Below are positions 1 through 64,000 of a DNA stretch of 64,000 bases, piece after piece. This DNA is from Sulfurimonas xiamenensis (lineage in GTDB: Bacteria; Campylobacterota; Campylobacteria; Campylobacterales; Sulfurimonadaceae). The stretch is from assembly GCF_009258045.1 (NCBI RefSeq), contig NZ_CP041166.1, positions 1,612,001 through 1,676,000 on the forward strand, read 5' to 3'. The notes below the pieces were generated by a model, which was not told the DNA's origin, searched no databases, and was given only the letters and a program-made list of their open reading frames with translations. The position numbers were made by a program, and so were the translations under genes. Within the stretch, counting starts at the first letter, position 1, and each line of letters begins with the position of its first letter.

Positions 1-544
1 CTTTTTTTGAACTCTTCTCAACTGCGACAGACTCTCCAGTCAAAGGCGCTTCTTGTGCACTAAATCCGTGTGCTTCAAGCAATCTTATATCTGCTAAAAC
101 TCTATCGCCTGGCTTCATAAATACTATATCGCCAATAACTAAAGATTGACTGTCTATCTTTTGTTTACTCCCATCTCGAAGAACTGTTGCTTGAAATGCC
201 AACATCTTTTTTATAGCATCCATCGCATTTTGGGCTCTGTTTTCTTGAATAAAGCCGATAATGGCATTGATGACAACTACACCCAAAATAACAACTGTAT
301 CTATTGTGTGATCAAGCAGAGCCGTAACAACTGCAGCAGCGAGCAGTACATAGATCAAAAGATTGTTAAACTGCATTAAAAAACGAACGATAAGACTCTT
401 TTTTTTCTCTTCTTGAAGCTTATTGGGTCCATATTTTTTGAGTCTTGCCTCAGCCTCTTCACTGCTCAAGCCATCTTCTGAACTGTTAAGTTTATTTAAG
501 ACATCATTTTGATCTAAACTATGCCAGTTATTGATATTTTGCAT
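1..544 (-). CDS. P-type cation-transporting ATPase, N-terminal part
   Basis: Partial gene running off the left edge; about 180 N-terminal residues are visible. They hold the short cation-ATPase N-terminal domain, two membrane helices (about residues 60-100) and the start of the actuator domain with the TGES phosphatase motif (APLTGES). The layout fits the P-type II (Ca2+/Na+-ATPase-like) family, which moves cations across the inner membrane by ATP hydrolysis. Two adjacent ATG codons exist at 547 and 544; a GGAG six bases before 544 favours 544. It lies 23 bp downstream of the VWA gene on the same strand. The ion cannot be decided from this part. Confidence 0.85.
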   Translation of the reverse strand, partial: MQNINNWHSLDQNDVLNKLNSSEDGLSSEEAEARLKKYGPNKLQEEKKKSLIVRFLMQFNNLLIYVLLAAAVVTALLDHTIDTVVILGVVVINAIIGFIQENRAQNAMDAIKKMLAFQATVLRDGSKQKIDSQSLVIGDIVFMKPGDRVLADIRLLEAHGFSAQEAPLTGESVAVEKSSKK

Positions 545-567
545 CATAAACTCCAAATTTTTATAAG

Positions 568-1677
568 CTATTCTAATATAATCACTGCACCAAAAGGAGT
601 ATACACCTCTTTTGGCACTATCCACTTTACTTCATAGTTTGGTTCATTATTTGGAAAAATTCCGTCTAAATCCGTAAAATACAAAAGCAGTTTTACATCT
701 TCTAGTTCATTCTCTATAAATTCAAAAACAGGCCTAAAATCTGTGCCGCCTCCGCCTTTTAAATTCAATTCCAAATTATCGCCACTGTAAAAAGTAGTAT
801 GTGAGTGAATCTTATTATCACAAACCAACAAATCTATCTGATAATTTGGAATTATATTCATCAAAAAGTTTAACTCATTTAAAAACTCATTTAAAAGCTT
901 CTCATCAACCGATCCTGAACTGTCAACCGCTACAACGAGCTTAAATCTCTGACTAATGCATGAGGGCAAGTAGATACCAAGATGAAGAAATTTTTTGCTT
1001 GGAGGCAGAAGAGTATAGTCATCTTTATGAAATCTCTCAAGAGCAACTCTTAATTCATTACGCCAATCTATTTTACCCTCAGAGGCAATGGTAAAAAATC
1101 TTCTTATTCCAACAGGTATCTCCCCGCTTTTTGCCTCATCTTCAAGTTTTGCTTTTGCAAACTCTTCGAAGAGCTGTTCACTCAAAGTATCCGTCTTTTG
1201 CGGAGTGTTTTGTTCCCTCTGATTATTTTTCTTCTCATCTGTATCATCTGCTTCATACTCTAACTCATCTCGGAGGATATCCTCTTTTAGTTCTGCATAA
1301 ATCTCCTCGGCATACATACCGCTAAATCTCTTTGAGTAGTGAGCTTCATCGGGACGCTCTAAGCCGTTTTCGACCAACATATCATTAATAGCATAATCTG
1401 TTGCCAACTGCCATAACCAACCACTTCTACGATTTTTTCTGGATTCATAGGCAAGTGAAGCATGCATTGCTCCATTTGCAAAAACAAATTCCATCTGGCT
1501 GCTTTCTAACCTTTCTAAAAAATCGCTGTTATACTCAAGCTTTATGCCATTGCTTTTAAAGCTTTGTATGTCATCGTTTTGAATTAACTCGAGTTTTGCG
1601 GCAAGTGAACCGAAAAAAGGATAATTTACTAAAAGTTTAGATTTTGCTTGAGAAATTTTGTCTTGAATGTTTGACAT
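568..1677 (-). CDS. VWA-like protein with degenerate metallopeptidase domain (DUF2201 type)
   Basis: 369 residues. Residues about 20-210 resemble the putative metallopeptidase domain of DUF2201 proteins, and about 245-369 form a VWA-like domain with a DSSGS MIDAS motif at 252-256 and GGGGTDF further on. The expected HExxH zinc motif reads NGAMH at residues 68-72, and the usual third histidine is Tyr77, so the protease site looks dead; the following W..A.DYAIND segment is kept. Proteins of this type pair with MoxR AAA ATPases as metal-insertion or folding factors. The MoxR gene lies 650 bp upstream on the same strand, with a ferritin-like gene between. The substrate is unknown. Confidence 0.8.
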   Translation of the reverse strand: MSNIQDKISQAKSKLLVNYPFFGSLAAKLELIQNDDIQSFKSNGIKLEYNSDFLERLESSQMEFVFANGAMHASLAYESRKNRRSGWLWQLATDYAINDMLVENGLERPDEAHYSKRFSGMYAEEIYAELKEDILRDELEYEADDTDEKKNNQREQNTPQKTDTLSEQLFEEFAKAKLEDEAKSGEIPVGIRRFFTIASEGKIDWRNELRVALERFHKDDYTLLPPSKKFLHLGIYLPSCISQRFKLVVAVDSSGSVDEKLLNEFLNELNFLMNIIPNYQIDLLVCDNKIHSHTTFYSGDNLELNLKGGGGTDFRPVFEFIENELEDVKLLLYFTDLDGIFPNNEPNYEVKWIVPKEVYTPFGAVIILE

Positions 1678-1737
1678 AATAGGGAGGTCTCTTTTTCTAT
1701 TTTTTACATCAAAGAGAGAATCCCTTTGATATAAAGA

Positions 1738-2256
1738 TTACTTTTTAAGGCTCTTTTTAAGATCCCCTACAAATTCTGTAATATCATCATGAAGTGCTTG
1801 AAGATCCTCTTCATGTTCAACCTCATCAGCTAAGATTTGAGAAACAATATCATAAGTTACAATATCCTTATCTCTTGTTAAATCAACAATGCTCGAATAT
1901 GTGTTAATTGCACACTGCTCACCTTTAATAGCATCTTGTAAAATAGCCACAACATCAAAATCTTTTGGTTCTTCATAACCGCAGTTTGTCTTTTTCATCC
2001 ACTCTTTTGGATTAAGAAGCGGTGTTCCTCCAAGCTGAAGGATTCTATCTGCTACCATATTTGCATGTCTTAACTCATCTGCTGCGTGTTGGTCAAGCTC
2101 AGCTATGGCTGCATCTTTCATAATCCCTTTTACGACTTTACTCTCGATAAAGTATTGATAGTATGCCAACCACTCATCCGCATACGCCTTATTTAACAGT
2201 TTTATTATTTCAGAAACCTCAATACCTTTTATAATCGAATTACCTACTCTAGCCAT
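1738..2256 (-). CDS. Ferritin-like / DPS-like di-iron protein
   Basis: 172 residues forming a four-helix ferritin-like bundle. Di-iron ligands are visible as E28, E61 and H64 (DELRH), E113, and E145 and H148 (DEVEH), the pattern of a bacterioferritin-type ferroxidase centre. Two cysteines, C92 and C115, lie between and next to the ligand helices as in DPS-like thioferritins. The probable role is cytoplasmic iron oxidation/storage or peroxide protection. The RBS is AAGGAG in the leader. It sits between the MoxR and VWA genes with gaps of 72 and 60 bp, so it may be co-transcribed with them or have its own promoter. Confidence 0.8.
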   Translation of the reverse strand: MARVGNSIIKGIEVSEIIKLLNKAYADEWLAYYQYFIESKVVKGIMKDAAIAELDQHAADELRHANMVADRILQLGGTPLLNPKEWMKKTNCGYEEPKDFDVVAILQDAIKGEQCAINTYSSIVDLTRDKDIVTYDIVSQILADEVEHEEDLQALHDDITEFVGDLKKSLKK

Positions 2257-2328
2257 TACTAACTCCTTAAAAATTTATTTATTACTCGCCTATGTTACAG
2301 TTAAATTTATTAATTTTGTTTTAAAAAT

Positions 2329-3324
2329 CTAAGCTAAAAGATATGCAAACTTCTCAACCCACTCTTTAAAAACTTCTGAATGCTCCATTGTAATGCCGTT
2401 TCTTTGCAAATCTTGAACTATTATAACGGCAAACTCACTTTTTAATCCAAGAGTATACTTAAGTAAATTATCCAGTCTCTCATCACTGCTCTCTCTAAGA
2501 TATGCACTTACCAAACCAGTACTTAATGCATATAAAACATCAACCTCATCGCTGTATTCACCGCTTCCTGTTTTTAAAATAGTCTCTATATCAGGCAATC
2601 TCTTCATAACTTTTATAAATGCTAAAAAAGAGACGGCTACATCTCTGCCGACTGCGCCGCTAATAACATCTAAAAGTAATTCGGAAGATATTTTACTTTC
2701 AAGTATGCTATTTACATACTCCCAGCTTCTAGGCGTTGCAAAACTTTTTATATCGCTTTTTGCATCAAATGTGAACAAATGTTCATTTTTATAAGAGATG
2801 TAAGATATCACCCTTTCATCTACGCCGCTTTTATAGGCCCATAACCGCCAGTCTTCAACATCTACACTCATCTCAAAATGGACAAATCTGTTTGCAAGCG
2901 GACTTGGCATGCGATATGTTACCCCTCTATCCCCTTCTCGATTGCCTGCAGCTACTATTGCCCAGCCGTCAGGGAGTTCATACTCACCTACTTTTCTATC
3001 TAGTATAAGCTGATATGCGGAAGCCTGAACACTGGGAGCAGCAGAGTTTAGTTCATCTAAAAATAAAATTCCCTCTCCCTCTTTTGGCAGAAAAGCGGGA
3101 GGCGCCCAAAGTGCGGTATGAGACTCTTTATCGTAAAAGGGAATACCCTTAAGATCTGTAGGGTCCATAAGAGCAAGTCTTAGATCAATAAAACCTATTC
3201 CTCTGCTTTGAGCTATCTGTTTGACTATGGATGACTTTCCTATTCCCGGCGCACCCCATAAAAATGTCGGTACTTTCTGCTCTACCAAAGAGTTTATTGC
3301 GGTTGTCAAACTTGTTGCTTTCAT
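2329..3324 (-). CDS. MoxR-family AAA+ ATPase
   Basis: About 331 residues. The Walker A motif GAPGIGKS lies near residue 25 and Walker B ILFLDEL near residue 90, followed by an AAA sensor 1 region (IVAAGN) and an arginine-rich segment (MPSPLANRFVHFEM) typical of MoxR. MoxR ATPases act with VWA proteins to remodel or metallate target complexes, and a VWA partner is encoded just downstream. An ATG at 3333 is possible, but the ATG at 3324 overlaps the TGA of the preceding gene (ATGA), the usual sign of translational coupling, so I place the start there. Confidence 0.85.
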   Translation of the reverse strand: MKATSLTTAINSLVEQKVPTFLWGAPGIGKSSIVKQIAQSRGIGFIDLRLALMDPTDLKGIPFYDKESHTALWAPPAFLPKEGEGILFLDELNSAAPSVQASAYQLILDRKVGEYELPDGWAIVAAGNREGDRGVTYRMPSPLANRFVHFEMSVDVEDWRLWAYKSGVDERVISYISYKNEHLFTFDAKSDIKSFATPRSWEYVNSILESKISSELLLDVISGAVGRDVAVSFLAFIKVMKRLPDIETILKTGSGEYSDEVDVLYALSTGLVSAYLRESSDERLDNLLKYTLGLKSEFAVIIVQDLQRNGITMEHSEVFKEWVEKFAYLLA

Positions 3325-4493
3325 ACTTCCCATCCTATGTTTTCTTGTTGTATATGTCTACCAAATGAGGGGTTCTGCATCACAAAACGAGTATATCTTG
3401 AATCTAAATGCAGCTGATATAAAATCTCTACAGGAGTATTTTCATTTTTTGCTATCTCTTGGCAATACTGAGCATTTTTATATGCCTCTTTTAGTATATG
3501 TACCGGAGTTGATCTATTTTGATACAGAGCTGATTTTATACTCTTATTTTCAATCTTTAAAAGTTGTTCTAAAATCTTTTCATCTATATTGTCATTGAGT
3601 GCCAAAGCATATAATATCTCTTCATCACCGTATCCCAGTAACTTCTCTTGCATCTGCAGAGTTAAACTCTCATTGAGTGCTAATCCGGCTCTATGCTCTT
3701 TAAGGAGTTCAAAAAGCTCATCTGTTAGTTTTATGTTTTTCGCCACATTTGTCCCTAGTTTTTCATTTTTTGAAAACTCTTCGATTATGCTTTGTTTTAA
3801 ATTTTTATTTAAAGAGAGCGCTTGAAATACTTCAGGATTGCCGCTCTTGAAAAAAAACTCCTGCATCTCTTCATCACAACCAATATTCTTGGCAATCTCA
3901 AACTGAATTTTAGAATTATGTTTTATTGGTTCAAGCAGCGAAATAGCTCTTAAAAGCTGCGTGTCTGTTGTCTGAGAAACAAGATGCATAAAGCCCGTTG
4001 TCGCATACTGAACATTGTGGTTTCGCTCTATGTTTTTGTAAAAGCGCAAAATAATTGCCGCACTCACATCCCGGTTATCATCATTTTCAAAAAAATCTTC
4101 ACCACCCCATGAGTACATCTTTAAAAGTTTAAAAAACAGCTCATCGTCTATCATAGGATTTTGTATAAAACTTTTAAGTCTCTCTTTATTGCGGCTTAAT
4201 TTAAGACTCATTAAAAGAGTATTAGCATCTATGTGTTTTGCAAGCTCTTTTTCTAAAACATCAATAGAAACAAATTCAAGTTCTTTTGATTTTGCTTCAT
4301 AAAGTATATCGCTTCTATTTTGCTCATATGGCGTCATCATTTTACCATCAACGACCAAAGCAACATTTTCATCAAACTCTGTTACCAATTTAATTTTATG
4401 AAATTTTAACTGCGACTCAAACTCATCCATGCTAAAAGCGCGGCTTTTGCCAAAAAGCAGTATTGATCTATTTTGTAATTTTTTTAAATTCAT
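3321..4493 (-). CDS. BRCT-like plus LRV/HEAT-like repeat protein (hypothetical)
   Basis: About 390 residues from the ATG at 4493; an in-frame ATG at 4523 would lie almost on the transcription start. I do not recognise a named family. The first 90 residues (LQNRSILLFGKSRAF to VLEKEL) have the hydrophobic pattern of a BRCT fold. The rest is a run of about 25-residue helical units with a core like ALxxNxxxxxxxLxxLL (for example ALALNDNIDEKILEQLL and EIAKNENTPVEILYQL), resembling leucine-rich-repeat-variant proteins. It is coupled to the MoxR gene by an ATGA overlap, so a role as adaptor or substrate recogniser for the MoxR/VWA pair is a reasonable guess. Confidence 0.6.
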   Translation of the reverse strand: MNLKKLQNRSILLFGKSRAFSMDEFESQLKFHKIKLVTEFDENVALVVDGKMMTPYEQNRSDILYEAKSKELEFVSIDVLEKELAKHIDANTLLMSLKLSRNKERLKSFIQNPMIDDELFFKLLKMYSWGGEDFFENDDNRDVSAAIILRFYKNIERNHNVQYATTGFMHLVSQTTDTQLLRAISLLEPIKHNSKIQFEIAKNIGCDEEMQEFFFKSGNPEVFQALSLNKNLKQSIIEEFSKNEKLGTNVAKNIKLTDELFELLKEHRAGLALNESLTLQMQEKLLGYGDEEILYALALNDNIDEKILEQLLKIENKSIKSALYQNRSTPVHILKEAYKNAQYCQEIAKNENTPVEILYQLHLDSRYTRFVMQNPSFGRHIQQENIGWEV

Positions 4494-4527
4494 AAAAAAG
4501 ATTATAGCATTGGTTGTACTCATTTGG

Positions 4528-4533
4528 TATAAT
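4528..4533 (+). promoter_or_regulatory. Promoter -10 box of nhaA
   Basis: TATAAT preceded by TTTGG, 24 bp before the nhaA ATG, with AAAGGA as the RBS at 4547-4552. The hexamer sits in a small palindrome (GGTATTATACC on the other strand), so the same spot could also serve the divergent MoxR-linked operon. Confidence 0.6.
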
Positions 4534-4557
4534 ACCGCGTCAAATTAAAGGATTTTT

Positions 4558-5907
4558 ATGAAGAAATTATATGCACCATGGGAAAAAGCATTTGAAAAAG
4601 TAGCCACCCCTTTTGAGAGATTTTTACATGCTCAAACCACAACAGGTTTGATACTTGTCTTTACTACAATTATTGCTCTTGTCCTTGCCAATTCACCGCT
4701 GGCAGAACAATATTTACATATTTTTCATTCAAATATAGATATTTATATAAACAAACTGGGCATCTCCATGAGTATACATCACTGGATAAATGATGGACTT
4801 ATGGCAATGTTTTTCTTTGTAATAGGTTTAGAGATAAAAAGAAATATTTTAGTGGGAGAACTCTCAGATATAAAAGTTGCTATGCTGCCGATTATTTCAG
4901 CCCTTGGCGGTATGATTATGCCTGCTCTTATATATTATAGCCTCAATTTTGATAGTGCAGGAGCTCATGGGTGGGGAATACCCATGGCAACAGATATCGC
5001 TTTTGCTATTAGTGCCTTGGTTCTTCTAAAAAACAGAGTTTCTACAGCTCTTGTAACCTTTTTGGTAGCTCTTGCAATTGTTGATGACCTTGGTGCAGTT
5101 GTTGTTATTGCACTCTTTTACACAGAACAAATTCATATGGTTTATCTTGGACTTGCTTTCGCATCGCTTTTTGTTATGATAATGTTTAACCGTTTTGGTA
5201 TTCATGCGGTAATTCCATATTTTACAGTCGGTCTTATAATGTGGTTTTTTATGCTTGAGTCTGGAGTACATGCAACGATAGCTGGTGTTATTGCTGCTAT
5301 GGCAATTCCTTCAAGACCAAAATATGCTCCAGTTAATTTTGCAACCCACATCAAAAATCAAGTTGATGAGTATAACAGCTATCCTCTTCAAGAAGATTAT
5401 AGACTACATGAAAATCAAAAAGCAATCCTTGACAACATAAAAAAGAGAATAACTGCATTAAGTTCACCGGCTTCAAGACTTGAAGAGTCAATGCATCTTC
5501 CTGTAAGTTTGATTGTTATTCCGCTTTTTGCACTTGCAAATGCCGGTGTCTCAATCGATTTTTCTTCAGCTGCCACTGAAATTGCAAATCCTGTATCTTT
5601 TGGAATAATTGCAGGTCTTGTTATAGGAAAAGTTTTAGGAATAGCCGGTTTCGCATTACTGAGCATAAAAATGGGCATTGCAAAACTTCCTCACAACAGC
5701 AATATAAGTCAGCTTTTTGGAGTTTCACTTCTTGGAGGTATCGGTTTTACTATGTCTATATTTATAGCTGAATTGGCATTTGTCGGAAATAGCGAGCTTA
5801 TCTTTCAAGCAAAAATCGGAATATTAGCAGCTTCATTAACTGCCGGAATATTAGGATTTGTCTGGCTTAGATTTATAGCAAAAAAACCAGAGCCTCATCT
5901 TGTTTAA
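4558..5907 (+). CDS. nhaA: Na+/H+ antiporter NhaA
   Basis: 449-residue inner-membrane antiporter that expels Na+ in exchange for protons. The adjacent catalytic aspartates are seen in AIVDDLGAVVV, and the upstream conserved Asp in ATDIAFAI. About 12 membrane segments are predicted. It is longer than the Escherichia coli protein because of a hydrophilic insert of about 60 residues (roughly 245-310, SRPKYAPV to RLEESMHLP) between the two membrane halves. The RBS is AAAGGA, six bases from ATG. It is followed after 13 bp by a multihaem cytochrome gene on the same strand. Confidence 0.95.
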   Translation: MKKLYAPWEKAFEKVATPFERFLHAQTTTGLILVFTTIIALVLANSPLAEQYLHIFHSNIDIYINKLGISMSIHHWINDGLMAMFFFVIGLEIKRNILVGELSDIKVAMLPIISALGGMIMPALIYYSLNFDSAGAHGWGIPMATDIAFAISALVLLKNRVSTALVTFLVALAIVDDLGAVVVIALFYTEQIHMVYLGLAFASLFVMIMFNRFGIHAVIPYFTVGLIMWFFMLESGVHATIAGVIAAMAIPSRPKYAPVNFATHIKNQVDEYNSYPLQEDYRLHENQKAILDNIKKRITALSSPASRLEESMHLPVSLIVIPLFALANAGVSIDFSSAATEIANPVSFGIIAGLVIGKVLGIAGFALLSIKMGIAKLPHNSNISQLFGVSLLGGIGFTMSIFIAELAFVGNSELIFQAKIGILAASLTAGILGFVWLRFIAKKPEPHLV

Positions 5908-5920
5908 TAGACATTACAAT

Positions 5921-7063
5921 ATGAGCCTGCTTAGTATATATAAAGATGTATCTATAAAAAAGATATCTCTACTTTTATTTTTATCTTTGTCTCTATTTGC
6001 AAATGACGGCGTGCATAAGTTTGCTTCAAGCAAAGAGTGCAAAGAGTGTCACCCTAAAATTTATAATGAATATTACGGTTCTATGCATGCAAATGCAACG
6101 CCGGATAAAGACCCGATTCATAAAGCTGTGTGGGATAAACATCCACATAAGAATAAACTTGAACAATACTCTTGCGGGAAATGCCACTCTCCGGCTGCTA
6201 ACAATCTAGACAAGATGATAACAAAAGGGCAAAAAGCTCTGCCCGATACTCAGAATGAAACACATCAAGAAGCTATTAGCTGTGCATATTGTCATCGTAT
6301 TCAAAGCATAGAGAAGCATAAACTAAACAATACAAATATAATAAGTAAAACTTCAAAAAAATATTACAGCTCCCAAAAAAGTTCTCTTGAGTCACCATAT
6401 CACAAAACAATAACACAAAACAATCAACATTTTGCTGACGGAAATGTCTGCGTAGGATGCCATTCTCACAACCTTAACAAACATGGCTTAAATCTCTGCT
6501 CCACAAATATTAATGATGAGATGAGTCAGGCAAACTGTGTAAGTTGTCATATGCCAAAAGTAAATGGCAGCGTTTCATCCATCAATGAGACAAAAATGCA
6601 CTCTTTTCACGGTTTTGCAGGAGCTCACTATAAATCAGAAATGCTTAGCAAATATGTTGATATCTCTATTCTTAAAAACATTGACCATTTTATAGTAAAT
6701 ATTGACAATCGCTCTTCTCATGCACTTCTTCTTCATCCTATGCGCTTAGCAGTTTTAAAAATAGCTGTTATTAGAGACGGCAAAACAGTAGAACTTGAAG
6801 AAGAGACTTTTGTAAGAGTTATAGGCAAAGACGGCAAACCTGCAATGCCGTGGCTAGCAGATACCACATTAGTAGACACCATGATTCAGGCAAATGAAAA
6901 AAGAGCAGTTAAAAGAGATTTTAAACTTCAAAAAGGTGATAGAGTTGATGTGATATTAGGCTGGTTTTTAGTACATCCAGAATCTCTTAAATCCCTTGGT
7001 CTTGAAAACCAAGAGGTTGCAAAAGAGTTTCACCTCTTTAAAAAAGAGAGTTTTAACTTTTAA
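5921..7063 (+). CDS. Periplasmic pentahaem c-type cytochrome
   Basis: About 380 residues with an N-terminal export signal (ISLLLFLSLSLFAND). Five CxxCH haem sites are visible: CKECH, CGKCH, CAYCH, CVGCH and CVSCH, all in the first 220 residues. The C-terminal 150 residues lack haem motifs and look beta-rich (FIVNIDNRSSHALLLHP). The layout recalls the cytochrome c554-type multihaem fold, but I cannot assign an electron partner. The reading frame can open at a TTG at 5900 that overlaps nhaA; the ATG at 5921 keeps the whole signal peptide and is preferred, although neither start has a clear RBS. Confidence 0.8.
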   Translation: MSLLSIYKDVSIKKISLLLFLSLSLFANDGVHKFASSKECKECHPKIYNEYYGSMHANATPDKDPIHKAVWDKHPHKNKLEQYSCGKCHSPAANNLDKMITKGQKALPDTQNETHQEAISCAYCHRIQSIEKHKLNNTNIISKTSKKYYSSQKSSLESPYHKTITQNNQHFADGNVCVGCHSHNLNKHGLNLCSTNINDEMSQANCVSCHMPKVNGSVSSINETKMHSFHGFAGAHYKSEMLSKYVDISILKNIDHFIVNIDNRSSHALLLHPMRLAVLKIAVIRDGKTVELEEETFVRVIGKDGKPAMPWLADTTLVDTMIQANEKRAVKRDFKLQKGDRVDVILGWFLVHPESLKSLGLENQEVAKEFHLFKKESFNF

Positions 7064-7077
7064 AACCATAAAAAATT

Positions 7078-8112
7078 TTAATATTTTTTTATAAGAATTA
7101 TCTTACATCCGTTAAATTCAAAATCAAGTTCATTAGAGGGCTCTTTGTAAAGCAAAGGGCTGTCTAAATCTATATATTTTATAACATCTCTATAGGCAAG
7201 AGCTAAATGCAGCGCCATATTTATAGAGTATGGCCCCTCAAGCATTGAACCGAGCATACATTTAACACCGCTCTGCCTTGCATACTCCAAAATCTCTATA
7301 GCTTTTGTAACCCCGCCGCACTTCATAAACTTTATGTTTATCATATCGGCACTCTTTGACTCTAAAACTTTTTTTGCATCTTCTAAAGTAAAAACCGCTT
7401 CATCTGCAAGTATAGGAATATGTGAAAGCTCCGTAATTTTTTTTAAACTCTCTAAATCACTTGCAATAACAGGCTGTTCTATAAGCTCTATTTTTAAATC
7501 AAGCATATTGTTTATAAACAATGTTGCCTTTTCAAGATTCCAAGCTTGATTTGCATCGACTAAAATCTCGACAGATGGAAGTTCTTTTGCTATTTTTCTT
7601 ACGATATCTATAGCATGCAAAACATCACTTCCAACCTTTACTTTAAGCATCTCCATCTTATTGCTATACGCCTTTTTTGAATCACAAAGCATCTCTTCTG
7701 CACTATTGAGACTCACGGTTACATCTGTTTTTAAAAAAGTTAAATCTTTTGCAGCAAAGTACTCATACAGTGCTTTTTTCTGCTCCTGTGCCAAAAGATG
7801 CACAAATGCAATATCAAGAGAAGCTTTTGCGCTTGAACCAATTTCAGATATCGTATGAAGCTTATCTAAAGCTTCACTGCATGTAAGATGCAAAAACAGC
7901 TCTTTAACACTGCCGATGGAACCTAAAATAGTCTCTATGTCTTCGCCCGTTATCGCTTTCGTAGCGGACGCTTCACCTATGCCGATATGACCGTTTTCAT
8001 CTTCAACATATACTCTTACAAATTCTACATTTGAAGTCTCTCGCAGAGCAGTTTTGAATGGGGTTTTTAGCGCAATCTTTTTTACTTCTGCACTTATTTT
8101 TGTTATTTTCAT
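7078..8112 (-). CDS. Dipeptide epimerase (L-Ala-D/L-Glu epimerase type)
   Basis: 344-residue enolase-superfamily enzyme. Seen in order: the capping domain; the catalytic lysine pair in LKVKVG; metal ligands Asp (VDANQAW), Glu (LIEQPV) and Asp (ILADEAV); and the second catalytic lysine in NIKFMKCGG. The family epimerises L-Ala-D-Glu to L-Ala-L-Glu during murein peptide recycling. The neighbouring membrane protein and amidase genes, joined by short overlaps, support that role. It converges on the cytochrome gene with 14 bp between. Other dipeptide substrates cannot be excluded. Confidence 0.88.
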   Translation of the reverse strand: MKITKISAEVKKIALKTPFKTALRETSNVEFVRVYVEDENGHIGIGEASATKAITGEDIETILGSIGSVKELFLHLTCSEALDKLHTISEIGSSAKASLDIAFVHLLAQEQKKALYEYFAAKDLTFLKTDVTVSLNSAEEMLCDSKKAYSNKMEMLKVKVGSDVLHAIDIVRKIAKELPSVEILVDANQAWNLEKATLFINNMLDLKIELIEQPVIASDLESLKKITELSHIPILADEAVFTLEDAKKVLESKSADMINIKFMKCGGVTKAIEILEYARQSGVKCMLGSMLEGPYSINMALHLALAYRDVIKYIDLDSPLLYKEPSNELDFEFNGCKIILIKKY

Positions 8113-9242
8113 TTTGCAAGCTCCATTAAAATTTTTCCAATCAACAATCCGCCGAAAGTTCCGACAAGATACCCCATTACCGCCATAAGCACGCCTACGC
8201 CCACAAGCGCTTTATTGTAGGTCGCCGCTAGTATTGAAGCCGAAGCTACGCCGCCTATGTTTGATAGTGAGGCTATGGCAATGCTAAAGAGATCAAGCTT
8301 GAATATTTTTGCTCCCACTACCATGATGATGGCATGAATGAGCAATATACAAAACCCTGCAATGACCAGAGCGCCCACGCCGCTAAAGTTCTCAAACACC
8401 GCTTTTGAGCCTATAAGCGCTATTAGCATATAGAGCATCGAGGTTGCAACTTCGCTTGAGCCGTTTAGCTCTTTTAACTTTGTAAACGAACCTAGAACGC
8501 CAAGCAGAGTTGCAATCACAACAGTAGTTGTAGTATAGTTCAAAAGCACAAATCCGCTTGAGGCGATAAGATTCACCGCAAATGCGACGACAATAGACAA
8601 AAGTATCAAAAACCAGTATCTCTTTGCTCCGATGGTGCATGCGCACCCTATTTCACTCAGTTTTGCCATCTGTTCATGAGAAGAGGTAAAAGTGTTGAAC
8701 ATGTGGGCAAAAGGGGTCAAAAATAGCAGAAACATTATCCAAACGGTATAGTTCACGCTATCTACTATAAGTGCGTAACCAAATGCCTCTTGGCTTACGC
8801 CAAGAGCCGAGCCGACGGCTACCATATTTGCCACTCCGCCCATCCAGCTCCCACTCAGTGCTCCAAAAGCCGACGCCGTCTCTATGTTAAAATCAAAAAC
8901 AAAAGAGATAAGTATAAACCCAAAAGAGAGCGAAAAGAGCGCCAATATATACGCCACAAGAAGCGGTTTTCCTAGTTTAAAAAAGTCTCTTATATCCACC
9001 TGCAGAAGCATCAAAAAGAGCATAGCGGGGAGAAGATTCTGTTTTGTATTACTATATACCGCATCTATCGCTTCATTTTTATCAAACACTCCAAACGATG
9101 CAAACGACATGCTAAAGATATATATCAGAACAAAAGAGGGAACAAACCTAAAAAATTTTGAAGCGCTCTTTTGCTCAACAAACGCAATAACTGCGGCAAG
9201 AAGCGCCAAAGAAAAGAGGTAGAGAAGAGACGAACTAATCAT
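8109..9242 (-). CDS. DUF819 family integral membrane protein (putative permease)
   Basis: 377 residues, almost entirely hydrophobic, about 10-11 membrane helices, with glycine-rich segments typical of DUF819 (GALSGSWMGGVANMVAVG and LSNIGGVASASI). The family is uncharacterised and often sits beside dipeptide epimerases. Here it overlaps the epimerase gene by 4 bp and the amidase gene by 8 bp, so it is probably translationally coupled to both. Import of murein-derived di- or tripeptides across the inner membrane is a context-based inference. Confidence 0.8.
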   Translation of the reverse strand: MISSSLLYLFSLALLAAVIAFVEQKSASKFFRFVPSFVLIYIFSMSFASFGVFDKNEAIDAVYSNTKQNLLPAMLFLMLLQVDIRDFFKLGKPLLVAYILALFSLSFGFILISFVFDFNIETASAFGALSGSWMGGVANMVAVGSALGVSQEAFGYALIVDSVNYTVWIMFLLFLTPFAHMFNTFTSSHEQMAKLSEIGCACTIGAKRYWFLILLSIVVAFAVNLIASSGFVLLNYTTTTVVIATLLGVLGSFTKLKELNGSSEVATSMLYMLIALIGSKAVFENFSGVGALVIAGFCILLIHAIIMVVGAKIFKLDLFSIAIASLSNIGGVASASILAATYNKALVGVGVLMAVMGYLVGTFGGLLIGKILMELAK

Positions 9243-9894
9243 CTATGCCCTTGCAAGGCGCGCCTTTAAAACCACTTATATTTGTTCTAATAGCCTCCAT
9301 AAATCGCACGGACGGGTCATCCTTAAATGTTCTGTAGCCGTCATCTACCTCAAGCCAAAGTGGTGTGCCTTCAAAGCATCTATACTCATAGTGCCCTATT
9401 ACATACTCTATGGTTTCAAAGCGTTTTTTGAGCTCTTTTACAAGGAAGATATTTGCCCAAAGCTGTTCTTTTGTGAGGTTGTCCGCAGAGTTTGCTCCGC
9501 CGACATTCTCTATGCCGATGGAGTTGTAGTTCAGCCCTATAACATGACGCGCCATATAATCAAGCGGCATAAGCTGATGAATGGTTCCATCACGCTCTAC
9601 CATAAAGTGAGCGGAGACATTAAGCGCTCCGCCGCTTGTTATATCTGGTCTGTTAGTTGGAAGCGTCTCAGATGTAAAACGGAAGAGTGAATCTGCAAAG
9701 TCATCTATTGCCGTATGATGAATTACTACAATTTTTGGAATAATTTTAATATCTTTTACATCTAAATTGTAGTGAAATTTGATGTATTTTTTTGTAAGTT
9801 CGACTCTTTCTTCTGTAAACTTTATCGGTGTCTGTTTTATTTCAAGTGCCATTAAAAATATAGGAATCATTATAATCAATAAAATTTTATACAT
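9235..9894 (-). CDS. Periplasmic N-acetylmuramoyl-L-alanine amidase (AmiD/PGRP type)
   Basis: 219 residues with an N-terminal signal peptide (residues 1-17, IMIPIFLMA). The amidase_2 fold shows the zinc ligands in VVIHHTA and IGHYEY and a conserved ARHVIGLNYNSIGIE core. It would cut the bond between muramic acid and the stem peptide in the periplasm. It is the first gene of a set with a membrane permease and a dipeptide epimerase, which suggests release, uptake and epimerisation of murein peptides. AAGG lies 8 bases from the ATG, and a TATAAT lies at 9930-9935. Confidence 0.85.
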   Translation of the reverse strand: MYKILLIIMIPIFLMALEIKQTPIKFTEERVELTKKYIKFHYNLDVKDIKIIPKIVVIHHTAIDDFADSLFRFTSETLPTNRPDITSGGALNVSAHFMVERDGTIHQLMPLDYMARHVIGLNYNSIGIENVGGANSADNLTKEQLWANIFLVKELKKRFETIEYVIGHYEYRCFEGTPLWLEVDDGYRTFKDDPSVRFMEAIRTNISGFKGAPCKGIDD

Positions 9895-9929
9895 AAAAAA
9901 TGCCTTGAAAAAAAATTAAAAAGTAGTAT

Positions 9930-9935
9930 ATTATA
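9930..9935 (-). promoter_or_regulatory. Likely -10 box for the amidase-DUF819-epimerase operon
   Basis: TATAAT on the minus strand 35 bp before the amidase ATG, inside the very AT-rich gap 9895-10045 between two divergent genes. Confidence 0.45.
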
Positions 9936-10045
9936 ATTAATAAGAAAAAAATAATAAAAGCAGAATCAAATCTAAAATATCTTTATCTTCAAAGTGAATA
10001 TATGTTAAACTCTTTTTTTAAAAAAATAAAAACAAGAGAAAAAAT

Positions 10046-10789
10046 TTGATAAAAAAATATATTATTTTAGATACAGAAACAACGGGAACTGGAGATTTCG
10101 ACAGAATTATACAATTGGGATATATGGTTTTAGGTTCAAAAGAAATTGAAATTCATAATGAATTTTTCAGCTCTAATGTTCCGATTAATTTCGCCGCTAT
10201 GGAAGTTCACGGAATCACTCCTGAGATGATTGAAGGCAAAACTGCATGTAAAGAGAGTATTTCATACAAAAGACTTTTAGAGCTCAACACCCCAGAAAAT
10301 TATTTAATTATTCACAATGCTCCTTTTGATATAGGGATGCTTGAAAAAGAGGGTTTTAAAACTCAAATGAAAGTTATAGACACGCTAAGAGTCGCAAAAC
10401 ACATTTTTCCAGATGAAGAAGCCCATAGACTTCAATATTTTCGTTATAAAATGGAACTGTATAAAGAGGAACAAAAAGAAGCAGACACTTTGGGCATAAA
10501 GATAAAAGCTCACGATGCTATCGGCGATGTTTTAGTTTTAAAACTGTTTTTAAGTAAATTAAAAGAAATTATTTTAAATCAATTTCCAGGTGAAAATCCG
10601 GTTGAGAAAATGGTTGATTTAACTGCAACTCCTATTTTAATAAAATCATTTAATTTTGGAAAATATAAAGGCAAAACTCTTCAAGAAGTAGCATTAAGCG
10701 ATGCGGGATATCTAAGATGGATGCTTACAAATATGGAAAATCTCGATGATGATATGCGTTATTCAATCAACACAATTTTGGGCATTTAA
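10046..10789 (+). CDS. DnaQ-like 3'-5' exonuclease
   Basis: 247 residues, TTG start. The DEDD exonuclease fold is clear: motif I LDTETTGTGD near residue 8, motif II in IHNAPFDIGML near 91, and motif III HDAIGDVLVL near 153. The last 45 residues (FNFGKYKGKTLQEVA to DDDMR) match a small C-terminal module (DUF3820-like) found on other DnaQ-like proteins. It is probably an accessory nuclease in DNA repair rather than the replicative epsilon subunit. AAGAGAA is a usable RBS, and no ATG lies near the conserved N-terminus. Its end overlaps the convergent NhaC gene by 4 bp. Confidence 0.8.
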   Translation: MIKKYIILDTETTGTGDFDRIIQLGYMVLGSKEIEIHNEFFSSNVPINFAAMEVHGITPEMIEGKTACKESISYKRLLELNTPENYLIIHNAPFDIGMLEKEGFKTQMKVIDTLRVAKHIFPDEEAHRLQYFRYKMELYKEEQKEADTLGIKIKAHDAIGDVLVLKLFLSKLKEIILNQFPGENPVEKMVDLTATPILIKSFNFGKYKGKTLQEVALSDAGYLRWMLTNMENLDDDMRYSINTILGI

Positions 10790-12177
10790 ATAAGGCTAAA
10801 AACTATAAAGAGAACAAAAGAGATTGCTCCGCTGATTAATGCATAGGGCATCTGCGTACGCACATGTTCTATAACTTCACAATCACTTGCCATTGAAGAT
10901 ATGATTGTAGTATCTGAAATCGGCGAACAGTGATCACCAAAAATTCCACCTGATATTACGGCTCCGATACAAAGTGCAATATTTGCATCCATTGCCGCTG
11001 CCATAGGAACTGCTACCGGAATCATAATGCTGAATGTTCCCCAGCTTGTTCCGGTTGCAAAAGAGATAAGAGAACTTATTAAAAATATCACTCCTGCCAA
11101 AAGATAAATACTCAAATTTTCACTAGCCAATGAAGCCAAATAGTGCCCTGTTTTCAACTCTACAGTAATTTCACCTATTCCAAAAGCAAACAGAAGAATC
11201 AAAGCGATGGGCATTAATTTTATCGCCCCTTTTAAAGCTGTTGTACCCCATATTTTTATATTCATATTTTTTGTGCCGACATAATAAAAAAAGGTAAAAG
11301 CAAGAGTAGCAGCCATAGTGTAAAATATAGAAGATGAGCCGCTCCCTTTTAAAATATCGCCTTTGCCTGTTATATACAAAAAGATAAAAAGAAAAAATAT
11401 CATCAATACAAGCGGTAAAAGCATATAAGACATACTTGCGCTGTTGCTACTTAGTACTTCTGTTTTTTTAGGAGTATACTTTGCATTTTTCATAGCGCCT
11501 ATATCTATATTGAACCATATAGCTAAAAATGTGACAACAAGCGCTGTCATAGAGTAAAAATTGTATAAAATGGAGTTTATCAAAACATCCACCGCTTCAC
11601 CGTTTATAATACCAAGCGATATCTGTGTAGCAATAAGTCCAAGCAAAAGCGCGCCCCAACCGTTTAAAACAATCAAAGAGCAAACAGGAGCGGATGTTGA
11701 ATCACACACAAAAGCCAATTTTGCACTCGGTATCTTGTATTTATGGCAAAGTGGTTTACCAACAGCTCCTGAAATAAGAGCTGTTATGGATGACTCGACA
11801 AAAATAATAATACCAACCACATAACTTAAAAGTAAAGCTGAACGCGGTGAATTTATTAATACAATTTTATGCAGCATAAAATCTACAAAGCCGTTAACTC
11901 CTCCGGATTTTTCAATCAATGCCATTATGCTTCCCACCAAAATGGCAAAAGCTAAGGTTTTCAATATCCAGTCTTGTGATAATAAAGATGTAAATAGTAA
12001 AAAAATAGATTCTATTGATAAAATAAAAGAAAAATCATGTAATATAAAAGTACCCAATACTATTCCGCCAAAAAGCGATAACATAACATTTCTAGTATAG
12101 AGCGCTAAAGCGATAGCAAATAGAGAAGGAAGAAGAGAGAGTGATGATATTTCTATGTTAGCCCAATCAAAATTCAA
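10786..12177 (-). CDS. NhaC-family Na+/H+ antiporter
   Basis: 463-residue membrane protein with about 11-12 helices. Signature stretches of the NhaC family are SFATGTSWGTFSIMIPVA, GGIFGDHCSPISDTTIISS and CDSTSAPVC. It exchanges Na+ (or an organic ion such as lactate/malate in related members) for protons at the inner membrane. It overlaps the upstream GNAT gene by 11 bp. It is the second sodium antiporter in the window, unrelated to nhaA, which fits a marine or brackish habitat. The exact substrate is not readable from sequence. Confidence 0.88.
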   Translation of the reverse strand: MNFDWANIEISSLSLLPSLFAIALALYTRNVMLSLFGGIVLGTFILHDFSFILSIESIFLLFTSLLSQDWILKTLAFAILVGSIMALIEKSGGVNGFVDFMLHKIVLINSPRSALLLSYVVGIIIFVESSITALISGAVGKPLCHKYKIPSAKLAFVCDSTSAPVCSLIVLNGWGALLLGLIATQISLGIINGEAVDVLINSILYNFYSMTALVVTFLAIWFNIDIGAMKNAKYTPKKTEVLSSNSASMSYMLLPLVLMIFFLFIFLYITGKGDILKGSGSSSIFYTMAATLAFTFFYYVGTKNMNIKIWGTTALKGAIKLMPIALILLFAFGIGEITVELKTGHYLASLASENLSIYLLAGVIFLISSLISFATGTSWGTFSIMIPVAVPMAAAMDANIALCIGAVISGGIFGDHCSPISDTTIISSMASDCEVIEHVRTQMPYALISGAISFVLFIVFSLI

Positions 12178-12790
12178 TAGACAATAAAATCAGACCCGGT
12201 CTACCAAAAATTTCTTTGTATAATTCGCATTTTCTCTCTTTGACCTCTTTAAAACCAAGTTTTTTGTAGTACAGAAGAGTTTCTAATGAACCTATTTCAA
12301 CTATTGTTTGTGCGATGCGATACCCTTTTAACCTTGCAGCAAGTAAACTTTTATGCATAAGTGCTTTTAAAATACCAACATCCATAAAACCTTCCAGCTC
12401 TTCCATATAGTCAAAAATCAATGTTCTAGTGTTTAGAGCAAATCCGCAAATATCCATCAAACCTAGATATTCACTATCTTCACCATCAATACCAATTTCA
12501 CTAAGAGCTTCTAAAAAAACCTCTCTTGTTGCGATTCTTGGCTCATAAGTACAGAGAGAACCTACACTTTTGCCATCAATCTCTGCAATTAAAAAATTAG
12601 TAAAATGACAACCACTTTTTGCTGTAGTATTTACTAATTTTTCTAAATAATTTAAAACTTCTTCATCTTTTGTAGTTTTAAAAATCAGATCATAAATTCC
12701 GATTTTTTTATCAGCTCTAGTACTCTGCAAAATCATCTGTGCTAAAAAAGGTGCATCATCATTAGTAGCTTTTCTTATATTAATACTCAT
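12167..12790 (-). CDS. GNAT-family N-acetyltransferase
   Basis: 207 residues. The GNAT pattern begins INIRKATNDDAPFLAQMI, has a central strand (NFLIAEIDGKSVGSLCTYEP) and a C-terminal YYKKLGFKEV motif. The acetyl-CoA loop in the middle (DVGILKALMHKSLLAARLKG) departs from the usual Q/RxxGxG/A. It overlaps the NhaC gene downstream and probably forms an operon with it. The acceptor substrate is unknown. A GATGGA 8 bases before the ATG serves as RBS. Confidence 0.8.
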   Translation of the reverse strand: MSINIRKATNDDAPFLAQMILQSTRADKKIGIYDLIFKTTKDEEVLNYLEKLVNTTAKSGCHFTNFLIAEIDGKSVGSLCTYEPRIATREVFLEALSEIGIDGEDSEYLGLMDICGFALNTRTLIFDYMEELEGFMDVGILKALMHKSLLAARLKGYRIAQTIVEIGSLETLLYYKKLGFKEVKERKCELYKEIFGRPGLILLSIEF

Positions 12791-12852
12791 AAACTTTTTT
12801 CCATCTCTAAAAAATTAATCTGCTTCATATTTTAGTAATAGTAACATACTTT

Positions 12853-13533
12853 ATGGTAAAAAGTTTCTTAATTATTATAATTTGTCAAATGTTTGTTTAT
12901 GCCGGTGAACAGATAATTTTGGTTGTCGGTGATAACCATCATTCCAAAAAAGCTACACTAACCTGTTTTGAAGACGGCGTAGTGGTTTTTGACTCTTTTG
13001 AAGTTAATATTGGCAAGAATGGTTTAGGGTGGGGAGTTGAGAAAAAAGGATTGACTCAGGATGAAAAAGAGCCTCTAAAATATGAAGGCGATAAAAAAGC
13101 ACCTATCGGAATATTTACTCTTGATTCAGTATTTGGCTATCAAAAAGATTTAAAAACGAAAATGCCTTATTTGCATGCGACCAAAGATTTAATCTGCGTT
13201 GATGATTCCGATTCAGAATTTTACAATCAAATCATTCAAAAACCAAAAACTAAACCAAAAAGTTATGAGGAGATGAGAAGAGATGACACTCAATATAAAT
13301 TAGGGGTAGTTGTAGGATACAATAAGAAGCATATTAAAAATAGAGGTTCTTGTATATTTTTACATATTGAAAAATCAAAAGATGCACCCACTGCTGGATG
13401 CACATCTATGACTTTAGAGAATATTGAAAAAATAGTATCCTGGCTAGATAAAGATAAAAATCCTATTTTAATACAAATTACAAAGTCGCAATTAAATCAA
13501 GTATTAAAACTCTATCCAAATATTAGATTTTAA
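12853..13533 (+). CDS. L,D-transpeptidase (YkuD domain), periplasmic
   Basis: 226 residues with an N-terminal signal sequence (LIIIICQMFVYAG). The YkuD domain shows the fold's GxFTLDSVFGY region and the active-site stretch FLHIEKSKDAPTAGCTSM, with catalytic His and Cys. Such enzymes cross-link peptidoglycan at meso-DAP or attach lipoproteins; the version resembles short Campylobacterota YafK/Csd6-like proteins. No strong RBS precedes the ATG. The end overlaps the convergent argS by 4 bp. Confidence 0.8.
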   Translation: MVKSFLIIIICQMFVYAGEQIILVVGDNHHSKKATLTCFEDGVVVFDSFEVNIGKNGLGWGVEKKGLTQDEKEPLKYEGDKKAPIGIFTLDSVFGYQKDLKTKMPYLHATKDLICVDDSDSEFYNQIIQKPKTKPKSYEEMRRDDTQYKLGVVVGYNKKHIKNRGSCIFLHIEKSKDAPTAGCTSMTLENIEKIVSWLDKDKNPILIQITKSQLNQVLKLYPNIRF

Positions 13534-15125
13534 TCCTCTTCTTTTGTCATATAATCTTTCGCTTTTATACCCATCAAAGAGAGACCTGTTCTTAGTGACA
13601 AGCCAACCAGCATTAAAAGTTTAAGAAGTTTTGCTTCATTTTCCGTTCCAATAATTCTGCAATCATAATAAAACTTATGCAATGATGCAGCAAGAGCTTT
13701 TAGATACTCAGGAAGTTTTTGAACCTGTCTCGAACTAAACGCGTCATCAATAATTTCCGGTAAAAGCAGCGCGTCAAACATTAAAATATCAGCAGCTTCG
13801 TCTAAATCTTTCAGACTTGCTGACATAATTTCATCTTCGCTAAAATTGCTTTTTGAAATAATAGTTTTTATTCTTGCATGCGCATACTGAATATAAAAAA
13901 TCGGATTTGAACTGTCTTGTTTTTTAAACTCAGATAAATCAAACTCTAAAGCAGTATCACTTCTTTTAGAAGCAAAGATAAATCTAAGTGCATCCGCACC
14001 TATCTCTTCCACGATATCACTCATAAGTATAACATTACCCGCACGCTTGCTCATTTTGTACGGCTCACCGTCTTTTAGCAGACTTACCATCTGAGAAAGC
14101 TGCACTTCAAGTTTAGAGCTGTCGTAGCCTAAAAATTCAACAGCAGCTTTTACTCTTGCGATATATCCGTGATGATCAGCACCCCAAATATTTATATAGT
14201 GATCATATCCGCGTTCAAACTTCTGATTATGATAAACAATATCGCCTGCCAAATAAGTAGGACGACCATCTTCGCGAACAACTACTCTGTCAGCATCATC
14301 ATCTTTTTGAGAAGAGGCTATAAAAACTTTATCATCTTTTTTATAGATGCCTTCGCCCATTTTTGCCATGACTCTGTCCCAATCATCATAAAGAGTTGAT
14401 TCATAAACAAAAGTATCAAAAAAGATATTAGCATCAGCCAAATCATTTTTTATCAACTCCATAACACCGTCTTTTGCCCAAAGTGCAAGCTCTTTTTGGC
14501 GGGATTCATCATGAAAAATCTCATTGCCAAATACTTTCATTGCATCACGCGCCAAAGGAGCTAAATAATCACCCCTATAATAGCTCTCTGGATACTCTAC
14601 ACTCTCTTTAAGTATATTTTCACGCCCATAAAGCTGAATAGAAAGACCTAGCAAATCTATCTGATTTCCGGCATCATTTACATAATATTCAGCCGTTATA
14701 TCATATCCCAGATGTTTAGCCAATCTATAAAGAGTGTCCCCATACACTGCACCTCTTGCATGCCCGATATGCAATGGTCCTGTTGGATTTGCGCTTACAA
14801 ATTCTAAAAGAATTTTTTCTTTTTTATCCTGCTTTGCAAATTCTGATGGATTTTCGAGCGCCCATGAAGCATACTCATTTAAAAAATTTTCACTAAGATG
14901 AAAATTGAGGTACCCCTTTATGGAGGCAACATTGCTGAATATATCAGATGCATCAAATGAGGCAGCTAACTCTTCAGCAATTTTCATAGGAGATTCTCGA
15001 AGCTCTTTTGCCATAGAAAAAGCTATAGGTGTAGCAAAATGACCAAAAGAGCGGTCACGAGGCTTCTCCAAAACAACTTCACGACCAAACTTTTCGCGCA
15101 AAAGCGCCGACACTCGTTGTTTCAA
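13530..15125 (-). CDS. argS: Arginyl-tRNA synthetase
   Basis: 531-residue class I synthetase that charges tRNA-Arg. The N-terminal additional domain (REKFGREVVLEKPRD) leads to the HIGH motif HIGHARG near residue 117. The KMSKR signature (YKMSKRAGNV) lies near residue 358, and the C-terminal DALR anticodon-binding domain closes the protein. It is followed upstream by tatA (3 bp), gmk and a ChePep-like gene, an order known from Helicobacter. Confidence 0.97.
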   Translation of the reverse strand: MKQRVSALLREKFGREVVLEKPRDRSFGHFATPIAFSMAKELRESPMKIAEELAASFDASDIFSNVASIKGYLNFHLSENFLNEYASWALENPSEFAKQDKKEKILLEFVSANPTGPLHIGHARGAVYGDTLYRLAKHLGYDITAEYYVNDAGNQIDLLGLSIQLYGRENILKESVEYPESYYRGDYLAPLARDAMKVFGNEIFHDESRQKELALWAKDGVMELIKNDLADANIFFDTFVYESTLYDDWDRVMAKMGEGIYKKDDKVFIASSQKDDDADRVVVREDGRPTYLAGDIVYHNQKFERGYDHYINIWGADHHGYIARVKAAVEFLGYDSSKLEVQLSQMVSLLKDGEPYKMSKRAGNVILMSDIVEEIGADALRFIFASKRSDTALEFDLSEFKKQDSSNPIFYIQYAHARIKTIISKSNFSEDEIMSASLKDLDEAADILMFDALLLPEIIDDAFSSRQVQKLPEYLKALAASLHKFYYDCRIIGTENEAKLLKLLMLVGLSLRTGLSLMGIKAKDYMTKEED

Positions 15126-15128
15126 AAG

Positions 15129-15374
15129 TTACGCTTGTTCTGTAGTTTTTGGAGCTTCTTTTGAAGTAGTCTCTTTTTCAGATTCTACTTTTTTAGGAGT
15201 CTCAGCTGATGCCGTTTTTATCTCTTCTTCTTCATCATCATTCTTCATCTCAGCTTTAAAATTTTTAATCCCTTTACCAAGACCTTTTGCTAATTCAGGT
15301 ATCTTTTTTGCTCCAAAGAGTAAAACCACAATTGCTAAGATTATTAACAGTTCTTGTCCACCAGGCATTCCCAT
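15129..15374 (-). CDS. tatA: Twin-arginine translocase subunit TatA
   Basis: 81 residues. A short membrane helix ([14 protein letters not shown]) is followed by the conserved [16 protein letters not shown] amphipathic helix and a charged tail rich in Glu, Lys and Thr. TatA oligomers form the channel for folded twin-arginine substrates in the inner membrane. AAAGGA lies six bases from the ATG. tatB and tatC are not in the window. Confidence 0.95.
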
Positions 15375-15460
15375 ATCTATTCCTTTTATAAAATTAAGTC
15401 CAAAATTATAACCAAATTTGCTGTAACTTCTCTTATCATCGCTATATTATTTTATTATTG

Positions 15461-16081
15461 TTATATATCTTCCCACTCTCTAACAAAATCATTTATCTCA
15501 TTGCCAGGAATTTTTACTCTTGCTGCATTTGCAATAACTCTTAATGTATCGGCAGCTTCTTTAAAATTGTCATTTACAATCAAAAAGTCATACTCGCTTA
15601 TTCTTTGTATTTCTCTTTTTGCCATATCTATACGACGCTCAATTACATCCTGCGAATCTGTTGAACGCGCTTCAAGACGCTTTTTTAACTCAGAAAGCGT
15701 CGGAGGAGAAATAAATACCGAAGTTGTTATATCGCCAAGTCTATTTATAATAGTTGCATTGCCCTGTACATCTATGTCAAATATTACCAGCTTTCCTTTT
15801 TTTAAAGCCTCTTTTACAGGCTTAATAGATGTTCCGTAATAGTTGCCATGCACAAAAGCATACTCTAAAAAAAGCTCCTCTTCTATATCTTTTGTAAACT
15901 CTTCTTCATCTACAAAATGGTAATGAATGCCATCGATCTCACCCTCTCTTATGGGGCGCGTTGTTGTAGATATAGAAAAATAACACTCACCTATATCATC
16001 TATTATCTCATTAAGCAAAGAGCTCTTTCCAGCTCCGCTTGGTCCTGATAAAACCAAAATTGCACCTGTTTTATGATTCAC
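15461..16081 (-). CDS. gmk: Guanylate kinase
   Basis: 206 residues; phosphorylates GMP to GDP. The P-loop is LSGPSGAGKSSLL, and the GMP-binding segment STTTRPIREGEIDGIHYHFV follows, then the conserved ARSTDSQDVIERR lid region. The start overlaps the end of the ChePep-like gene by 4 bp, and tatA follows after 86 bp. Confidence 0.96.
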   Translation of the reverse strand: MNHKTGAILVLSGPSGAGKSSLLNEIIDDIGECYFSISTTTRPIREGEIDGIHYHFVDEEEFTKDIEEELFLEYAFVHGNYYGTSIKPVKEALKKGKLVIFDIDVQGNATIINRLGDITTSVFISPPTLSELKKRLEARSTDSQDVIERRIDMAKREIQRISEYDFLIVNDNFKEAADTLRVIANAARVKIPGNEINDFVREWEDI

Positions 16082-16956
16082 GACTTGTCACCTAATGTTA
16101 TATTTATATTTATTTTCATCCCTTTTAGTGAAGCTGCTACATCTTCATTTGAAAGAGCCTTTAGTAATTTTTTAAGAGCCTTAACCCCGCTATTATTCAT
16201 ATCTTCTGAAAATTCTGAAATATTTTTATTAAATTTTGCATTTTTTTTATTATTGCCTGAAATAAATTTTAAATCTTTCTCTGCTAAAGAATCAAAATCC
16301 AGTAACAGGTAGTCATCTACCTCGCTATCTAACTCTTTCTGGCTTAACTCTTGCACTGCACTCTGTATTTGAGCTTCTAAATTTTCTTCATTATATTCTG
16401 TTTCAGTTTCATTTAGAAGATTTTGTATCTTTTGAACCTCATTTTTATCAAAAATACCCCCCGAGATCTCCTCAGAAAGCTCTAAATTTTCAAATTGATA
16501 AACTTCATTATTAAATTCATCATCAAAATTTTCTAAATCAGATTCTTCCTCATCATATTCAAAATCTAAATATTCATTTAAATTTTTTAAATCCTCTATC
16601 TCTTCAGCATCATCAATTTGATGATGTTTTTCACTCTCTATCTCTTTGGCTATAGACTTTAATGTATCTATTAGATCAATTGGCAAAAATGGTTTTTTTA
16701 AAGTTTTATCAAATCCTTCTACTGCTTTTGCCTCTTTTGAGTACATATATAATGATTTTGTAAATTCTATTTTATTGTTAATTTTTTCAATGTTTTCTTT
16801 ACTGCATAAAGTATCATCAACTATCAAAAGATCGCAGCTTTCAAACTCTACTTCTTCTATATTATCTGTTTTTTTTAATTCATCTAAAGTTTTTTGAACT
16901 CCCAAAGTCACTAGCTTATCAACAACAGAATTATTGTTTAACAGTAATATTTTCAT
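16078..16956 (-). CDS. ChePep-like chemotaxis protein with degenerate receiver domain
   Basis: About 292 residues, strongly acidic. The first 105 residues have a response-regulator receiver pattern: a central strand ending in DDT (DLLIVDDT) and a late Lys-Pro (KKPFLPIDLI). The middle is Glu/Asp/Asn-rich low-complexity sequence, and the last 60 residues are a conserved-looking tail (GVKALKKLLKALSNEDVAASL). This architecture and its position upstream of gmk-tatA-argS match HP0322 of H. pylori, known as ChePep, a polar regulator of flagellar rotation. The ATG at 16956 has AAGGGA six bases away and is preferred to the ATG at 16962. Confidence 0.75.
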   Translation of the reverse strand: MKILLLNNNSVVDKLVTLGVQKTLDELKKTDNIEEVEFESCDLLIVDDTLCSKENIEKINNKIEFTKSLYMYSKEAKAVEGFDKTLKKPFLPIDLIDTLKSIAKEIESEKHHQIDDAEEIEDLKNLNEYLDFEYDEEESDLENFDDEFNNEVYQFENLELSEEISGGIFDKNEVQKIQNLLNETETEYNEENLEAQIQSAVQELSQKELDSEVDDYLLLDFDSLAEKDLKFISGNNKKNAKFNKNISEFSEDMNNSGVKALKKLLKALSNEDVAASLKGMKININITLGDKS

Positions 16957-17061
16957 TAACATTCCCTTTGAAAGCTCTCTTAATATTATTGTATCAAAAA
17001 TAAACTAAAAAACTTCTCTAAAGATTCCCAGCCATTTTACCTTGAAAATTTTATTTAAAAA

Positions 17062-17706
17062 TCAACTGAGTTGGACTAATTCTTTATTGATAAGTTTATA
17101 AACTTTATCACATCTATGGGCAATATCTTCATCATGAGTAACAAGAATCATGCCTGCATCATGTTTTTTTATATATTCAAAAAATATTTCCATTACTTCA
17201 TTTGCTGTTATTTTATCTAAATTGCCAGTCGGCTCATCAACAAAAAGTATGCGAGGCTGCTTTGTCAAAACTCTTGCAATTGAAACTCTTTGCTGTTGAC
17301 CGCCTGATAACTCAGTCACCTTTTGTTCTAGCGTTTTATCTATTTGTAATCTTTTTAAAAGCTCTTCATCTACACTCTGATTTGATAAAATTGCAGCAAC
17401 TTCTAAATTTTCCAAAGAGGTAAAACCTTTAAAAAGATAGTGGGACTGAAAAACAAGTCCAAGGTCATCTCTTTTTATCTGTGATAATCTTTTTTTACTC
17501 ATTTCAGAGATTTCTTCACCAAATAAAGAAACACTTCCTTGCTCAGGCTTTAAAAGAGTTGAGAGAATATTGAGCAGAGTTGATTTTCCGCTGCCGCTTA
17601 TGCCTATAATAGCGATAGATTCTCTCTCTTGCAGATCAAGTGATATGTGTGAGAAAAGTTCATAATCAAAACTGTGTGATAAATTTTTTGCAGATAGTAA
17701 ATTCAT
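17062..17706 (-). CDS. ABC transporter ATP-binding protein (LolD/FtsE-like)
   Basis: 214 residues. Walker A is GISGSGKSTLL, the Q-loop LVFQSHYL, the ABC signature LSGGQQQRVSIARVL, Walker B ILFVDEPTGNLD, and the switch His VTHDEDIA. The size and the DEPTGNLD motif place it in the LolD/MacB/FtsE group, which drives lipoprotein release or efflux with FtsX-like membrane partners. No such permease gene lies next to it; the downstream neighbour is the ChePep-like gene after 105 bp. Confidence 0.88.
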   Translation of the reverse strand: MNLLSAKNLSHSFDYELFSHISLDLQERESIAIIGISGSGKSTLLNILSTLLKPEQGSVSLFGEEISEMSKKRLSQIKRDDLGLVFQSHYLFKGFTSLENLEVAAILSNQSVDEELLKRLQIDKTLEQKVTELSGGQQQRVSIARVLTKQPRILFVDEPTGNLDKITANEVMEIFFEYIKKHDAGMILVTHDEDIAHRCDKVYKLINKELVQLS

Positions 17707-17724
17707 AAAGCGATTATAGCCAAT

Positions 17725-18921
17725 TTAATCACAAAATATCTTTTTGCACCCTTTTTTTGAGCGTGTGTCTAATCTTTTTGCATAAATTTTCTCAACCAAT
17801 TTTTTTATAATATAAGCTGGATATCCGCTAAAATAAAATCCAAAAAGTTTGGCTACCGCATACCCTCTTCCAAGTGCGACTAAAATACCACGCGATTTTA
17901 TATTATGCTCTATGAGTGGCTTGCTGTTTATTAAATTATCTATATTTTTTGCGCACAACTCTGCCATTTGTTCTGCTGTATCTGCCGTAGGCGCTACAAT
18001 TTTATCTTTGTTATAAATTGTGGTGCAATCGCCGATAGCAAAAACATTAGCATAATTTTGTGTTTGGAGATATCTGTTAGTAGATATATACCCCGTCTCA
18101 TTTTTATCTAAATGAAGTTTGTATACCAAAGCGTTTGGTTCGATACCGCCTGCAAATATTATAAAATCCATAGAAAGTACCTCTGTGGAACTTAGAGTTA
18201 CACTCTCCTGTTTTACCTCTGACACCTTTGTCTGATTTTTTATAATCACTCCCAACTTTTTTAATCTTTTTTCTGTCTTATCAAAAAGTTTTTTATGAAG
18301 TCCAGGCAGTACATGCTCTCTTGAATTTATAAGAACTATATTTAGTTTTCTGCATATAAAATTATTTTTTCTATAAAAATCTCTAGAGAATGATGCCATC
18401 TGCGCTGCAATCTCTACGCCGCTAAGTCCTGCACCTGCTACAACGATATTTATCGGAGTACAACTGGTTCCGCTCTCTTGAACTTTTGTAAAGAGAGACA
18501 TCTCAAACTTTTGTTTAAAAAACATAGCTTTATGAAGTGCTTTTACTCCATGAGCATATGTATCCAAGCCTTTAACACTAGATATAAACTTTGTGCGCGA
18601 GCCCACTGCAATAACAAGATAATCATATTCATGTCTTTGTAAAGAGGTTATTACTTTTTTATTTTTAAAATCTACACTGCCAACCTCTTGTTTTAAGAAG
18701 GTTACATTATCGTCAAAACCACTGCAAAAGGTAAAAAGATCAACTGTAACCTGTGCAAAATCTTCCTCATTTGCAATTAAGTCATAGACATCAGTCTGCA
18801 TAAAATGATATGGATTTTTATCAAAAAGAATTATCTTGTTTTGAGAATTTTTCGCTAATTTTTCGACTATGCGTAGTCCGGCATATCCGCCGCCTATCAC
18901 AATGATTCTATTTTTACTCAA
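17725..18921 (-). CDS. NDH-2-like FAD/NAD(P) oxidoreductase
   Basis: 398 residues, TTG start with AAAGGTGAA upstream. An N-terminal FAD-binding GGGYAGL is followed by an NAD(P)-binding VAGAGLSGVEIA, and FAIGDCT is the second flavin contact. The pattern fits type II NADH:quinone oxidoreductase or a related sulfide:quinone oxidoreductase. The cysteine pair needed for sulfide oxidation is not evident around the isoalloxazine-facing positions, so NDH-2 is the better reading. The C-terminal basic helix (GYPAYIIKKLVEKIYAKR) would anchor it to the inner membrane. Given the unusual complex I here, an alternative NADH oxidase would make sense. Confidence 0.78.
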   Translation of the reverse strand: MSKNRIIVIGGGYAGLRIVEKLAKNSQNKIILFDKNPYHFMQTDVYDLIANEEDFAQVTVDLFTFCSGFDDNVTFLKQEVGSVDFKNKKVITSLQRHEYDYLVIAVGSRTKFISSVKGLDTYAHGVKALHKAMFFKQKFEMSLFTKVQESGTSCTPINIVVAGAGLSGVEIAAQMASFSRDFYRKNNFICRKLNIVLINSREHVLPGLHKKLFDKTEKRLKKLGVIIKNQTKVSEVKQESVTLSSTEVLSMDFIIFAGGIEPNALVYKLHLDKNETGYISTNRYLQTQNYANVFAIGDCTTIYNKDKIVAPTADTAEQMAELCAKNIDNLINSKPLIEHNIKSRGILVALGRGYAVAKLFGFYFSGYPAYIIKKLVEKIYAKRLDTRSKKGCKKIFCD

Positions 18922-19017
18922 ATTTCACCTTTAAGGTTTATCTGAAAAAATTATATCATTTTAATTTATTAACTATTATATTTGATTATTTTTTATAAGA
19001 AAGATTATGTGGTGTAG

Positions 19018-19045
19018 ATGGGTAAGGAGAGATTCCTTAACCCAT
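19018..19045 (-). terminator. Stem-loop overlapping the tsf stop codon
   Basis: ATGGGT(T)AAGGA pairs with TCCTTACCCAT, giving an 11-bp stem with a single bulged T and a 5-base loop. The tsf stop codon (19037-19039) lies inside it. No U-run follows at once, so it is an imperfect intrinsic terminator or an mRNA-stabilising hairpin. Confidence 0.5.
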
Positions 19046-20089
19046 TTGAGCAGCAACTTCTGCAGCGAAGTCGTCAACTTTTTTCTCGATTCCTTCACCA
19101 ACTTCAAAACGAACAAAATCAACGATCTCAGCAGTTCCACCAAGCCCTTTTGCAGCATCTTCAACAGCCTGTGCAACAGTTTTTTTGTCGTCTAGAACAT
19201 ATGTTTGGTCAAGAAGCGCCAACTCTTTATCTAAAGTTGTATTGTCATCTATAAAACGAGCCAATTGTCCAGGAATAATTTTATCCCAGATAGCTTCAGG
19301 TTTGTTTTGCTCTTTAAGAGCTGCTTTGATATCAGCTTCAGCTTGTGCTAAAACCTCATCAGTAAGCTGCATCATAGAGATAAACTCAGGAATGTTTTTA
19401 AGAGGCTTTTTCAAACGAGCAAGCTCTTCATTCTCTTTTTTAAGCGCTTCAATTCTACCTTTTGTTTCACTCTCAACAAATTCAGAATCAAAATCTTTAT
19501 ATGAAAGTGTTTTTGGCTTCATTGCAGATGCATGCATAGCAATATTTTTAAGTATTGGTCTCATGCCATCAGCTGTTTTTTTACTGTCGCATTTTGCTAA
19601 AACTATAACTGCAATACGATTGTTTGAGTGAATATAACCGTTTAATGCAACAGTCTCATCATCAGCTTTAAGAGTAGCAAAACGGCGGATGTCGATTTTT
19701 TCACCGATTTTTGCAACACTCTCAGAGAAGTATGAACCAAAAGATGTTTCTTTTAGGCTCTCTACATCAGAAGGAGAATTCGAGTAGATCTCCTCTGTTG
19801 TTTTAAGAACTAGGTTTTGGAAACCTTCGTTTTGAGCAACGAAATCTGTCTCAGAGTTAATTTCAACTATTGTTGCTTGAGAAAAATCATCAGCAATTTT
19901 AAAGCCTACAAGACCTTCAGCTGCAACTCTGTCAGCTTTTTTAGCTGCTTTTGCGATTCCTCTCTCTTTTAATAGCTCAGTAGCTTTTGCCATATCACCA
20001 TTAGCTTCAACTAAAACTTTTTTACAATCCATCATTGGTGCATCAGTTGCTTGACGCAACTCTTTTACCATTGCTGCTGTAACTTCCAT
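19037..20089 (-). CDS. tsf: Translation elongation factor Ts
   Basis: 350 residues. The N-terminal UBA-like region reads [20 protein letters not shown], and the TDFVAQN signature follows near residue 80. EF-Ts is the guanine exchange factor for EF-Tu. The length is typical of Campylobacterota, longer than the roughly 280 residues of E. coli. It lies 2 bp after rpsB, the usual pair. Confidence 0.97.
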
Positions 20090-20091
20090 AA

Positions 20092-20853
20092 TTACGCTTC
20101 CTCTGTTGTAGTTTCTTCAGTTTCAGCAACAGCTTCCTGTGCTGCTTCTTGCTCAGCTTCATCACTTCCGCCGTCTCTTAATGCTTTACCTTCATTAATA
20201 GCTTCAGTCATTTCACGACAGAAAAGTTGGATAGAACGGATAGCATCATCATTTCCTGGAATTGGGTAAGTGATTAGATCCGGGTCACAGTTAGTATCAA
20301 GTGGAGCAACCACAGGAATACCTAAACAGCGAGCTTCTAAAACAGCAATATGCTCTTTTACAGCATCTACAACAAAAAGCATATCAGGAAGTTTTTTCAT
20401 ATCGCGGATACCGCCGAAATATACTTCTAGTTTCTCTTTTTGACGAGTAAGCATTAAAGCTTCTTTTTTAGTTAAAAGATTAATTTGACCGTTTTCTTGC
20501 ATCTCTGAAATAATGTCAAGTTTACGAATAGATTTTTGAATAGTTGGAAAGTTTGTAAGCATACCGCCTAACCATCTGTTATCAACATACGGCATACCAC
20601 ATGCGATAGCTGCATCTCTTACTGATTGGCGAGCTTGTTTTTTTGTTCCAACAAAAAGAACAGTTTTACCTTCAGCTGCTGCATCAACAACGATTTGGTA
20701 AGTGTTACGGAAGTAACGAAGTGTTTTTTGTAAATCTATAATATAGATATTTTTACGAACACCGAAGATATATTTTTTCATTTTCGGGTTCCAACGACGA
20801 GTTTGGTGTCCGAAGTGTACACCACATTCTAATAGGTCTTTCATAGTTACCAT
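20092..20853 (-). CDS. rpsB: 30S ribosomal protein S2
   Basis: 253 residues, with the typical [15 protein letters not shown] start, the FVGTKKQA motif and the [17 protein letters not shown] motif. The C-terminal 35 residues are an acidic Glu/Ala/Thr tail beyond the conserved core. The ATG at 20853 has AAGG close upstream. The 5' leader is about 150 nt long from the proposed promoter, long enough for autoregulation. Confidence 0.97.
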
Positions 20854-20876
20854 TTAAGGTCCTTTAAGGGCATTTT

Positions 20877-20978
20877 TCAGCCAGAATTTTTATCAGTTGG
20901 CTTCGGCAATGTCGAACAATTATTCCCTAAAAAAGGAGTTGCACTGATTTTTTGACACATACCTGTTAATATTTTCAT
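20877..20978 (-). other. Possible 33-codon upstream ORF in the rpsB leader
   Basis: An ATG at 20978, about 23 nt after the predicted transcription start, opens a 33-codon frame (starting MKILTGMCQK) ending 24 bp before the rpsB start. There is no Shine-Dalgarno sequence, so translation is doubtful. The end of this leader also contains an AGCCA/TGGCT stem that could be part of an S2-binding structure. I record it as a leader feature only. Confidence 0.2.
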
Positions 20979-21007
20979 GAGCATATTAGCAAAAGAAAAA
21001 TCCGCGA

Positions 21008-21013
21008 ATTATA
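21008..21013 (-). promoter_or_regulatory. -10 box of the rpsB-tsf operon
   Basis: TATAAT preceded by GAG on the minus strand, 155 bp before the rpsB start. The other 160 bp of the gap up to the divergent porin-like gene hold that gene's own promoter. Confidence 0.6.
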
Positions 21014-21111
21014 CTCAAAAAATATTTAAGTTAAGCTTTTTATAGTTTTAAAGATTAATGTTCTAAAATCAAATCATAACTTTTTAATTTTATTAAGATT
21101 ATTTAAAGTCA

Positions 21112-21117
21112 TACAAT
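21112..21117 (+). promoter_or_regulatory. Candidate -10 box of the outer-membrane protein gene
   Basis: TACAAT 36 bp before the ATG at 21153, followed by an AAGGAA RBS. Confidence 0.45.
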
Positions 21118-21152
21118 ATTAGAATGATGAATATTAAAAAAAAGGAATAGTT

Positions 21153-21842
21153 ATGAAAAACTTCACACTTTCAATAGCAACGGTTTTGGCGTTAAGTACA
21201 TTTGCAGTAGCAAGTGAAGATATAAAGCCGACAGTTGGAGCGTCAGCTTCAGAAAGTGGCTTTTATATTGGTGGTGCATATAGTATGGTAAAAAGAGATA
21301 TGAATATGCATCGTAATTATGGGTATACAGAAGGTAATGATTATAATTACTATGATTCATATAACTATGATAATAATGCTTATATGCTTCAAGCTGGTTA
21401 TCAGTTCAACCAATATATTGCTATAGAAGGAAGATATTGGGGTGCAATAGACTCACAAGAGTCAACTTATACAAGATATATAAATGGAGAGCTTGACTAT
21501 ACTGGTGACTGGAGCGATGGAGACTGGAGTGCTTGGGGTATCTATATCAAACCTATGTATCCGGTAACAGAAACTTTTAGCGTTTATGCTTTACTGGGTT
21601 ATGGAAATGTTTCTATAGATGATGAGTGGTATAATGACGAAAATCTCCTAGATGAAAATGTATTCCAATGGGGTATTGGTGCATCTTATAGCATTGCAGA
21701 AAATACTTCTTTGTTTATAGATTATGTAAGATTATGCAAAGATGAAGGTGATTCATATGTCGATGGTGGTTATGACTATAACACGTATGATCTTGATATT
21801 TCTATTGATACAGTAAATATAGGCCTAAGCTATAAATTCTAA
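21153..21842 (+). CDS. Outer-membrane beta-barrel protein
   Basis: 229 residues with a clear signal peptide (residues 1-20, ending FAVAS). The mature part is rich in Tyr, Asp, Gly and Asn, with alternating aromatic strands (GYQFNQYIAIEGRYWG, FSVYALLGYGNVSID, NTSLFIDYVRL) and a terminal phenylalanine (LSYKF), as recognised by the BAM machinery. It fits the small OmpA/OmpW-type eight-stranded barrel group. The extracellular loops are very acidic and tyrosine-rich. The function is unknown. A strong palindromic terminator follows. Confidence 0.8.
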   Translation: MKNFTLSIATVLALSTFAVASEDIKPTVGASASESGFYIGGAYSMVKRDMNMHRNYGYTEGNDYNYYDSYNYDNNAYMLQAGYQFNQYIAIEGRYWGAIDSQESTYTRYINGELDYTGDWSDGDWSAWGIYIKPMYPVTETFSVYALLGYGNVSIDDEWYNDENLLDENVFQWGIGASYSIAENTSLFIDYVRLCKDEGDSYVDGGYDYNTYDLDISIDTVNIGLSYKF

Positions 21843-21850
21843 ATCTCATT

Positions 21851-21874
21851 CTTTCAAGCTATATAGCTTGAAAG
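21851..21874 (+). terminator. Terminator between convergent genes
   Basis: Perfect 24-base palindrome starting CTTTCAAGC, an 11-bp stem with a minimal loop, followed by a T-run at 21887-21894. It lies 9 bp after the outer-membrane protein stop and could also end the converging ATP-grasp transcript. Confidence 0.8.
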
Positions 21875-21902
21875 ATGACTAACCACTTTTTTTCTGTAAT
21901 AT

Positions 21903-22925
21903 CTATACTGTTACATTATTGCGCAAGAAATCTTTAGAGCTGTTTTTTTCTAATATCATTTTGATCAATGCCTGACGAATTGTTTCAATACAATCTTTAA
22001 AGATATAACCCTTAGTTTGAAGAAGAATGCCCATACTGGCATTAATTTCAAATACCAGTATGTTCATATCTTTATCAATATAACAATCAACACCAAAATA
22101 ATCAAGTTTTAATTTTTTATACATTTCATTAATCACATCTTTTATTTTTGGCTTTATTTCAACATTAAAAGATTTTAAAATTTTTTCTTCTTGACTCTGA
22201 TACTTTTTATTTTTCTCCATATACTCTCTGCTTTTACTATGGATAACCCAGCTATCGCTAAAAATTACATGGCGTATATACACTTCACCATCGACTACTA
22301 CAAGACGATATTTAGTATATACACCCGCATTATCCGAATAATCAACAAATTGTGTCAAATAATAATCTCTTCCATCCAAGGGAAATGCATAAAATTGTTC
22401 TGTTTTATCATCAACTCTTACCGTACTTATACCACCATGATCTCCTGCCTGTCTAAAAATCACAGGAAACTCAAAATGTTCTTTTTCAACTGTATCATAA
22501 ATATCAGATGGTGATTTAGGTTGGATTTTTACTGTTTTTGGAACATGCAGTTTATCAACCCCTTGCAGCAAGCGATAAATATTATCACGGGTAGTATTCA
22601 TAACATTTGCAGGAGGATTAAAAAAAGGGACTTTGTCTGAAATTGATTTATAGAAGTCATCTGCTTTCTTAAGTGTTATCTTATGTGTATCAGCATCTGA
22701 TATTTCATTGAAAATTGCAGAGACCATTATTCGTGGAAGTTCCTGATCTTCTGTAGTATCAAGAAGGATAGAAGATCGATTAAACAGATCATTTTTAAGA
22801 AAACTACCTATATTTGAACTACCAATGCTTTGCCATTTATAAACACCATTTTTATCAATCTCATAAACAAATGCTCTTTGATCATCTGGAACACCATTTA
22901 TAAATAAAATATTTTTTTTCATCAT
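21903..22925 (-). CDS. ATP-grasp ligase, copy 1
   Basis: 340 residues (or 339 from the second Met). The N-terminal 110 residues carry an NxPxxxxxTxRDxxYxLL region; the ATP-grasp core reads FPVIFRQAGDHGG, YLTQFVDY, KYRLVVVDGE, FSDSWVIHS and LDYFGVDC, ending in FEINA with metal-binding Glu and Asn. Related uncharacterised ATP-grasp proteins share the HGG, FVDY and SDxWxxH signatures. Such enzymes join a carboxylate to an amine or other nucleophile. Residues from about 98 to 296 are almost identical in DNA to the second copy at 24283-25281, while both ends differ. It overlaps the fusion gene by 4 bp. Confidence 0.8.
   Translation of the reverse strand: MMKKNILFINGVPDDQRAFVYEIDKNGVYKWQSIGSSNIGSFLKNDLFNRSSILLDTTEDQELPRIMVSAIFNEISDADTHKITLKKADDFYKSISDKVPFFNPPANVMNTTRDNIYRLLQGVDKLHVPKTVKIQPKSPSDIYDTVEKEHFEFPVIFRQAGDHGGISTVRVDDKTEQFYAFPLDGRDYYLTQFVDYSDNAGVYTKYRLVVVDGEVYIRHVIFSDSWVIHSKSREYMEKNKKYQSQEEKILKSFNVEIKPKIKDVINEMYKKLKLDYFGVDCYIDKDMNILVFEINASMGILLQTKGYIFKDCIETIRQALIKMILEKNSSKDFLRNNVTV
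22037..22632 (-). repeat. Near-identical direct repeat, unit 1
   Basis: Same sequence as 24393-24988 with two differences, at 22572 (G/A) and 22580 (T/C). The stretch 22037-22571 has no mismatch by eye. The offset is 2356 bp in the same orientation. Outside these borders the two genes diverge at once. Confidence 0.9.
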
Positions 22926-24286
22926 AAAACTCCTTTTGATACACCCAATATATTTCTAACTTCGCTTCCTGTCGCAATTTCTCTTTGTAATTCATTGGCT
23001 ATACGGACAATGCGCTTGATTAAATTTGTATTTGTTGCCAGTGTATTTTGTTTATAGTCATAATAAATCGAATCTTCTAAGCCTACTCTCACATGTCCTC
23101 CAGCTATAATAGCTGCTGTATTCATAGGTAATTGAAATCCACCAAGACCAGTAGCTGCCCAAATAGAATCTTTAGGCAATGCATTTAAAAGATGCGCTAG
23201 ATCTCCTATTGTTGCGGGAGCTGTATTAATGTTCCCTAGTAAAATATTGAAATATTTATTACCACTGATAATCCCATGACGTTCAAGGTATTTAGCTACA
23301 TTAATCATACCAGAATCAAATACTTCCATTTCAGGTTTGATCCCTTTCTCTTTCATTATCATGGCCAACTGCTGAATCATATCAAGTGAATTCATACTGG
23401 GACCTGTAGCAAAATTAAGAGAACCCAATGTTAGACTTGCCATATCTGGTTTTGCTTTACCTGTTAGATACAGTACCTCTGAGCGTTGTTCTATCTCTTT
23501 AACATTCCTTCCCGAAGTAGAAACACAACAAATAAGATCAGGCCTTTCACGGCGTATAGCAATGATCATCTCTTCATAATACCGAGCTTCATAAGTAGGT
23601 ATACCATCCGCATCTCTGGCATGCAAATGTACGATTCTAGCTCCTGCATCATAAACATCAATAGCATCTTTTACAATTTCATCAACACTAACAGGCACAT
23701 ATTTTGTACTTGTTTTTGTAGGTATCATTCCGGTCAAACATGCATTAATAATCAACGGAGAATAAGGTGAAAGCGGAACTGGATCATTATCATATATATA
23801 CTGCTGTTTTTTTGCATCTTTGAATTCTTTTTGTGCCATATGTACCTCAAGATCCAGTTCGAGTGTTGTCCAGTACTTTATCTTATCTAAACCAAAAGAG
23901 ATCAGTTTTGCTAATTTTCCGATTTCACGATAGCCATAATGTTTTTTGTACCACAAAATAATATCTGGACGATCCGCATTGGTAATTACTTTTTTGACTC
24001 CAGCTTTATACATTTCTTTAAGTCGTCTATCTTGTAATAATTTCCCAATACCTGAACCTTGGAATTCAGGATAAACTGCCAATAGTGTTGTTTTTCCTCT
24101 ACCACAAGATAATATTTTATATCCTGATACACCCACAATTTTATCATCAAGTTTTGCTACAAAAAAAGTATTGAAATCTATCATTTCCATTTCACTTGAA
24201 GGAATATGGTGCATATTCCATGGTCTTAACACAGCAATAATCTCTTTTAACTCACTCTGTTTAGCAGATTCAATCATAAAATTCAT
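22922..24286 (-). CDS. GNAT acetyltransferase-BKACE (DUF849) fusion
   Basis: 454 residues with two domains. Residues 1 to about 150 are a GNAT fold with the acetyl-CoA loop QGSGIG (AVYPEFQGSGIGKLL) and WYKKHYGY. From about 175 to the end lies a beta-keto acid cleavage enzyme domain: LIINACLTG, the zinc-site VHLHARD, the SLTLGSLNF strand, GLGGFQLPMNTAAI and a late Glu in VRVGLEDS. BKACE enzymes transfer the acyl part of a beta-keto acid to acetyl-CoA, making acetoacetate and an amino- or hydroxyacyl-CoA. The fused GNAT might act on the amine made or used. It overlaps both flanking ATP-grasp genes by 4 bp, so all three are probably translated together. Confidence 0.85.
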   Translation of the reverse strand: MNFMIESAKQSELKEIIAVLRPWNMHHIPSSEMEMIDFNTFFVAKLDDKIVGVSGYKILSCGRGKTTLLAVYPEFQGSGIGKLLQDRRLKEMYKAGVKKVITNADRPDIILWYKKHYGYREIGKLAKLISFGLDKIKYWTTLELDLEVHMAQKEFKDAKKQQYIYDNDPVPLSPYSPLIINACLTGMIPTKTSTKYVPVSVDEIVKDAIDVYDAGARIVHLHARDADGIPTYEARYYEEMIIAIRRERPDLICCVSTSGRNVKEIEQRSEVLYLTGKAKPDMASLTLGSLNFATGPSMNSLDMIQQLAMIMKEKGIKPEMEVFDSGMINVAKYLERHGIISGNKYFNILLGNINTAPATIGDLAHLLNALPKDSIWAATGLGGFQLPMNTAAIIAGGHVRVGLEDSIYYDYKQNTLATNTNLIKRIVRIANELQREIATGSEVRNILGVSKGVL

Positions 24287-25281
24287 ATTTTTGCTTTTTC
24301 TATCATTGCGATAATTGCATTTTTAATTATATCAATCTGTTTAGTCCATATGTTATTCTTGTCTTTTGCATTATTAACAAGAATATTCATATTGGCATTA
24401 ATTTCAAATACCAGTATGTTCATATCTTTATCAATATAACAATCAACACCAAAATAATCAAGTTTTAATTTTTTATACATTTCATTAATCACATCTTTTA
24501 TTTTTGGCTTTATTTCAACATTAAAAGATTTTAAAATTTTTTCTTCTTGACTCTGATACTTTTTATTTTTCTCCATATACTCTCTGCTTTTACTATGGAT
24601 AACCCAGCTATCGCTAAAAATTACATGGCGTATATACACTTCACCATCGACTACTACAAGACGATATTTAGTATATACACCCGCATTATCCGAATAATCA
24701 ACAAATTGTGTCAAATAATAATCTCTTCCATCCAAGGGAAATGCATAAAATTGTTCTGTTTTATCATCAACTCTTACCGTACTTATACCACCATGATCTC
24801 CTGCCTGTCTAAAAATCACAGGAAACTCAAAATGTTCTTTTTCAACTGTATCATAAATATCAGATGGTGATTTAGGTTGGATTTTTACTGTTTTTGGAAC
24901 ATGCAGTTTATCAACCCCTTGCAGCAAACGATAAACATTATCACGGGTAGTATTCATAACATTTGCAGGAGGATTAAAAAAAGGGACATGCTTAGAAACA
25001 GTTTTATAAAAACTATCCGTTTTCTTAAGTACATTTTTATGCGTATCCGCATCTGATATCTGATTAAAGACCGCATGAATCATTTGTCGAGGAAGTTCTT
25101 GTGTACCTTTTAAATCGAAGACTACATTATATTGGTCAAATAAATCATTTTTAAGAAAATTACTTAAATTTGTACCACCTTTTCCTCGCCATTTAATTAG
25201 ACCATTTTTGTCAATTTTTTGAATAAGCATTTTTCTATCATCTGGTATGCCATTTATAAACAAGATATTTTTTTTAAACAT
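24283..25281 (-). CDS. ATP-grasp ligase, copy 2
   Basis: 332 residues, same fold and motifs as copy 1 (FRQAGDHGG, FVDY, FSDSWVIHS, FEINA). The N-terminal 110 residues are similar but clearly diverged (GIPDDRKMLIQKIDKNG versus GVPDDQRAFVYEIDKNG), and the last 35 residues are unrelated in detail. The centre is essentially identical. It is the first gene of the three-gene operon, with AAAGGA before the ATG and a TATACT box at 25315-25320. Different ends with the same catalytic core suggest either different partners or substrates, or ongoing conversion between copies. Confidence 0.8.
   Translation of the reverse strand: MFKKNILFINGIPDDRKMLIQKIDKNGLIKWRGKGGTNLSNFLKNDLFDQYNVVFDLKGTQELPRQMIHAVFNQISDADTHKNVLKKTDSFYKTVSKHVPFFNPPANVMNTTRDNVYRLLQGVDKLHVPKTVKIQPKSPSDIYDTVEKEHFEFPVIFRQAGDHGGISTVRVDDKTEQFYAFPLDGRDYYLTQFVDYSDNAGVYTKYRLVVVDGEVYIRHVIFSDSWVIHSKSREYMEKNKKYQSQEEKILKSFNVEIKPKIKDVINEMYKKLKLDYFGVDCYIDKDMNILVFEINANMNILVNNAKDKNNIWTKQIDIIKNAIIAMIEKAKI
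24393..24988 (-). repeat. Near-identical direct repeat, unit 2
   Basis: Second copy of the tract at 22037-22632, two substitutions in about 596 bp. Recombination between the units would delete 2356 bp including the whole GNAT-BKACE gene and leave one chimeric ATP-grasp gene. Confidence 0.9.
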
Positions 25282-25314
25282 ACAATCCTTTCTTTGTCAC
25301 TATTATTCGCTCTA

Positions 25315-25320
25315 AGTATA
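25315..25320 (-). promoter_or_regulatory. Candidate -10 box of the ATP-grasp/BKACE operon
   Basis: TATACT 33 bp before the ATG of ATP-grasp copy 2. It lies between the dehydratase remnant's stop codon and the operon, so the operon does not depend on the broken gene upstream. Confidence 0.45.
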
Positions 25321-25376
25321 ATCATATATATTTAATAGTTTCTTAAATCTATATTAAATCCTACTACTTAAAAATA

Positions 25377-25527
25377 TCATCTATTTTTATTTCTTCGTCT
25401 AGTCTTTAACGATTCTACAAAAGCTTCAATCCTTGTACTTAACTGTCCTTGTTGGGAAGGACTATAATCGCTTTCAATGTACAAAATAGGAATGCCGGCT
25501 TTTTCCATAGCATCCAGTACACTAATC
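25377..25527 (-). pseudogene. C-terminal remnant of a 2-hydroxyacyl-CoA dehydratase (HgdB/BcrB-like)
   Basis: The last 49 codons of a frame with no start. It encodes [20 protein letters not shown], then [11 protein letters not shown], and ends in a basic tail. The pairing of a GIPxLxxExD strand with a TRIEAFxE helix is the C-terminal hallmark of the 2-hydroxyacyl-CoA dehydratase / benzoyl-CoA reductase subunit family. The frame is cut exactly where the IS3-type end begins at 25528. The family performs radical dehydration of 2-hydroxyacyl-CoAs in amino-acid fermentation or ring reduction. The original gene probably belonged to the same metabolic island as the BKACE operon. Confidence 0.65.
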
Positions 25528-25690
25528 TGTCAACCCTATTCTAGGCAAATAATTCAAACTATTGCCCAGCCATTTCTTTTTGTAACATCTGATTTTCAAA
25601 GTCAACGGGTGAGATATAATTATTCAAAGAGTGTAACCTTTGTCGATTATAAAATATTTCAATATATTCAAACATAGCTTCATTTGCTTA
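25528..25690 (-). mobile_element. IS3-family element remnant (one end)
   Basis: Begins TGTCAACCCTATTCTAGG, which looks like an IS3-type terminal repeat ending in TG, and continues into the 3' end of a transposase frame on the minus strand (25559-25687). The other end and most of the element are missing; sequence similarity stops near 25690. From 25691 to 25829 I see only AT-rich sequence and the hairpin at 25773-25807. Confidence 0.7.
25559..25687 (-). pseudogene. Transposase OrfB C-terminal fragment (IS3 family)
   Basis: 42 codons reading [20 protein letters not shown], then a short segment and SPVDFE, ending at TAG. The YIxxFYNxxRLHSxLxxxSPxxFE pattern is the C-terminus of the DDE integrase of IS3-type transposases. 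A TAA precedes the fragment, and no start or catalytic residues upstream remain. Confidence 0.85.
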
Positions 25691-25772
25691 ATATAAATAC
25701 AGATACAAAAGAACTAAGTAAAATAAGTAGATAAATTTTTAAGATATTTTAAATGAAAGCTAAAGTGTTTAA

Positions 25773-25807
25773 TAAGTATATATTTTCACATGAAAAATAT
25801 ATACTTA
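25773..25807 (-). terminator. AT-rich hairpin downstream of bcp
   Basis: TAAGTATATATTTT pairs with AAAATATATACTTA around a 6- to 7-base loop; a 14-bp stem of nearly all A/T, 23 bp after the bcp stop. It probably ends the bcp-containing transcript, although it has no GC core. Confidence 0.45.
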
Positions 25808-25829
25808 ATTTTTATAAAAATTTTGAAAT

Positions 25830-26303
25830 TTAGTCAGATTTTTGGAGCTCTTCTAGTTTTTTCTTAACCTCTTTTGCATGATCTTTAACTTTTACCTTTT
25901 CCCAAACAGCTTTTACAACTCCTTCTGGATCTATTATCAAAGTAGTGCGGAGTATCCCCATATACTCTTTGCCATAATTTTTCTTTAACTGCCAAACACC
26001 GTACTCTTGCAGCATTGATTTCTCTTCATCACTAAGCAGAGTTATAGATAAATCTTTTTTTTCTATAAAATTACGGTGTTTTAAAGTACTATCAGCACTA
26101 ACTCCAAGCACGATTGCATTAAGAGTGCTAAAATCCGGCGCTGCGTCGCTAAAATCACACGCCTCTGTTGTGCAGCCTGGAGTATTGTCTTTTGGATAAA
26201 AATACAAAACTATCCATTTGCCTTTTAAGTCTCTTAAACATATCTCTACATCATCCTGATTTGGAAGACAAAACTCTGGAGCAGCAGTTCCAACTTCTAA
26301 CAT
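25830..26303 (-). CDS. bcp: Thioredoxin-dependent peroxiredoxin (BCP/PrxQ)
   Basis: 157 residues. The peroxidatic Cys lies in YPKDNTPGCTTEACDF, with a second Cys five residues on, as in atypical 2-Cys PrxQ enzymes. It reduces hydrogen peroxide and organic peroxides in the cytoplasm. It is the last gene of a long run that begins with ftsW/murG, separated from the b561-like gene by 18 bp. Confidence 0.93.
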   Translation of the reverse strand: MLEVGTAAPEFCLPNQDDVEICLRDLKGKWIVLYFYPKDNTPGCTTEACDFSDAAPDFSTLNAIVLGVSADSTLKHRNFIEKKDLSITLLSDEEKSMLQEYGVWQLKKNYGKEYMGILRTTLIIDPEGVVKAVWEKVKVKDHAKEVKKKLEELQKSD

Positions 26304-26321
26304 CTCATTTCTCCCTTGATT

Positions 26322-26903
26322 TTAAAAATTTTCTTTTGTTCTTCCATTTACCATGGTTGATATTAAACCATGCTCATCTTTTATATCTGCTATGAAAACG
26401 CCTGCAATATGAAGCGGAACAAAAATCATAATAATATTAAAAACAAGTTCATGTATATCTTTTATACCGCCCGCAAACTCTTTACTCATACCCAAAGCTT
26501 CATAAAAATGTATAGCAAAACCGCTTATAGCCATAAACAAAAGTGTCGCATATACAACGTAGTATGAAATTTTTACAGCTTTTTTATGAAGTGTTAATGA
26601 GCCAAAGCTCTCAACTTTACTTGTATCTTTAAAAAACAGATAGATTCTATAAAGTATCAAAAATGCTAACGCATACCCCAATATGATATGCCACTCCCAC
26701 ATTCCAGCACGAATCGCTTTTGCTATTGTTTTTGCTTGCTCAATGGTTATATCAACTCCGATATCAGAAAGTTTTGAAACTAATATTTCAGCATTTGTTT
26801 TGTAGCTAAGAAATGTTTTTCTTAAAAAAACAGTTCCAAGTAAACCAAGAATAACTGCCGCATTTAACCAATGCCAAATTCTAAAATTAAGTGTATATTT
26901 CAT
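26322..26903 (-). CDS. Cytochrome b561-type membrane protein
   Basis: About 193 residues, four membrane helices. Histidines suited to bind b haem lie in RIWHWLNAAV, MWEWHIILGYALA, ISGFAIHFYEALG and IHELVFN...PLHIAG. It belongs to the Ni/Fe-hydrogenase b-subunit / cytochrome b561 group that passes electrons between the quinone pool and periplasmic partners. The ATG at 26903 with AGGAG seven bases away is preferred over the upstream in-frame start at 26951, which would overlap the previous gene. No catalytic partner gene is adjacent. Confidence 0.82.
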   Translation of the reverse strand: MKYTLNFRIWHWLNAAVILGLLGTVFLRKTFLSYKTNAEILVSKLSDIGVDITIEQAKTIAKAIRAGMWEWHIILGYALAFLILYRIYLFFKDTSKVESFGSLTLHKKAVKISYYVVYATLLFMAISGFAIHFYEALGMSKEFAGGIKDIHELVFNIIMIFVPLHIAGVFIADIKDEHGLISTMVNGRTKENF

Positions 26904-26920
26904 CTTCAACTCCTGTGTTT

Positions 26921-27388
26921 TTAATATACAAACATTAAAAAATAGACCCAAATCCCCGTTAATGAAGTAAGAAGTACCCCTACAAATGTTATCAAGCCCA
27001 TTTTTCTATGCTTACCTAATTGTAACAGCTTTTTGGATCTAAAGATAGTTGTCCCCCAAAAGATAATTGTAATTATAGAAATAATAATATGAAAAACCAA
27101 TACTATAAAAGCATAATCATAAGACACCCTACTATCTTTCATAAATGCATCAAAACCTCCACCGGCTCTTACTCCATATTCAAAATATGAAAGAACTATT
27201 ACAGAAAAAGCAAATATAAAAATTTGAAGATATGCATGCGTTTTATAATGTCTATTTCTTGCAAAAGAGATTGTAGCAACTACAAGAAAAGGAAGAAGTG
27301 AAACAATCAATGTCACAAGATCCATAAAAAAAGGAGCCCGCGTTCCAAAAAAGCCTGCTTCAAACATATACCCTAAATTTACACTCAT
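26921..27388 (-). CDS. Small four-helix membrane protein (DUF420-like)
   Basis: 155 residues, four membrane helices. Histidines occur at helix ends (RHYKTHAYLQ, VFHIIISI, GKHRKMGLI), a layout similar to DUF420 proteins linked to cytochrome oxidase or haem-copper assembly. This assignment is tentative. It lies between dedA (4-bp overlap) and the cytochrome b561-like gene and could work with the latter. Confidence 0.6.
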   Translation of the reverse strand: MSVNLGYMFEAGFFGTRAPFFMDLVTLIVSLLPFLVVATISFARNRHYKTHAYLQIFIFAFSVIVLSYFEYGVRAGGGFDAFMKDSRVSYDYAFIVLVFHIIISIITIIFWGTTIFRSKKLLQLGKHRKMGLITFVGVLLTSLTGIWVYFLMFVY

Positions 27389-27993
27389 TTTTTAGCCTTC
27401 TTTCCTTTTTGATAATAAATATACCATGATACCAATAGAACTAAAACAATCAAAACAATTAGAGTTATCTGCTTTAAGTAGCTATCAATCAACTCTTGAT
27501 TCTCACCGATAAAGTATCCAAGCATTACAAGGATTAACGCCCAAATACCGGCACCTAGTGCCGTATATATAGAAAAAACGGCTAAATTCATATGAGCAAG
27601 ACCTGCAGGGATGGATATAAGCTGACGAATCCCAGGAACTAATCTTCCTATAAAAGTAGAAATATGCCCATGTTTAGCAAAATAGTTATCCATTTTCTCA
27701 AGAGCATTCTCTTTTATAAAAAAGTATTTTCCATATCTGCGAAGAATCTTTCTGCCAAGAATCAATGCCAAATAGTAGTTAATAAAAGCTCCAAGCATAG
27801 AACCGCCCAAAGCGCTTGCCATAATCATAGCAATACTCATATCACCCTTTGATGCCAAATAACCAGCAGGAATAAGAATTATCTCGCTGGGAAATGGTAT
27901 AAATGAGCTCTCAACACCCATAAGTAAAAAAATTCCTACGTACCCCCATTCAAAAATCAAATCTACTAAATTTTGCGCAAGTTCTCTAACCAT
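27385..27993 (-). CDS. DedA family membrane protein
   Basis: 202 residues. The DedA/SNARE-associated pattern is clear: ESSFIPFPSEIILIPAGYLA, GSMLGAFINYYLA, FIGRLVPGIRQLISIPAG and a C-terminal helix. The family comprises undecaprenyl-phosphate or phospholipid scramblases/flippases of the inner membrane. Its overlap of 8 bp with murG places it in a cell-wall gene cluster, which suits a role in recycling the undecaprenyl carrier. Confidence 0.92.
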   Translation of the reverse strand: MVRELAQNLVDLIFEWGYVGIFLLMGVESSFIPFPSEIILIPAGYLASKGDMSIAMIMASALGGSMLGAFINYYLALILGRKILRRYGKYFFIKENALEKMDNYFAKHGHISTFIGRLVPGIRQLISIPAGLAHMNLAVFSIYTALGAGIWALILVMLGYFIGENQELIDSYLKQITLIVLIVLVLLVSWYIYYQKGKKAKK

Positions 27994-29008
27994 TTACTGC
28001 CTTATATGCATCTAATATCATCTTTTTTGCCACATCTGTGCTTGAGTGCTCTAAAAGTGCTCTGCTTTTACTCTGCAGATCCTCATCTAAAAGCTCTATG
28101 AGTTTCTCTTTTAGCTCTCTGCCTTCCCGCTCGCACCATCCCATACCGTTATCAACTATAAATTTGGCATTATAGTATTGATGATCAGAAGCTGCATACG
28201 GAAATGGAACAAAAAGTGCAGGAAGAGCGTTTGCACAAAGCTCCCAAAGCGTGCTTGCGCCTGAGCGGCTTACTGCCAAATCTGCTTTTGTCATAAGAAG
28301 AGGCATCTCTTTTGTAAATGCATAAAGTTCCACATCTACACCTAAATCTTCATACTCTTTTTTAACTCTCTCATAATCTCTCTCTCCGGCTTGATGGATA
28401 ATTTTTATCCCTCTTTTTTGAAGCTCTTTTGCTGCACTTAAAGCCAGATCGTTGATCGCCTTTGCTCCTTGTGAACCGCCTAAAAAAATAACTGTTTTTA
28501 TCTTCTCTCTTACTCTTTGTTTTTTAAAAAACTCCTCTTTTACAGGATAGCCTTTAATAGGTGATTTATCGTCATATGCCGAAATAAATCTTTTGCTAAA
28601 TGGTTTTAAAATTGAGTTCAATCTTCCCTCAACAGCATTTTGTTCATGAATAAAAAGAGGTATAAATCTGCTAAGCGATGCAAATGATGCAGGAGCTGCA
28701 GAAAAACCGCCCACGCTGTATGTTGCCTGAATATTGTGTTTTTTAAGTATTTTTCTTGAAGCAAAAAAAGCGCGCAATATCAGCCAAAGCGCCTTTAGTT
28801 TAGCAAAACCTTTTTGATTTACCACGCCCGTAGTTTCTAAAAAGTAGACATGACTAAAGGTGCTGTGTGATTCAAAATATTTTCTATCCTGTCCGCTGGT
28901 AGAGCCTATAAAAACAGCCTCATGCCCCTCCTGCGCTGCAGCTTCAACCAATGCTTCGGCTATCATAAGATGTCCGCCTGTTCCGCCGCCCGTTATACAA
29001 AACTTCAT
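27986..29008 (-). CDS. murG: Lipid II synthase MurG
   Basis: 340 residues. It transfers GlcNAc from UDP-GlcNAc to lipid I at the inner face of the membrane. The N-terminal GGTGGHLMIAEAL loop, YSVGGFSAAPASFA, FLGGSQGAKAIN and the C-terminal donor-binding SRSGASTLWELCANALPALFVP are all present. ftsW lies 21 bp upstream. Confidence 0.96.
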   Translation of the reverse strand: MKFCITGGGTGGHLMIAEALVEAAAQEGHEAVFIGSTSGQDRKYFESHSTFSHVYFLETTGVVNQKGFAKLKALWLILRAFFASRKILKKHNIQATYSVGGFSAAPASFASLSRFIPLFIHEQNAVEGRLNSILKPFSKRFISAYDDKSPIKGYPVKEEFFKKQRVREKIKTVIFLGGSQGAKAINDLALSAAKELQKRGIKIIHQAGERDYERVKKEYEDLGVDVELYAFTKEMPLLMTKADLAVSRSGASTLWELCANALPALFVPFPYAASDHQYYNAKFIVDNGMGWCEREGRELKEKLIELLDEDLQSKSRALLEHSSTDVAKKMILDAYKAVNG

Positions 29009-29029
29009 CTATCTCTCCATCTGTACATT

Positions 29030-30193
29030 TTAGTCCATCTTTGCTTTTTTAGATGCCATAAGAACCATACCGATTCCAACAGAAGCGGCCAAAACAGAGG
29101 ATCCTCCATAGCTTAAAAAGGGAACTGAGATTCCCTTGATAGGAGTAATCCCGCTGATACCATATGCGTTAACTAAAAATGCAAAAGAGAGTAAAAGACC
29201 GATTCCCAAACTAAAGAGATAAATTCTTGAATCTTTTGTTCTATTTGCAATCTTAAAAATTCTATAAAGCATCAATAAAAATATTATCGTAACAATCAAA
29301 ACACCTACAAATCCAAACTCTTCGGCAAGTCCCGCTAAAACAAAATCGGTATGAACTTCGCTTAAAAAACCCAATTTAAATGTTCCGTTTGCTATTCCAG
29401 TACCAAACAGTCCTCCGTTGTGAATAGCATTTAGGGAGTGTCCTATCTGATACGGTTCAACCTCTGTAGGCACCCTAAGCTGTGCCGCTATAGATTCGGG
29501 AAAAATTTCCAAAACAGTATTTTGTGCAAAAGCCCACCATGATTTTATACGCATTATCCTATGCTCTGCGGTAAAGATAAAAAAGATAAAAAACATAAGT
29601 GCGCCGATCAAAAGTGTCAAAAAAAAGCGAAAACTGCTTCCGGCAAACATAAGCATAAAAAGAAGTGTAAGTCCAAGTACAACAACCTGCCCTAAATCAT
29701 TTTGAACAAAAGCTATAATAAACATTGCTCCTATGAATACAATCCCGTATGGAGCAAATCGAATATACTCATCTTTTACTCCCATTCCATCATGATCTCT
29801 ATATTTTCTTGAAAAACTCCATGCCAAAAAATAGACAAACCCTATCTTAAAAAATTCAACAGGAGCGAGCGAAAATCCAAAAACTTTTATCCATCTTTTT
29901 GCTCCTCCAACTGCAGATACAAAATACTCCGGTAAAAAAGGCATGGCTATCATTAAGACAGTTGAACCTATAAAAAGTGTAAAGCCGATAGGTGTTAATA
30001 GTTTATCTGGATTTCCCTGAGCCAAAAGCCAAATGACAAATATGCTGAAAATTCCAAAAATCGCCTGACGCAACGCAAAATGAAACTCATTTACCCCAAA
30101 AAGTATAGTTGTATATACAGACAAACTATATGTTAAAACAATACTCACGCCAATAAGTATTGATACTAAAGTAAAAAGTCTTCTATCTGCCAT
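29030..30193 (-). CDS. ftsW: SEDS glycosyltransferase FtsW/RodA type
   Basis: 387 residues, about ten membrane helices. SEDS signatures include SAVGGAKRWI, FVQNDLGQVVVL, GIANGTFKLGFLSEVHTDFV and ISVPFLSYGGSSVLA. It polymerises lipid II into glycan strands during septation. It sits next to murG as ftsW does in Campylobacterota, so FtsW is chosen over RodA. Confidence 0.9.
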   Translation of the reverse strand: MADRRLFTLVSILIGVSIVLTYSLSVYTTILFGVNEFHFALRQAIFGIFSIFVIWLLAQGNPDKLLTPIGFTLFIGSTVLMIAMPFLPEYFVSAVGGAKRWIKVFGFSLAPVEFFKIGFVYFLAWSFSRKYRDHDGMGVKDEYIRFAPYGIVFIGAMFIIAFVQNDLGQVVVLGLTLLFMLMFAGSSFRFFLTLLIGALMFFIFFIFTAEHRIMRIKSWWAFAQNTVLEIFPESIAAQLRVPTEVEPYQIGHSLNAIHNGGLFGTGIANGTFKLGFLSEVHTDFVLAGLAEEFGFVGVLIVTIIFLLMLYRIFKIANRTKDSRIYLFSLGIGLLLSFAFLVNAYGISGITPIKGISVPFLSYGGSSVLAASVGIGMVLMASKKAKMD

Positions 30194-30229
30194 GTAGTCA
30201 CTTTAATGAGCTTATTAATCTAAAGCTCA

Positions 30230-31087
30230 TTATACTGCCTTGTCTAAAACAATTAAAATAAAAAAAACAATGCCAAGATAACCGTTTACAGTAAAAAAAG
30301 CACGATCTATCTTTGTAAAATCTTTTCGAACCAAAAAGTGTTCATATCCAAGCATTACAGCACTCAAAAGCACTGCCGTATATGCATATGTACCAAGCTC
30401 TGCAATCCAAACAAAGAGTGCCCAAAAAACTATGGTTAATAGATGAAAAAAGAGTGAGAGCAAAAGTGTTGTTTGTGAACCGTATTTTGAAGGAATCGAG
30501 TGAAGCCCTCTCTCTTTGTCAAAATCCATATCCTGCAAAGAGTAAAGCAGATCAAAGCCCGCAACCCAAAATATAACTCCCAAACTAAGCATAACAGACC
30601 AAGGCGTTATCTCAGCACTTACTGCCACAACACCTGCAATAGGGGCGAGGCCAAGCGATACGCCTAAAACAATATGCGCCAAAGAGGAGAATCTTTTAAA
30701 GTACGAGTAGCTTCCTAAAATAAATAAAATCGGAAAGCTAAGAGCAAATGCAAGCGGATTTATCATATATGCAACGCCGATAAAGACAAGAGCATTAACT
30801 GCGGTAAAAATTATAATGCTAAAAGGGTCAAGTCTTCCGTCAACATTCGGACGCGATGCAGTTCTGGGATTGAGTGCATCTATATCTCTGTCTGCAAATC
30901 TATTTAATCCCATTGCAAAATTTCTCGCACTTACAGCAGCAAATACACCTAATATCAACAGAGTAAACCCAAACCATCCATCAGCTGCTACAATCATTGC
31001 GATAAATATAAAAGGGAGCGAAAAAATGGAGTGCTCAAACATTACCAATTCATTAAAATCTTTGAGTTTAGAGATATATCGTTTCAA
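30230..31087 (-). CDS. UbiA-type prenyltransferase (probably menaquinone MqnP)
   Basis: 285 residues, eight or nine helices. The two aspartate-rich motifs are NRFADRDID near residue 70 and DLLYSLQDMDFDKE near residue 185, which bind the polyprenyl diphosphate. Campylobacterota make menaquinone by the futalosine route, where this family supplies MqnP; 4-hydroxybenzoate is a less likely acceptor. Its start lies 70 bp from the histidine kinase stop region and the gene precedes ftsW. Confidence 0.82.
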   Translation of the reverse strand: MKRYISKLKDFNELVMFEHSIFSLPFIFIAMIVAADGWFGFTLLILGVFAAVSARNFAMGLNRFADRDIDALNPRTASRPNVDGRLDPFSIIIFTAVNALVFIGVAYMINPLAFALSFPILFILGSYSYFKRFSSLAHIVLGVSLGLAPIAGVVAVSAEITPWSVMLSLGVIFWVAGFDLLYSLQDMDFDKERGLHSIPSKYGSQTTLLLSLFFHLLTIVFWALFVWIAELGTYAYTAVLLSAVMLGYEHFLVRKDFTKIDRAFFTVNGYLGIVFFILIVLDKAV

Positions 31088-31156
31088 ATTTAACCTTGAA
31101 TTGTTTTTGTTTGATTCTACCCAAAGTTGATTTAAACTTTCGTAATAACAGATGAA

Positions 31157-32389
31157 CTAAAGGGGCAATTCGATTATAAATTTGTTGATACCTTTTTCAT
31201 GTTCATACTTTAAATTTAATGAGTGGGCATCAAGTATATGCTTTACTATATATAGTCCAAGCCCGAAACTTTGAGCCGGTTTTGAATTATCATCCTTAAA
31301 AAACGGTTCAAAATAGTTTTTTAACTCATAAGATAGTTTTTGTCCAACATTTTCAAAAACTAATCTATTTGCATCCATTTTAACCACAACCTTTTTATCT
31401 TTTGAGTATTTTATTCCGTTGTCAAGCAGATTTTTTAGAGCTATTGAAAATATATTAAAATCAACATATATCTTGATATTGTCAAACTCTTTTATCACCT
31501 CATCTTCACCGCACATTAAAAGATCCATAGCGTTATCTACAATATCTTCTAAAAAATACCATTTTTTTTCGAGCTCTTTTTTTGTTGAAATCAGCTCCTC
31601 AATAGATGCAAACTCATTTATCAAAGACTCCAGCCTGTAAAAAACTTTCTGCATGCTCTCGATATTTTCTTCTGTCTGGGGAAGCTGGGTTAAAAATTTT
31701 CCTTTTGTAATCGGCGTTTTTAACTCATGCATTATATTTCTGATAAATACATTTCTTGACTCTTTTAATTTTTTTAATTTTTTTGCTGACATATGAAACT
31801 CGTTTGCCAGCTGAGATATCTCATCTTTGTTTGACGTTAAGCAGTTTAAATCAAAATTTTCATTTCCAAACTCTTTGACGCCCTCTTTTAAAATTTTTAA
31901 AGGCTTTAATTTATTTATTATTGATAAATATAAAAAAATAAATATTAAAAAGATTGAAATATACGCAATAAAAATAGTATTTTCATCATCAGAGGATCTG
32001 CTGTTGTCTGTCAATATAATTTTCTCATTTGGTGTTTGTATAAACACAAAGGAGCTATCCTTTAATTCCAAATGCCGGATTTTAAATAATTTGTTTGATT
32101 TTACTTCTCTGCTCTTTATATTTTTAGTATTTAGTATGCTTTTTATCTCATCAAGATTTAAAACAATAGAAAAACCTAAACTTTGAATATACTCCTGCAG
32201 CTCATCAGAAAGGCCGCCATTTCTATACTGATGCATAAAAAATTTTGAAATCTCCATATCTCTTTTATGGTTAAAATACTTCTCTCTCTGCTTATTAAAA
32301 TTATAATGCAGTGCGAAACTTGCACTTATAAGAATCAAAGAGATTAAAAAGATGACATTGATAGTAAAAAGGATAGAGTGTTTTTTCAT
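31157..32389 (-). CDS. ArsS-like sensor histidine kinase
   Basis: 410 residues. Two membrane helices (about 7-29 and 138-157) flank a periplasmic sensor of about 105 residues; then comes a HAMP-like linker, the H-box FIRNIMHELKTPITKG with His221, the N-box ALKNLLDNGIKYS and the G-box FGLGLYIVK. It autophosphorylates and passes phosphate to the OmpR-type regulator whose gene overlaps it by 4 bp. The H-box matches the ArsS group of Campylobacterota acid/envelope sensors. The signal is unknown. Confidence 0.88.
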   Translation of the reverse strand: MKKHSILFTINVIFLISLILISASFALHYNFNKQREKYFNHKRDMEISKFFMHQYRNGGLSDELQEYIQSLGFSIVLNLDEIKSILNTKNIKSREVKSNKLFKIRHLELKDSSFVFIQTPNEKIILTDNSRSSDDENTIFIAYISIFLIFIFLYLSIINKLKPLKILKEGVKEFGNENFDLNCLTSNKDEISQLANEFHMSAKKLKKLKESRNVFIRNIMHELKTPITKGKFLTQLPQTEENIESMQKVFYRLESLINEFASIEELISTKKELEKKWYFLEDIVDNAMDLLMCGEDEVIKEFDNIKIYVDFNIFSIALKNLLDNGIKYSKDKKVVVKMDANRLVFENVGQKLSYELKNYFEPFFKDDNSKPAQSFGLGLYIVKHILDAHSLNLKYEHEKGINKFIIELPL

Positions 32390-33066
32390 TTTACTAACTT
32401 ATAGCCGGAGCCTCTTATCGTTAAAAGGTATTTGGGATTTTTAGGATCTTGTTCAATTTTTGTTCTGATTCTATTAATAATTACCGCCAAAGTGCCGCTC
32501 TCCTCAGAGCTGTTTAATAAAGAGCAATTTTGTAAAATGTCGTATCTTGAGACAACAAAACCTTTTCGTTTGCACATCAAAGACATTATCTCATACTCAG
32601 CAGGAGTAAATTTAACAAACTCTCCATCTTTTGTAATCTCCTGTTTTTTCTCATCTAAAATAAATATCTCTTTTTTTGCCTCAGGCTTTAAAAGTTCCAG
32701 CTCTTTTGAGCATCTGCGAAGAATTGTTTTTATTCTTACTTCAAGCTCTCTCGGGTCATAAGGTTTTGGAAGATAGTCATCAGCTCCAAGCTCTAAAGCT
32801 ATCACTTTGTCAGTTATATCGCTTCTTGCGCTTGATATGATGATGGGAATATTATGTTTTAAAAGCAGTTTTTTACATACTTCAAGCCCGTCCATGCCAG
32901 GAAGAGTCAAGTCTAAAATAATCAAATCATACGGATTCAACGCTATAGCGCTCAAAGCCAAAAAAGGGTCTTCGTAGTTTGTAATTTCTATATTATATTT
33001 TGCGAGATACTGAGTTAGGACATTCGCCAACTCAGCATCATCTTCAATCATTGCAATTTTTATCAT
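32386..33066 (-). CDS. OmpR-family response regulator
   Basis: 226 residues. The receiver domain has the acidic pair EDD at 8-10, phosphoacceptor Asp52 (LIILDLTLPGMDG) and a late PKPYDPREL lysine. A winged-helix DNA-binding domain follows (KFTPAEYEIMSLMCKRKGFV and TIRGSGYKLVK). The neighbouring Spy/CpxP-like gene and the 11-bp repeat array at 33611-33654 are likely its targets. Confidence 0.93.
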   Translation of the reverse strand: MIKIAMIEDDAELANVLTQYLAKYNIEITNYEDPFLALSAIALNPYDLIILDLTLPGMDGLEVCKKLLLKHNIPIIISSARSDITDKVIALELGADDYLPKPYDPRELEVRIKTILRRCSKELELLKPEAKKEIFILDEKKQEITKDGEFVKFTPAEYEIMSLMCKRKGFVVSRYDILQNCSLLNSSEESGTLAVIINRIRTKIEQDPKNPKYLLTIRGSGYKLVK

Positions 33067-33100
33067 AATCCATATCCATGTAGTAGTGGGTAATTTTACA

Positions 33101-33565
33101 CTATTTACATGAATTTTTAGATTTACCGCCCATAGATGATTCCATTCTCATCGCCATTTTCTGATCAATCATTTTTCTTAACTCAGCTTTTTGAGCAGGT
33201 GTTAAAACCGCATACACGCTAGCAATCATTTGAGCTTTTCTCTCAATTTTTCCCTCTTGTTTCTCTTTTGAGAGTTTAATAAAAAGTTCTTTGTCAAAAT
33301 TTGTGTCACTAAAAGCATTTGAGATTTTCGGCATGCTTTGCATATTTTCTATCATTATCGCTCTTATCTTATCTCTTTGTTCATCACTTAAATCAAGAGA
33401 CATTATCTGCGCTATAAGAGGATTTTTATGGCTATTTTGTTTCATGTTGGATTGTTGTGATTTTGCGTAACTGCCTTTGCTTTTATCATAATTCATCTGA
33501 GCGGCTGCCAAAGAAGATGTCAGCAACACTGCCAAACCTAAACTCATTATAATTTTTTTGTTCAT
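33101..33565 (-). CDS. Spy/CpxP-like periplasmic protein
   Basis: 154 residues with a signal peptide (LGLAVLLTSSLAAAQ). Two LTxxQ-type motifs appear: LDLSDEQRDKIRAIM and LTPAQKAELRKMID. The protein is basic and Met/Gln-rich. CpxP/Spy proteins are periplasmic chaperones that feed back on envelope-stress kinases. It is the first gene of an apparent operon with the regulator and kinase, which suggests a Cpx-like feedback loop. AAGGAG lies seven bases before the ATG. Confidence 0.85.
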   Translation of the reverse strand: MNKKIIMSLGLAVLLTSSLAAAQMNYDKSKGSYAKSQQSNMKQNSHKNPLIAQIMSLDLSDEQRDKIRAIMIENMQSMPKISNAFSDTNFDKELFIKLSKEKQEGKIERKAQMIASVYAVLTPAQKAELRKMIDQKMAMRMESSMGGKSKNSCK

Positions 33566-33594
33566 TGTGAACTCCTTTTGTTTTTTGTAGTAAA

Positions 33595-33600
33595 AGTATA
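33595..33600 (-). promoter_or_regulatory. -10 box of the Spy-like/two-component operon
   Basis: TATACT 30 bp before the Spy-like gene start on the minus strand. The 11-bp repeat array begins ten bases upstream of it and would cover the -35 region. Confidence 0.5.
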
Positions 33601-33610
33601 GGGTAGTGTT

Positions 33611-33654
33611 ATTAACAGTATTTTAATTTCATATTAACGATTTATTAACGATAG
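33611..33654. promoter_or_regulatory. Four-unit 11-bp direct repeat, probable response-regulator operator
   Basis: Units start at 33611, 33622, 33633 and 33644: ATTAACAGTAT, TTTAATTTCAT, ATTAACGATTT and ATTAACGATAG. The 11-bp period places each ATTAAC on one face of the helix, as in tandem sites of OmpR-family regulators. It lies between the Spy-like gene and miaA and overlaps the -35 region of the former. Confidence 0.65.
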
Positions 33655-33656
33655 GC

Positions 33657-33662
33657 TATAAT
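33657..33662 (+). promoter_or_regulatory. -10 box of miaA
   Basis: TATAAT in a GGCTATAAT context, 28 bp before the miaA ATG and directly beside the repeat array, so miaA transcription might be influenced by the same regulator. Confidence 0.5.
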
Positions 33663-33689
33663 TTTATTTTAAAACAAGGCAAAAAAAGA

Positions 33690-34580
33690 ATGACTCAACT
33701 AGCCATTATCGGACCGACAGCATCGGGAAAAAGTGATTTGGCGATAAAAATCGCAAAAAAAATCAACGCCTGTATCCTCTCCATAGATTCGCTCAGCATC
33801 TATAAAGAGATTGACATCGTTTCGGCAAAACCATCACCCAAAGAGCTTCAAGAGGTAAAACACTTTGGCATAAATCTTCTTAACCCCGATGAATATTTCA
33901 GCGTGGAAATTTTCATCAATCTCTACAAAGAGGTGCTTGAAGCATGTAAAAGTGATGCAAAAAATCTCATCATAGTCGGCGGAACATCCTTTTATCTAAA
34001 GTCTCTTATGAGCGGTCTCTCAGAGATTCCTAAAACAACAAAAAAAACAGTTCTACATGTAGAACAAAGGCTAAATAATCTTGAAGATTGTTATGATTTT
34101 TTATATAAAATTGATGAAGAGTATATGAGTAAGATAGCGCCAAACGACAGATACAGAATTGAGAAGGCACTCCTTATTTACGAGGCTTCAAAACTCACTC
34201 CAAGTGAATGGTTCAGACAAAATCCTCCAAAACCGATAATAGAGAATCTCCCTATTTACAATATTGATGTTTCAAGAGATATTCTGCGAGAGAGAATCAC
34301 AAAACGCACCAAGAAGATGTATGAGAGCGGGCTTATCGATGAAGTGTGCCGCTTAGAGCAAAAATACACAAGACTTCCGCACTCCATGGGCTCCATAGGC
34401 ATAGTCGAAGTTTTAGAGTATCTTGATGGCAAAGTAACGAAAGATGAGATGCTCCAAAACATCTCAATGCATACAGCCCAGCTTGCAAAAAGACAGCAGA
34501 CATTCAACCGCACCCAGTTTGAAAATGTCACAAACGCGCCGCTTGAAAAGCTAGAAGAGATTATCTTATCTAAGATTTAA
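33690..34580 (+). CDS. miaA: tRNA dimethylallyltransferase
   Basis: 296 residues. It adds a dimethylallyl group to N6 of A37 in tRNAs reading UNN codons. The P-loop is IGPTASGKSDLA, followed by DSLSIYKEIDIVSAKPS and the VGGTSFYLKSL motif; the C-terminal AKRQQTFNR is conserved. The gene ends 4 bp inside the convergent diguanylate cyclase gene. Confidence 0.95.
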   Translation: MTQLAIIGPTASGKSDLAIKIAKKINACILSIDSLSIYKEIDIVSAKPSPKELQEVKHFGINLLNPDEYFSVEIFINLYKEVLEACKSDAKNLIIVGGTSFYLKSLMSGLSEIPKTTKKTVLHVEQRLNNLEDCYDFLYKIDEEYMSKIAPNDRYRIEKALLIYEASKLTPSEWFRQNPPKPIIENLPIYNIDVSRDILRERITKRTKKMYESGLIDEVCRLEQKYTRLPHSMGSIGIVEVLEYLDGKVTKDEMLQNISMHTAQLAKRQQTFNRTQFENVTNAPLEKLEEIILSKI

Positions 34581-35509
34581 ACTTCTTTAAGCGTTATTCT
34601 GTTTCTTCCCATATTTTTACTTTCATAGAGTGCCTTATCAGCCATTTTTAGAAGCTCTTCAGAAGAGTATATTCCACCTACGCTTACGCAAACCAAACCA
34701 AAACTCACTGTTACATACTTCGATATTTCAGATTTTTCATGTACTAAACGCAAACATTCAATATTTTCTTTTACCTTTTGCGTCAATCTTAGCATGTCAT
34801 TTTTGGATATTAAACTTAAAACAAAGACAAATTCTTCTCCTCCATATCTAGCTACTATATCTATCTGCCTACTAAAATTCTGTTTCAAAATATCTGCAAC
34901 GGCACGAATAACTTCATCCCCCATTTGATGCCCGTAAGTGTCGTTATATGCTTTAAAATAGTCTATATCGCAAATCCCGATAGCAAAATCAAGATGCCCT
35001 CTTACAGCTCTGCTAAACTCCTTTTCATAATTTTCATCAAAGTATCTTCTATTATAAAGCCCTGTAAGTCCGTCAGTTATTGCTCGCTTGTCAAGTTCTC
35101 TATTTCTTTTATTCAATTTATCTAAAATCTCTACCTCTTTCGTAATATCCTTAAAGACAACTACAACACCATTGTCATTAAATGGCGCCACATTAAGGCT
35201 AACTGGAAACAACTTACCGCTCTTTGTTATAAAACACTCTTGAGAAACTCTTTTTTTCCCATCTTTAAGAGTACTATAAATGGGACACTCACCTTCTAAA
35301 TACCTACTTTTGTCAAATTTGCTATAGTGAAAAATATCATGTTGTTGTTTATATAAAATTTCTTCTTTATTGAACTCTAGCATCTCTAAAGCACTTTGAT
35401 TGATAAAAAAACATACCCCGTTTTTATCAACCCCATATACACCCTCACCAATAGCCTCTAACATTAAAGTATTTCGAACTAATATTTCATTTATTTTGAC
35501 TTGCTTCAT
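34577..35509 (-). CDS. PAS-GGDEF diguanylate cyclase
   Basis: 310 residues from the ATG at 35509, which has AAAGG seven bases upstream; a TTG at 35527 is the alternative. An N-terminal PAS domain (EGVYGVDKNGVCFFINQSAL) covers about residues 10-125 and a GGDEF domain the rest. The active site is GGEEF, and an RxxD inhibitory site (RQID) lies five residues before it, so product feedback by c-di-GMP is expected. It has no membrane helix, so it is a cytoplasmic sensor. Confidence 0.92.
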   Translation of the reverse strand: MKQVKINEILVRNTLMLEAIGEGVYGVDKNGVCFFINQSALEMLEFNKEEILYKQQHDIFHYSKFDKSRYLEGECPIYSTLKDGKKRVSQECFITKSGKLFPVSLNVAPFNDNGVVVVFKDITKEVEILDKLNKRNRELDKRAITDGLTGLYNRRYFDENYEKEFSRAVRGHLDFAIGICDIDYFKAYNDTYGHQMGDEVIRAVADILKQNFSRQIDIVARYGGEEFVFVLSLISKNDMLRLTQKVKENIECLRLVHEKSEISKYVTVSFGLVCVSVGGIYSSEELLKMADKALYESKNMGRNRITLKEV

Positions 35510-35639
35510 CCTTTCACCTTTAATCAAATAGGAATTTATATATTTGCTATATATAGTAATGCCTTATACAGTATTGTTATATATCATTATATATTGCTAA
35601 ACTTAAAATGAAAATAAATAATTTTAAAAGTGATATTAA

Positions 35640-35906
35640 ATGAAAAGTTTATCTGTAGTAAGTGAAGAAGATTTAAATAAATTTTACCAAACTATATCTA
35701 ATAATGTTCAAAGAATAAGGCAGGAAAAAAATAAACCTCAGTTAGATTTGGTACTAGAAATGGGTTTAAAATCAACTTCATTTTATAGTAAATGCGAAAA
35801 TGCAAAAGACAATCATCATTTTAATTTGGAGCATATATATAAAATAGCGGTTGCACTAAATGTTGATATTTTAGAATTTTTTAAAGGAGTGCATACAACT
35901 ACATGA
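35640..35906 (+). CDS. Small XRE-type helix-turn-helix protein
   Basis: 88 residues. A Cro/C1-type HTH spans most of the protein (NNVQRIRQEKNKPQLDLV to IAVALNVDILEFF), with the SxxSKxE-like recognition helix TSFYSKCENAK. It is a likely DNA-binding regulator. It is transcribed away from the diguanylate cyclase gene; the 130-bp gap contains AT-rich partial palindromes (CTATATATAG near 35549 and TATATATCATTATATA near 35580) that could be its operator. The target is unknown. Confidence 0.75.
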   Translation: MKSLSVVSEEDLNKFYQTISNNVQRIRQEKNKPQLDLVLEMGLKSTSFYSKCENAKDNHHFNLEHIYKIAVALNVDILEFFKGVHTTT

Positions 35907-35991
35907 TACTTTAGCTATCTCTTCTCCTTTATAAACAATTAAAACTTATGATTTTCATGTTATTAACTTCGTATTGTTAGAAGATTTTGAT

Positions 35992-36025
35992 TTGCACCTT
36001 GAAGAGAAAAGATTCTCAAGGGCAA
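35992..36025. terminator. Hairpin between the HTH gene and the end of the nuo operon
   Basis: TTGC(A)CCTTGA pairs with TCAAGGGCAA, with a further inner GAGA/TCTC pairing. It lies 31 bp beyond the nuoN stop, between convergent genes, so it may end both transcripts. It lacks a strong U-run. The rest of 35907-36055 shows nothing else. Confidence 0.4.
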
Positions 36026-36055
36026 ATATATATTAAAATAAAAATACGGATATAT

Positions 36056-37564
36056 TTAGTATCCGCTGTTATATACAAAAACTGTAATAAAGTCTAACAA
36101 TTGATTAATTGATAAAAAAGCAAAAATTGTTCCTATTGCAGCAATGCCGATAATTGTTTTTAGAGGAAGTGTAGCATTTGCGCTATAAACATGACCGTTG
36201 CTTCCGACTACAGGCTCTTTCATAAACATATAGACGATAAGTTTCAGATAGTAATATCCAGCTATTGCGGAGTTTAAAGCCATAATAAGAGCTAAAACAG
36301 TATATCCGCCAGTAACTGCAGAACTTATCAGGTACATTTTACCCCAAAAAAGAGCAAACGGAGGAATACCTGCCAAACTTAACATAAACAGAGCCATAAT
36401 TGAAGCTGCAACAGGAGAAGTTTTTATCATTCCTGCAAATTTATCATAACTATGATCTGATTGCTGATGTGCAGGAAGATTTTTCTGTCTGCTTATCCAA
36501 AGCATAGAGAATGACCCTAGATTGGTAAAACTAAAAAGTATCCAGTATAAAAAGAGTGCGCTGTTTGACTGTGTTGTACCTATCAAAATTGCAGCCATTA
36601 CAAAACCTGCATGCGAGATTGAGCTGTATGCCAGCATTCTTTTTACATCTGTTTGTACTAAAGCCCAAACATTTGCCATAGTCATAGTAACAATTACACC
36701 GATATACAAAATCATTTCCAACCAGATAACACCGCTATGAATTAAGAACTCGAAAATTCTCATTGCAACTACAAATGCGGCAATTTTTGGAATAATAGAC
36801 ATATAACCTGCTAATGCCGCCGATGAACCCTCATAAACATCCGGTGTCCAAGTATGAAATGGAACCATAGAGAGTTTAAAACCAAATGAAGCTAGAAAAA
36901 ATACAACACCGACAAGCACAAAACCTATGTCTGCATAGTTATTGGCTGTAAGTACAGCCGCGATTTGGTTAATCTCAACCGAACCAGTAAGCGCATAAAA
37001 TATCATGGAGCCGAAGCTGTAAAAACCTGCAGCCAATGCACCCATTGTAAAGTATTTTACAGCAGCTTCAAACGACTTGTCACGGTTATGCATAGCAATA
37101 AGCGTATATAGCGCCAGCGAAGCGGTCTCAAGCCCTACAAAGATAAGGATAAGATTGTCCGTTGCAACCATAAACTGAAAGCCTGCAATCATAAATAAGA
37201 AAAGTGCAAAAAATTCAGGGTATGAGAATTCATGGAATCTTTTATGTGTAAGTGCAAGCGGAATAAAAAGTATAGATGCACCGACAATTATAAATTGAGA
37301 TAAGATAGCCAAACCGTCTATAAGCATTACATCAAAAACACCCATAACCGTTCCGTTTTCTTCAAAAATACCCGCAGAATCGATTAACGCTACAAAGTCC
37401 ACCCCTAAAATAAGAAGACTTATCATAACATACAGAGACTTATGTTGATCACTTTTAAACAGATCAATAACTAAAACTAATAAAGCTCCAATAATTGGAA
37501 TTAACATTGGCACGAGAGTCGTTAAGTTTAGCGACTCAATTGAAACATCTATAGGTGATAACAT
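36056..37564 (-). CDS. nuoN: NADH-quinone oxidoreductase subunit N
   Basis: 502-residue antiporter-like membrane subunit of complex I, 13-14 helices. The conserved Glu of TM5 is in [13 protein letters not shown], and the proton-path segment reads [19 protein letters not shown]. It is the last gene of the operon and overlaps the nuoM stop by one base. Confidence 0.97.
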
Positions 37565-39111
37565 TAGTGTGCCTCCTCTTCTGAACTGATTTTTGTATCT
37601 TTAACAATATTAGGAATTCTATTTTTTGCCTCTTGCGTTAACGCTTTTTCATGCATTAATTCAACAACAGACTCTACACTTGTATTGATTGGCCCTAAAA
37701 CCGGCTTAGGATAAACTCCCAGCCAAACAGTTATAATTGCCAAAGGAATCAAAGCAATAAGTTCTCTTTTGTTTATATCTGGTAAATTTTTATTTTCATC
37801 TTTTGTAACTTCACCAAAAAACATCTTTTTATACGCTGCCAACATATAGATAGCACCGACAATAATAGCTGTTCCTGCAAGAAGAGTTAAAATATGAGAC
37901 TGTTTGTAAAAACCAAGAAGACTTAAAAATTCACCTACAAAGTTTATAGTTAAAGGAAGTCCGACAGAAGCCATCAGCATAAGACCGAATATTGTCGCAT
38001 ATCTAGGCATAACATTTGCCAATCCGCCAAATTCACTCATAAGTTTTGTATGTCTTCTATCATAAATAACACCAACCAAGAAGAATAGTGCACCTGAAAC
38101 AACACCGTGAGCTATCATTAAAAAGATTGAACCTGAAATACCCTCAACATTAAGAGCAAATGTTCCTAAAATAATAACACCCATATGTGAAACGGAAGAG
38201 TAAGCAACAACCTGTTTAATATCTTTTTGCGCATACGCCACCATAGCAGTATAAACAATCATAATAATTGCCAAAACAGCTATCGGGAACATAAAGTAAA
38301 CCGAAGCATCCGGAAATAATGGAAGAGAAAAGCGGATAAATGCATATGTACCCATTTTTAAAAGTATTGCCGCTAGTATCACAGAACCGATAGTCGGTGC
38401 TTGACCGTGCGCATAAGGCAGCCAAGTATGAAATGGAAACATAGGAACCTTGATAGCAAAACCAAAAAAGAATGCCACAAATAACCAGATTTGAAATGAT
38501 TCAGGAAGAATCAGACGATACCAATCAAGAATCGCAAAACTCCACTGACCTGTCGCCTGATAGTAAAAGTACGCCATAAAGAGCATACCCACAAGCATAA
38601 CAAGTGAACCTGTAAATGTGTACAAAAAGAATTTTACTGATGCGTAAATTCTAAGCGGCCCGCCCCATGCTCCGATAATATAAAGCATAGGTACAAGAGA
38701 AAGTTCCCAAAAAAGATAAAACACAATTGCATCTAAAGCTGCAAATACACCAACCATTGTCATTTGCAAGAACAAAAGGGTAATAATCATATTTTTTACA
38801 TCTTTAGTATCAGTAAGCGAAGCAATCCCGATCATTGTAAAAAATGCCGCTAAAATGATAATAAAGAGTGAAATTCCATCAACACCAACGATATAGTTGA
38901 TACCAAATGTCGGAACAAGAGCAATATGCTCCATAAACTGCATCCCCGATATATTTGAGTCAAATGCAAACCAAAGCAATAAAGCCAATGCAAATTCAAT
39001 TGTAGCAACTGCAGTACCATATGCACGCATACTCTCTTTGTTAACTGCAAATCCAAACATGGCTGCTAGTGCCGGGAAGAAAATTAAAATCGATAAGATA
39101 TGATCCAACAT
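37564..39111 (-). CDS. nuoM: NADH-quinone oxidoreductase subunit M
   Basis: 515-residue antiporter-like proton-pumping subunit. Key charged residues are visible in [15 protein letters not shown] (TM5 Glu) and [15 protein letters not shown] with the lysine in [10 protein letters not shown]. Three bp separate it from nuoL. Confidence 0.97.
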
Positions 39112-39114
39112 CTA

Positions 39115-41037
39115 TTAAACTCCTAAACCTGAAAGAAATACTTTGATCTCTTCAGAATATTTAGCCGCAAGTCCAAAAACTACAGCTAGTGACAACAGGG
39201 CAACAGTTCCTGCTACCATCCACTTAAGCATCGTTGATAGATTACCACTTTGCATAACTCTTGTTTTCTCACCTGTTTGATAAAATACATTTGCAATTCC
39301 ATCAACACTTGCATCAACAATTTTTTGATCAACTTTTGTCCAAAATACATCTGAAAGTTCTCTATATCCTTTAATTATATAGTTTTCATAAAAGTATGGA
39401 ATATAGTACTGATTTATAAGTAGTTTATAGATAAAACTATTCTCCATTTTAGATGTTCCATCAGGCACTTTGATATCTCTGTTTGTATATTTATTGTATG
39501 CATAAAGAATCGCCACAATAACTAAAAGTTGAGTTCCTATTGTCATAATCCAATATGTCGCTGCTGAGTGAACATGGTACTCTGTCGCAGGTAAAAGCTG
39601 TGTAACCATCTCAAAATAAGTCATTTTAAAAGCACCTGCTATCATTGCTAAAAGTAAAAGTGGACTCATAGCAACAAGCATAAATTTATATGCTTCATGC
39701 GGATGAATGCCAAAGAGTTTGTATCTCTCTTCGCCGTGAAAGATAAGCGCAACAAGTCTAAATGAGTAAAATGCCGTTAAACCTGCCGTAAACAGCAATA
39801 CAGTATAGATAATATAGTGATGATCAACAAATGCAACCTCTAAGATAAGATCTTTAGAGAAAAATCCTGCAAATGGAAAAATTCCCGCAAGTGCAACTGA
39901 AGCAATTGTCATCATAACAAATGTACCTTTCATTACCTTGCCAAGTCCCCCCATTTTAAAAGGGTCAAGTTCATCATGCATCGCATGCATAACATTTCCT
40001 GCACCCAAGAATAAAAGTGCTTTAAAAAATGCGTGAGCCATAAGATGAAAAAGTGCGACCCAGTAAGCTCCCAAACCTGCAGCTGCAAACATGTAGCCGA
40101 GTTGTGAAAGTGTTGAGTAAGCGATAATTCTTTTCATATCACGGTTTACAAGAGCCATTGATGCGGCAAAAAGCGCAACAAATGCCCCTAAAGATGCGAT
40201 AAACAATCCAACATTTGGAATCAAATCATAAAGCGGATTTGCACGAATAACCAAGTATACACCTGCTGTAACCATTGTTGCCGCGTGGATAAGAGCAGAA
40301 ACCGGAGTTGGTCCCTCCATCGCATCAGCAAGCCAAGTATGAAGCGGGAACTGAGCCGATTTACCCATAGCACCAATAAATAAGAATATACCCATCCATG
40401 TCAATATTTCTGTTTCCAACCCTTGCATTGCTGCAAAAGCACCTTCATACTGAAGTGTGCCAGTATTCCAGTAAATCAAAAAGATACCGATAAGCATTCC
40501 AAGGTCTGCAATACGGTTCATAATAAAAGCTTCATTAGCTGCCCATGAAGCACTCTCTTTTTGATACCAAAAACCGATTAACAACCATGAACAAAGACCA
40601 ACGCCTTCCCATCCGATAAATAGACCTGCAAAGTTATCACTCATTACTAAAATCAACATAGAAAAAACAAAAGCTGAGAGATAAGAGAAAAATCTATTAA
40701 ACCCTTTATCGTGATCCATATAACCGATAGCATAAACATGAACAACAGTTGAAACTAAAGTTACAACTATCATCATAGTAACACTTACCTGATCTACAAC
40801 AAAACCAAATGGTATATAAAGATCCCCTGTCGCCATCCATGTCATCATCTCTACATGAAGAGTCAATCCCGTACCAAGTACGAAAAAGAGAAGGATAAGA
40901 CTACTTAAAAGCGAAACGCCCAGCAAAATACTTGGAACAATGCCCGCTATTTTTGTTTTTGGCGATGCACCAAAAAGTGCTGCAAACAAAGAACCAACTA
41001 AAGGTGAAAAAAGTGCAGTATATAAAAACAGTTCCAT
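39115..41037 (-). CDS. nuoL: NADH-quinone oxidoreductase subunit L
   Basis: 640-residue largest antiporter-like subunit. FIGWEGVGLCSWLLIGFW carries the conserved Glu, and FPLHTWLADAMEGPTPVSAL is the Pfam signature. The C-terminal third (IMTIGTQLLVIVAILYAYN onward) forms the lateral helix and final membrane anchor. It follows nuoK by 3 bp. Confidence 0.97.
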   Translation of the reverse strand: MELFLYTALFSPLVGSLFAALFGASPKTKIAGIVPSILLGVSLLSSLILLFFVLGTGLTLHVEMMTWMATGDLYIPFGFVVDQVSVTMMIVVTLVSTVVHVYAIGYMDHDKGFNRFFSYLSAFVFSMLILVMSDNFAGLFIGWEGVGLCSWLLIGFWYQKESASWAANEAFIMNRIADLGMLIGIFLIYWNTGTLQYEGAFAAMQGLETEILTWMGIFLFIGAMGKSAQFPLHTWLADAMEGPTPVSALIHAATMVTAGVYLVIRANPLYDLIPNVGLFIASLGAFVALFAASMALVNRDMKRIIAYSTLSQLGYMFAAAGLGAYWVALFHLMAHAFFKALLFLGAGNVMHAMHDELDPFKMGGLGKVMKGTFVMMTIASVALAGIFPFAGFFSKDLILEVAFVDHHYIIYTVLLFTAGLTAFYSFRLVALIFHGEERYKLFGIHPHEAYKFMLVAMSPLLLLAMIAGAFKMTYFEMVTQLLPATEYHVHSAATYWIMTIGTQLLVIVAILYAYNKYTNRDIKVPDGTSKMENSFIYKLLINQYYIPYFYENYIIKGYRELSDVFWTKVDQKIVDASVDGIANVFYQTGEKTRVMQSGNLSTMLKWMVAGTVALLSLAVVFGLAAKYSEEIKVFLSGLGV

Positions 41038-41040
41038 CTT

Positions 41041-41349
41041 TTATCCTCTCATCGTTGACATGTTGTCAAGATCTATATTGTTATGTTTTTTATGCCAAAC
41101 AATCAAAAGACCAAGTCCTACGGCAACTTCCGATGCAGCAATCGCTATAACAAAAAATGCAAACATCTGCCCTGTTAAATCACCGTAATAGTGTGAAATG
41201 GCTGCAAAAGAGATATTAACCGAATTTAATAGTATCTCTGTTGCAAAAAAGAGCATTAATAAATTTTTTCTTCTCATAACACCCACCAAACCTATAGCAA
41301 AAAGGATGGTTGAGAGCACAAGATAGTGATTTAATCCAATTTCCATCAT
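41041..41349 (-). CDS. nuoK: NADH-quinone oxidoreductase subunit K
   Basis: 102 residues, three helices. The two conserved membrane glutamates essential for proton translocation are in FFATEILLNSVN and VIAIAASEVAVGLGLL. It overlaps nuoJ by 4 bp. Confidence 0.96.
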   Translation of the reverse strand: MMEIGLNHYLVLSTILFAIGLVGVMRRKNLLMLFFATEILLNSVNISFAAISHYYGDLTGQMFAFFVIAIAASEVAVGLGLLIVWHKKHNNIDLDNMSTMRG

Positions 41350-41924
41350 GAGATCACCTTTTTATTTTTATCTTCTTCTCTCATCATTAAAATTTCTTGT
41401 TCATTCATAAGAGTAAGAGATAGATCCATTTTCTTTCCTGCAAGTACTATTCCTGCAACCATAGCAACAAGAAGCATTACAGCTGCAACTTCAAATGGAA
41501 CAAGATACTTTGTAAAAAGCACCATACCGACTTCTTGAACATTTCCTGCACCTTCTGTTACAGGATATAGTGCCTCTATATTATTACCGACAATAGGAGC
41601 AGCAACAATAATAACAACTAAAACAGCACTTATAATACTTAATCCAAAAATAATCGCTTTATTCCCCTGTTTCTCTTTTACCTCTCTTGTTGTATCAAAA
41701 AACATCATACCAAAAGCGTAAAGAGCCATTACAGCACCGGAATAAACGACGATTTGAACCGCGCCTAAAAACTCAGCACCGAGAATAAAGAAAAATGCTG
41801 ATATGAAAATCATTCCTGCTGCTAATGCGCTAAGAGCATACAACGCTTGTGATGTCGTTACTGCTATATAAAACATTGCTATTGTCAAAAAAGCAAACAA
41901 ATAAAAAGCTATCGCTTCAAACAT
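41346..41924 (-). CDS. nuoJ: NADH-quinone oxidoreductase subunit J
   Basis: About 192 residues, five helices; the flexible TM3 segment QIVVYSGAVMALYAFGMM is typical. The ATG at 41924 has AGGAG seven bases away and is preferred to the TTG at 41930. The tail is charged and slightly longer than in E. coli. Confidence 0.95.
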   Translation of the reverse strand: MFEAIAFYLFAFLTIAMFYIAVTTSQALYALSALAAGMIFISAFFFILGAEFLGAVQIVVYSGAVMALYAFGMMFFDTTREVKEKQGNKAIIFGLSIISAVLVVIIVAAPIVGNNIEALYPVTEGAGNVQEVGMVLFTKYLVPFEVAAVMLLVAMVAGIVLAGKKMDLSLTLMNEQEILMMREEDKNKKVIS

Positions 41925-41935
41925 AACCAAACTCC

Positions 41936-42562
41936 TTAATATGCTAGAGGTGTTTTTTTAACACGCTCATCTTCATGTGGTGTAATTGCACCAAAGCCTT
42001 CAAATTCAACCTGTTTTCCGGCTTTCATTTGATCAAGCGGCGTCAACATATCTTGATACATTGTAAAATGCTCTCTTTGATCACTTGCATTTTCATACTC
42101 GCCGCCATGTGTAATCGCAAGCTCCGGGCAAACTTCTGCACAGTAACCACAAAAAATACAACGGCCTAGATTAATGCTGTATTCAGTCACCTCTTTACGG
42201 GAATTTTCATCAAGTTTTGTGTCGATTCTGATGCAGTTAGAGATACAAATCTTTTCACAAAGACCACATCCTATACATCTCTCAGTATCTGATTCCCAAA
42301 GTCTCTTCATCTGATGCACGGCACGATACCGTGGACCAATAGGCATCTTTTCTAAAGGATACTTTACAGTGTGAGTATTAAATTTAATCATTTCACGCAA
42401 TACAACGCCAAGACCGACAAAAAGTTCGCCTCTTAAAGTTCTTTTTACTACTCTTTTAAATTTTGCCCAACCGTCGGTCGGATAATCCTCAATATCTACT
42501 AGATAGTAGTCACCTGTAACATTTCTATCGTTAAACTGTTCATTAAAATGTTCGTTATTCAT
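41936..42562 (-). CDS. nuoI: NADH-quinone oxidoreductase subunit I
   Basis: About 208 residues, peripheral ferredoxin-like subunit carrying clusters N6a and N6b: [11 protein letters not shown] and [12 protein letters not shown]. The ATG at 42562 with AAGGGG upstream is preferred to the GTG at 42568. The N-terminal 45 residues are extended relative to E. coli. Confidence 0.96.
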
Positions 42563-42571
42563 ACCCACCCC

Positions 42572-43558
42572 TTACATCATAACTATACCAGTGATTACAA
42601 TATTAATCACTGCTATCGGCATTAAAACTTTCCAGCACAGCCACATAAGCTGATCTGGTCTTATATCTGGCCAAGCTGCTCTTGTCCACAAGAAAAAGAA
42701 GAAGAAGAATGCAACTTTAAGAAGTAAACCTATTGCGCCTAAAAAGCTTCCATCTCCATATCCGCCCAAGAAGATAAGAGCCATAACAAAAGAGATAAAG
42801 AACATATTTGCATACTCACCGATAAAGAAAAGTCCCCATCTCATACCTGAGTACTCCGTTCCAAATCCGTCAATGATCTCGTGATCGTTTGCTATTAAGT
42901 GAAACGGCGTTCTTCCCGTCTCAGCAAAAGCAGCTATCCAAAAGAGTATAAAAGCAACGGGTTGAGACCATACAATCCAATCTGTAATACCTCCTGCTTG
43001 ATACTCATTGAAATCAATCAACGATAAAGAACCGACCATCATAATAGGAGCTAAAATCGATAAGCCGGTAATTACCTCGTAAGAGATAAATATAGCAGCA
43101 CCCCTTGCAGCGGATATAAGCGAAAACTTATTCGCAGAAGCCATACCCCCAAGAAGAGGACCATATAGACCAACTCCCATAATCCCAAGAATATATAAAA
43201 TACCGATATTGATATCAGCTACTATCGGATGAACTTCATATCCAAAAATAGTAAAAGATGGTAAAAACGGAATTGCTGCTGCTGCCATAAACGCAGTTGC
43301 TGCCGTAATTACAGGTGCAATTTTAAATATTCTGCCAACTACATTTGTAGGAACAATATCCTCTTTTGTAAAGAGTTTAATCCCATCTGCCGCAACTTGT
43401 AAAAGTCCAAAAGGACCAACATTCACAGGTCCAAGACGACGCTGCATAAATGCAAGAACTTTTCTTTCAAAATAGGTTCCAATCCCCGCTAAAGCAGAAA
43501 ATACAAGTAAAATTACAACGATTTTAATAATCGATTCAATAAAATATGCTGTTTCCAT
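42572..43558 (-). CDS. nuoH: NADH-quinone oxidoreductase subunit H
   Basis: 328-residue membrane subunit forming the quinone chamber with NuoB and NuoD. ERKVLAFMQRRLGPVNVGPFG and AETGRTPFHLI...GFGTEYSG are signatures. The acidic loop reads NDHEIIDGF where many homologues have E/D-rich sequence, a mild departure. Confidence 0.96.
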   Translation of the reverse strand: METAYFIESIIKIVVILLVFSALAGIGTYFERKVLAFMQRRLGPVNVGPFGLLQVAADGIKLFTKEDIVPTNVVGRIFKIAPVITAATAFMAAAAIPFLPSFTIFGYEVHPIVADINIGILYILGIMGVGLYGPLLGGMASANKFSLISAARGAAIFISYEVITGLSILAPIMMVGSLSLIDFNEYQAGGITDWIVWSQPVAFILFWIAAFAETGRTPFHLIANDHEIIDGFGTEYSGMRWGLFFIGEYANMFFISFVMALIFLGGYGDGSFLGAIGLLLKVAFFFFFFLWTRAAWPDIRPDQLMWLCWKVLMPIAVINIVITGIVMM

Positions 43559-43561
43559 ATA

Positions 43562-46048
43562 TTACACCCTTTCTATCGAAGCTGTTGCAAAGCGGTATGA
43601 GCTAAACAATGCCTCTGAATTTAATTTAGGATCAAATGTCGGCAGAATTACTATATCTCCGCTGATCTTATTGTCACTTACGATATTAGCTACAAGTTCA
43701 CCGTTTTGACTCTTCACTCTTACGCTCTCCCCTTCATTGAAATCAGATTTGCTTAAAAACTCTTCACTCATATAAACACCGCTTACCTCATCAAGGTTTG
43801 CGGTTTTATATGTAAACGGTGTGAATTGTCTTACTGGATTTGCCATATAGATTAAACTGCCCTCTAGTTTTTCATCACCAAATGCAGCAACTGCCTCATC
43901 ACCGCTTGTAACAGTTGAAATATTTTCTAACAAATATCCGCGATGCTCAGTACCGTCATTATCATAGTGATTTGGAAGATTATCAAACTCTTGTGCTTTA
44001 AATCCTTTGTCTTCAGGAAGCATCTTAGTATATTCAATCACATGCTCTGCATTAAGCCCGAGTTCATTCGCAATGTCATTTAACTCATAACCGTTATAAC
44101 CGATTGCTGCATTTGTAGGGTTGACTCTTTTATTGATGCTTGTAAGCGTTCCCTCTTGCTGATTTATTGCCGGCATATCAAGATCACCATCACCAAGAGC
44201 AGATAGCGTAAAATCTCCCTTAGTATTGTAACCAATTGCGTATGAGCCGACTTCATCATCAAGCTCACAGATTAAAGAGACACCAAGCGTATTTGTCAAA
44301 TTCGGTATCATCACAAGCTCAAATGCACTGTATTTTTCAATAAGAGCTAAAAGGCGGGCAAGATTTTTTGAGTTTGGATGAGTATAGAGATCCGGTCCTG
44401 CAATTAAAACAAAACTATCTTTTTTAGCAAGATTTTTCTCTAAAGTCTCCATAAATTTATCGTCCGCACCTAAAATCTCTAAAAGGCGATTATCATCAAC
44501 TTCTACCTCTTTAGAAACTTTTTTAGGAACCATCTTTTTCTTCTCTTCTTCTACCTCTTCCTCTTCGCCTGTCTCTTCATTCTTTTTCATAACTTTAACA
44601 ATTTCGGTAATCTCTTCTTTGATTATCTCTTCAACCGTTATAGTTTTTGTAGAGTGAAATGATGCCAGATAAGAGACTATATCTGAGGGAAGTTTCTCTT
44701 TATCTGCAAAAAGATCAAGAATCAGATAAAGAACAGCTTCTTCTTGCAGCGGTGCATGATACATAGTCATGATGCTTTTTCCAAGCCCCTCTATTACAGG
44801 ATCTTTTAGAGGATGAAAATAAAGACCTGCACCTTTGTTTACTGTCATGGAGTTGTTAAGCGCATATCTTGCGTTTGGATTATCACTTTTTAATGCAGCC
44901 CCTACAGAGATAACAAAGTTAGCGTTGTGAGTAGCTTCAAGGTCATAACCATATAATTTTGTTCCGCTGATTTCGCTATAGTTGTTTAAAAATGTTTGGA
45001 AAGCTTTTGCTTCACTGTTTACAAGCTTGTAACCGAACTTCTCTTTTAGTTTTTGTAAAAGATATGCCTCTTCATTTGTTATAGTAGATGTAAATTTAAT
45101 AGTATCGGCTTTTTTAAACGCTTCTATCGCATTGGCAAATGCTTTCTCATCTTTTGCTTCAACTCTGTTTTGATAATCAAATCCGTATCTTCCCGCACCG
45201 CAAAGTGAAACATAGTTCCACTCATTCATAACACGGTAAATTTTTTCATCTGTATTGTCAATGCTTGTATGTTTTACATCATAGCTTATTTGACATCCTG
45301 CAGAGCAGTGTCCGCATGTAGCAGGAATTTGCTTAAGTTCCCATGCATTTGAAGTATAGATAAAGTGTGTATCAACAAGTGCTCCAACAGGACAAACAGC
45401 AGCACACTCGCCACAGCTCGTACAATCAAGCATCTCTTCACCGCTTGTTAAACCGATAAGAGATTTGTTAAGTTTGTTCCACATAGCATACGCATCTTTT
45501 GGCATACTCTCTTTATACTCTGCTTCAAGTGCATCAGCACCACGCGGAACTGTTTTAAGTGCATTGTCGCCAATCATATCTTTACATGCAGTAACACATC
45601 TCTCACAAACGATACATAGACCCGGGTTGTAGTGAATATGCCCCCAGTCTTTATCTTTTCTATTGACATCTTTAACCGCATAATGCTGTGAGTCTACACC
45701 CATTTCCAATGTATAGTTTTGAAGCTCACACTCTCCAGACTGATCACAAACACCACATTGAAGCGGATGGTTTACATCATAAACCTCCATAATCGCACGG
45801 CGCTCTTTTACAATATTTTCAGTCATTGTGGCAATATTCATGCCTTCTTTGGATTTTGCGTTACATGCATATACCTGCTTGCCGTCGGCTTCAACCAGAC
45901 ATAAACGACACGCCAGTGTCGGACTGCATCTTGTTAAATAACAAATTGCCGGTATAAAGATATCATTTGCACGGGCAGCATTAAGTATGTACTCGCCCTC
46001 TTGCGTCTGAATCTCTTTTCCATCAATATTTATAGTAATTTTACTCAT
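43562..46048 (-). CDS. nuoG: NuoG paralogue 2 (NADH-quinone oxidoreductase subunit G)
   Basis: 828 residues. Cluster sites in order: [2Fe-2S] CYLTRCSPTLACRLC; His-Cys N5 site HPLQCGVCDQSGEC; N4-type sites CIVCERCVTAC and CTSCGECAAVCP; and the N7 site CGHCSAGC with a distant LCGAGRYG cysteine. A molybdopterin-oxidoreductase-like scaffold follows. Residues about 470-520 carry a Glu/Lys/Val-rich insertion (MKKNEETGEEEEVEEEKKK). It is a tandem paralogue of the gene at 46041-48290 and overlaps it by 8 bp. All cluster ligands are kept, so it looks functional. Confidence 0.93.
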   Translation of the reverse strand: MSKITINIDGKEIQTQEGEYILNAARANDIFIPAICYLTRCSPTLACRLCLVEADGKQVYACNAKSKEGMNIATMTENIVKERRAIMEVYDVNHPLQCGVCDQSGECELQNYTLEMGVDSQHYAVKDVNRKDKDWGHIHYNPGLCIVCERCVTACKDMIGDNALKTVPRGADALEAEYKESMPKDAYAMWNKLNKSLIGLTSGEEMLDCTSCGECAAVCPVGALVDTHFIYTSNAWELKQIPATCGHCSAGCQISYDVKHTSIDNTDEKIYRVMNEWNYVSLCGAGRYGFDYQNRVEAKDEKAFANAIEAFKKADTIKFTSTITNEEAYLLQKLKEKFGYKLVNSEAKAFQTFLNNYSEISGTKLYGYDLEATHNANFVISVGAALKSDNPNARYALNNSMTVNKGAGLYFHPLKDPVIEGLGKSIMTMYHAPLQEEAVLYLILDLFADKEKLPSDIVSYLASFHSTKTITVEEIIKEEITEIVKVMKKNEETGEEEEVEEEKKKMVPKKVSKEVEVDDNRLLEILGADDKFMETLEKNLAKKDSFVLIAGPDLYTHPNSKNLARLLALIEKYSAFELVMIPNLTNTLGVSLICELDDEVGSYAIGYNTKGDFTLSALGDGDLDMPAINQQEGTLTSINKRVNPTNAAIGYNGYELNDIANELGLNAEHVIEYTKMLPEDKGFKAQEFDNLPNHYDNDGTEHRGYLLENISTVTSGDEAVAAFGDEKLEGSLIYMANPVRQFTPFTYKTANLDEVSGVYMSEEFLSKSDFNEGESVRVKSQNGELVANIVSDNKISGDIVILPTFDPKLNSEALFSSYRFATASIERV

Positions 46049-48290
46049 TACTTACTCTCACTATTTTGGATTTTTCAAATCTATATCTGCTGGCATCTAC
46101 ATCTATATCAAATGCAGGATTAAGCGCTATAGTTCCTTTAAGTTCATTATCTAACTTAAACTCTCTTTGGATTTTGGTTGACCCAAAACTAATCTCAACC
46201 AGATCACCATCTGAAATTTTTGCGGCTACACTAAATTGAGCAGAACCTCTTAAAAAATTCTCTTTAGGAAGCTGTTTGGTTCTGTTTGTATAGTTGTTAA
46301 ACTGAAGTACAGGATCACAGTGATAAACAATAGTTCCGTTAAACTCAGGCAGATCATCAGGTTCTTCAATACGACCATTTACTTCACAGATAACTTCATC
46401 AAGCAGATAGCCCCGGCTGTCTTCACCCATAGGCGATAAAAAATTCTCTAAATCATCAAAGTCTATCTCTTTGAATCCGGAATTTTTATTTAGCTCTTTT
46501 GTATAATCAACTGTATTGTTTTTATAAATTTCAAAAACCTGTGCAATATCATTTAAAGAATATCCTTCAAAATTAAGTGCCACATTGGTTGGAAGTACTC
46601 TATTATCAATATTTACAACAGTTCCTTCTTGCTGATTGAGCGCTGGAATATCCAGATCTCCATCACCTAATGAAGAGATAATAAAATCACCTTTGGCATT
46701 ATACCCGACTACATTTGAAATATTTTCATCAACATCAAGCGAATTAATAAGCGAAACTCCTAGAGTATTAACTTCGCGAGGTATAACAATCAAAGAGAAG
46801 TCGCTATATTTTTCTATAAGTGCCGCCAATTTTGCTATGTTTTTAGAACGCTCATGTGCTATTAGATCATTGCCTAATATAAGAGTTCTTTTTTTTGCTC
46901 TTGCGAAAGATTGCATCATAAAAGAGAGCTCTTCTTCGCCGATATTTGTCTCAGCATACAGATAACCCAAATCCAAATCATCAAAAAACGCTCTTTCATC
47001 ATTATCCAAATCGGAATCTTTTAAAATTGCATACGCCAAAAGCGCCATAACGCCCTCTTCTGTTCCTACTTCATACTTCATAAACTGAGTAGTTACATTT
47101 TGCATTAAAACATCTTCCATAGGGTGCGCATAAAGAATTTTTGCACCATTATGTTTTGAAGCTGTAGTTAGTGCATATCTTACACCTGGATTATCCGTTG
47201 CTATTCTGCTCCCGATAATTATTGCGGCATCTGATTGCTTTATTGCATCAAGTGTAGCGCTGTGGTGAAGTTTTCCGCTTATAGTACTGTAAGCTCTCAT
47301 AAACTCTGCAAATTTTCTTGCATCTTCATTGAATAGCTTGATTCCCAGCTTCTCTCTTAAAAGTTCCAGAATATGCGCTTCTTCATTTGTAATCATAGAA
47401 GAGAAGCGAATCGCTTTTGCATTTTTCAAAGCTTCTATTGCTCTGTTAAATGCGGTTTCATCTCTTTTTGCTTTGTTGTCAAAATCAAAACCAAATCGTC
47501 CCGCACCGCACAAAGAGGCAAATTCAAAGTTGTTTTTCACTCTGTAGATTTCATCTGAACCATTAACTCCGCTGTGTCTTGTCTCATACTCAAGCGGACA
47601 TCCGGCAGAGCAGTGAGCACATGTGGCAGGAACACGATTTAGCTCCCACGCATTTGCTCTGTATTTAAAGTTGCTGCTTGTAAGAGCGCCTACAGGACAA
47701 ACTGCAATACACTCACCGCAGAATGTACAATCCAAAGTATCACTGTTTTTTGGGATAATAGTTGAGCTGTACCCGCCGAATTTTACCTCTATGGCATCAT
47801 CTCCAATTACTTCATTACATACATGCACACACTTTTCGCATAATATACAAAGTGAAGGTTCATAATCAATAAGTCCCCAATGCTGTAAAGGACGAAGCTG
47901 ATCACGAGCTGAAAAATCTTGTCGTTCTACATTAAATTCTAATGTTTTATTTTGAAGATCACATTCGCCTGATTTATCACAAACACCACACTCTAGAGGA
48001 TGATTTACATCATATAGTTTCATAATGTTTGTTCTCTCATTTTCAAGAGCATCATTATGTGTAGTAATCTCTATTCCCTCAGTTGGAGGCGTATTACAGC
48101 TTAAAATAAAGCCTTCAACACCTTTGGCTTCGACCACACACATACGACATGATGCACAAGGAGTCGTTTTAGAGATATAACACATTGTCGGAATATATAT
48201 GCCGTTTTTGCGAGCTACGGTTAAAATAGTCTCGCCTTTTTGTGCCTCTACTTGGATGCCGTCAATTTTAAAATTTATCAATTTATTCAT
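46041..48290 (-). CDS. nuoG: NuoG paralogue 1 (NADH-quinone oxidoreductase subunit G)
   Basis: About 749 residues from the ATG at 48290 (an ATG at 48299 abuts GAGG and is less likely). It shares the full cluster set with its neighbour: CYISKTTPCASCRMC, HPLECGVCDKSGEC, CILCEKCVHVC, CTFCGECIAVCP and CAHCSAGC. It lacks the Glu/Lys insertion. Shared blocks such as LDIPALNQQEGT and NRVLPTN show that the two arose by duplication. It lies 12 bp after the flavoprotein gene. Confidence 0.93.
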   Translation of the reverse strand: MNKLINFKIDGIQVEAQKGETILTVARKNGIYIPTMCYISKTTPCASCRMCVVEAKGVEGFILSCNTPPTEGIEITTHNDALENERTNIMKLYDVNHPLECGVCDKSGECDLQNKTLEFNVERQDFSARDQLRPLQHWGLIDYEPSLCILCEKCVHVCNEVIGDDAIEVKFGGYSSTIIPKNSDTLDCTFCGECIAVCPVGALTSSNFKYRANAWELNRVPATCAHCSAGCPLEYETRHSGVNGSDEIYRVKNNFEFASLCGAGRFGFDFDNKAKRDETAFNRAIEALKNAKAIRFSSMITNEEAHILELLREKLGIKLFNEDARKFAEFMRAYSTISGKLHHSATLDAIKQSDAAIIIGSRIATDNPGVRYALTTASKHNGAKILYAHPMEDVLMQNVTTQFMKYEVGTEEGVMALLAYAILKDSDLDNDERAFFDDLDLGYLYAETNIGEEELSFMMQSFARAKKRTLILGNDLIAHERSKNIAKLAALIEKYSDFSLIVIPREVNTLGVSLINSLDVDENISNVVGYNAKGDFIISSLGDGDLDIPALNQQEGTVVNIDNRVLPTNVALNFEGYSLNDIAQVFEIYKNNTVDYTKELNKNSGFKEIDFDDLENFLSPMGEDSRGYLLDEVICEVNGRIEEPDDLPEFNGTIVYHCDPVLQFNNYTNRTKQLPKENFLRGSAQFSVAAKISDGDLVEISFGSTKIQREFKLDNELKGTIALNPAFDIDVDASRYRFEKSKIVRVSNE

Positions 48291-48302
48291 ATCTCCCATC
48301 CT

Positions 48303-50336
48303 CTAAGCCTGCACCATAGCAATATAATAACAACGCATACAGCGTTCTGCTTCACTTATCGCCTCTTCTTGTGTAAAACCTAAATTTACCTCTTTGTTGT
48401 TATATTTTCTATCCTCAACATCAAGAACCGTAGAGTGTTGACGAGGCACTCCCGGCAACCATCCGGTTATTTTCTCTTTTTTATCATATACACGAAGCTT
48501 TCTTAAGTGATCTTCCATAATCTCATCGTCAGTTAAACTTATCTCGCCTGTTTGAACATATCTGCTCATTACAGAAGCCGCTCTTTTTGCCTGTCCTACT
48601 GCATTAACAATTGTCATCGGACCATATTCACAATCTCCTGAAGCAAAAATACCTTTACGAGATGTCATATAATCTTTACCATTTGTTTTTATTGTTCCCC
48701 ATGAAGTCATCTCTATCTCCCACTCTTGCGGAAGAAGTTTTAAATCGGCTGATTGTGAAACTGCAGGAATAAGATAATCCGCTTTAATCTCATACGACTC
48801 TCCCTCAATTTTCACAAGTTGAGCACGACCGCCCTCTGGATCAGGAACAAGTTCAAACTTATCTATAAGCAGTGATTTGAGAATATCATTCTCATCTCTT
48901 ATCTCAGCAACTGCAGAGTGAAACAGAAATTCCACTCCTTCTTCTACAGCTTCATGATACTCCTCATAAGTCGTGTTTTTAATAATAGTTTTCTCATCTC
49001 TACGATAAATCATATAAACTTTTTTTGCATTAGCTCTAATTGCACATCTTACAACATCCATTGAGGTAAATCCACCACCGACACATACAACGGTTTTACC
49101 TGTCAAATCAACATAGTCAGTCGTTAAAAGATTCTGCTCTTGCTCCTCTTTTGAGATGGTATATCCATACTTTTCATAAAGATTTACTTTATCCAAAAAG
49201 TCAATTGCACCCCAATATCCTTTGATTTGTGGTCTTTCATTTTCAGCATAAACTTTTTTAGAGATTCTAGTACCTGTAGCAACCATTACAGCATCATACT
49301 CTTTTTCAAATCTTCTCATATCATCAGCATTGATTTTAGAGTTTGTTATAAAGTTAACGCCCATATCTCTTACACACTCGATATCTTGATTGTACTTAGC
49401 TATAGGCATTCTGTATTCAGGAACACCGACGGCTACTTCACCTCCTAAAACAGGAAGTTCTTCATAAACATCTACCTCAACACCCTCAGCAGCCAGATAG
49501 TAAGCAGTCGTAAGTCCTGCAGGACCCGCTCCGATAACTGAAACTCTTTTGCCTATGCTCTCTTTTTTCTCCATCGGATGAAAAAAATCATATCCGTGAT
49601 CAGTCTCCCAATCAGCGCCCAAACGCTTTAGAGACATAATAGAGATAGGCTCATCAAGATTTGTACGACGACATGCATCTTCACATGGGTGTGGACAAAC
49701 GCGGCCACAAACATGTGCAAGCGGCATAGTTTGACGCGTTGCCATAAGGGAATCATCCATTCTAAGGTCTCTAACTCCCTCAATATAACCCGGAATATCT
49801 ACATGCGAAGGACAGGCATCAGTACACGGTGCAGTAATTTTTGCGATGTAACCAATCTCATCATAATAATGCCTAGACGGTTTCTGCTCATTTATACACT
49901 CTAAAAATGTATCTTCAAAATGTGTCATTAAATCAATAATAGGATTTGGAACAGTTTTTCCAATTTCACATTTTGAAGTAATCTGCATACTTTTACCGAT
50001 CTCTTTTAGATGATCCAAATCAGCTACACTTCCCTCACCGCGAGCAATTTTATCAAGCTGATCATACAAAATTCTGCCACCCCATCTTCCGGGTGCGCAT
50101 CGTCCACACGCTTCAGAGTACTCTTGATACTGCGCAGCATACTCCATAGCCAAACGAATCACATCAACATCTTTATCAAAAAGAGCGACACCATCCCAAC
50201 CTATAAAAGCTTTAGATTCTCGATGATTATCATATTGTGCAGGTAAGTTATAAGCTGTTTCTTCCCACTCTTGCTCAGGTTTGTTAATATTGTTTATTAA
50301 CTCGCCGTTCCAAGTAGAAAAATATACTTTACTCAA
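48303..50336 (-). CDS. NuoF-tail/GltD-like FAD-NAD(P) oxidoreductase of complex I
   Basis: 677 residues in the nuoF position. Residues about 60-150 resemble the C-terminal iron-sulfur region of NuoF: EACGRCAPG at 76-83 and a distant Cys123; the third ligand of CGxCxPC is Gly83. From 165 a GltD-like part begins: an iron-sulfur segment with cysteines at 171, 175, 210, 214, 218 and 222, the FAD motif VIGAGPAGLTTAYYL near 268, the NAD(P) motif VVCVGGGFTSMDVV and IFASGDCEYGPMTIVNAVGQAKRAA. The tail ends in AERCMRCYY. The FMN/NADH domain of NuoF is absent. It probably feeds electrons to the NuoG proteins; the donor (NADPH, NADH or a flavodoxin/ferredoxin) is open. Confidence 0.8.
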   Translation of the reverse strand: MSKVYFSTWNGELINNINKPEQEWEETAYNLPAQYDNHRESKAFIGWDGVALFDKDVDVIRLAMEYAAQYQEYSEACGRCAPGRWGGRILYDQLDKIARGEGSVADLDHLKEIGKSMQITSKCEIGKTVPNPIIDLMTHFEDTFLECINEQKPSRHYYDEIGYIAKITAPCTDACPSHVDIPGYIEGVRDLRMDDSLMATRQTMPLAHVCGRVCPHPCEDACRRTNLDEPISIMSLKRLGADWETDHGYDFFHPMEKKESIGKRVSVIGAGPAGLTTAYYLAAEGVEVDVYEELPVLGGEVAVGVPEYRMPIAKYNQDIECVRDMGVNFITNSKINADDMRRFEKEYDAVMVATGTRISKKVYAENERPQIKGYWGAIDFLDKVNLYEKYGYTISKEEQEQNLLTTDYVDLTGKTVVCVGGGFTSMDVVRCAIRANAKKVYMIYRRDEKTIIKNTTYEEYHEAVEEGVEFLFHSAVAEIRDENDILKSLLIDKFELVPDPEGGRAQLVKIEGESYEIKADYLIPAVSQSADLKLLPQEWEIEMTSWGTIKTNGKDYMTSRKGIFASGDCEYGPMTIVNAVGQAKRAASVMSRYVQTGEISLTDDEIMEDHLRKLRVYDKKEKITGWLPGVPRQHSTVLDVEDRKYNNKEVNLGFTQEEAISEAERCMRCYYIAMVQA

Positions 50337-50350
50337 AATTCAGATCCTAT

Positions 50351-50572
50351 CTATTTTTTCGTTACGATAGTCCAGTCGACTTCGTTAAACTTTAAAGAGT
50401 TCAATAACTCATATCCGCACTCTTTTACCAAATCCGCAGATCTTTGAATAGGTGAAAAATCACCAATCTCAAATAAAAAAATTGCAACTTCTCCTGCTTT
50501 ATGAGATACTAAAATCTCTCTCATGCGAGGCTCAAAACCATCTTTTAAATGTCTTAAATCATATCTTTTCAT
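50351..50572 (-). CDS. Small NuoE-replacing complex I protein
   Basis: 73 residues ([17 protein letters not shown] start, LVKECGYELLNSLKFNEVDW near the end). It occupies the nuoE position but has none of the four cysteines of a NuoE thioredoxin-like [2Fe-2S] domain. I recall similar short proteins at this site in Campylobacter and Helicobacter nuo operons. It overlaps nuoD by one base. The function is unknown; it may tether the flavoprotein. Confidence 0.72.
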   Translation of the reverse strand: MKRYDLRHLKDGFEPRMREILVSHKAGEVAIFLFEIGDFSPIQRSADLVKECGYELLNSLKFNEVDWTIVTKK

Positions 50573-51810
50573 TAGCGGTCTACCTCTCCAAAAACGATAT
50601 TTGTTGTACCGATAATCGAAACAACATCCGGAATATAGTGACCAGGAAGAAGGTCTGTTAAAATCCCCGTGTGCCAGAATGACGGCGCGCGAAGTTTTAG
50701 TCTGTATGGGTATGGTCCGCCTTGAGAGTTGATATAAAAACCAAGTTCGCCTTTTGGAGACTCAGTTGCTACATAAACTTCTCCGACAGGAGGTCTCATA
50801 CCTTGTGTTACAAGAACAAAGTGCTGCATTAAAGAGTAGTTTTGCGTCATAATGTCAAGCTTTGGAGCAGAGACATATTTAGGCGCATGAGCCATAAGTT
50901 CTGTTTGATTATTTTTTACCGTCTCTTCATACATATCAATTGTTTGATAAAGAATCTTTGCAGACTCTCTCATCTCTTCCATATAAATACGGTATCTTGC
51001 AAAGTTATCACCCTTGTCAGAGTAAGGCACTCTGAACTCTACTTCATCGTAAAGCTCGTACGGCTCCTCTTTGCGAATATCCCATGCAACACCGCTAGCT
51101 CTTAACATAGGACCTGTACATCCCCATGAAAGCGCCATCTCTTTTGAGATAGTTCCCACCTCTTCCATTCTCATTAACCAAATACGGTTCGTATCAAGAA
51201 GATCTTCATAATCTTTTATGTTTTGAGGAAGTTTATCCAAAAATGTTCTTAATTGAGCGATAAAACTATCTTGAATATCTAAAGGAACTCCGCCGATGCG
51301 GATAGCTGCATGCGTAAGTCTTGCTCCACAATACCCTTCGATAATATCCATAAGATACTCTCTCTCGCGAAAAGCAAAAAGGAAAACCGTCATAGCACCG
51401 ATGTCAAGAGCAGTCGTTGCCAGCCAGAAAAGGTGGCTCATAAGACGGTTGATCTCTAAAAGCATCATACGGATAACTTTTGCACGACGAGGCACCTCAA
51501 GACCTATAAGCCTCTCAACTGCCAAAGCAAAACCATAATTATTAGAAGATGACGCGATGTAATCCATACGGTCGGTTGTCGGCATAAACTCATTGTAAAT
51601 CATATTCTCAGCCATCTTCTCCATACCGCGGTGAAGATACCCGATATCTGGATGTGCTTTTACAATCATCTCTTGCTGCAAATGAAGCATTAAACGAAGC
51701 TGTCCGTGAGCTGAAGGGTGCTGTGGACCAAAGTTTAAAATCAGCTCATTATCTTCCCTGTCAAAAGTGATATTTTCAAAAAACGGGTTTAATCTATTTT
51801 TTACTTGCAT
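50572..51810 (-). CDS. nuoD: NADH-quinone oxidoreductase subunit D
   Basis: 412 residues, the 49-kDa quinone-site subunit related to [NiFe] hydrogenase large subunits. [31 protein letters not shown] and [11 protein letters not shown] are signatures, and the C-terminus ends VFGEVDR as is usual. It is not fused to NuoC. Confidence 0.97.
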
Positions 51811-51818
51811 ATTACTAC

Positions 51819-52625
51819 CTATCTTTGAGGATCGTCTATAACGACCGAATCTTTTTTATCAAATTTTGTAATCATGAAAACACCACCTTCTTCTTGGTAA
51901 TTTTCTTCGTTTCTTGCTTCATTGCCCGTAATTTTTGTTCCTTTAGGAACTTCAAAACCTAAACGCGAAAATCTCTCAGAGTCATATCTGTCTACTTTTG
52001 CAGTATCACGAAGTTCAGGCCCGATTGCATCTCTTGCTTCTTTGCCGTAAATCTTGTCAACTTCATACCACGCTGCAAATTCATCACCTTGCAATGGATA
52101 AGTTTTTAAAAGCGGATGCCCCTGCCAATCGTAAGGCATAAGAATTCTTTTCATAAACGGATGTCCGTTTGCTTCGATACCGAACATATCAAACATTTCT
52201 CTCTCTGACCAGTCAGCAGAGCGGAAGAGTTTTTCAACCGAATTTACCGCCTCGCCTTTGTTGATAAACATTTTGATGCGAATGCGTTTGCGCTTATTCA
52301 TGCTTAGCATCTGATAAAAAACTTCAAAACCGCCTCTTTTTGCAAGCCAGTCAATTGCACTCATCTCTGTAAGCTGTGTATAATCACACTCGTCTCTTAA
52401 GAGCTCTAAAACCTGATAGTTATCTTCAGGATTAATGAAAACAACCATTTGACCGACTTGTATATATGCATCGATAACTTTAAATTTTGCTTTTATCGCT
52501 TCAAGATCTTTTGCGAAAACCTCATCACTCTCTACAGGTGACTTTGGTACCTGCGGTGCAACATAAAATCTGTCAGTGTAATAGGCTTTTTTCTGAACAT
52601 CGTCTTTTGGTTTATAAGCTCTCAT
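51819..52625 (-). CDS. nuoC: NADH-quinone oxidoreductase subunit C
   Basis: 268 residues. The 30-kDa signature [18 protein letters not shown]...[21 protein letters not shown] is present. It has an N-terminal extension of about 50 residues and a C-terminal tail of about 60. It overlaps the nuoB stop by one base. Confidence 0.96.
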
Positions 52626-53134
52626 TACATCAACCTTTTAGCTTTTTGTGCTCTTGATGCTTGATTTGCACGAATCTTTTTCTGAAGCAGCATCACGCCG
52701 TATTGAAGTGTTTCTGGACGAGGAGCACATCCCGGAAGATATAAATCAACAGGAATAATTCTATCGACTCCTTGAACGGTTGCATAAGTGTTAAACATAC
52801 CGCCTGTATTTGCGCATGAACCCATAGATATAACCCATTTTGGTTCTGTCATTTGATCATAAAGTCTTTTAATAAACTCTGCATGTTTTTTTGTAAGCGT
52901 TCCTGCGACTATCATAACATCTGACTGACGAGGAGAAGCTCTAAAGATGGTTCCAAAACGATCAAAGTCATATCTTGAAGCACCTGATGCCATCATCTCA
53001 ATACCGCAACAAGCAAGACCGTAAGTAAGCGCCCACAAAGAGTTTGAACGCCCCCAGTTTACAATTTTATCAATACTTGTAAGGGCAACCGGCAAACCGC
53101 CGTTTTGCGTATAATTTATTTTATGTTGTGCCAT
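52625..53134 (-). CDS. nuoB: NADH-quinone oxidoreductase subunit B
   Basis: 169 residues carrying cluster N2: the adjacent cysteines in [17 protein letters not shown] and LPGCAPRPE. The last electron carrier before quinone. Its start overlaps the end of nuoA by 19 bp. Confidence 0.97.
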
Positions 53135-53514
53135 TCAAGCGCTCCTTTTTTCCATGCATAAATAAAACCGATTGTCAAAAGCAGTATAAACATTAACATT
53201 TCGGCAAAACCAAACCATCCAAGCAGTTTAAAATCAACCGCCCAAGGGAACATAAAGACTATCTCTACATCAAAAAGTAAAAAAAGCAGTGCAAAAAGAT
53301 AAAACTGCGGAGAGATTCTGTTTGGCTGTTTTGTTACTTCAGGTCCACACTCATAAACCGACAATTTTATTTTTTCACTGTTTTTAGCTGCCAATGCACG
53401 ACTTGCCAAACGAGCAATAATCGTAGTCATTGTAAATGCACCAAATGTTAGAAGAAAAAGTACAAATACCCCAAAATAGGGATTTGCGGTACTAATATGC
53501 TCCATATAACCCAC
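53116..53514 (-). CDS. nuoA: NADH-quinone oxidoreductase subunit A
   Basis: 132 residues, three helices. The loop [16 protein letters not shown] carries the conserved YECG, and [15 protein letters not shown] is typical. First gene of the operon, with AGGTGGG before its start. Confidence 0.96.
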
Positions 53515-53605
53515 CTTTGTAATTATAATTGTTTTAAAACATATAAAAACATAAGCCGTTTGACTTAAATATTTTCATATTTTTTTAGAAAAAACAGTTA
53601 AAAGG

Positions 53606-53611
53606 ATTGTA
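53606..53611 (-). promoter_or_regulatory. Candidate -10 box of the nuo operon
   Basis: TACAAT with an extended TTTTTGC context, 92 bp before nuoA. The remaining part of 53515-53759 contains a weak GACTT/AAGTC hairpin at 53728-53746 near the acyltransferase stop and nothing else that I can support. Confidence 0.45.
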
Positions 53612-53759
53612 GCAAAAAGAGTATTAAATAAAAGATTAAGAGGATATTTGAGATGGCTGCTGTTACTAAATACTACATATTTTTTATATTATTATCACAA
53701 GTGTGAATTATTGAAACACATCACAAAGACTTAAATTTGCAAAGTCCTGATTTGTAACA

Positions 53760-55475
53760 CTACCTGCCAAGGTAGCGTCTTTGTTTTTGTTCTTTAATTT
53801 TATATGTATCCACAACTAAAAAACCATCTACACAATTTTCAAACTCTTTATCTCTGCCAAAATCCAAAAATTCAACGCCGCCCTCATCACAAAGCTCACT
53901 ATACTGTTTGTAAAGTGTCGGTATCGAATACCCAATTTTTTGAAGTTCCTGTTTTAAAATAACAATATCTTTTGCATAATCATTTTTAAAAAACAGTGTA
54001 TCAAACATAGCTTTTTTTGATTCAGGCATCATATAACTCTCTTTATGCTTTACAATTTTTATCTTTGAACCAAAATAGTTACTGTAAAAGTAGATTAAAA
54101 GCGCAATTGCATCTTCATTATATTGATTAGATATACTAACACAGCCAAACATATATCTTATATCCGGATTTTTTTGCAGATACGCTCCGATTCCCTGCCA
54201 TAGATAATCAAGTGCTCTTGAATTCCAATATTTAGGCTGTACAAAACTGCGTCCTAATTCAATTGAATTTGTTAAATATTTGTCAAATTCATCTTTAAAT
54301 TCAAAAAGTGTTGAGGAGTAGAGTCCCTCAACACCGAATGCGTCAATCATTTCATTCGCTTTTACAATGCGATATGATCCGACAATCTCCAAATCTTTCT
54401 CATCCCAAAGAATAATATGCTCATAGCAATAGTCAAAATCATCAATATCTCTTTGCTTTAAACTCCCCTCTTTTACCTGACGAAAACTAATCTCTCGCAA
54501 TCTTCCTATCTCTTTGATTAAAACATTATTTTCTGCATTTATATAAAGATATATTTTTTTGCCATCAGTTGTTTCGCCTATGAGTTTGGCATTTTGAAGC
54601 TCTTTTTTTAGCTCCTGCCTATTTTCTGCAAGCGCAATGCCGTTATATGTTTTAAATATCTCTTTTTGTTTTTTAGCAACTTTATAAAAGTGTTTGCGAA
54701 GCAGTTTAACTCTGTTTGAGATTTCAATGCTCGGGGCGTAATAGCTCTCAAAAGGAATTGTTTTGCCTATGGTAAAAGCTATGTTTTTATTATAATGCTT
54801 AAACATCTCATACGGTATAGTGGCAGTAGCAAAAGATTTGTTTATCATAGAGAGAAAATAAAAAGTTTTTGAATTTTTTGCATCTATAAAAATAGGTAAA
54901 ATAGGTGACTTGGTATTTTGGGCTATCTTTAAAAATCCTTTTTTCCATTTTGTATCTTTTATGCCGCCAAAGCCTGCACGGCTCACTTCACCGGAAGGAA
55001 ATATAATAACAACCTGCTCTTTATTTAGTGCTTCATAAATAGCCTCTACAGAGTTTCTCTGCATTTTGCCTTTTATATTTTCTATGGGTATAAGCACCTC
55101 ATCCAAATTTTTAAACTCCGACAGAAAATTAGATGCAACAATTTTCACATCTTTTCTAACCTCTTTTATAACATTTAAAAGAGCAAGCGAATCAAGTGCG
55201 CCTAAAGGATGATTTGCAATAATAACAACCCTGCCATATGATGGAATTCTTGAAATTTGATTTTTATTTATGGTGATATCTATATTAAAATACTCCAACA
55301 CAAACTCAATAAAATCAAATGCATCAAGATTTTTATTCTTTAGTAAAACATCATTTATCTCATTCTCATGAAGAAGTTTTTTAAAAAAAACAACAACTCC
55401 GCTGCGAAAAAGATGTGGCCATTTTGAAAAAGATGGATAATTATGCGCAAAATAGTTTTCTACACTCACAGGCAT
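53760..55475 (-). CDS. OlsF-like bifunctional acyltransferase (PlsC-type plus GNAT/OlsB-type)
   Basis: 571 residues. The N-terminal half (about 70-270) is a PlsC-type O-acyltransferase with NHPLGALD (HxxxxD) and IIFPSGEVSRAG. The C-terminal half (about 350-550) matches the acyl-ACP-using GNAT group of OlsB/hemolysin-like proteins: GSYRIV, ELGRSFVQPKYW, FGCVSISNQYN. The order resembles OlsF, which makes ornithine lipids with a single protein. If so, this organism can form phosphate-free aminolipids. A DUF-type small gene lies 2 bp upstream. Confidence 0.78.
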   Translation of the reverse strand: MPVSVENYFAHNYPSFSKWPHLFRSGVVVFFKKLLHENEINDVLLKNKNLDAFDFIEFVLEYFNIDITINKNQISRIPSYGRVVIIANHPLGALDSLALLNVIKEVRKDVKIVASNFLSEFKNLDEVLIPIENIKGKMQRNSVEAIYEALNKEQVVIIFPSGEVSRAGFGGIKDTKWKKGFLKIAQNTKSPILPIFIDAKNSKTFYFLSMINKSFATATIPYEMFKHYNKNIAFTIGKTIPFESYYAPSIEISNRVKLLRKHFYKVAKKQKEIFKTYNGIALAENRQELKKELQNAKLIGETTDGKKIYLYINAENNVLIKEIGRLREISFRQVKEGSLKQRDIDDFDYCYEHIILWDEKDLEIVGSYRIVKANEMIDAFGVEGLYSSTLFEFKDEFDKYLTNSIELGRSFVQPKYWNSRALDYLWQGIGAYLQKNPDIRYMFGCVSISNQYNEDAIALLIYFYSNYFGSKIKIVKHKESYMMPESKKAMFDTLFFKNDYAKDIVILKQELQKIGYSIPTLYKQYSELCDEGGVEFLDFGRDKEFENCVDGFLVVDTYKIKEQKQRRYLGR

Positions 55476-55477
55476 AA

Positions 55478-55657
55478 CTATGCCACCATATATAATGAAA
55501 TAAGATTTTTAGCTATCTCTTTAGCACTGCTTTGCTCTTTAACAAACTCTTCTTCTATATAGTCCCACTCATCATTAACTATCTCTTGTGCGTCTTCTTT
55601 ATTTATATTGTAATATTTATGTATGCAGTTGATTATCTCGGCAGTAAAAGTTAACAT
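55478..55657 (-). CDS. Small hypothetical protein
   Basis: 59 residues from the ATG at 55657 (GGAG seven bases upstream); an in-frame ATG at 55699 has no RBS. No family recognised. It is acidic and helical (TAEIINCIHKYYNINKEDAQ and EEEFVKEQSSAKEIAKNLIS), without a signal peptide or membrane segment. It ends 2 bp before the acyltransferase gene and is likely co-expressed with it, possibly as a small regulator or partner. Confidence 0.5.
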   Translation of the reverse strand: MLTFTAEIINCIHKYYNINKEDAQEIVNDEWDYIEEEFVKEQSSAKEIAKNLISLYMVA

Positions 55658-55770
55658 TTCATGTCTCCATATAACTAGTTTTATAGTAGAATTTTGCATG
55701 AAATTTGTTACAAGCTAATTACCAAAAGGTTACGGAAGTATTACAAATTTTGATATGTTTAAAAAAAGAA

Positions 55771-55776
55771 TACAAT
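55771..55776 (+). promoter_or_regulatory. Candidate -10 box for the periplasmic protein gene
   Basis: TACAAT 24 bp before the ATG at 55801, with TTGATA 15 bp upstream as a possible -35. Confidence 0.4.
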
Positions 55777-55800
55777 TATTGTAAAAAACAAAGGATCATT

Positions 55801-56448
55801 ATGCATTTTTTAAAACTTCTTCTTTTAGGTCTCTTTACTACGGTAAGTTTTGGATATGAACTAAAAGTCAATAAAATATTTGAGGAGAACTTAGAGAGTG
55901 ATAGAATGGAACTTCACTTCTCGTTTATCGCAAAGAAAAAGAGCGCCAAAGAGACAAAAGCGCTTCTTCATCCCGCAATCGCAACTATCAAAAAACACTC
56001 GCAATGCAAAGGCGGAGCCTACACACTTAATCCTGAGTACAACTACAAATCGAATGAAAGAGAACTTTTGGGTTTTGTTGCAAGGGCAAATTTTGAGTGC
56101 AGCTTTAAAAATATAGAGGAGATAGAGGAGATTGTCACATTTTTTGATAAACAAAAAGAGTTGGAACTACAACAAGCGCCCATAAAATGGGTGGTTGACA
56201 AAGAGAGTGTGAATATCGCAAAAATGAGTTTGGAGATCAAAGCTATCCGTTACGCAAAAGAGTACGCAGAAATTTTGAAAAAAGAGAGCGTTGCGCAGTG
56301 CAGTGAAAAAAAAGTAGAAATCCACACAAACTCATTTATCTATCGCACATCTCAGACGATGTTTATGTCAAAAAACTCCATCGAGACACCTACAAAAGAA
56401 CCGACACTCATGAGTGTTAATGCAACTTATACTTTTGAGTGTCAGTAA
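55801..56448 (+). CDS. Periplasmic hypothetical protein (possibly SIMPL/DUF541-like)
   Basis: 215 residues from the ATG at 55801, which has AAGGATCATT upstream and opens a clean signal peptide (LKLLLLGLFTTVSFG); the frame continues upstream to 55705 without an RBS. The mature part has alternating beta strands and a long helix (MSLEIKAIRYAKEYAEILKKE), as in SIMPL proteins. Three or four cysteines (SQCKGGAY, NFECSF, VAQCSEK, FECQ) could form disulfides. The function is unknown. Confidence 0.6.
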   Translation: MHFLKLLLLGLFTTVSFGYELKVNKIFEENLESDRMELHFSFIAKKKSAKETKALLHPAIATIKKHSQCKGGAYTLNPEYNYKSNERELLGFVARANFECSFKNIEEIEEIVTFFDKQKELELQQAPIKWVVDKESVNIAKMSLEIKAIRYAKEYAEILKKESVAQCSEKKVEIHTNSFIYRTSQTMFMSKNSIETPTKEPTLMSVNATYTFECQ

Positions 56449-56568
56449 AGAATTTTATCCTCTTTTTCAAAATCTTCTGTAGAAAAAAGCAGTTTCATAT
56501 TAATAAAATTAGAAAACATTATAGCTGTAGTTAAGAAAAATATCAAAAGATAGTTAGCAATTTTTGGA

Positions 56569-56598
56569 TTGACTCAAGTTCTATAACTACTCTATAAT
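56569..56598 (+). promoter_or_regulatory. Strong sigma-70 promoter of the Nim-like gene
   Basis: TTGACT at 56569-56574 and TATAAT at 56593-56598, 18 bp apart, 34 bp before the ATG. The best canonical promoter in the window; the rest of the gap 56449-56568 shows nothing. Confidence 0.7.
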
Positions 56599-56631
56599 AG
56601 TGCTAGATTTATATATTTAAAAAGGGCAAAT

Positions 56632-57105
56632 ATGAGACATAGAACTAAAACACACCTCTTAAGCAAAGAGCAAATAGAAGCGCTGTTTTTAAGAGCTAAA
56701 GTTGGACGACTTGGGACTTTTTCTCAAGACGCTTTTCCATATATATTGCCTATGCATTTTGTATATTTTGAAGATAAAATATATATGCATGGCTTGCCAA
56801 GGGGTAAAAAAATTGACAATATTGCGTTTAACCCGAATGTCTGTTTTGAGATAGATGAAATGTTCTCTTTGTTGCATGAAGGTGTTGAAAACCCTTGTGA
56901 TGTAAACACGGCATTCAATAGCATTATCGCTAACGGCACGGCTTCAATTGTTACTGATTTTGATGAGAAAAAAATCGCTTTATCTAAAATCATAGAAAAA
57001 TATACACCTCATTTGGCAGATAGAGATATGCCTCTTAAGATGATAAATACAACCGCTGTTATAAGAGTGGATATTTTAACATGTGTCGGAAGGTATTATA
57101 AATAA
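56632..57105 (+). CDS. Nim-like / PNPOx-family flavin-binding protein
   Basis: 157 residues, split-barrel flavin reductase fold: KVGRLGTFSQDAFPYILPMHFVY at the start, KIYMHGLPRGKKIDNI and NVCFEID in the middle, and the C-terminal VDILTCVGRYYK. The family includes pyridoxamine-phosphate oxidase relatives and nitroimidazole reductases (NimA). It is a cytoplasmic flavoenzyme with unknown substrate. AAGGG lies before the ATG, and a hairpin terminator follows. Confidence 0.8.
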   Translation: MRHRTKTHLLSKEQIEALFLRAKVGRLGTFSQDAFPYILPMHFVYFEDKIYMHGLPRGKKIDNIAFNPNVCFEIDEMFSLLHEGVENPCDVNTAFNSIIANGTASIVTDFDEKKIALSKIIEKYTPHLADRDMPLKMINTTAVIRVDILTCVGRYYK

Positions 57106-57124
57106 AGGAGGAAGTTTCTCCTTT
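57104..57124. terminator. Bidirectional terminator hairpin
   Basis: AAAGGAG and CTCCTTT pair around a 7-base loop, directly between the convergent Nim-like and methyltransferase genes. Short T-runs follow on both strands. Confidence 0.6.
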
Positions 57125-57143
57125 TAAAGTACGCTAAATTTCT

Positions 57144-57971
57144 CTATTTTTCTTTGTTTAAAGACTCATAAGCAATCAGTATCTTTTTACGCTCAATTCC
57201 CCATCTATAACCGCTCATGGCTCCGCTTTTAGCTATAACTCTGTGACATGGAATTAAATATCCTATGTGATTTCTTCCGATGGCACTTGCTACTGCTCTG
57301 GTTGCTTTTGGTTTATCTAGGAAGTTTGCTATATCTTGGTAGGTTGCGACTATCCCGTTTGGCAGATTTAAAAGAGCCCTCCAGACATTTATCTGAAGAT
57401 TTGTTCCCTTTACAAATAGGGAGTATTTTTTATTTTTTATGAAGATATTTTCTAAGTACTCATTTGCGGCTTTTTCATCGAAACAGAGATTTGCATTTTC
57501 CCAAAGTTCTTTAAATCTGTTGAAAATCTCATTTTTATTATTATCAATAAAACCCAAATAACAGATACCTTTGTCCGTAAACCCTATCAAAGCCTCTCCA
57601 AAAGGAGTTTCTCCAAATCCGTAAGTTATTAAAACATCTCTGCCCTTTTCTCTCCACTCTTTTGGAGTTACCCCGATTAGGTTTACAAAAAGTTCATGCA
57701 GTCGGCTTGAGCTTGAGAGCCCGATATCTAAGCTGCTCTCAAGTATGGACTTAGACTCTTTTATATGCTCTTTTGCATAGTTTAGTGTCACGCTGTGTAA
57801 AAACTGCATAGGAGTAACGCCTACATACTCTTTAAATACTCTTATGAAGTGGTATTTGCTCATGCCGATATTTTTAGCGACTTCATCAATTGAAGGGTGC
57901 TTTTTGAAATTTTCATCAATATATTTGATTGCTTTTTCTATCTGTATATAGTTGCTGTTAAAAGTATGCAT
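57144..57971 (-). CDS. AraC-type HTH fused to O6-methylguanine-DNA methyltransferase (Ada-like)
   Basis: 275 residues. Residues 1-105 are an AraC HTH (VAKNIGMSKYHFIRVFKEYVG and a second HTH), and 110-275 a suicide alkyltransferase with the acceptor motif IPCHRVI and SGYRWGIERK. The zinc-binding N-terminal Ada domain (methylphosphotriester sensor) is absent. It repairs O6-alkylguanine; DNA binding by the HTH might still control it or help scanning. Confidence 0.88.
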   Translation of the reverse strand: MHTFNSNYIQIEKAIKYIDENFKKHPSIDEVAKNIGMSKYHFIRVFKEYVGVTPMQFLHSVTLNYAKEHIKESKSILESSLDIGLSSSSRLHELFVNLIGVTPKEWREKGRDVLITYGFGETPFGEALIGFTDKGICYLGFIDNNKNEIFNRFKELWENANLCFDEKAANEYLENIFIKNKKYSLFVKGTNLQINVWRALLNLPNGIVATYQDIANFLDKPKATRAVASAIGRNHIGYLIPCHRVIAKSGAMSGYRWGIERKKILIAYESLNKEK

Positions 57972-57997
57972 CGCCTCTCCAAACTCTCAAAAAACCC

Positions 57998-59260
57998 TTA
58001 GTAAGTCGATTGATTGTAAATCACAAAATTCCCGGCTAACTCTTCTAACTCTTTGTTTATTTTAGCATGGAGAACTTTATCTTCAATATTATCTAAAACA
58101 TCGCAGATTTTATTTGCGATAAACTCAAACTCTTTTTCCCTCATGCCTCTTGCCGTTAATGCAGGACTTCCTATTCTGATACCCGAGGTTATAAACGGTG
58201 TTCTCTTCTCTCCCGGAACTGTGTTTTTATTTACAGTTATTCCCGCATCTGCTAAAGCTGTATCTGCATCTTTACCAGAGAAAGGTTTGTCTAAAAATGA
58301 GACCAAAACAAGATGATTATCCGTTCCACCCGAAACAAGTTCAAATCCTCTCTCAAGCAGTACTCTCTCAAGCACTTTAGCATTTGCCTTTACCTGTTTT
58401 GCGTACTCTCTCCATGATGAATCTAGCACCTCTTTAAATGCAACTGCCTTCGCAGCTATAATGTGGACAAGCGGTCCGCCTTGAATTCCGGGGAAAATGG
58501 CTGAGTTGATTTTTTTAGCAATCTCCTCATCATTTGTCATAATCACACCGCCTCTTGGACCTCTTAGAGTTTTATGTGTGGTAGTTGTTACAACATCTGC
58601 ATAAGGAAATGGACTCATATGCTCCTTAGCAGCAACAAGACCTGCAACATGCGCAATATCGGCAAATAAAATAGCACCGACCTCGTCGGCTATCTCTTTA
58701 AATTTCTTAAAATCTATCTCTCTTGCGTATGCGCTGGCACCGCAAACTATGATTTTTGGTTGAGTTATTTTTGCAATTTCTAAAACTTTATCATAATTGA
58801 TTCTTCCATCAAGCTCTACGCCATAATAAAATGCAGAGTAATTTTTACCTGAAAAAGATGGTTTGCTTCCATGAGTTAAATGTCCGCCATCAGAGAGATT
58901 CATACCTAAAATTCTATCTCCTGCTTGAAGGAGTGCCGCATAAACAGCAGCATTTGCTTGACTTCCTGAGTGAGGCTGAACATTGGCATAAGCACAGCCA
59001 AAGATTTTACAAACCCTCTCAATCGCCAACTGCTCAACAGCGTCAGCTTCCTCACAACCGCTATAGTATCTTTTATATGGATACCCTTCCGCATATTTGT
59101 TAGTAAAAACACTTCCCATAGCCTGCATAACGGCCGGGCTTGTAAAATTTTCACTAGCAATCATCTCTAAGTGATTGGTTTGTCTCTTTAGCTCTTTTTC
59201 AATAATTGAAAAAACTTCACTGTCTGCAACTTCCAAGCTTGCGTTTGATATAAAGCTCAT
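57998..59260 (-). CDS. glyA: Serine hydroxymethyltransferase
   Basis: 420 residues from the ATG at 59260, which has GGAG seven bases away; the frame runs on to 59413, but that would add 51 non-homologous residues. Signatures: [33 protein letters not shown], the PLP-lysine site [15 protein letters not shown] and [11 protein letters not shown]. It converts serine and tetrahydrofolate to glycine and methylene-tetrahydrofolate. No second gene is evident in the 124-bp gap up to guaD. Confidence 0.96.
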
Positions 59261-59384
59261 CCTTTTTCTCCAATCTTTTATTTTTAAAAGAATAACCGAA
59301 TCAAAAAGATTTAACAATCCAAAAATTGCTATCTTGAGAATGGAGATGTTGATTATGAGTATTGAAAAACTATGTATTGCACTC

Positions 59385-59828
59385 TTAGTAGAGAATCTTA
59401 TCTTCCTTTGCACTCCACGCTTTAAATGGTTTTAGACACTCTTCTCTGTCGATATTTTTTAACTCTAAAAACTCTTTTTCATAAAACTCTTTGTCTCTAA
59501 AACCTATTTTATCTGCATCTTTACTTGTTGCTCCGTAATAAACTGTTTTAATATTTGCCCATCTTATCGCTCCCATGCACATAGGGCACGGCATGCATGT
59601 AATATAAATTTCGCATCCGCTTAAATCAAAAGTTTGGAGTTTTTTGGAAGCTTTTTTAATTGCATTTATCTCGGCATGTAAAGTCGGGTCATTTTGTTTT
59701 ATAACTTCATTGTGAGCTTTTGAAATAATTTTGCCCTCTTTTACTATTACGGCTCCAAAAGGGCCGCCGTGATTTTGTTCTACGCCTTTAAATGCCTCTT
59801 TTACAGCTTCACGCATAAATTTGTTCAT
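59385..59828 (-). CDS. guaD: Guanine deaminase (cytidine-deaminase fold)
   Basis: 147 residues from the ATG at 59828. Zinc-site motifs are THLHAEINA-type ([13 protein letters not shown]) and [14 protein letters not shown]. The C-terminal segment ([20 protein letters not shown], then PFKAW) follows the Bacillus GuaD pattern rather than TadA. It hydrolyses guanine to xanthine. The start lies directly after the chelatase stop, so the two are coupled. Confidence 0.85.
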
Positions 59829-59829
59829 A

Positions 59830-60183
59830 CTATCTACCAAATAACAAGATATCTTCAATCAACTTTACATATCCGCTGTTTGCCCCAATATGCTCTAAAA
59901 CAGTAATCTCAATCTTATATTTTTTACTGCATACTTCACGAAGAGAGGGAATATCTTCTTTTACATGCTTTCCCGGAGCCAAAAAAAGAGGTAAAACTTT
60001 TATGGAGGTTGCACCGGCTTTTATGAGAAGTTTTACGGCATTTTCAAAATCAGGCTCAGCTAATTCCAAAAAAGCCAACTCTATGTTTTGAATATTTTTT
60101 CTAAGCTCTTCTAAAACCTTAAAACTTGCCTCATTTGAAGCTTTTACTTTACTTCCATGTGAAAGAAGTATATATCCATCCAT
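59830..60183 (-). CDS. CbiX-type sirohydrochlorin chelatase
   Basis: 117 residues, the size of a one-domain CbiX/SirB. Metal-binding histidines are in ILLSHGSKVKA and APGKHVKEDIP. It inserts cobalt or iron into sirohydrochlorin for B12 or sirohaem. No other tetrapyrrole gene is nearby. The upstream gap 60184-60261 shows no clear feature. Confidence 0.85.
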   Translation of the reverse strand: MDGYILLSHGSKVKASNEASFKVLEELRKNIQNIELAFLELAEPDFENAVKLLIKAGATSIKVLPLFLAPGKHVKEDIPSLREVCSKKYKIEITVLEHIGANSGYVKLIEDILLFGR

Positions 60184-60261
60184 CTTCTCTTCTCCTCTGC
60201 TGCTATATATAACTGAGATAATTTTTTATTTACAACTCATCAATATAATTTTATAAAAATC

Positions 60262-61998
60262 TTATTTATTTATAAATCCCATCAATTTTTCACTGTCAAA
60301 GCTTGCACTCTTCTCTTTTTTTATCTCATGTTCAAAATCTTTTAAAGAAAAAACAGGTTCCTCTCTTACGGCTACTTTATATGCGGTATTTTTTATAATC
60401 AAGCTTATTTGTCCGCCTGTTAAAGAGTATTCAGCAAGCTCGTTTAGGTCAAAACCCTCTTCATATGGCGCATGCAAAGGAAGCATCTTTTTCCAAAGAG
60501 AGAGCCGCTGTTCTTTGTTTGGTTTTTTAAACTCTATCTTGTAGTTAAAGCGTCTTGAGAATGCTTTATCAATGTTTTCAAGAAGATTTGTAGTAGCAAT
60601 AAGCACGCCCTTAAACTTCTCAATCTGCTCCAAAAAGATATTTTGCATTTGATTGTGCATCTGGTCAGCCCCGCTGTTTGCACCGCTTGAGCGCGCACCT
60701 AAAAACTGATCTGCCTCGTTTAACAAAAGTATTGGTTCTGTTTTTGTTTTTTCACATAAATCATAAAAAGTATCAAATATTTTGCGGACATTTTTCTCAC
60801 TCTCGCCAACATACATAGAGAGAATCTTTGAACAGTCAAATGCCAAAACCTGGCGTTTGAGCGACTTTGCGAGAGAATATGCCGTCATGGTTTTACCAGT
60901 TCCTGCCGCACCGTAAAAAATGATTCTTGCGTCAATACCACTTTTTTTATCTTTGACTCCCCACTCTATAAGTCTTAGAACAACCTCTTTGTCAAGCTGT
61001 CTCATAAGATTTTTAAGAGTCTCTTGTGTATCATTTGCAAGCACTACATCTTCCAGTGAAGTTTCAGGATCAACCAACTCAAAGATATCCTGCTCATCTA
61101 CAAGAGTATTTAATTTTATACGGCGTACTTTTTTGCTCTTTTGAGGATGAATAATGCTTTGAAGAACATCATCGACAATATAAAAGGCTCTGGAGATTCC
61201 TCCAAAGGGATTTAGCATCTCTTCATAATCGATTATCCCCTCATTTATCAGCTTTGAGCCATCCTCTAAAAGCGAACGGTTTTTTATACGCTCGTACTCA
61301 TCAAGCGATATTAGCTCTATTAGCGTGTTCATCTCACGCAAAGATGCATCCGTGGCACTGTACTCTTCACGAAGAAGTGCAAGAAAAATCACCTGCTCTT
61401 TTGCGTCCATCTTTTTTTGTTTGAAAAATTTATCAAGCACAAGTTTTCCAGGAGTCTGCGCGACCCTGTCATCTATGCGTTTTTCCAAAAGCTTTAATTT
61501 TGCCTGTGTTCTGTCTATTCCCAAAGAGTGTTCATGCACATTTTGACGGATTGCACTCATTTTTTGATAAAGGTCTATGCGTAAAAACTGATCCTGCAAA
61601 TATTCAAGATGATCAGAATAGGGCTTAATATCCGGCAGTTCACTCTCTAATGCGCCATCTTGAAGCAGCTTCAAAAACGAGGGTGAGAGCCCTATTGAGC
61701 TATTTAAAAGCTCAAGGGGTGTGACTTCGGAGATTTTTATGGGTGTAAAACTCTGCTGATGCAGCCAGCCAAGTTCTAAAAGAAGTTTTACCTCTTGTAA
61801 ATGTTTTATTCTCTCATACTTTTCATCGCCGTAAATTTCTCGTAAAAGATCAAGGGTTAAAACATCTTCCTCCCCGCTTATATATCTTTTTGCCAGTGTT
61901 TGCAGCAGTACTGCCTCTTCTTTACTGCATTTTAATTGTGCAAAAATCATAGAGTTTTCTATATTTTTTGTTTCTAAAAAGTCGATTAATGTTTCCAA
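60262..61998 (-). CDS. AAA+ ATPase with N-terminal helical/winged repeats
   Basis: 578 residues. Residues about 1-330 contain two related helical blocks (LDLLREIYGDEKYERIKHLQ and the region LIELISLDEYERIKNRSLL), of a kind that I do not know by name. The AAA domain has Walker A GAAGTGKTMTA near 365 and Walker B PILLLNEADQFL, in which Asn replaces the usual Asp before Glu; LLxNEAD is a known variant of a bacterial AAA group. Arginine finger region RRFNYKIEF and sensor 2 GGQISLIIKNTA are present. The role is unknown, perhaps remodelling of a protein complex. Confidence 0.8.
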   Translation of the reverse strand: METLIDFLETKNIENSMIFAQLKCSKEEAVLLQTLAKRYISGEEDVLTLDLLREIYGDEKYERIKHLQEVKLLLELGWLHQQSFTPIKISEVTPLELLNSSIGLSPSFLKLLQDGALESELPDIKPYSDHLEYLQDQFLRIDLYQKMSAIRQNVHEHSLGIDRTQAKLKLLEKRIDDRVAQTPGKLVLDKFFKQKKMDAKEQVIFLALLREEYSATDASLREMNTLIELISLDEYERIKNRSLLEDGSKLINEGIIDYEEMLNPFGGISRAFYIVDDVLQSIIHPQKSKKVRRIKLNTLVDEQDIFELVDPETSLEDVVLANDTQETLKNLMRQLDKEVVLRLIEWGVKDKKSGIDARIIFYGAAGTGKTMTAYSLAKSLKRQVLAFDCSKILSMYVGESEKNVRKIFDTFYDLCEKTKTEPILLLNEADQFLGARSSGANSGADQMHNQMQNIFLEQIEKFKGVLIATTNLLENIDKAFSRRFNYKIEFKKPNKEQRLSLWKKMLPLHAPYEEGFDLNELAEYSLTGGQISLIIKNTAYKVAVREEPVFSLKDFEHEIKKEKSASFDSEKLMGFINK

Positions 61999-62065
61999 GT
62001 ATTTCCTTAAAATTTATATTCTAGAGCATTAGTGCATCAAGATTTTATAGCCGCTAAAAGCAAAC

Positions 62066-62914
62066 TCAATTTTCAAAAGAGTAGAGCAATTTTATTTCAT
62101 CTTTCCAAATAGTACTGTCTATAGTTTCAAGTATAAGAGGAATATCGTTCATTCTATCATCATTCATAATAAATTTAAAAGCATCAAGTCCAATTTCACC
62201 TTTGCCTAGAGAGTGATGTCTGTCAACATGCGAATCAAATTTTGCTTTTGAATCATTGATATGCATCCCCATCAAATACTTAAATCCTATGATTTTATCA
62301 AATTCACTCCATGTTTTATCATAAGCTTCTCTTGTTCTTATATCATAACCTGCACTAAACATATGGCAAGTATCTATACAGACTCCGACACGGCTTTTGT
62401 CTTCTATTTTATCAATTATTTGTGCCAAATGCTCAAATCTCCAACCAAGATTACTACCTTGTCCTGCAGTGTTTTCAAGCACTAAACTAACACCTTTTGT
62501 TTTTTCAAGAGTGATATTCATAGCCTCAGAAATTTTACTCATACACTCATCTTCGCTTATCTTTTTTAGATGACTTCCCGGATGAAAATTAAGCCTGTCA
62601 AGTCCAAGCTGCTCACATCTTTGTACCTCATCCAAAAAAGCATCCATTGATTTTTCTCTTTTATCTGCTTCGGGATGGCCGATGTTTATAAGATATGAGT
62701 CGTGCGGAAGTACATGACGGGGCAAAATACCGCTCTCTTGCAGAGCCTTTTTAAACTTATCTATAGTCTCATTATCAAGAGGTTTTGCACTCCATTGTCT
62801 CTGGTTTTTAGTAAATAGTGCAAAAGCTTTTGCCCCTATTTCAACGGCATTTTCAACTGCATTAAAAACTCCGCCGCTTGCACTTACATGTGCTCCTACA
62901 AACTTATTGCTCAT
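62066..62914 (-). CDS. nfo: Endonuclease IV
   Basis: 282 residues, TIM-barrel AP endonuclease for base-excision repair. Zinc-ligand motifs: [48 protein letters not shown] and [12 protein letters not shown]. It overlaps the lipoprotein gene by 11 bp, with GAGGAG before its ATG. Confidence 0.96.
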
Positions 62915-63377
62915 CTATGCTCCTCATTTTAAAAATTATACTGTTTTTTTTATCTTTAAAGTAAACTGAATATAAATCTACTTTGTAAACTATATCTACA
63001 TCTTCATCTACAATGTGCTGCTCAAAGCCGCTCTCTGTTTTTATTAGATTTTTTCCATCATAAATTGCATAAGAGAGGAGCATATTTTGCATAATATCCT
63101 CAGGATAGGCTTCATCTAAATACTCTTTGTTAAATCCGTTTTTGCCCATGCACCCTTCACTCGTACAAATCAGATGATTTATGGTAATTTTCTCTATGCT
63201 CTTACCCGCCATAAAAAGCTCTAGCTCTATTGATTGATCACTGTTTCTTACATAACCGACATCTGAAAACTTAATCTTTGGCGATTTTATGGTAATAATT
63301 TTTGTTTGCGTATGTTTATAATTTTTTATGCTGCACGCGCTAAAAAAAAGAATAAAAATCAATAGTATGTATTTCAT
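62904..63377 (-). CDS. Putative lipoprotein
   Basis: 157 residues. The signal peptide ends in a lipobox FFSACSI, with Cys15 as lipidation site. The rest ([20 protein letters not shown] to [11 protein letters not shown]) is beta-rich with a cysteine pair in [11 protein letters not shown]. It is likely an envelope lipoprotein of unknown function and overlaps nfo. No homologue recognised. Confidence 0.65.
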
Positions 63378-63515
63378 AAATGAATTGTATCAACTTAAGA
63401 TTACAAATCACAAAACTTCTGCTTAAATTTAACTGCTTTTTTTGAAAAAATCATTATTTAAAGAGATAATAAAACACTAAATTTGATAAAATTGCAAAAA
63501 AATCAGAGGACTTTT

Positions 63516-64000
63516 ATGTACAGCAAAATCAAATCAGTAGTTGAGAGCAAAAGCTTTGTAAATTTTATAACCTATCTCATTATTTTAAATGGCATAACGA
63601 TGGGATTGGAAACTTCAAAAGAGTTTGTAGCAAGTTTTGGTTTATTTGCTTCACTGTTTAACACATTTGTTATCTCTATATTTACCATAGAGATAGTTTT
63701 AAGAATCTATGTTAACAGAATATCGTTTTTTAAAGACCCGTGGAGTCTTTTTGATTTTACAATAGTTGCTATTTCCCTTGTTCCGCTGAGTGCAGGATTT
63801 GAAATCTTAAGGGTTTTAAGAGTACTTAGACTCTTTAGGCTGGTCACAGTCGTACCGCAGATGAGAAAAATAGTCTCGGCTCTTATAAGCGTTATCCCCG
63901 GCATGCTCTCCATCGCCGCGCTAATGAGTCTCTTCTTTTACATCTTTGCAATTATGGCTACACAACTCTACTCCGAGAAATTCCCCCAATGGTTTGGAAC
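63516..64000 (+). CDS. Voltage-gated cation channel (BacNav-like), partial
   Basis: About 161 residues before the window ends. Segments S1-S4 and the start of S5 are visible. S4 reads [13 protein letters not shown] with four arginines at every third position. A linker PQMRKIV and the S5 helix ([20 protein letters not shown]) follow, with [11 protein letters not shown] as start of the pore loop. The architecture matches the single-domain bacterial sodium channels (NaChBac/NavAb); the selectivity filter, which would prove Na+ selectivity, lies beyond the edge. AGAGGA precedes the ATG by 5 bases. Confidence 0.85.

Follow-up and report, generated by a model that had tools for sequence, protein, structure and literature searches.

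A constant GNAT-BKACE fusion with ATP-grasp ligase partners in Sulfurimonas xiamenensis: a possible module for the synthesis of amide-linked metabolites

Introduction

The compatible solute NAGGN (N-acetylglutaminylglutamine amide) is made by a GNAT together with an ATP-grasp ligase, which yield a capped dipeptide. Glutathione-type systems pair a GCS2-like ligase (GshA) with an ATP-grasp enzyme (GshB), and the ATP-grasp ligases RimK and LysX/ArgX work on the ends of proteins or carrier proteins. Among the beta-keto acid cleavage enzymes (BKACE, DUF849), Kce of Cloacimonas (2Y7D) binds the amine of its substrate through Glu14 (PMC10470551), and Tyr145 is regarded as catalytic in BKACEs (PMC12871164). 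BsfD of flavophos, a biosynthetic DUF849 protein with Phe at the place of the catalytic Tyr and with the Zn ligands kept, condenses and decarboxylates without cleavage (PMC12871164).

We analysed a stretch of 64,000 nucleotides ("the window"; G000:C1:1612001-1676000) from the complete, 1.92-Mb genome of S. xiamenensis, in which two ATP-grasp ligase genes surround a gene for a GNAT-BKACE fusion. An earlier sequence-only reading had held that no characterised pathway is known to have this gene order, and our literature search likewise found no paper describing the cluster or joining these domains. Each component belongs to a known kind of enzyme; what is new is the arrangement, a constant fusion of GNAT and BKACE accompanied by ATP-grasp ligases.

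Results

Organisation of the operon

The three genes are transcribed from the minus strand in the order A, F, B, and their coordinates bear out the claimed 4-bp overlap at each of the two junctions (Table 1). A and B both contain a RimK-like ATP-grasp domain (PF08443, 30.6-35.3 bits against a gathering score of 21). F joins a GNAT domain (PF13508/PF00583, residues 30-118 by Pfam, extent about 1-150; 36 bits against 27 for PF13508) to a BKACE domain (PF05853, residues 177-448 by Pfam, extent about 175-450; 281 bits against 24.8, E 1e-83). The two ligases flanking a fusion are thus as had been read from the sequence, with all domains above the gathering score. The three-gene operon is real and is maintained by selection.

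Table 1. Positions of the operon genes and of associated features within the window
Feature	Position	Strand	Evidence
OmpA-like outer-membrane barrel gene, co-duplicated and convergent (tail to tail) with B	21153..21842	+	locus comparison
Perfect hairpin, 11-bp stem, likely terminator shared by barrel gene and B	21850..21875	.	-14.1 kcal/mol, z -4.7
Gene B, RimK-like ATP-grasp ligase, 340 aa; N- and C-terminal parts unlike A	21903..22925	-	Pfam, fold, dN/dS
Core of B, about 98-100% identical to core of A, gene-conversion tract	22020..22620 (approximate limits)	-	identity, dS
F/B junction repeat AAAAGGAGTTTTATGATGAAAAAAAA, single copy, proposed deletion scar	22912..22937	-	comparison with sister locus
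Gene F, GNAT-BKACE/DUF849 fusion, 454 aa	22922..24286	-	Pfam, dN/dS, Zn ligands
Gene A, RimK-like ATP-grasp ligase, 332 aa, first in operon	24283..25281	-	Pfam, dN/dS
Core of A, other half of conversion pair	24376..24976 (approximate limits)	-	identity, dS
About 96 bp 5' of A, common to sister copy, presumed promoter and ribosome site	25282..25377	-	locus comparison
2-hydroxyacyl-CoA dehydratase subunit remnant, C-terminal 38 residues	25377..25529	-	PF06050, E 5e-12
IS3-type transposase C-terminus remnant	25559..25675	-	PF13333

The nearest solved folds for B were those of RimK, LysX/ArgX and glutathione synthetase (AlphaFold2 model, pLDDT 91; VIA Z 18-20 with ~260 residues aligned; 19.9 for RimK 5ZCT), but sequence identity was 12-16%, and the scores against TIGR00768 (RimK family alpha-L-glutamate ligase), 25.6 and 27.9 bits, were far under its cut-off of 143.4. 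None of A, B and F matched TIGR03103 (NAGGN synthetase, cut-off 569 bits). ATP-grasp ligases with a weak similarity to PsnB (E 0.03; VIA Z 15.9 for the B model) could also be those of a graspetide-like ribosomal peptide system, which we regard as highly improbable. RimK and LysX fit better than PsnB, and no conserved small ORF was found either within the block, where the genes overlap and leave no gaps, or in the ~96 bp upstream of A that are shared between the two copies of the cluster.

A longer sister copy and selection on both loci

A sister locus was found in the same genome, 390 kb away, with the order A'-F'-C-D-B'. C encodes a third ATP-grasp; the product of D is a carboxylate-amine ligase of the GCS2 type (37.7 bits, half of the Pfam profile covered). 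The sister copy is like glutathione-type pairs in combining a GCS2-type ligase with ATP-grasps; it differs from them in the partial coverage of that profile and in having several ATP-grasps, and nothing points to glutamate or cysteine. Apart from C and D, which are absent from the window, the loci can be aligned at 84-89% over a span that starts ~96 bp upstream of A and takes in the barrel gene. The duplicated block has no conserved gene for a dedicated exporter or regulator.

At the sister locus the 26-bp stretch AAAAG[G/A]AGTTTTATGATGAAAAAAAA occurs twice in near-identical form, at the F/C and at the D/B junction; the window has it once, at the F/B junction. A clean deletion between these repeats would explain both the missing C-D segment and the preserved 4-bp overlap, and we propose that the window copy is a form shortened in this way. 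The reverse event, insertion of C-D into the sister copy, may instead have occurred; loss is favoured because genome G469 has an ATP-grasp/GCS2/ATP-grasp block resembling C-D-B'.

With C and D missing and remnants of a dehydratase and an IS3 element adjoining, the window copy could be a decaying, non-functional duplicate. We consider this very unlikely, as all three frames are intact, the overlaps are kept and the order ATP-grasp, F, ATP-grasp recurs at locus L017. In comparison with the sister copy, F, A and B gave dN/dS values of 0.058, 0.10 and 0.134, respectively (range about 0.04-0.13), at a dS of 0.25-0.4, a pattern of purifying selection on both copies by which both are to be judged functional. 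The dehydratase remnant had been taken as a sign of a larger original island. A larger form does exist, with C and D in the sister copy, but the dehydratase is not part of it: homology between the copies stops at 25377, and the dehydratase and IS3 remnants therefore belong to the landing site. Gene content beside a conserved bcp-cytochrome segment also varies in two relatives.

The ATP-grasp cores are homogenised within each locus

A and B share 100% identity across about 500 bp of their cores. Core dS is 0.009, against 1.05 in the N-terminal part; the C-termini are also strongly different. A' and B' of the sister copy likewise have near-identical cores and unlike ends. Between the two copies the cores diverge by ~10%. 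All this is characteristic of gene conversion working independently at each locus. The ends that escaped conversion are, on this pattern, the likely seat of substrate choice.

Catalytic residues of the fusion protein

Residues of F were assigned with Kce (2Y7D) as the reference. F shares with Kce the fold family, the Zn ligands (H220, H222 and E404, kept in 15/15 fusions) and the equivalents of Arg226 and Asp231, with R400 and D405 kept in the alignment to 2Y7D. It differs in its N-terminal GNAT domain, in a change of Asn108 to Thr and in two key positions. The position of Glu14 is I188 in the window protein, and each of the 15 fusions has either Ile or Val there; that of Tyr145 is F323, and Phe throughout. 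In the GNAT domain, QGSGIG fits the CoA-binding motif Q/R-x-x-G-x-G/A, and G77 and G81 are invariant across 15 aligned rows.

The BKACE domain had been expected to form acetoacetate and an amino- or hydroxyacyl-CoA. This canonical cleavage is now doubtful because Glu14 and Tyr145 are replaced and acetoacetate has no obvious use: a search of the whole genome returned no member of the CoA-transferase family, and the single, partial thiolase match (33 bits) is unconvincing. Phe for Tyr145 is a pointer rather than diagnostic, since the uncharacterised DUF849 structures 3NO5, 3FA5 and 3CHV share it. Comparison of pocket residues with known substrate classes, proposed earlier as a check, disfavoured a cationic substrate like that of Kce and allowed no further class to be read; these statements draw on the alignment and not on the predicted structure of F, which is of medium quality (pLDDT 69).

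The same residues bear on a catabolic role, in which the BKACE would serve lysine fermentation or the use of beta-keto acids and the other genes would be incidental. The zinc site and fold family are those of Kce, but both replaced residues, the lack of a CoA-transferase or convincing thiolase in the genome and the constant, mostly ligase-adjacent GNAT fusion speak against it, and there is little chance that it applies. F resembles BsfD in having Phe at the catalytic Tyr place and in keeping the Zn ligands, although the locus has no phosphonate genes, BsfD lacks the GNAT fusion seen here and decarboxylative Claisen chemistry in F is putative.

Distribution and neighbours of the fusion

Among 397 Campylobacterota genomes, the fusion occurs in 13 and an A-type ATP-grasp in 14. 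A search for co-occurring neighbours, suggested by the sequence-only reading, found the two together, and adjoining, in 8 genomes where 0.46 were expected (p 2.5e-10, uncorrected for phylogeny). All 14 BKACEs above the cut-off in the 397 genomes sit in fused frames of 450-501 aa, as do all strong GNAT matches, so the domains did not turn out to be unlinked separate genes. An ATP-grasp-type ligase adjoins the fusion at 13 of 14 further loci, L152 being the sole exception. The neighbour is A-type at L004, L016, L017, L030, L061, L141, L142, L150 and L157; where A-type is absent (L153-L156) it is a cyanophycin-synthetase-like ATP-grasp, sometimes with an ornithine-cyclodeaminase-like gene as well. 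Recurring neighbours are GCS2, ornithine-cyclodeaminase-like, TauD, P450 and methyltransferase genes. PAPS genes lie near some ATP-grasps (L021, L048, L154) and are absent at the window locus.

Spread outside Campylobacterota comes from one scan. On a Neptuniibacter contig the fusion and an ATP-grasp are divergent. On a phage contig, GNAT and BKACE are separate genes that overlap by 8 bp, directly after a gene for a YadA-head fibre-like protein; the contig also carries tail-sheath stabiliser, head-closure, clamp-loader and sigma-factor genes. Nothing in the phage collection matched the BKACE of this contig, and a search of viral contigs yielded no A-type ATP-grasp. A plasmid search with the whole fusion returned nothing but stand-alone BKACE matches, none reaching 80% coverage.

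These data allow the idea of an osmolyte pathway like that of NAGGN to be assessed, with the GNAT capping one amino acid and the ATP-grasps joining another. In Sulfurimonas relatives, the ATP-grasp that adjoins the fusion is closest to cyanophycin synthetase and TIGR03103 (83-119 bits) and in this resembles NAGGN synthetase. These scores are, however, far under the TIGR03103 cut-off, the GNAT is fused to BKACE and not to an ATP-grasp, there are several ATP-grasps, and the genes next to the block did not include an asparagine-synthase-like amidotransferase. Presence in 13/397 genomes is patchy, which is unusual for a core osmolyte, and P450 and TauD neighbours would be unexpected. An osmolyte role is hence quite improbable.

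Surface-protein genes form a second recurring context. At L014 the genes for an ATP-grasp and an autotransporter share 4 bp; many loci have an autotransporter, S8 lipoprotein or barrel gene next to them, and at L152 and L226 the fusion or a BKACE lies amid glycan genes. The barrel gene that was duplicated with the operon also adjoins the cluster in G439, G446 and G469, and the phylum's best barrel matches adjoin the cluster. F might accordingly make and transfer a short acyl group while the ATP-grasps ligate amino acids to a barrel, autotransporter or sugar acceptor; the RimK and LysX/ArgX folds, whose members act on protein or carrier-protein ends, and the fibre gene before the phage GNAT-BKACE pair fit such surface decoration. 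Nevertheless, secreted proteins were not significantly enriched among direct neighbours (15/50 vs 45/212, p 0.13), and the barrel may be a passenger because Sulfurovaceae-like genomes that lack the cluster commonly have members of its family. TauD, P450 and GCS2 neighbours fit a metabolite better. Decoration is on balance unlikely. An undescribed modification system, in which the fusion forms an unusual acyl unit through a non-cleaving condensation and sets it on an amine, the core-homogenised ATP-grasps extend it with amino acids onto a surface protein or glycan, and phages carry the two-gene form beside a tail-fibre gene, has in our view a low probability.

Discussion

The reading we prefer, and hold to be quite possible if short of probable, is a functional biosynthetic module whose product would be a small molecule or moiety of peptide-like character, N-acylated and amide-linked. 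It is based on the domains and folds, on the co-occurrence of F with A-type ATP-grasps and on the ligases beside 13 of 14 fusion loci, together with the recurrence of amino-acid-handling and metabolite-tailoring genes in the neighbourhood. Purifying selection, the QGSGIG motif, the Zn ligands and the failure to find an acetoacetate sink point the same way, and BsfD sets a precedent, as a member of the BKACE family that has Phe for Tyr and is biosynthetic (PMC12871164). A small peptide-like metabolite is favoured by the ligases and by the genes of GCS2, TauD, P450, methyltransferase and cyclodeaminase-like type that relatives have nearby, and a small amide-linked product, in keeping with the earlier suggestion of a dipeptide-like metabolite, stays the likeliest outcome. 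Counting against this reading, surface-protein genes recur as neighbours and would suit the decoration of proteins or glycans equally. The lack of a conserved exporter or regulator, the non-diagnostic Phe and the F model, which is of middling quality and silent on channelling, count against it too.

The data establish which genes are present, their arrangement as an operon, the selection on them, their conserved association and the retention or replacement of catalytic residues; the reactions, their order and the product we infer as follows. The BKACE domain, using Zn and acetyl-CoA, would act on a beta-keto acid other than the cationic substrate of lysine fermentation and give an acyl or C-acylated unit. 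This unit would be passed from BKACE to GNAT, which would move the acyl group from CoA onto an amine; the fusion would favour channelling. A and B would then activate carboxylates, by way of acyl phosphates, for coupling to amines. Their shared, gene-converted core would be the ATP engine, and the choice of two different substrates probably lies with the unlike N- and C-terminal parts. One or two further couplings could come from the third ATP-grasp and the GCS2 ligase of the sister copy.

If the module works in this way, it would be a new architecture for amide-ligase biosynthesis, with a beta-keto acid enzyme locked to its own acyltransferase. BKACE would thereby have a likely biosynthetic role in an organism seemingly unable to use acetoacetate. 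The replacements of Glu14 by Ile/Val and of Tyr145 by Phe give a testable residue signature, and the system itself is open to experiment because fusion-bearing relatives are found in genera with cultured members (Sulfurimonas, Sulfurospirillum and Sulfurovum). Paralogous ligases with a gene-converted core and differing ends would offer a simple route to new substrate sets.

BKACE genes outside the operon

GNAT and BKACE were found as two separate, overlapping genes on a single phage contig (n = 1; L225), which encodes a contractile tail; the pair immediately follows a fibre-like gene bearing YadA head repeats. A second viral contig, of 188 kb (L226), carries a stand-alone BKACE whose neighbours, judged by eye, are glycosyltransferase-, hexapeptide acetyltransferase- and methyltransferase-like. 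In G395, overlapping ATP-grasp fragments are followed by the final 28 positions of a BKACE; this remnant is a decayed cluster copy.

The BKACE on a Streptomyces camelliae plasmid (L228) is 47% identical to the BKACE domain of F. It is flanked by ribA and a methyltransferase gene, with the roseoflavin-type genes rosB and ribC close by. This is perhaps a flavin-related biosynthetic BKACE, for which the flavophos cluster with its DUF849 enzyme BsfD (PMC12871164) offers a comparison.

Neighbourhoods of related ATP-grasps

In L141 and L017, ATP-grasps of the operon's family adjoin a conserved cassette that encodes a TauD dioxygenase, a P450 and a small protein of 154-155 aa, for which no Pfam match was obtained in the case of L141. 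In L014, an ATP-grasp gene overlaps by 4 bp an autotransporter gene (976 aa) whose passenger is a YncE-like propeller. PAPS-synthesis-like genes occur in L154, L021 and the L048 island. The L048 and L061/L144 islands, which combine an autotransporter, a TIGR03032/DUF4915 protein and methyltransferases with both cyanophycin-synthetase-like and RimK-like ATP-grasps, look like a separate surface-modification system.

Coordinates of features in the compared loci
Locus	Contig	Positions	Feature
L225	IMGVR_UViG_3300035698_013362	3152-4379	GNAT, BKACE
L226	IMGVR_UViG_3300032156_000001	2557-7873	BKACE region
L151	G395:C26 (12169-12754)	9170-9755	Remnant
L228	NZ_CP115301.1	8299-10685	BKACE region
L141		9615-12185	TauD/P450 cassette
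L017		2940-5587	TauD/P450 cassette
L014		5202-9118	ATP-grasp, autotransporter
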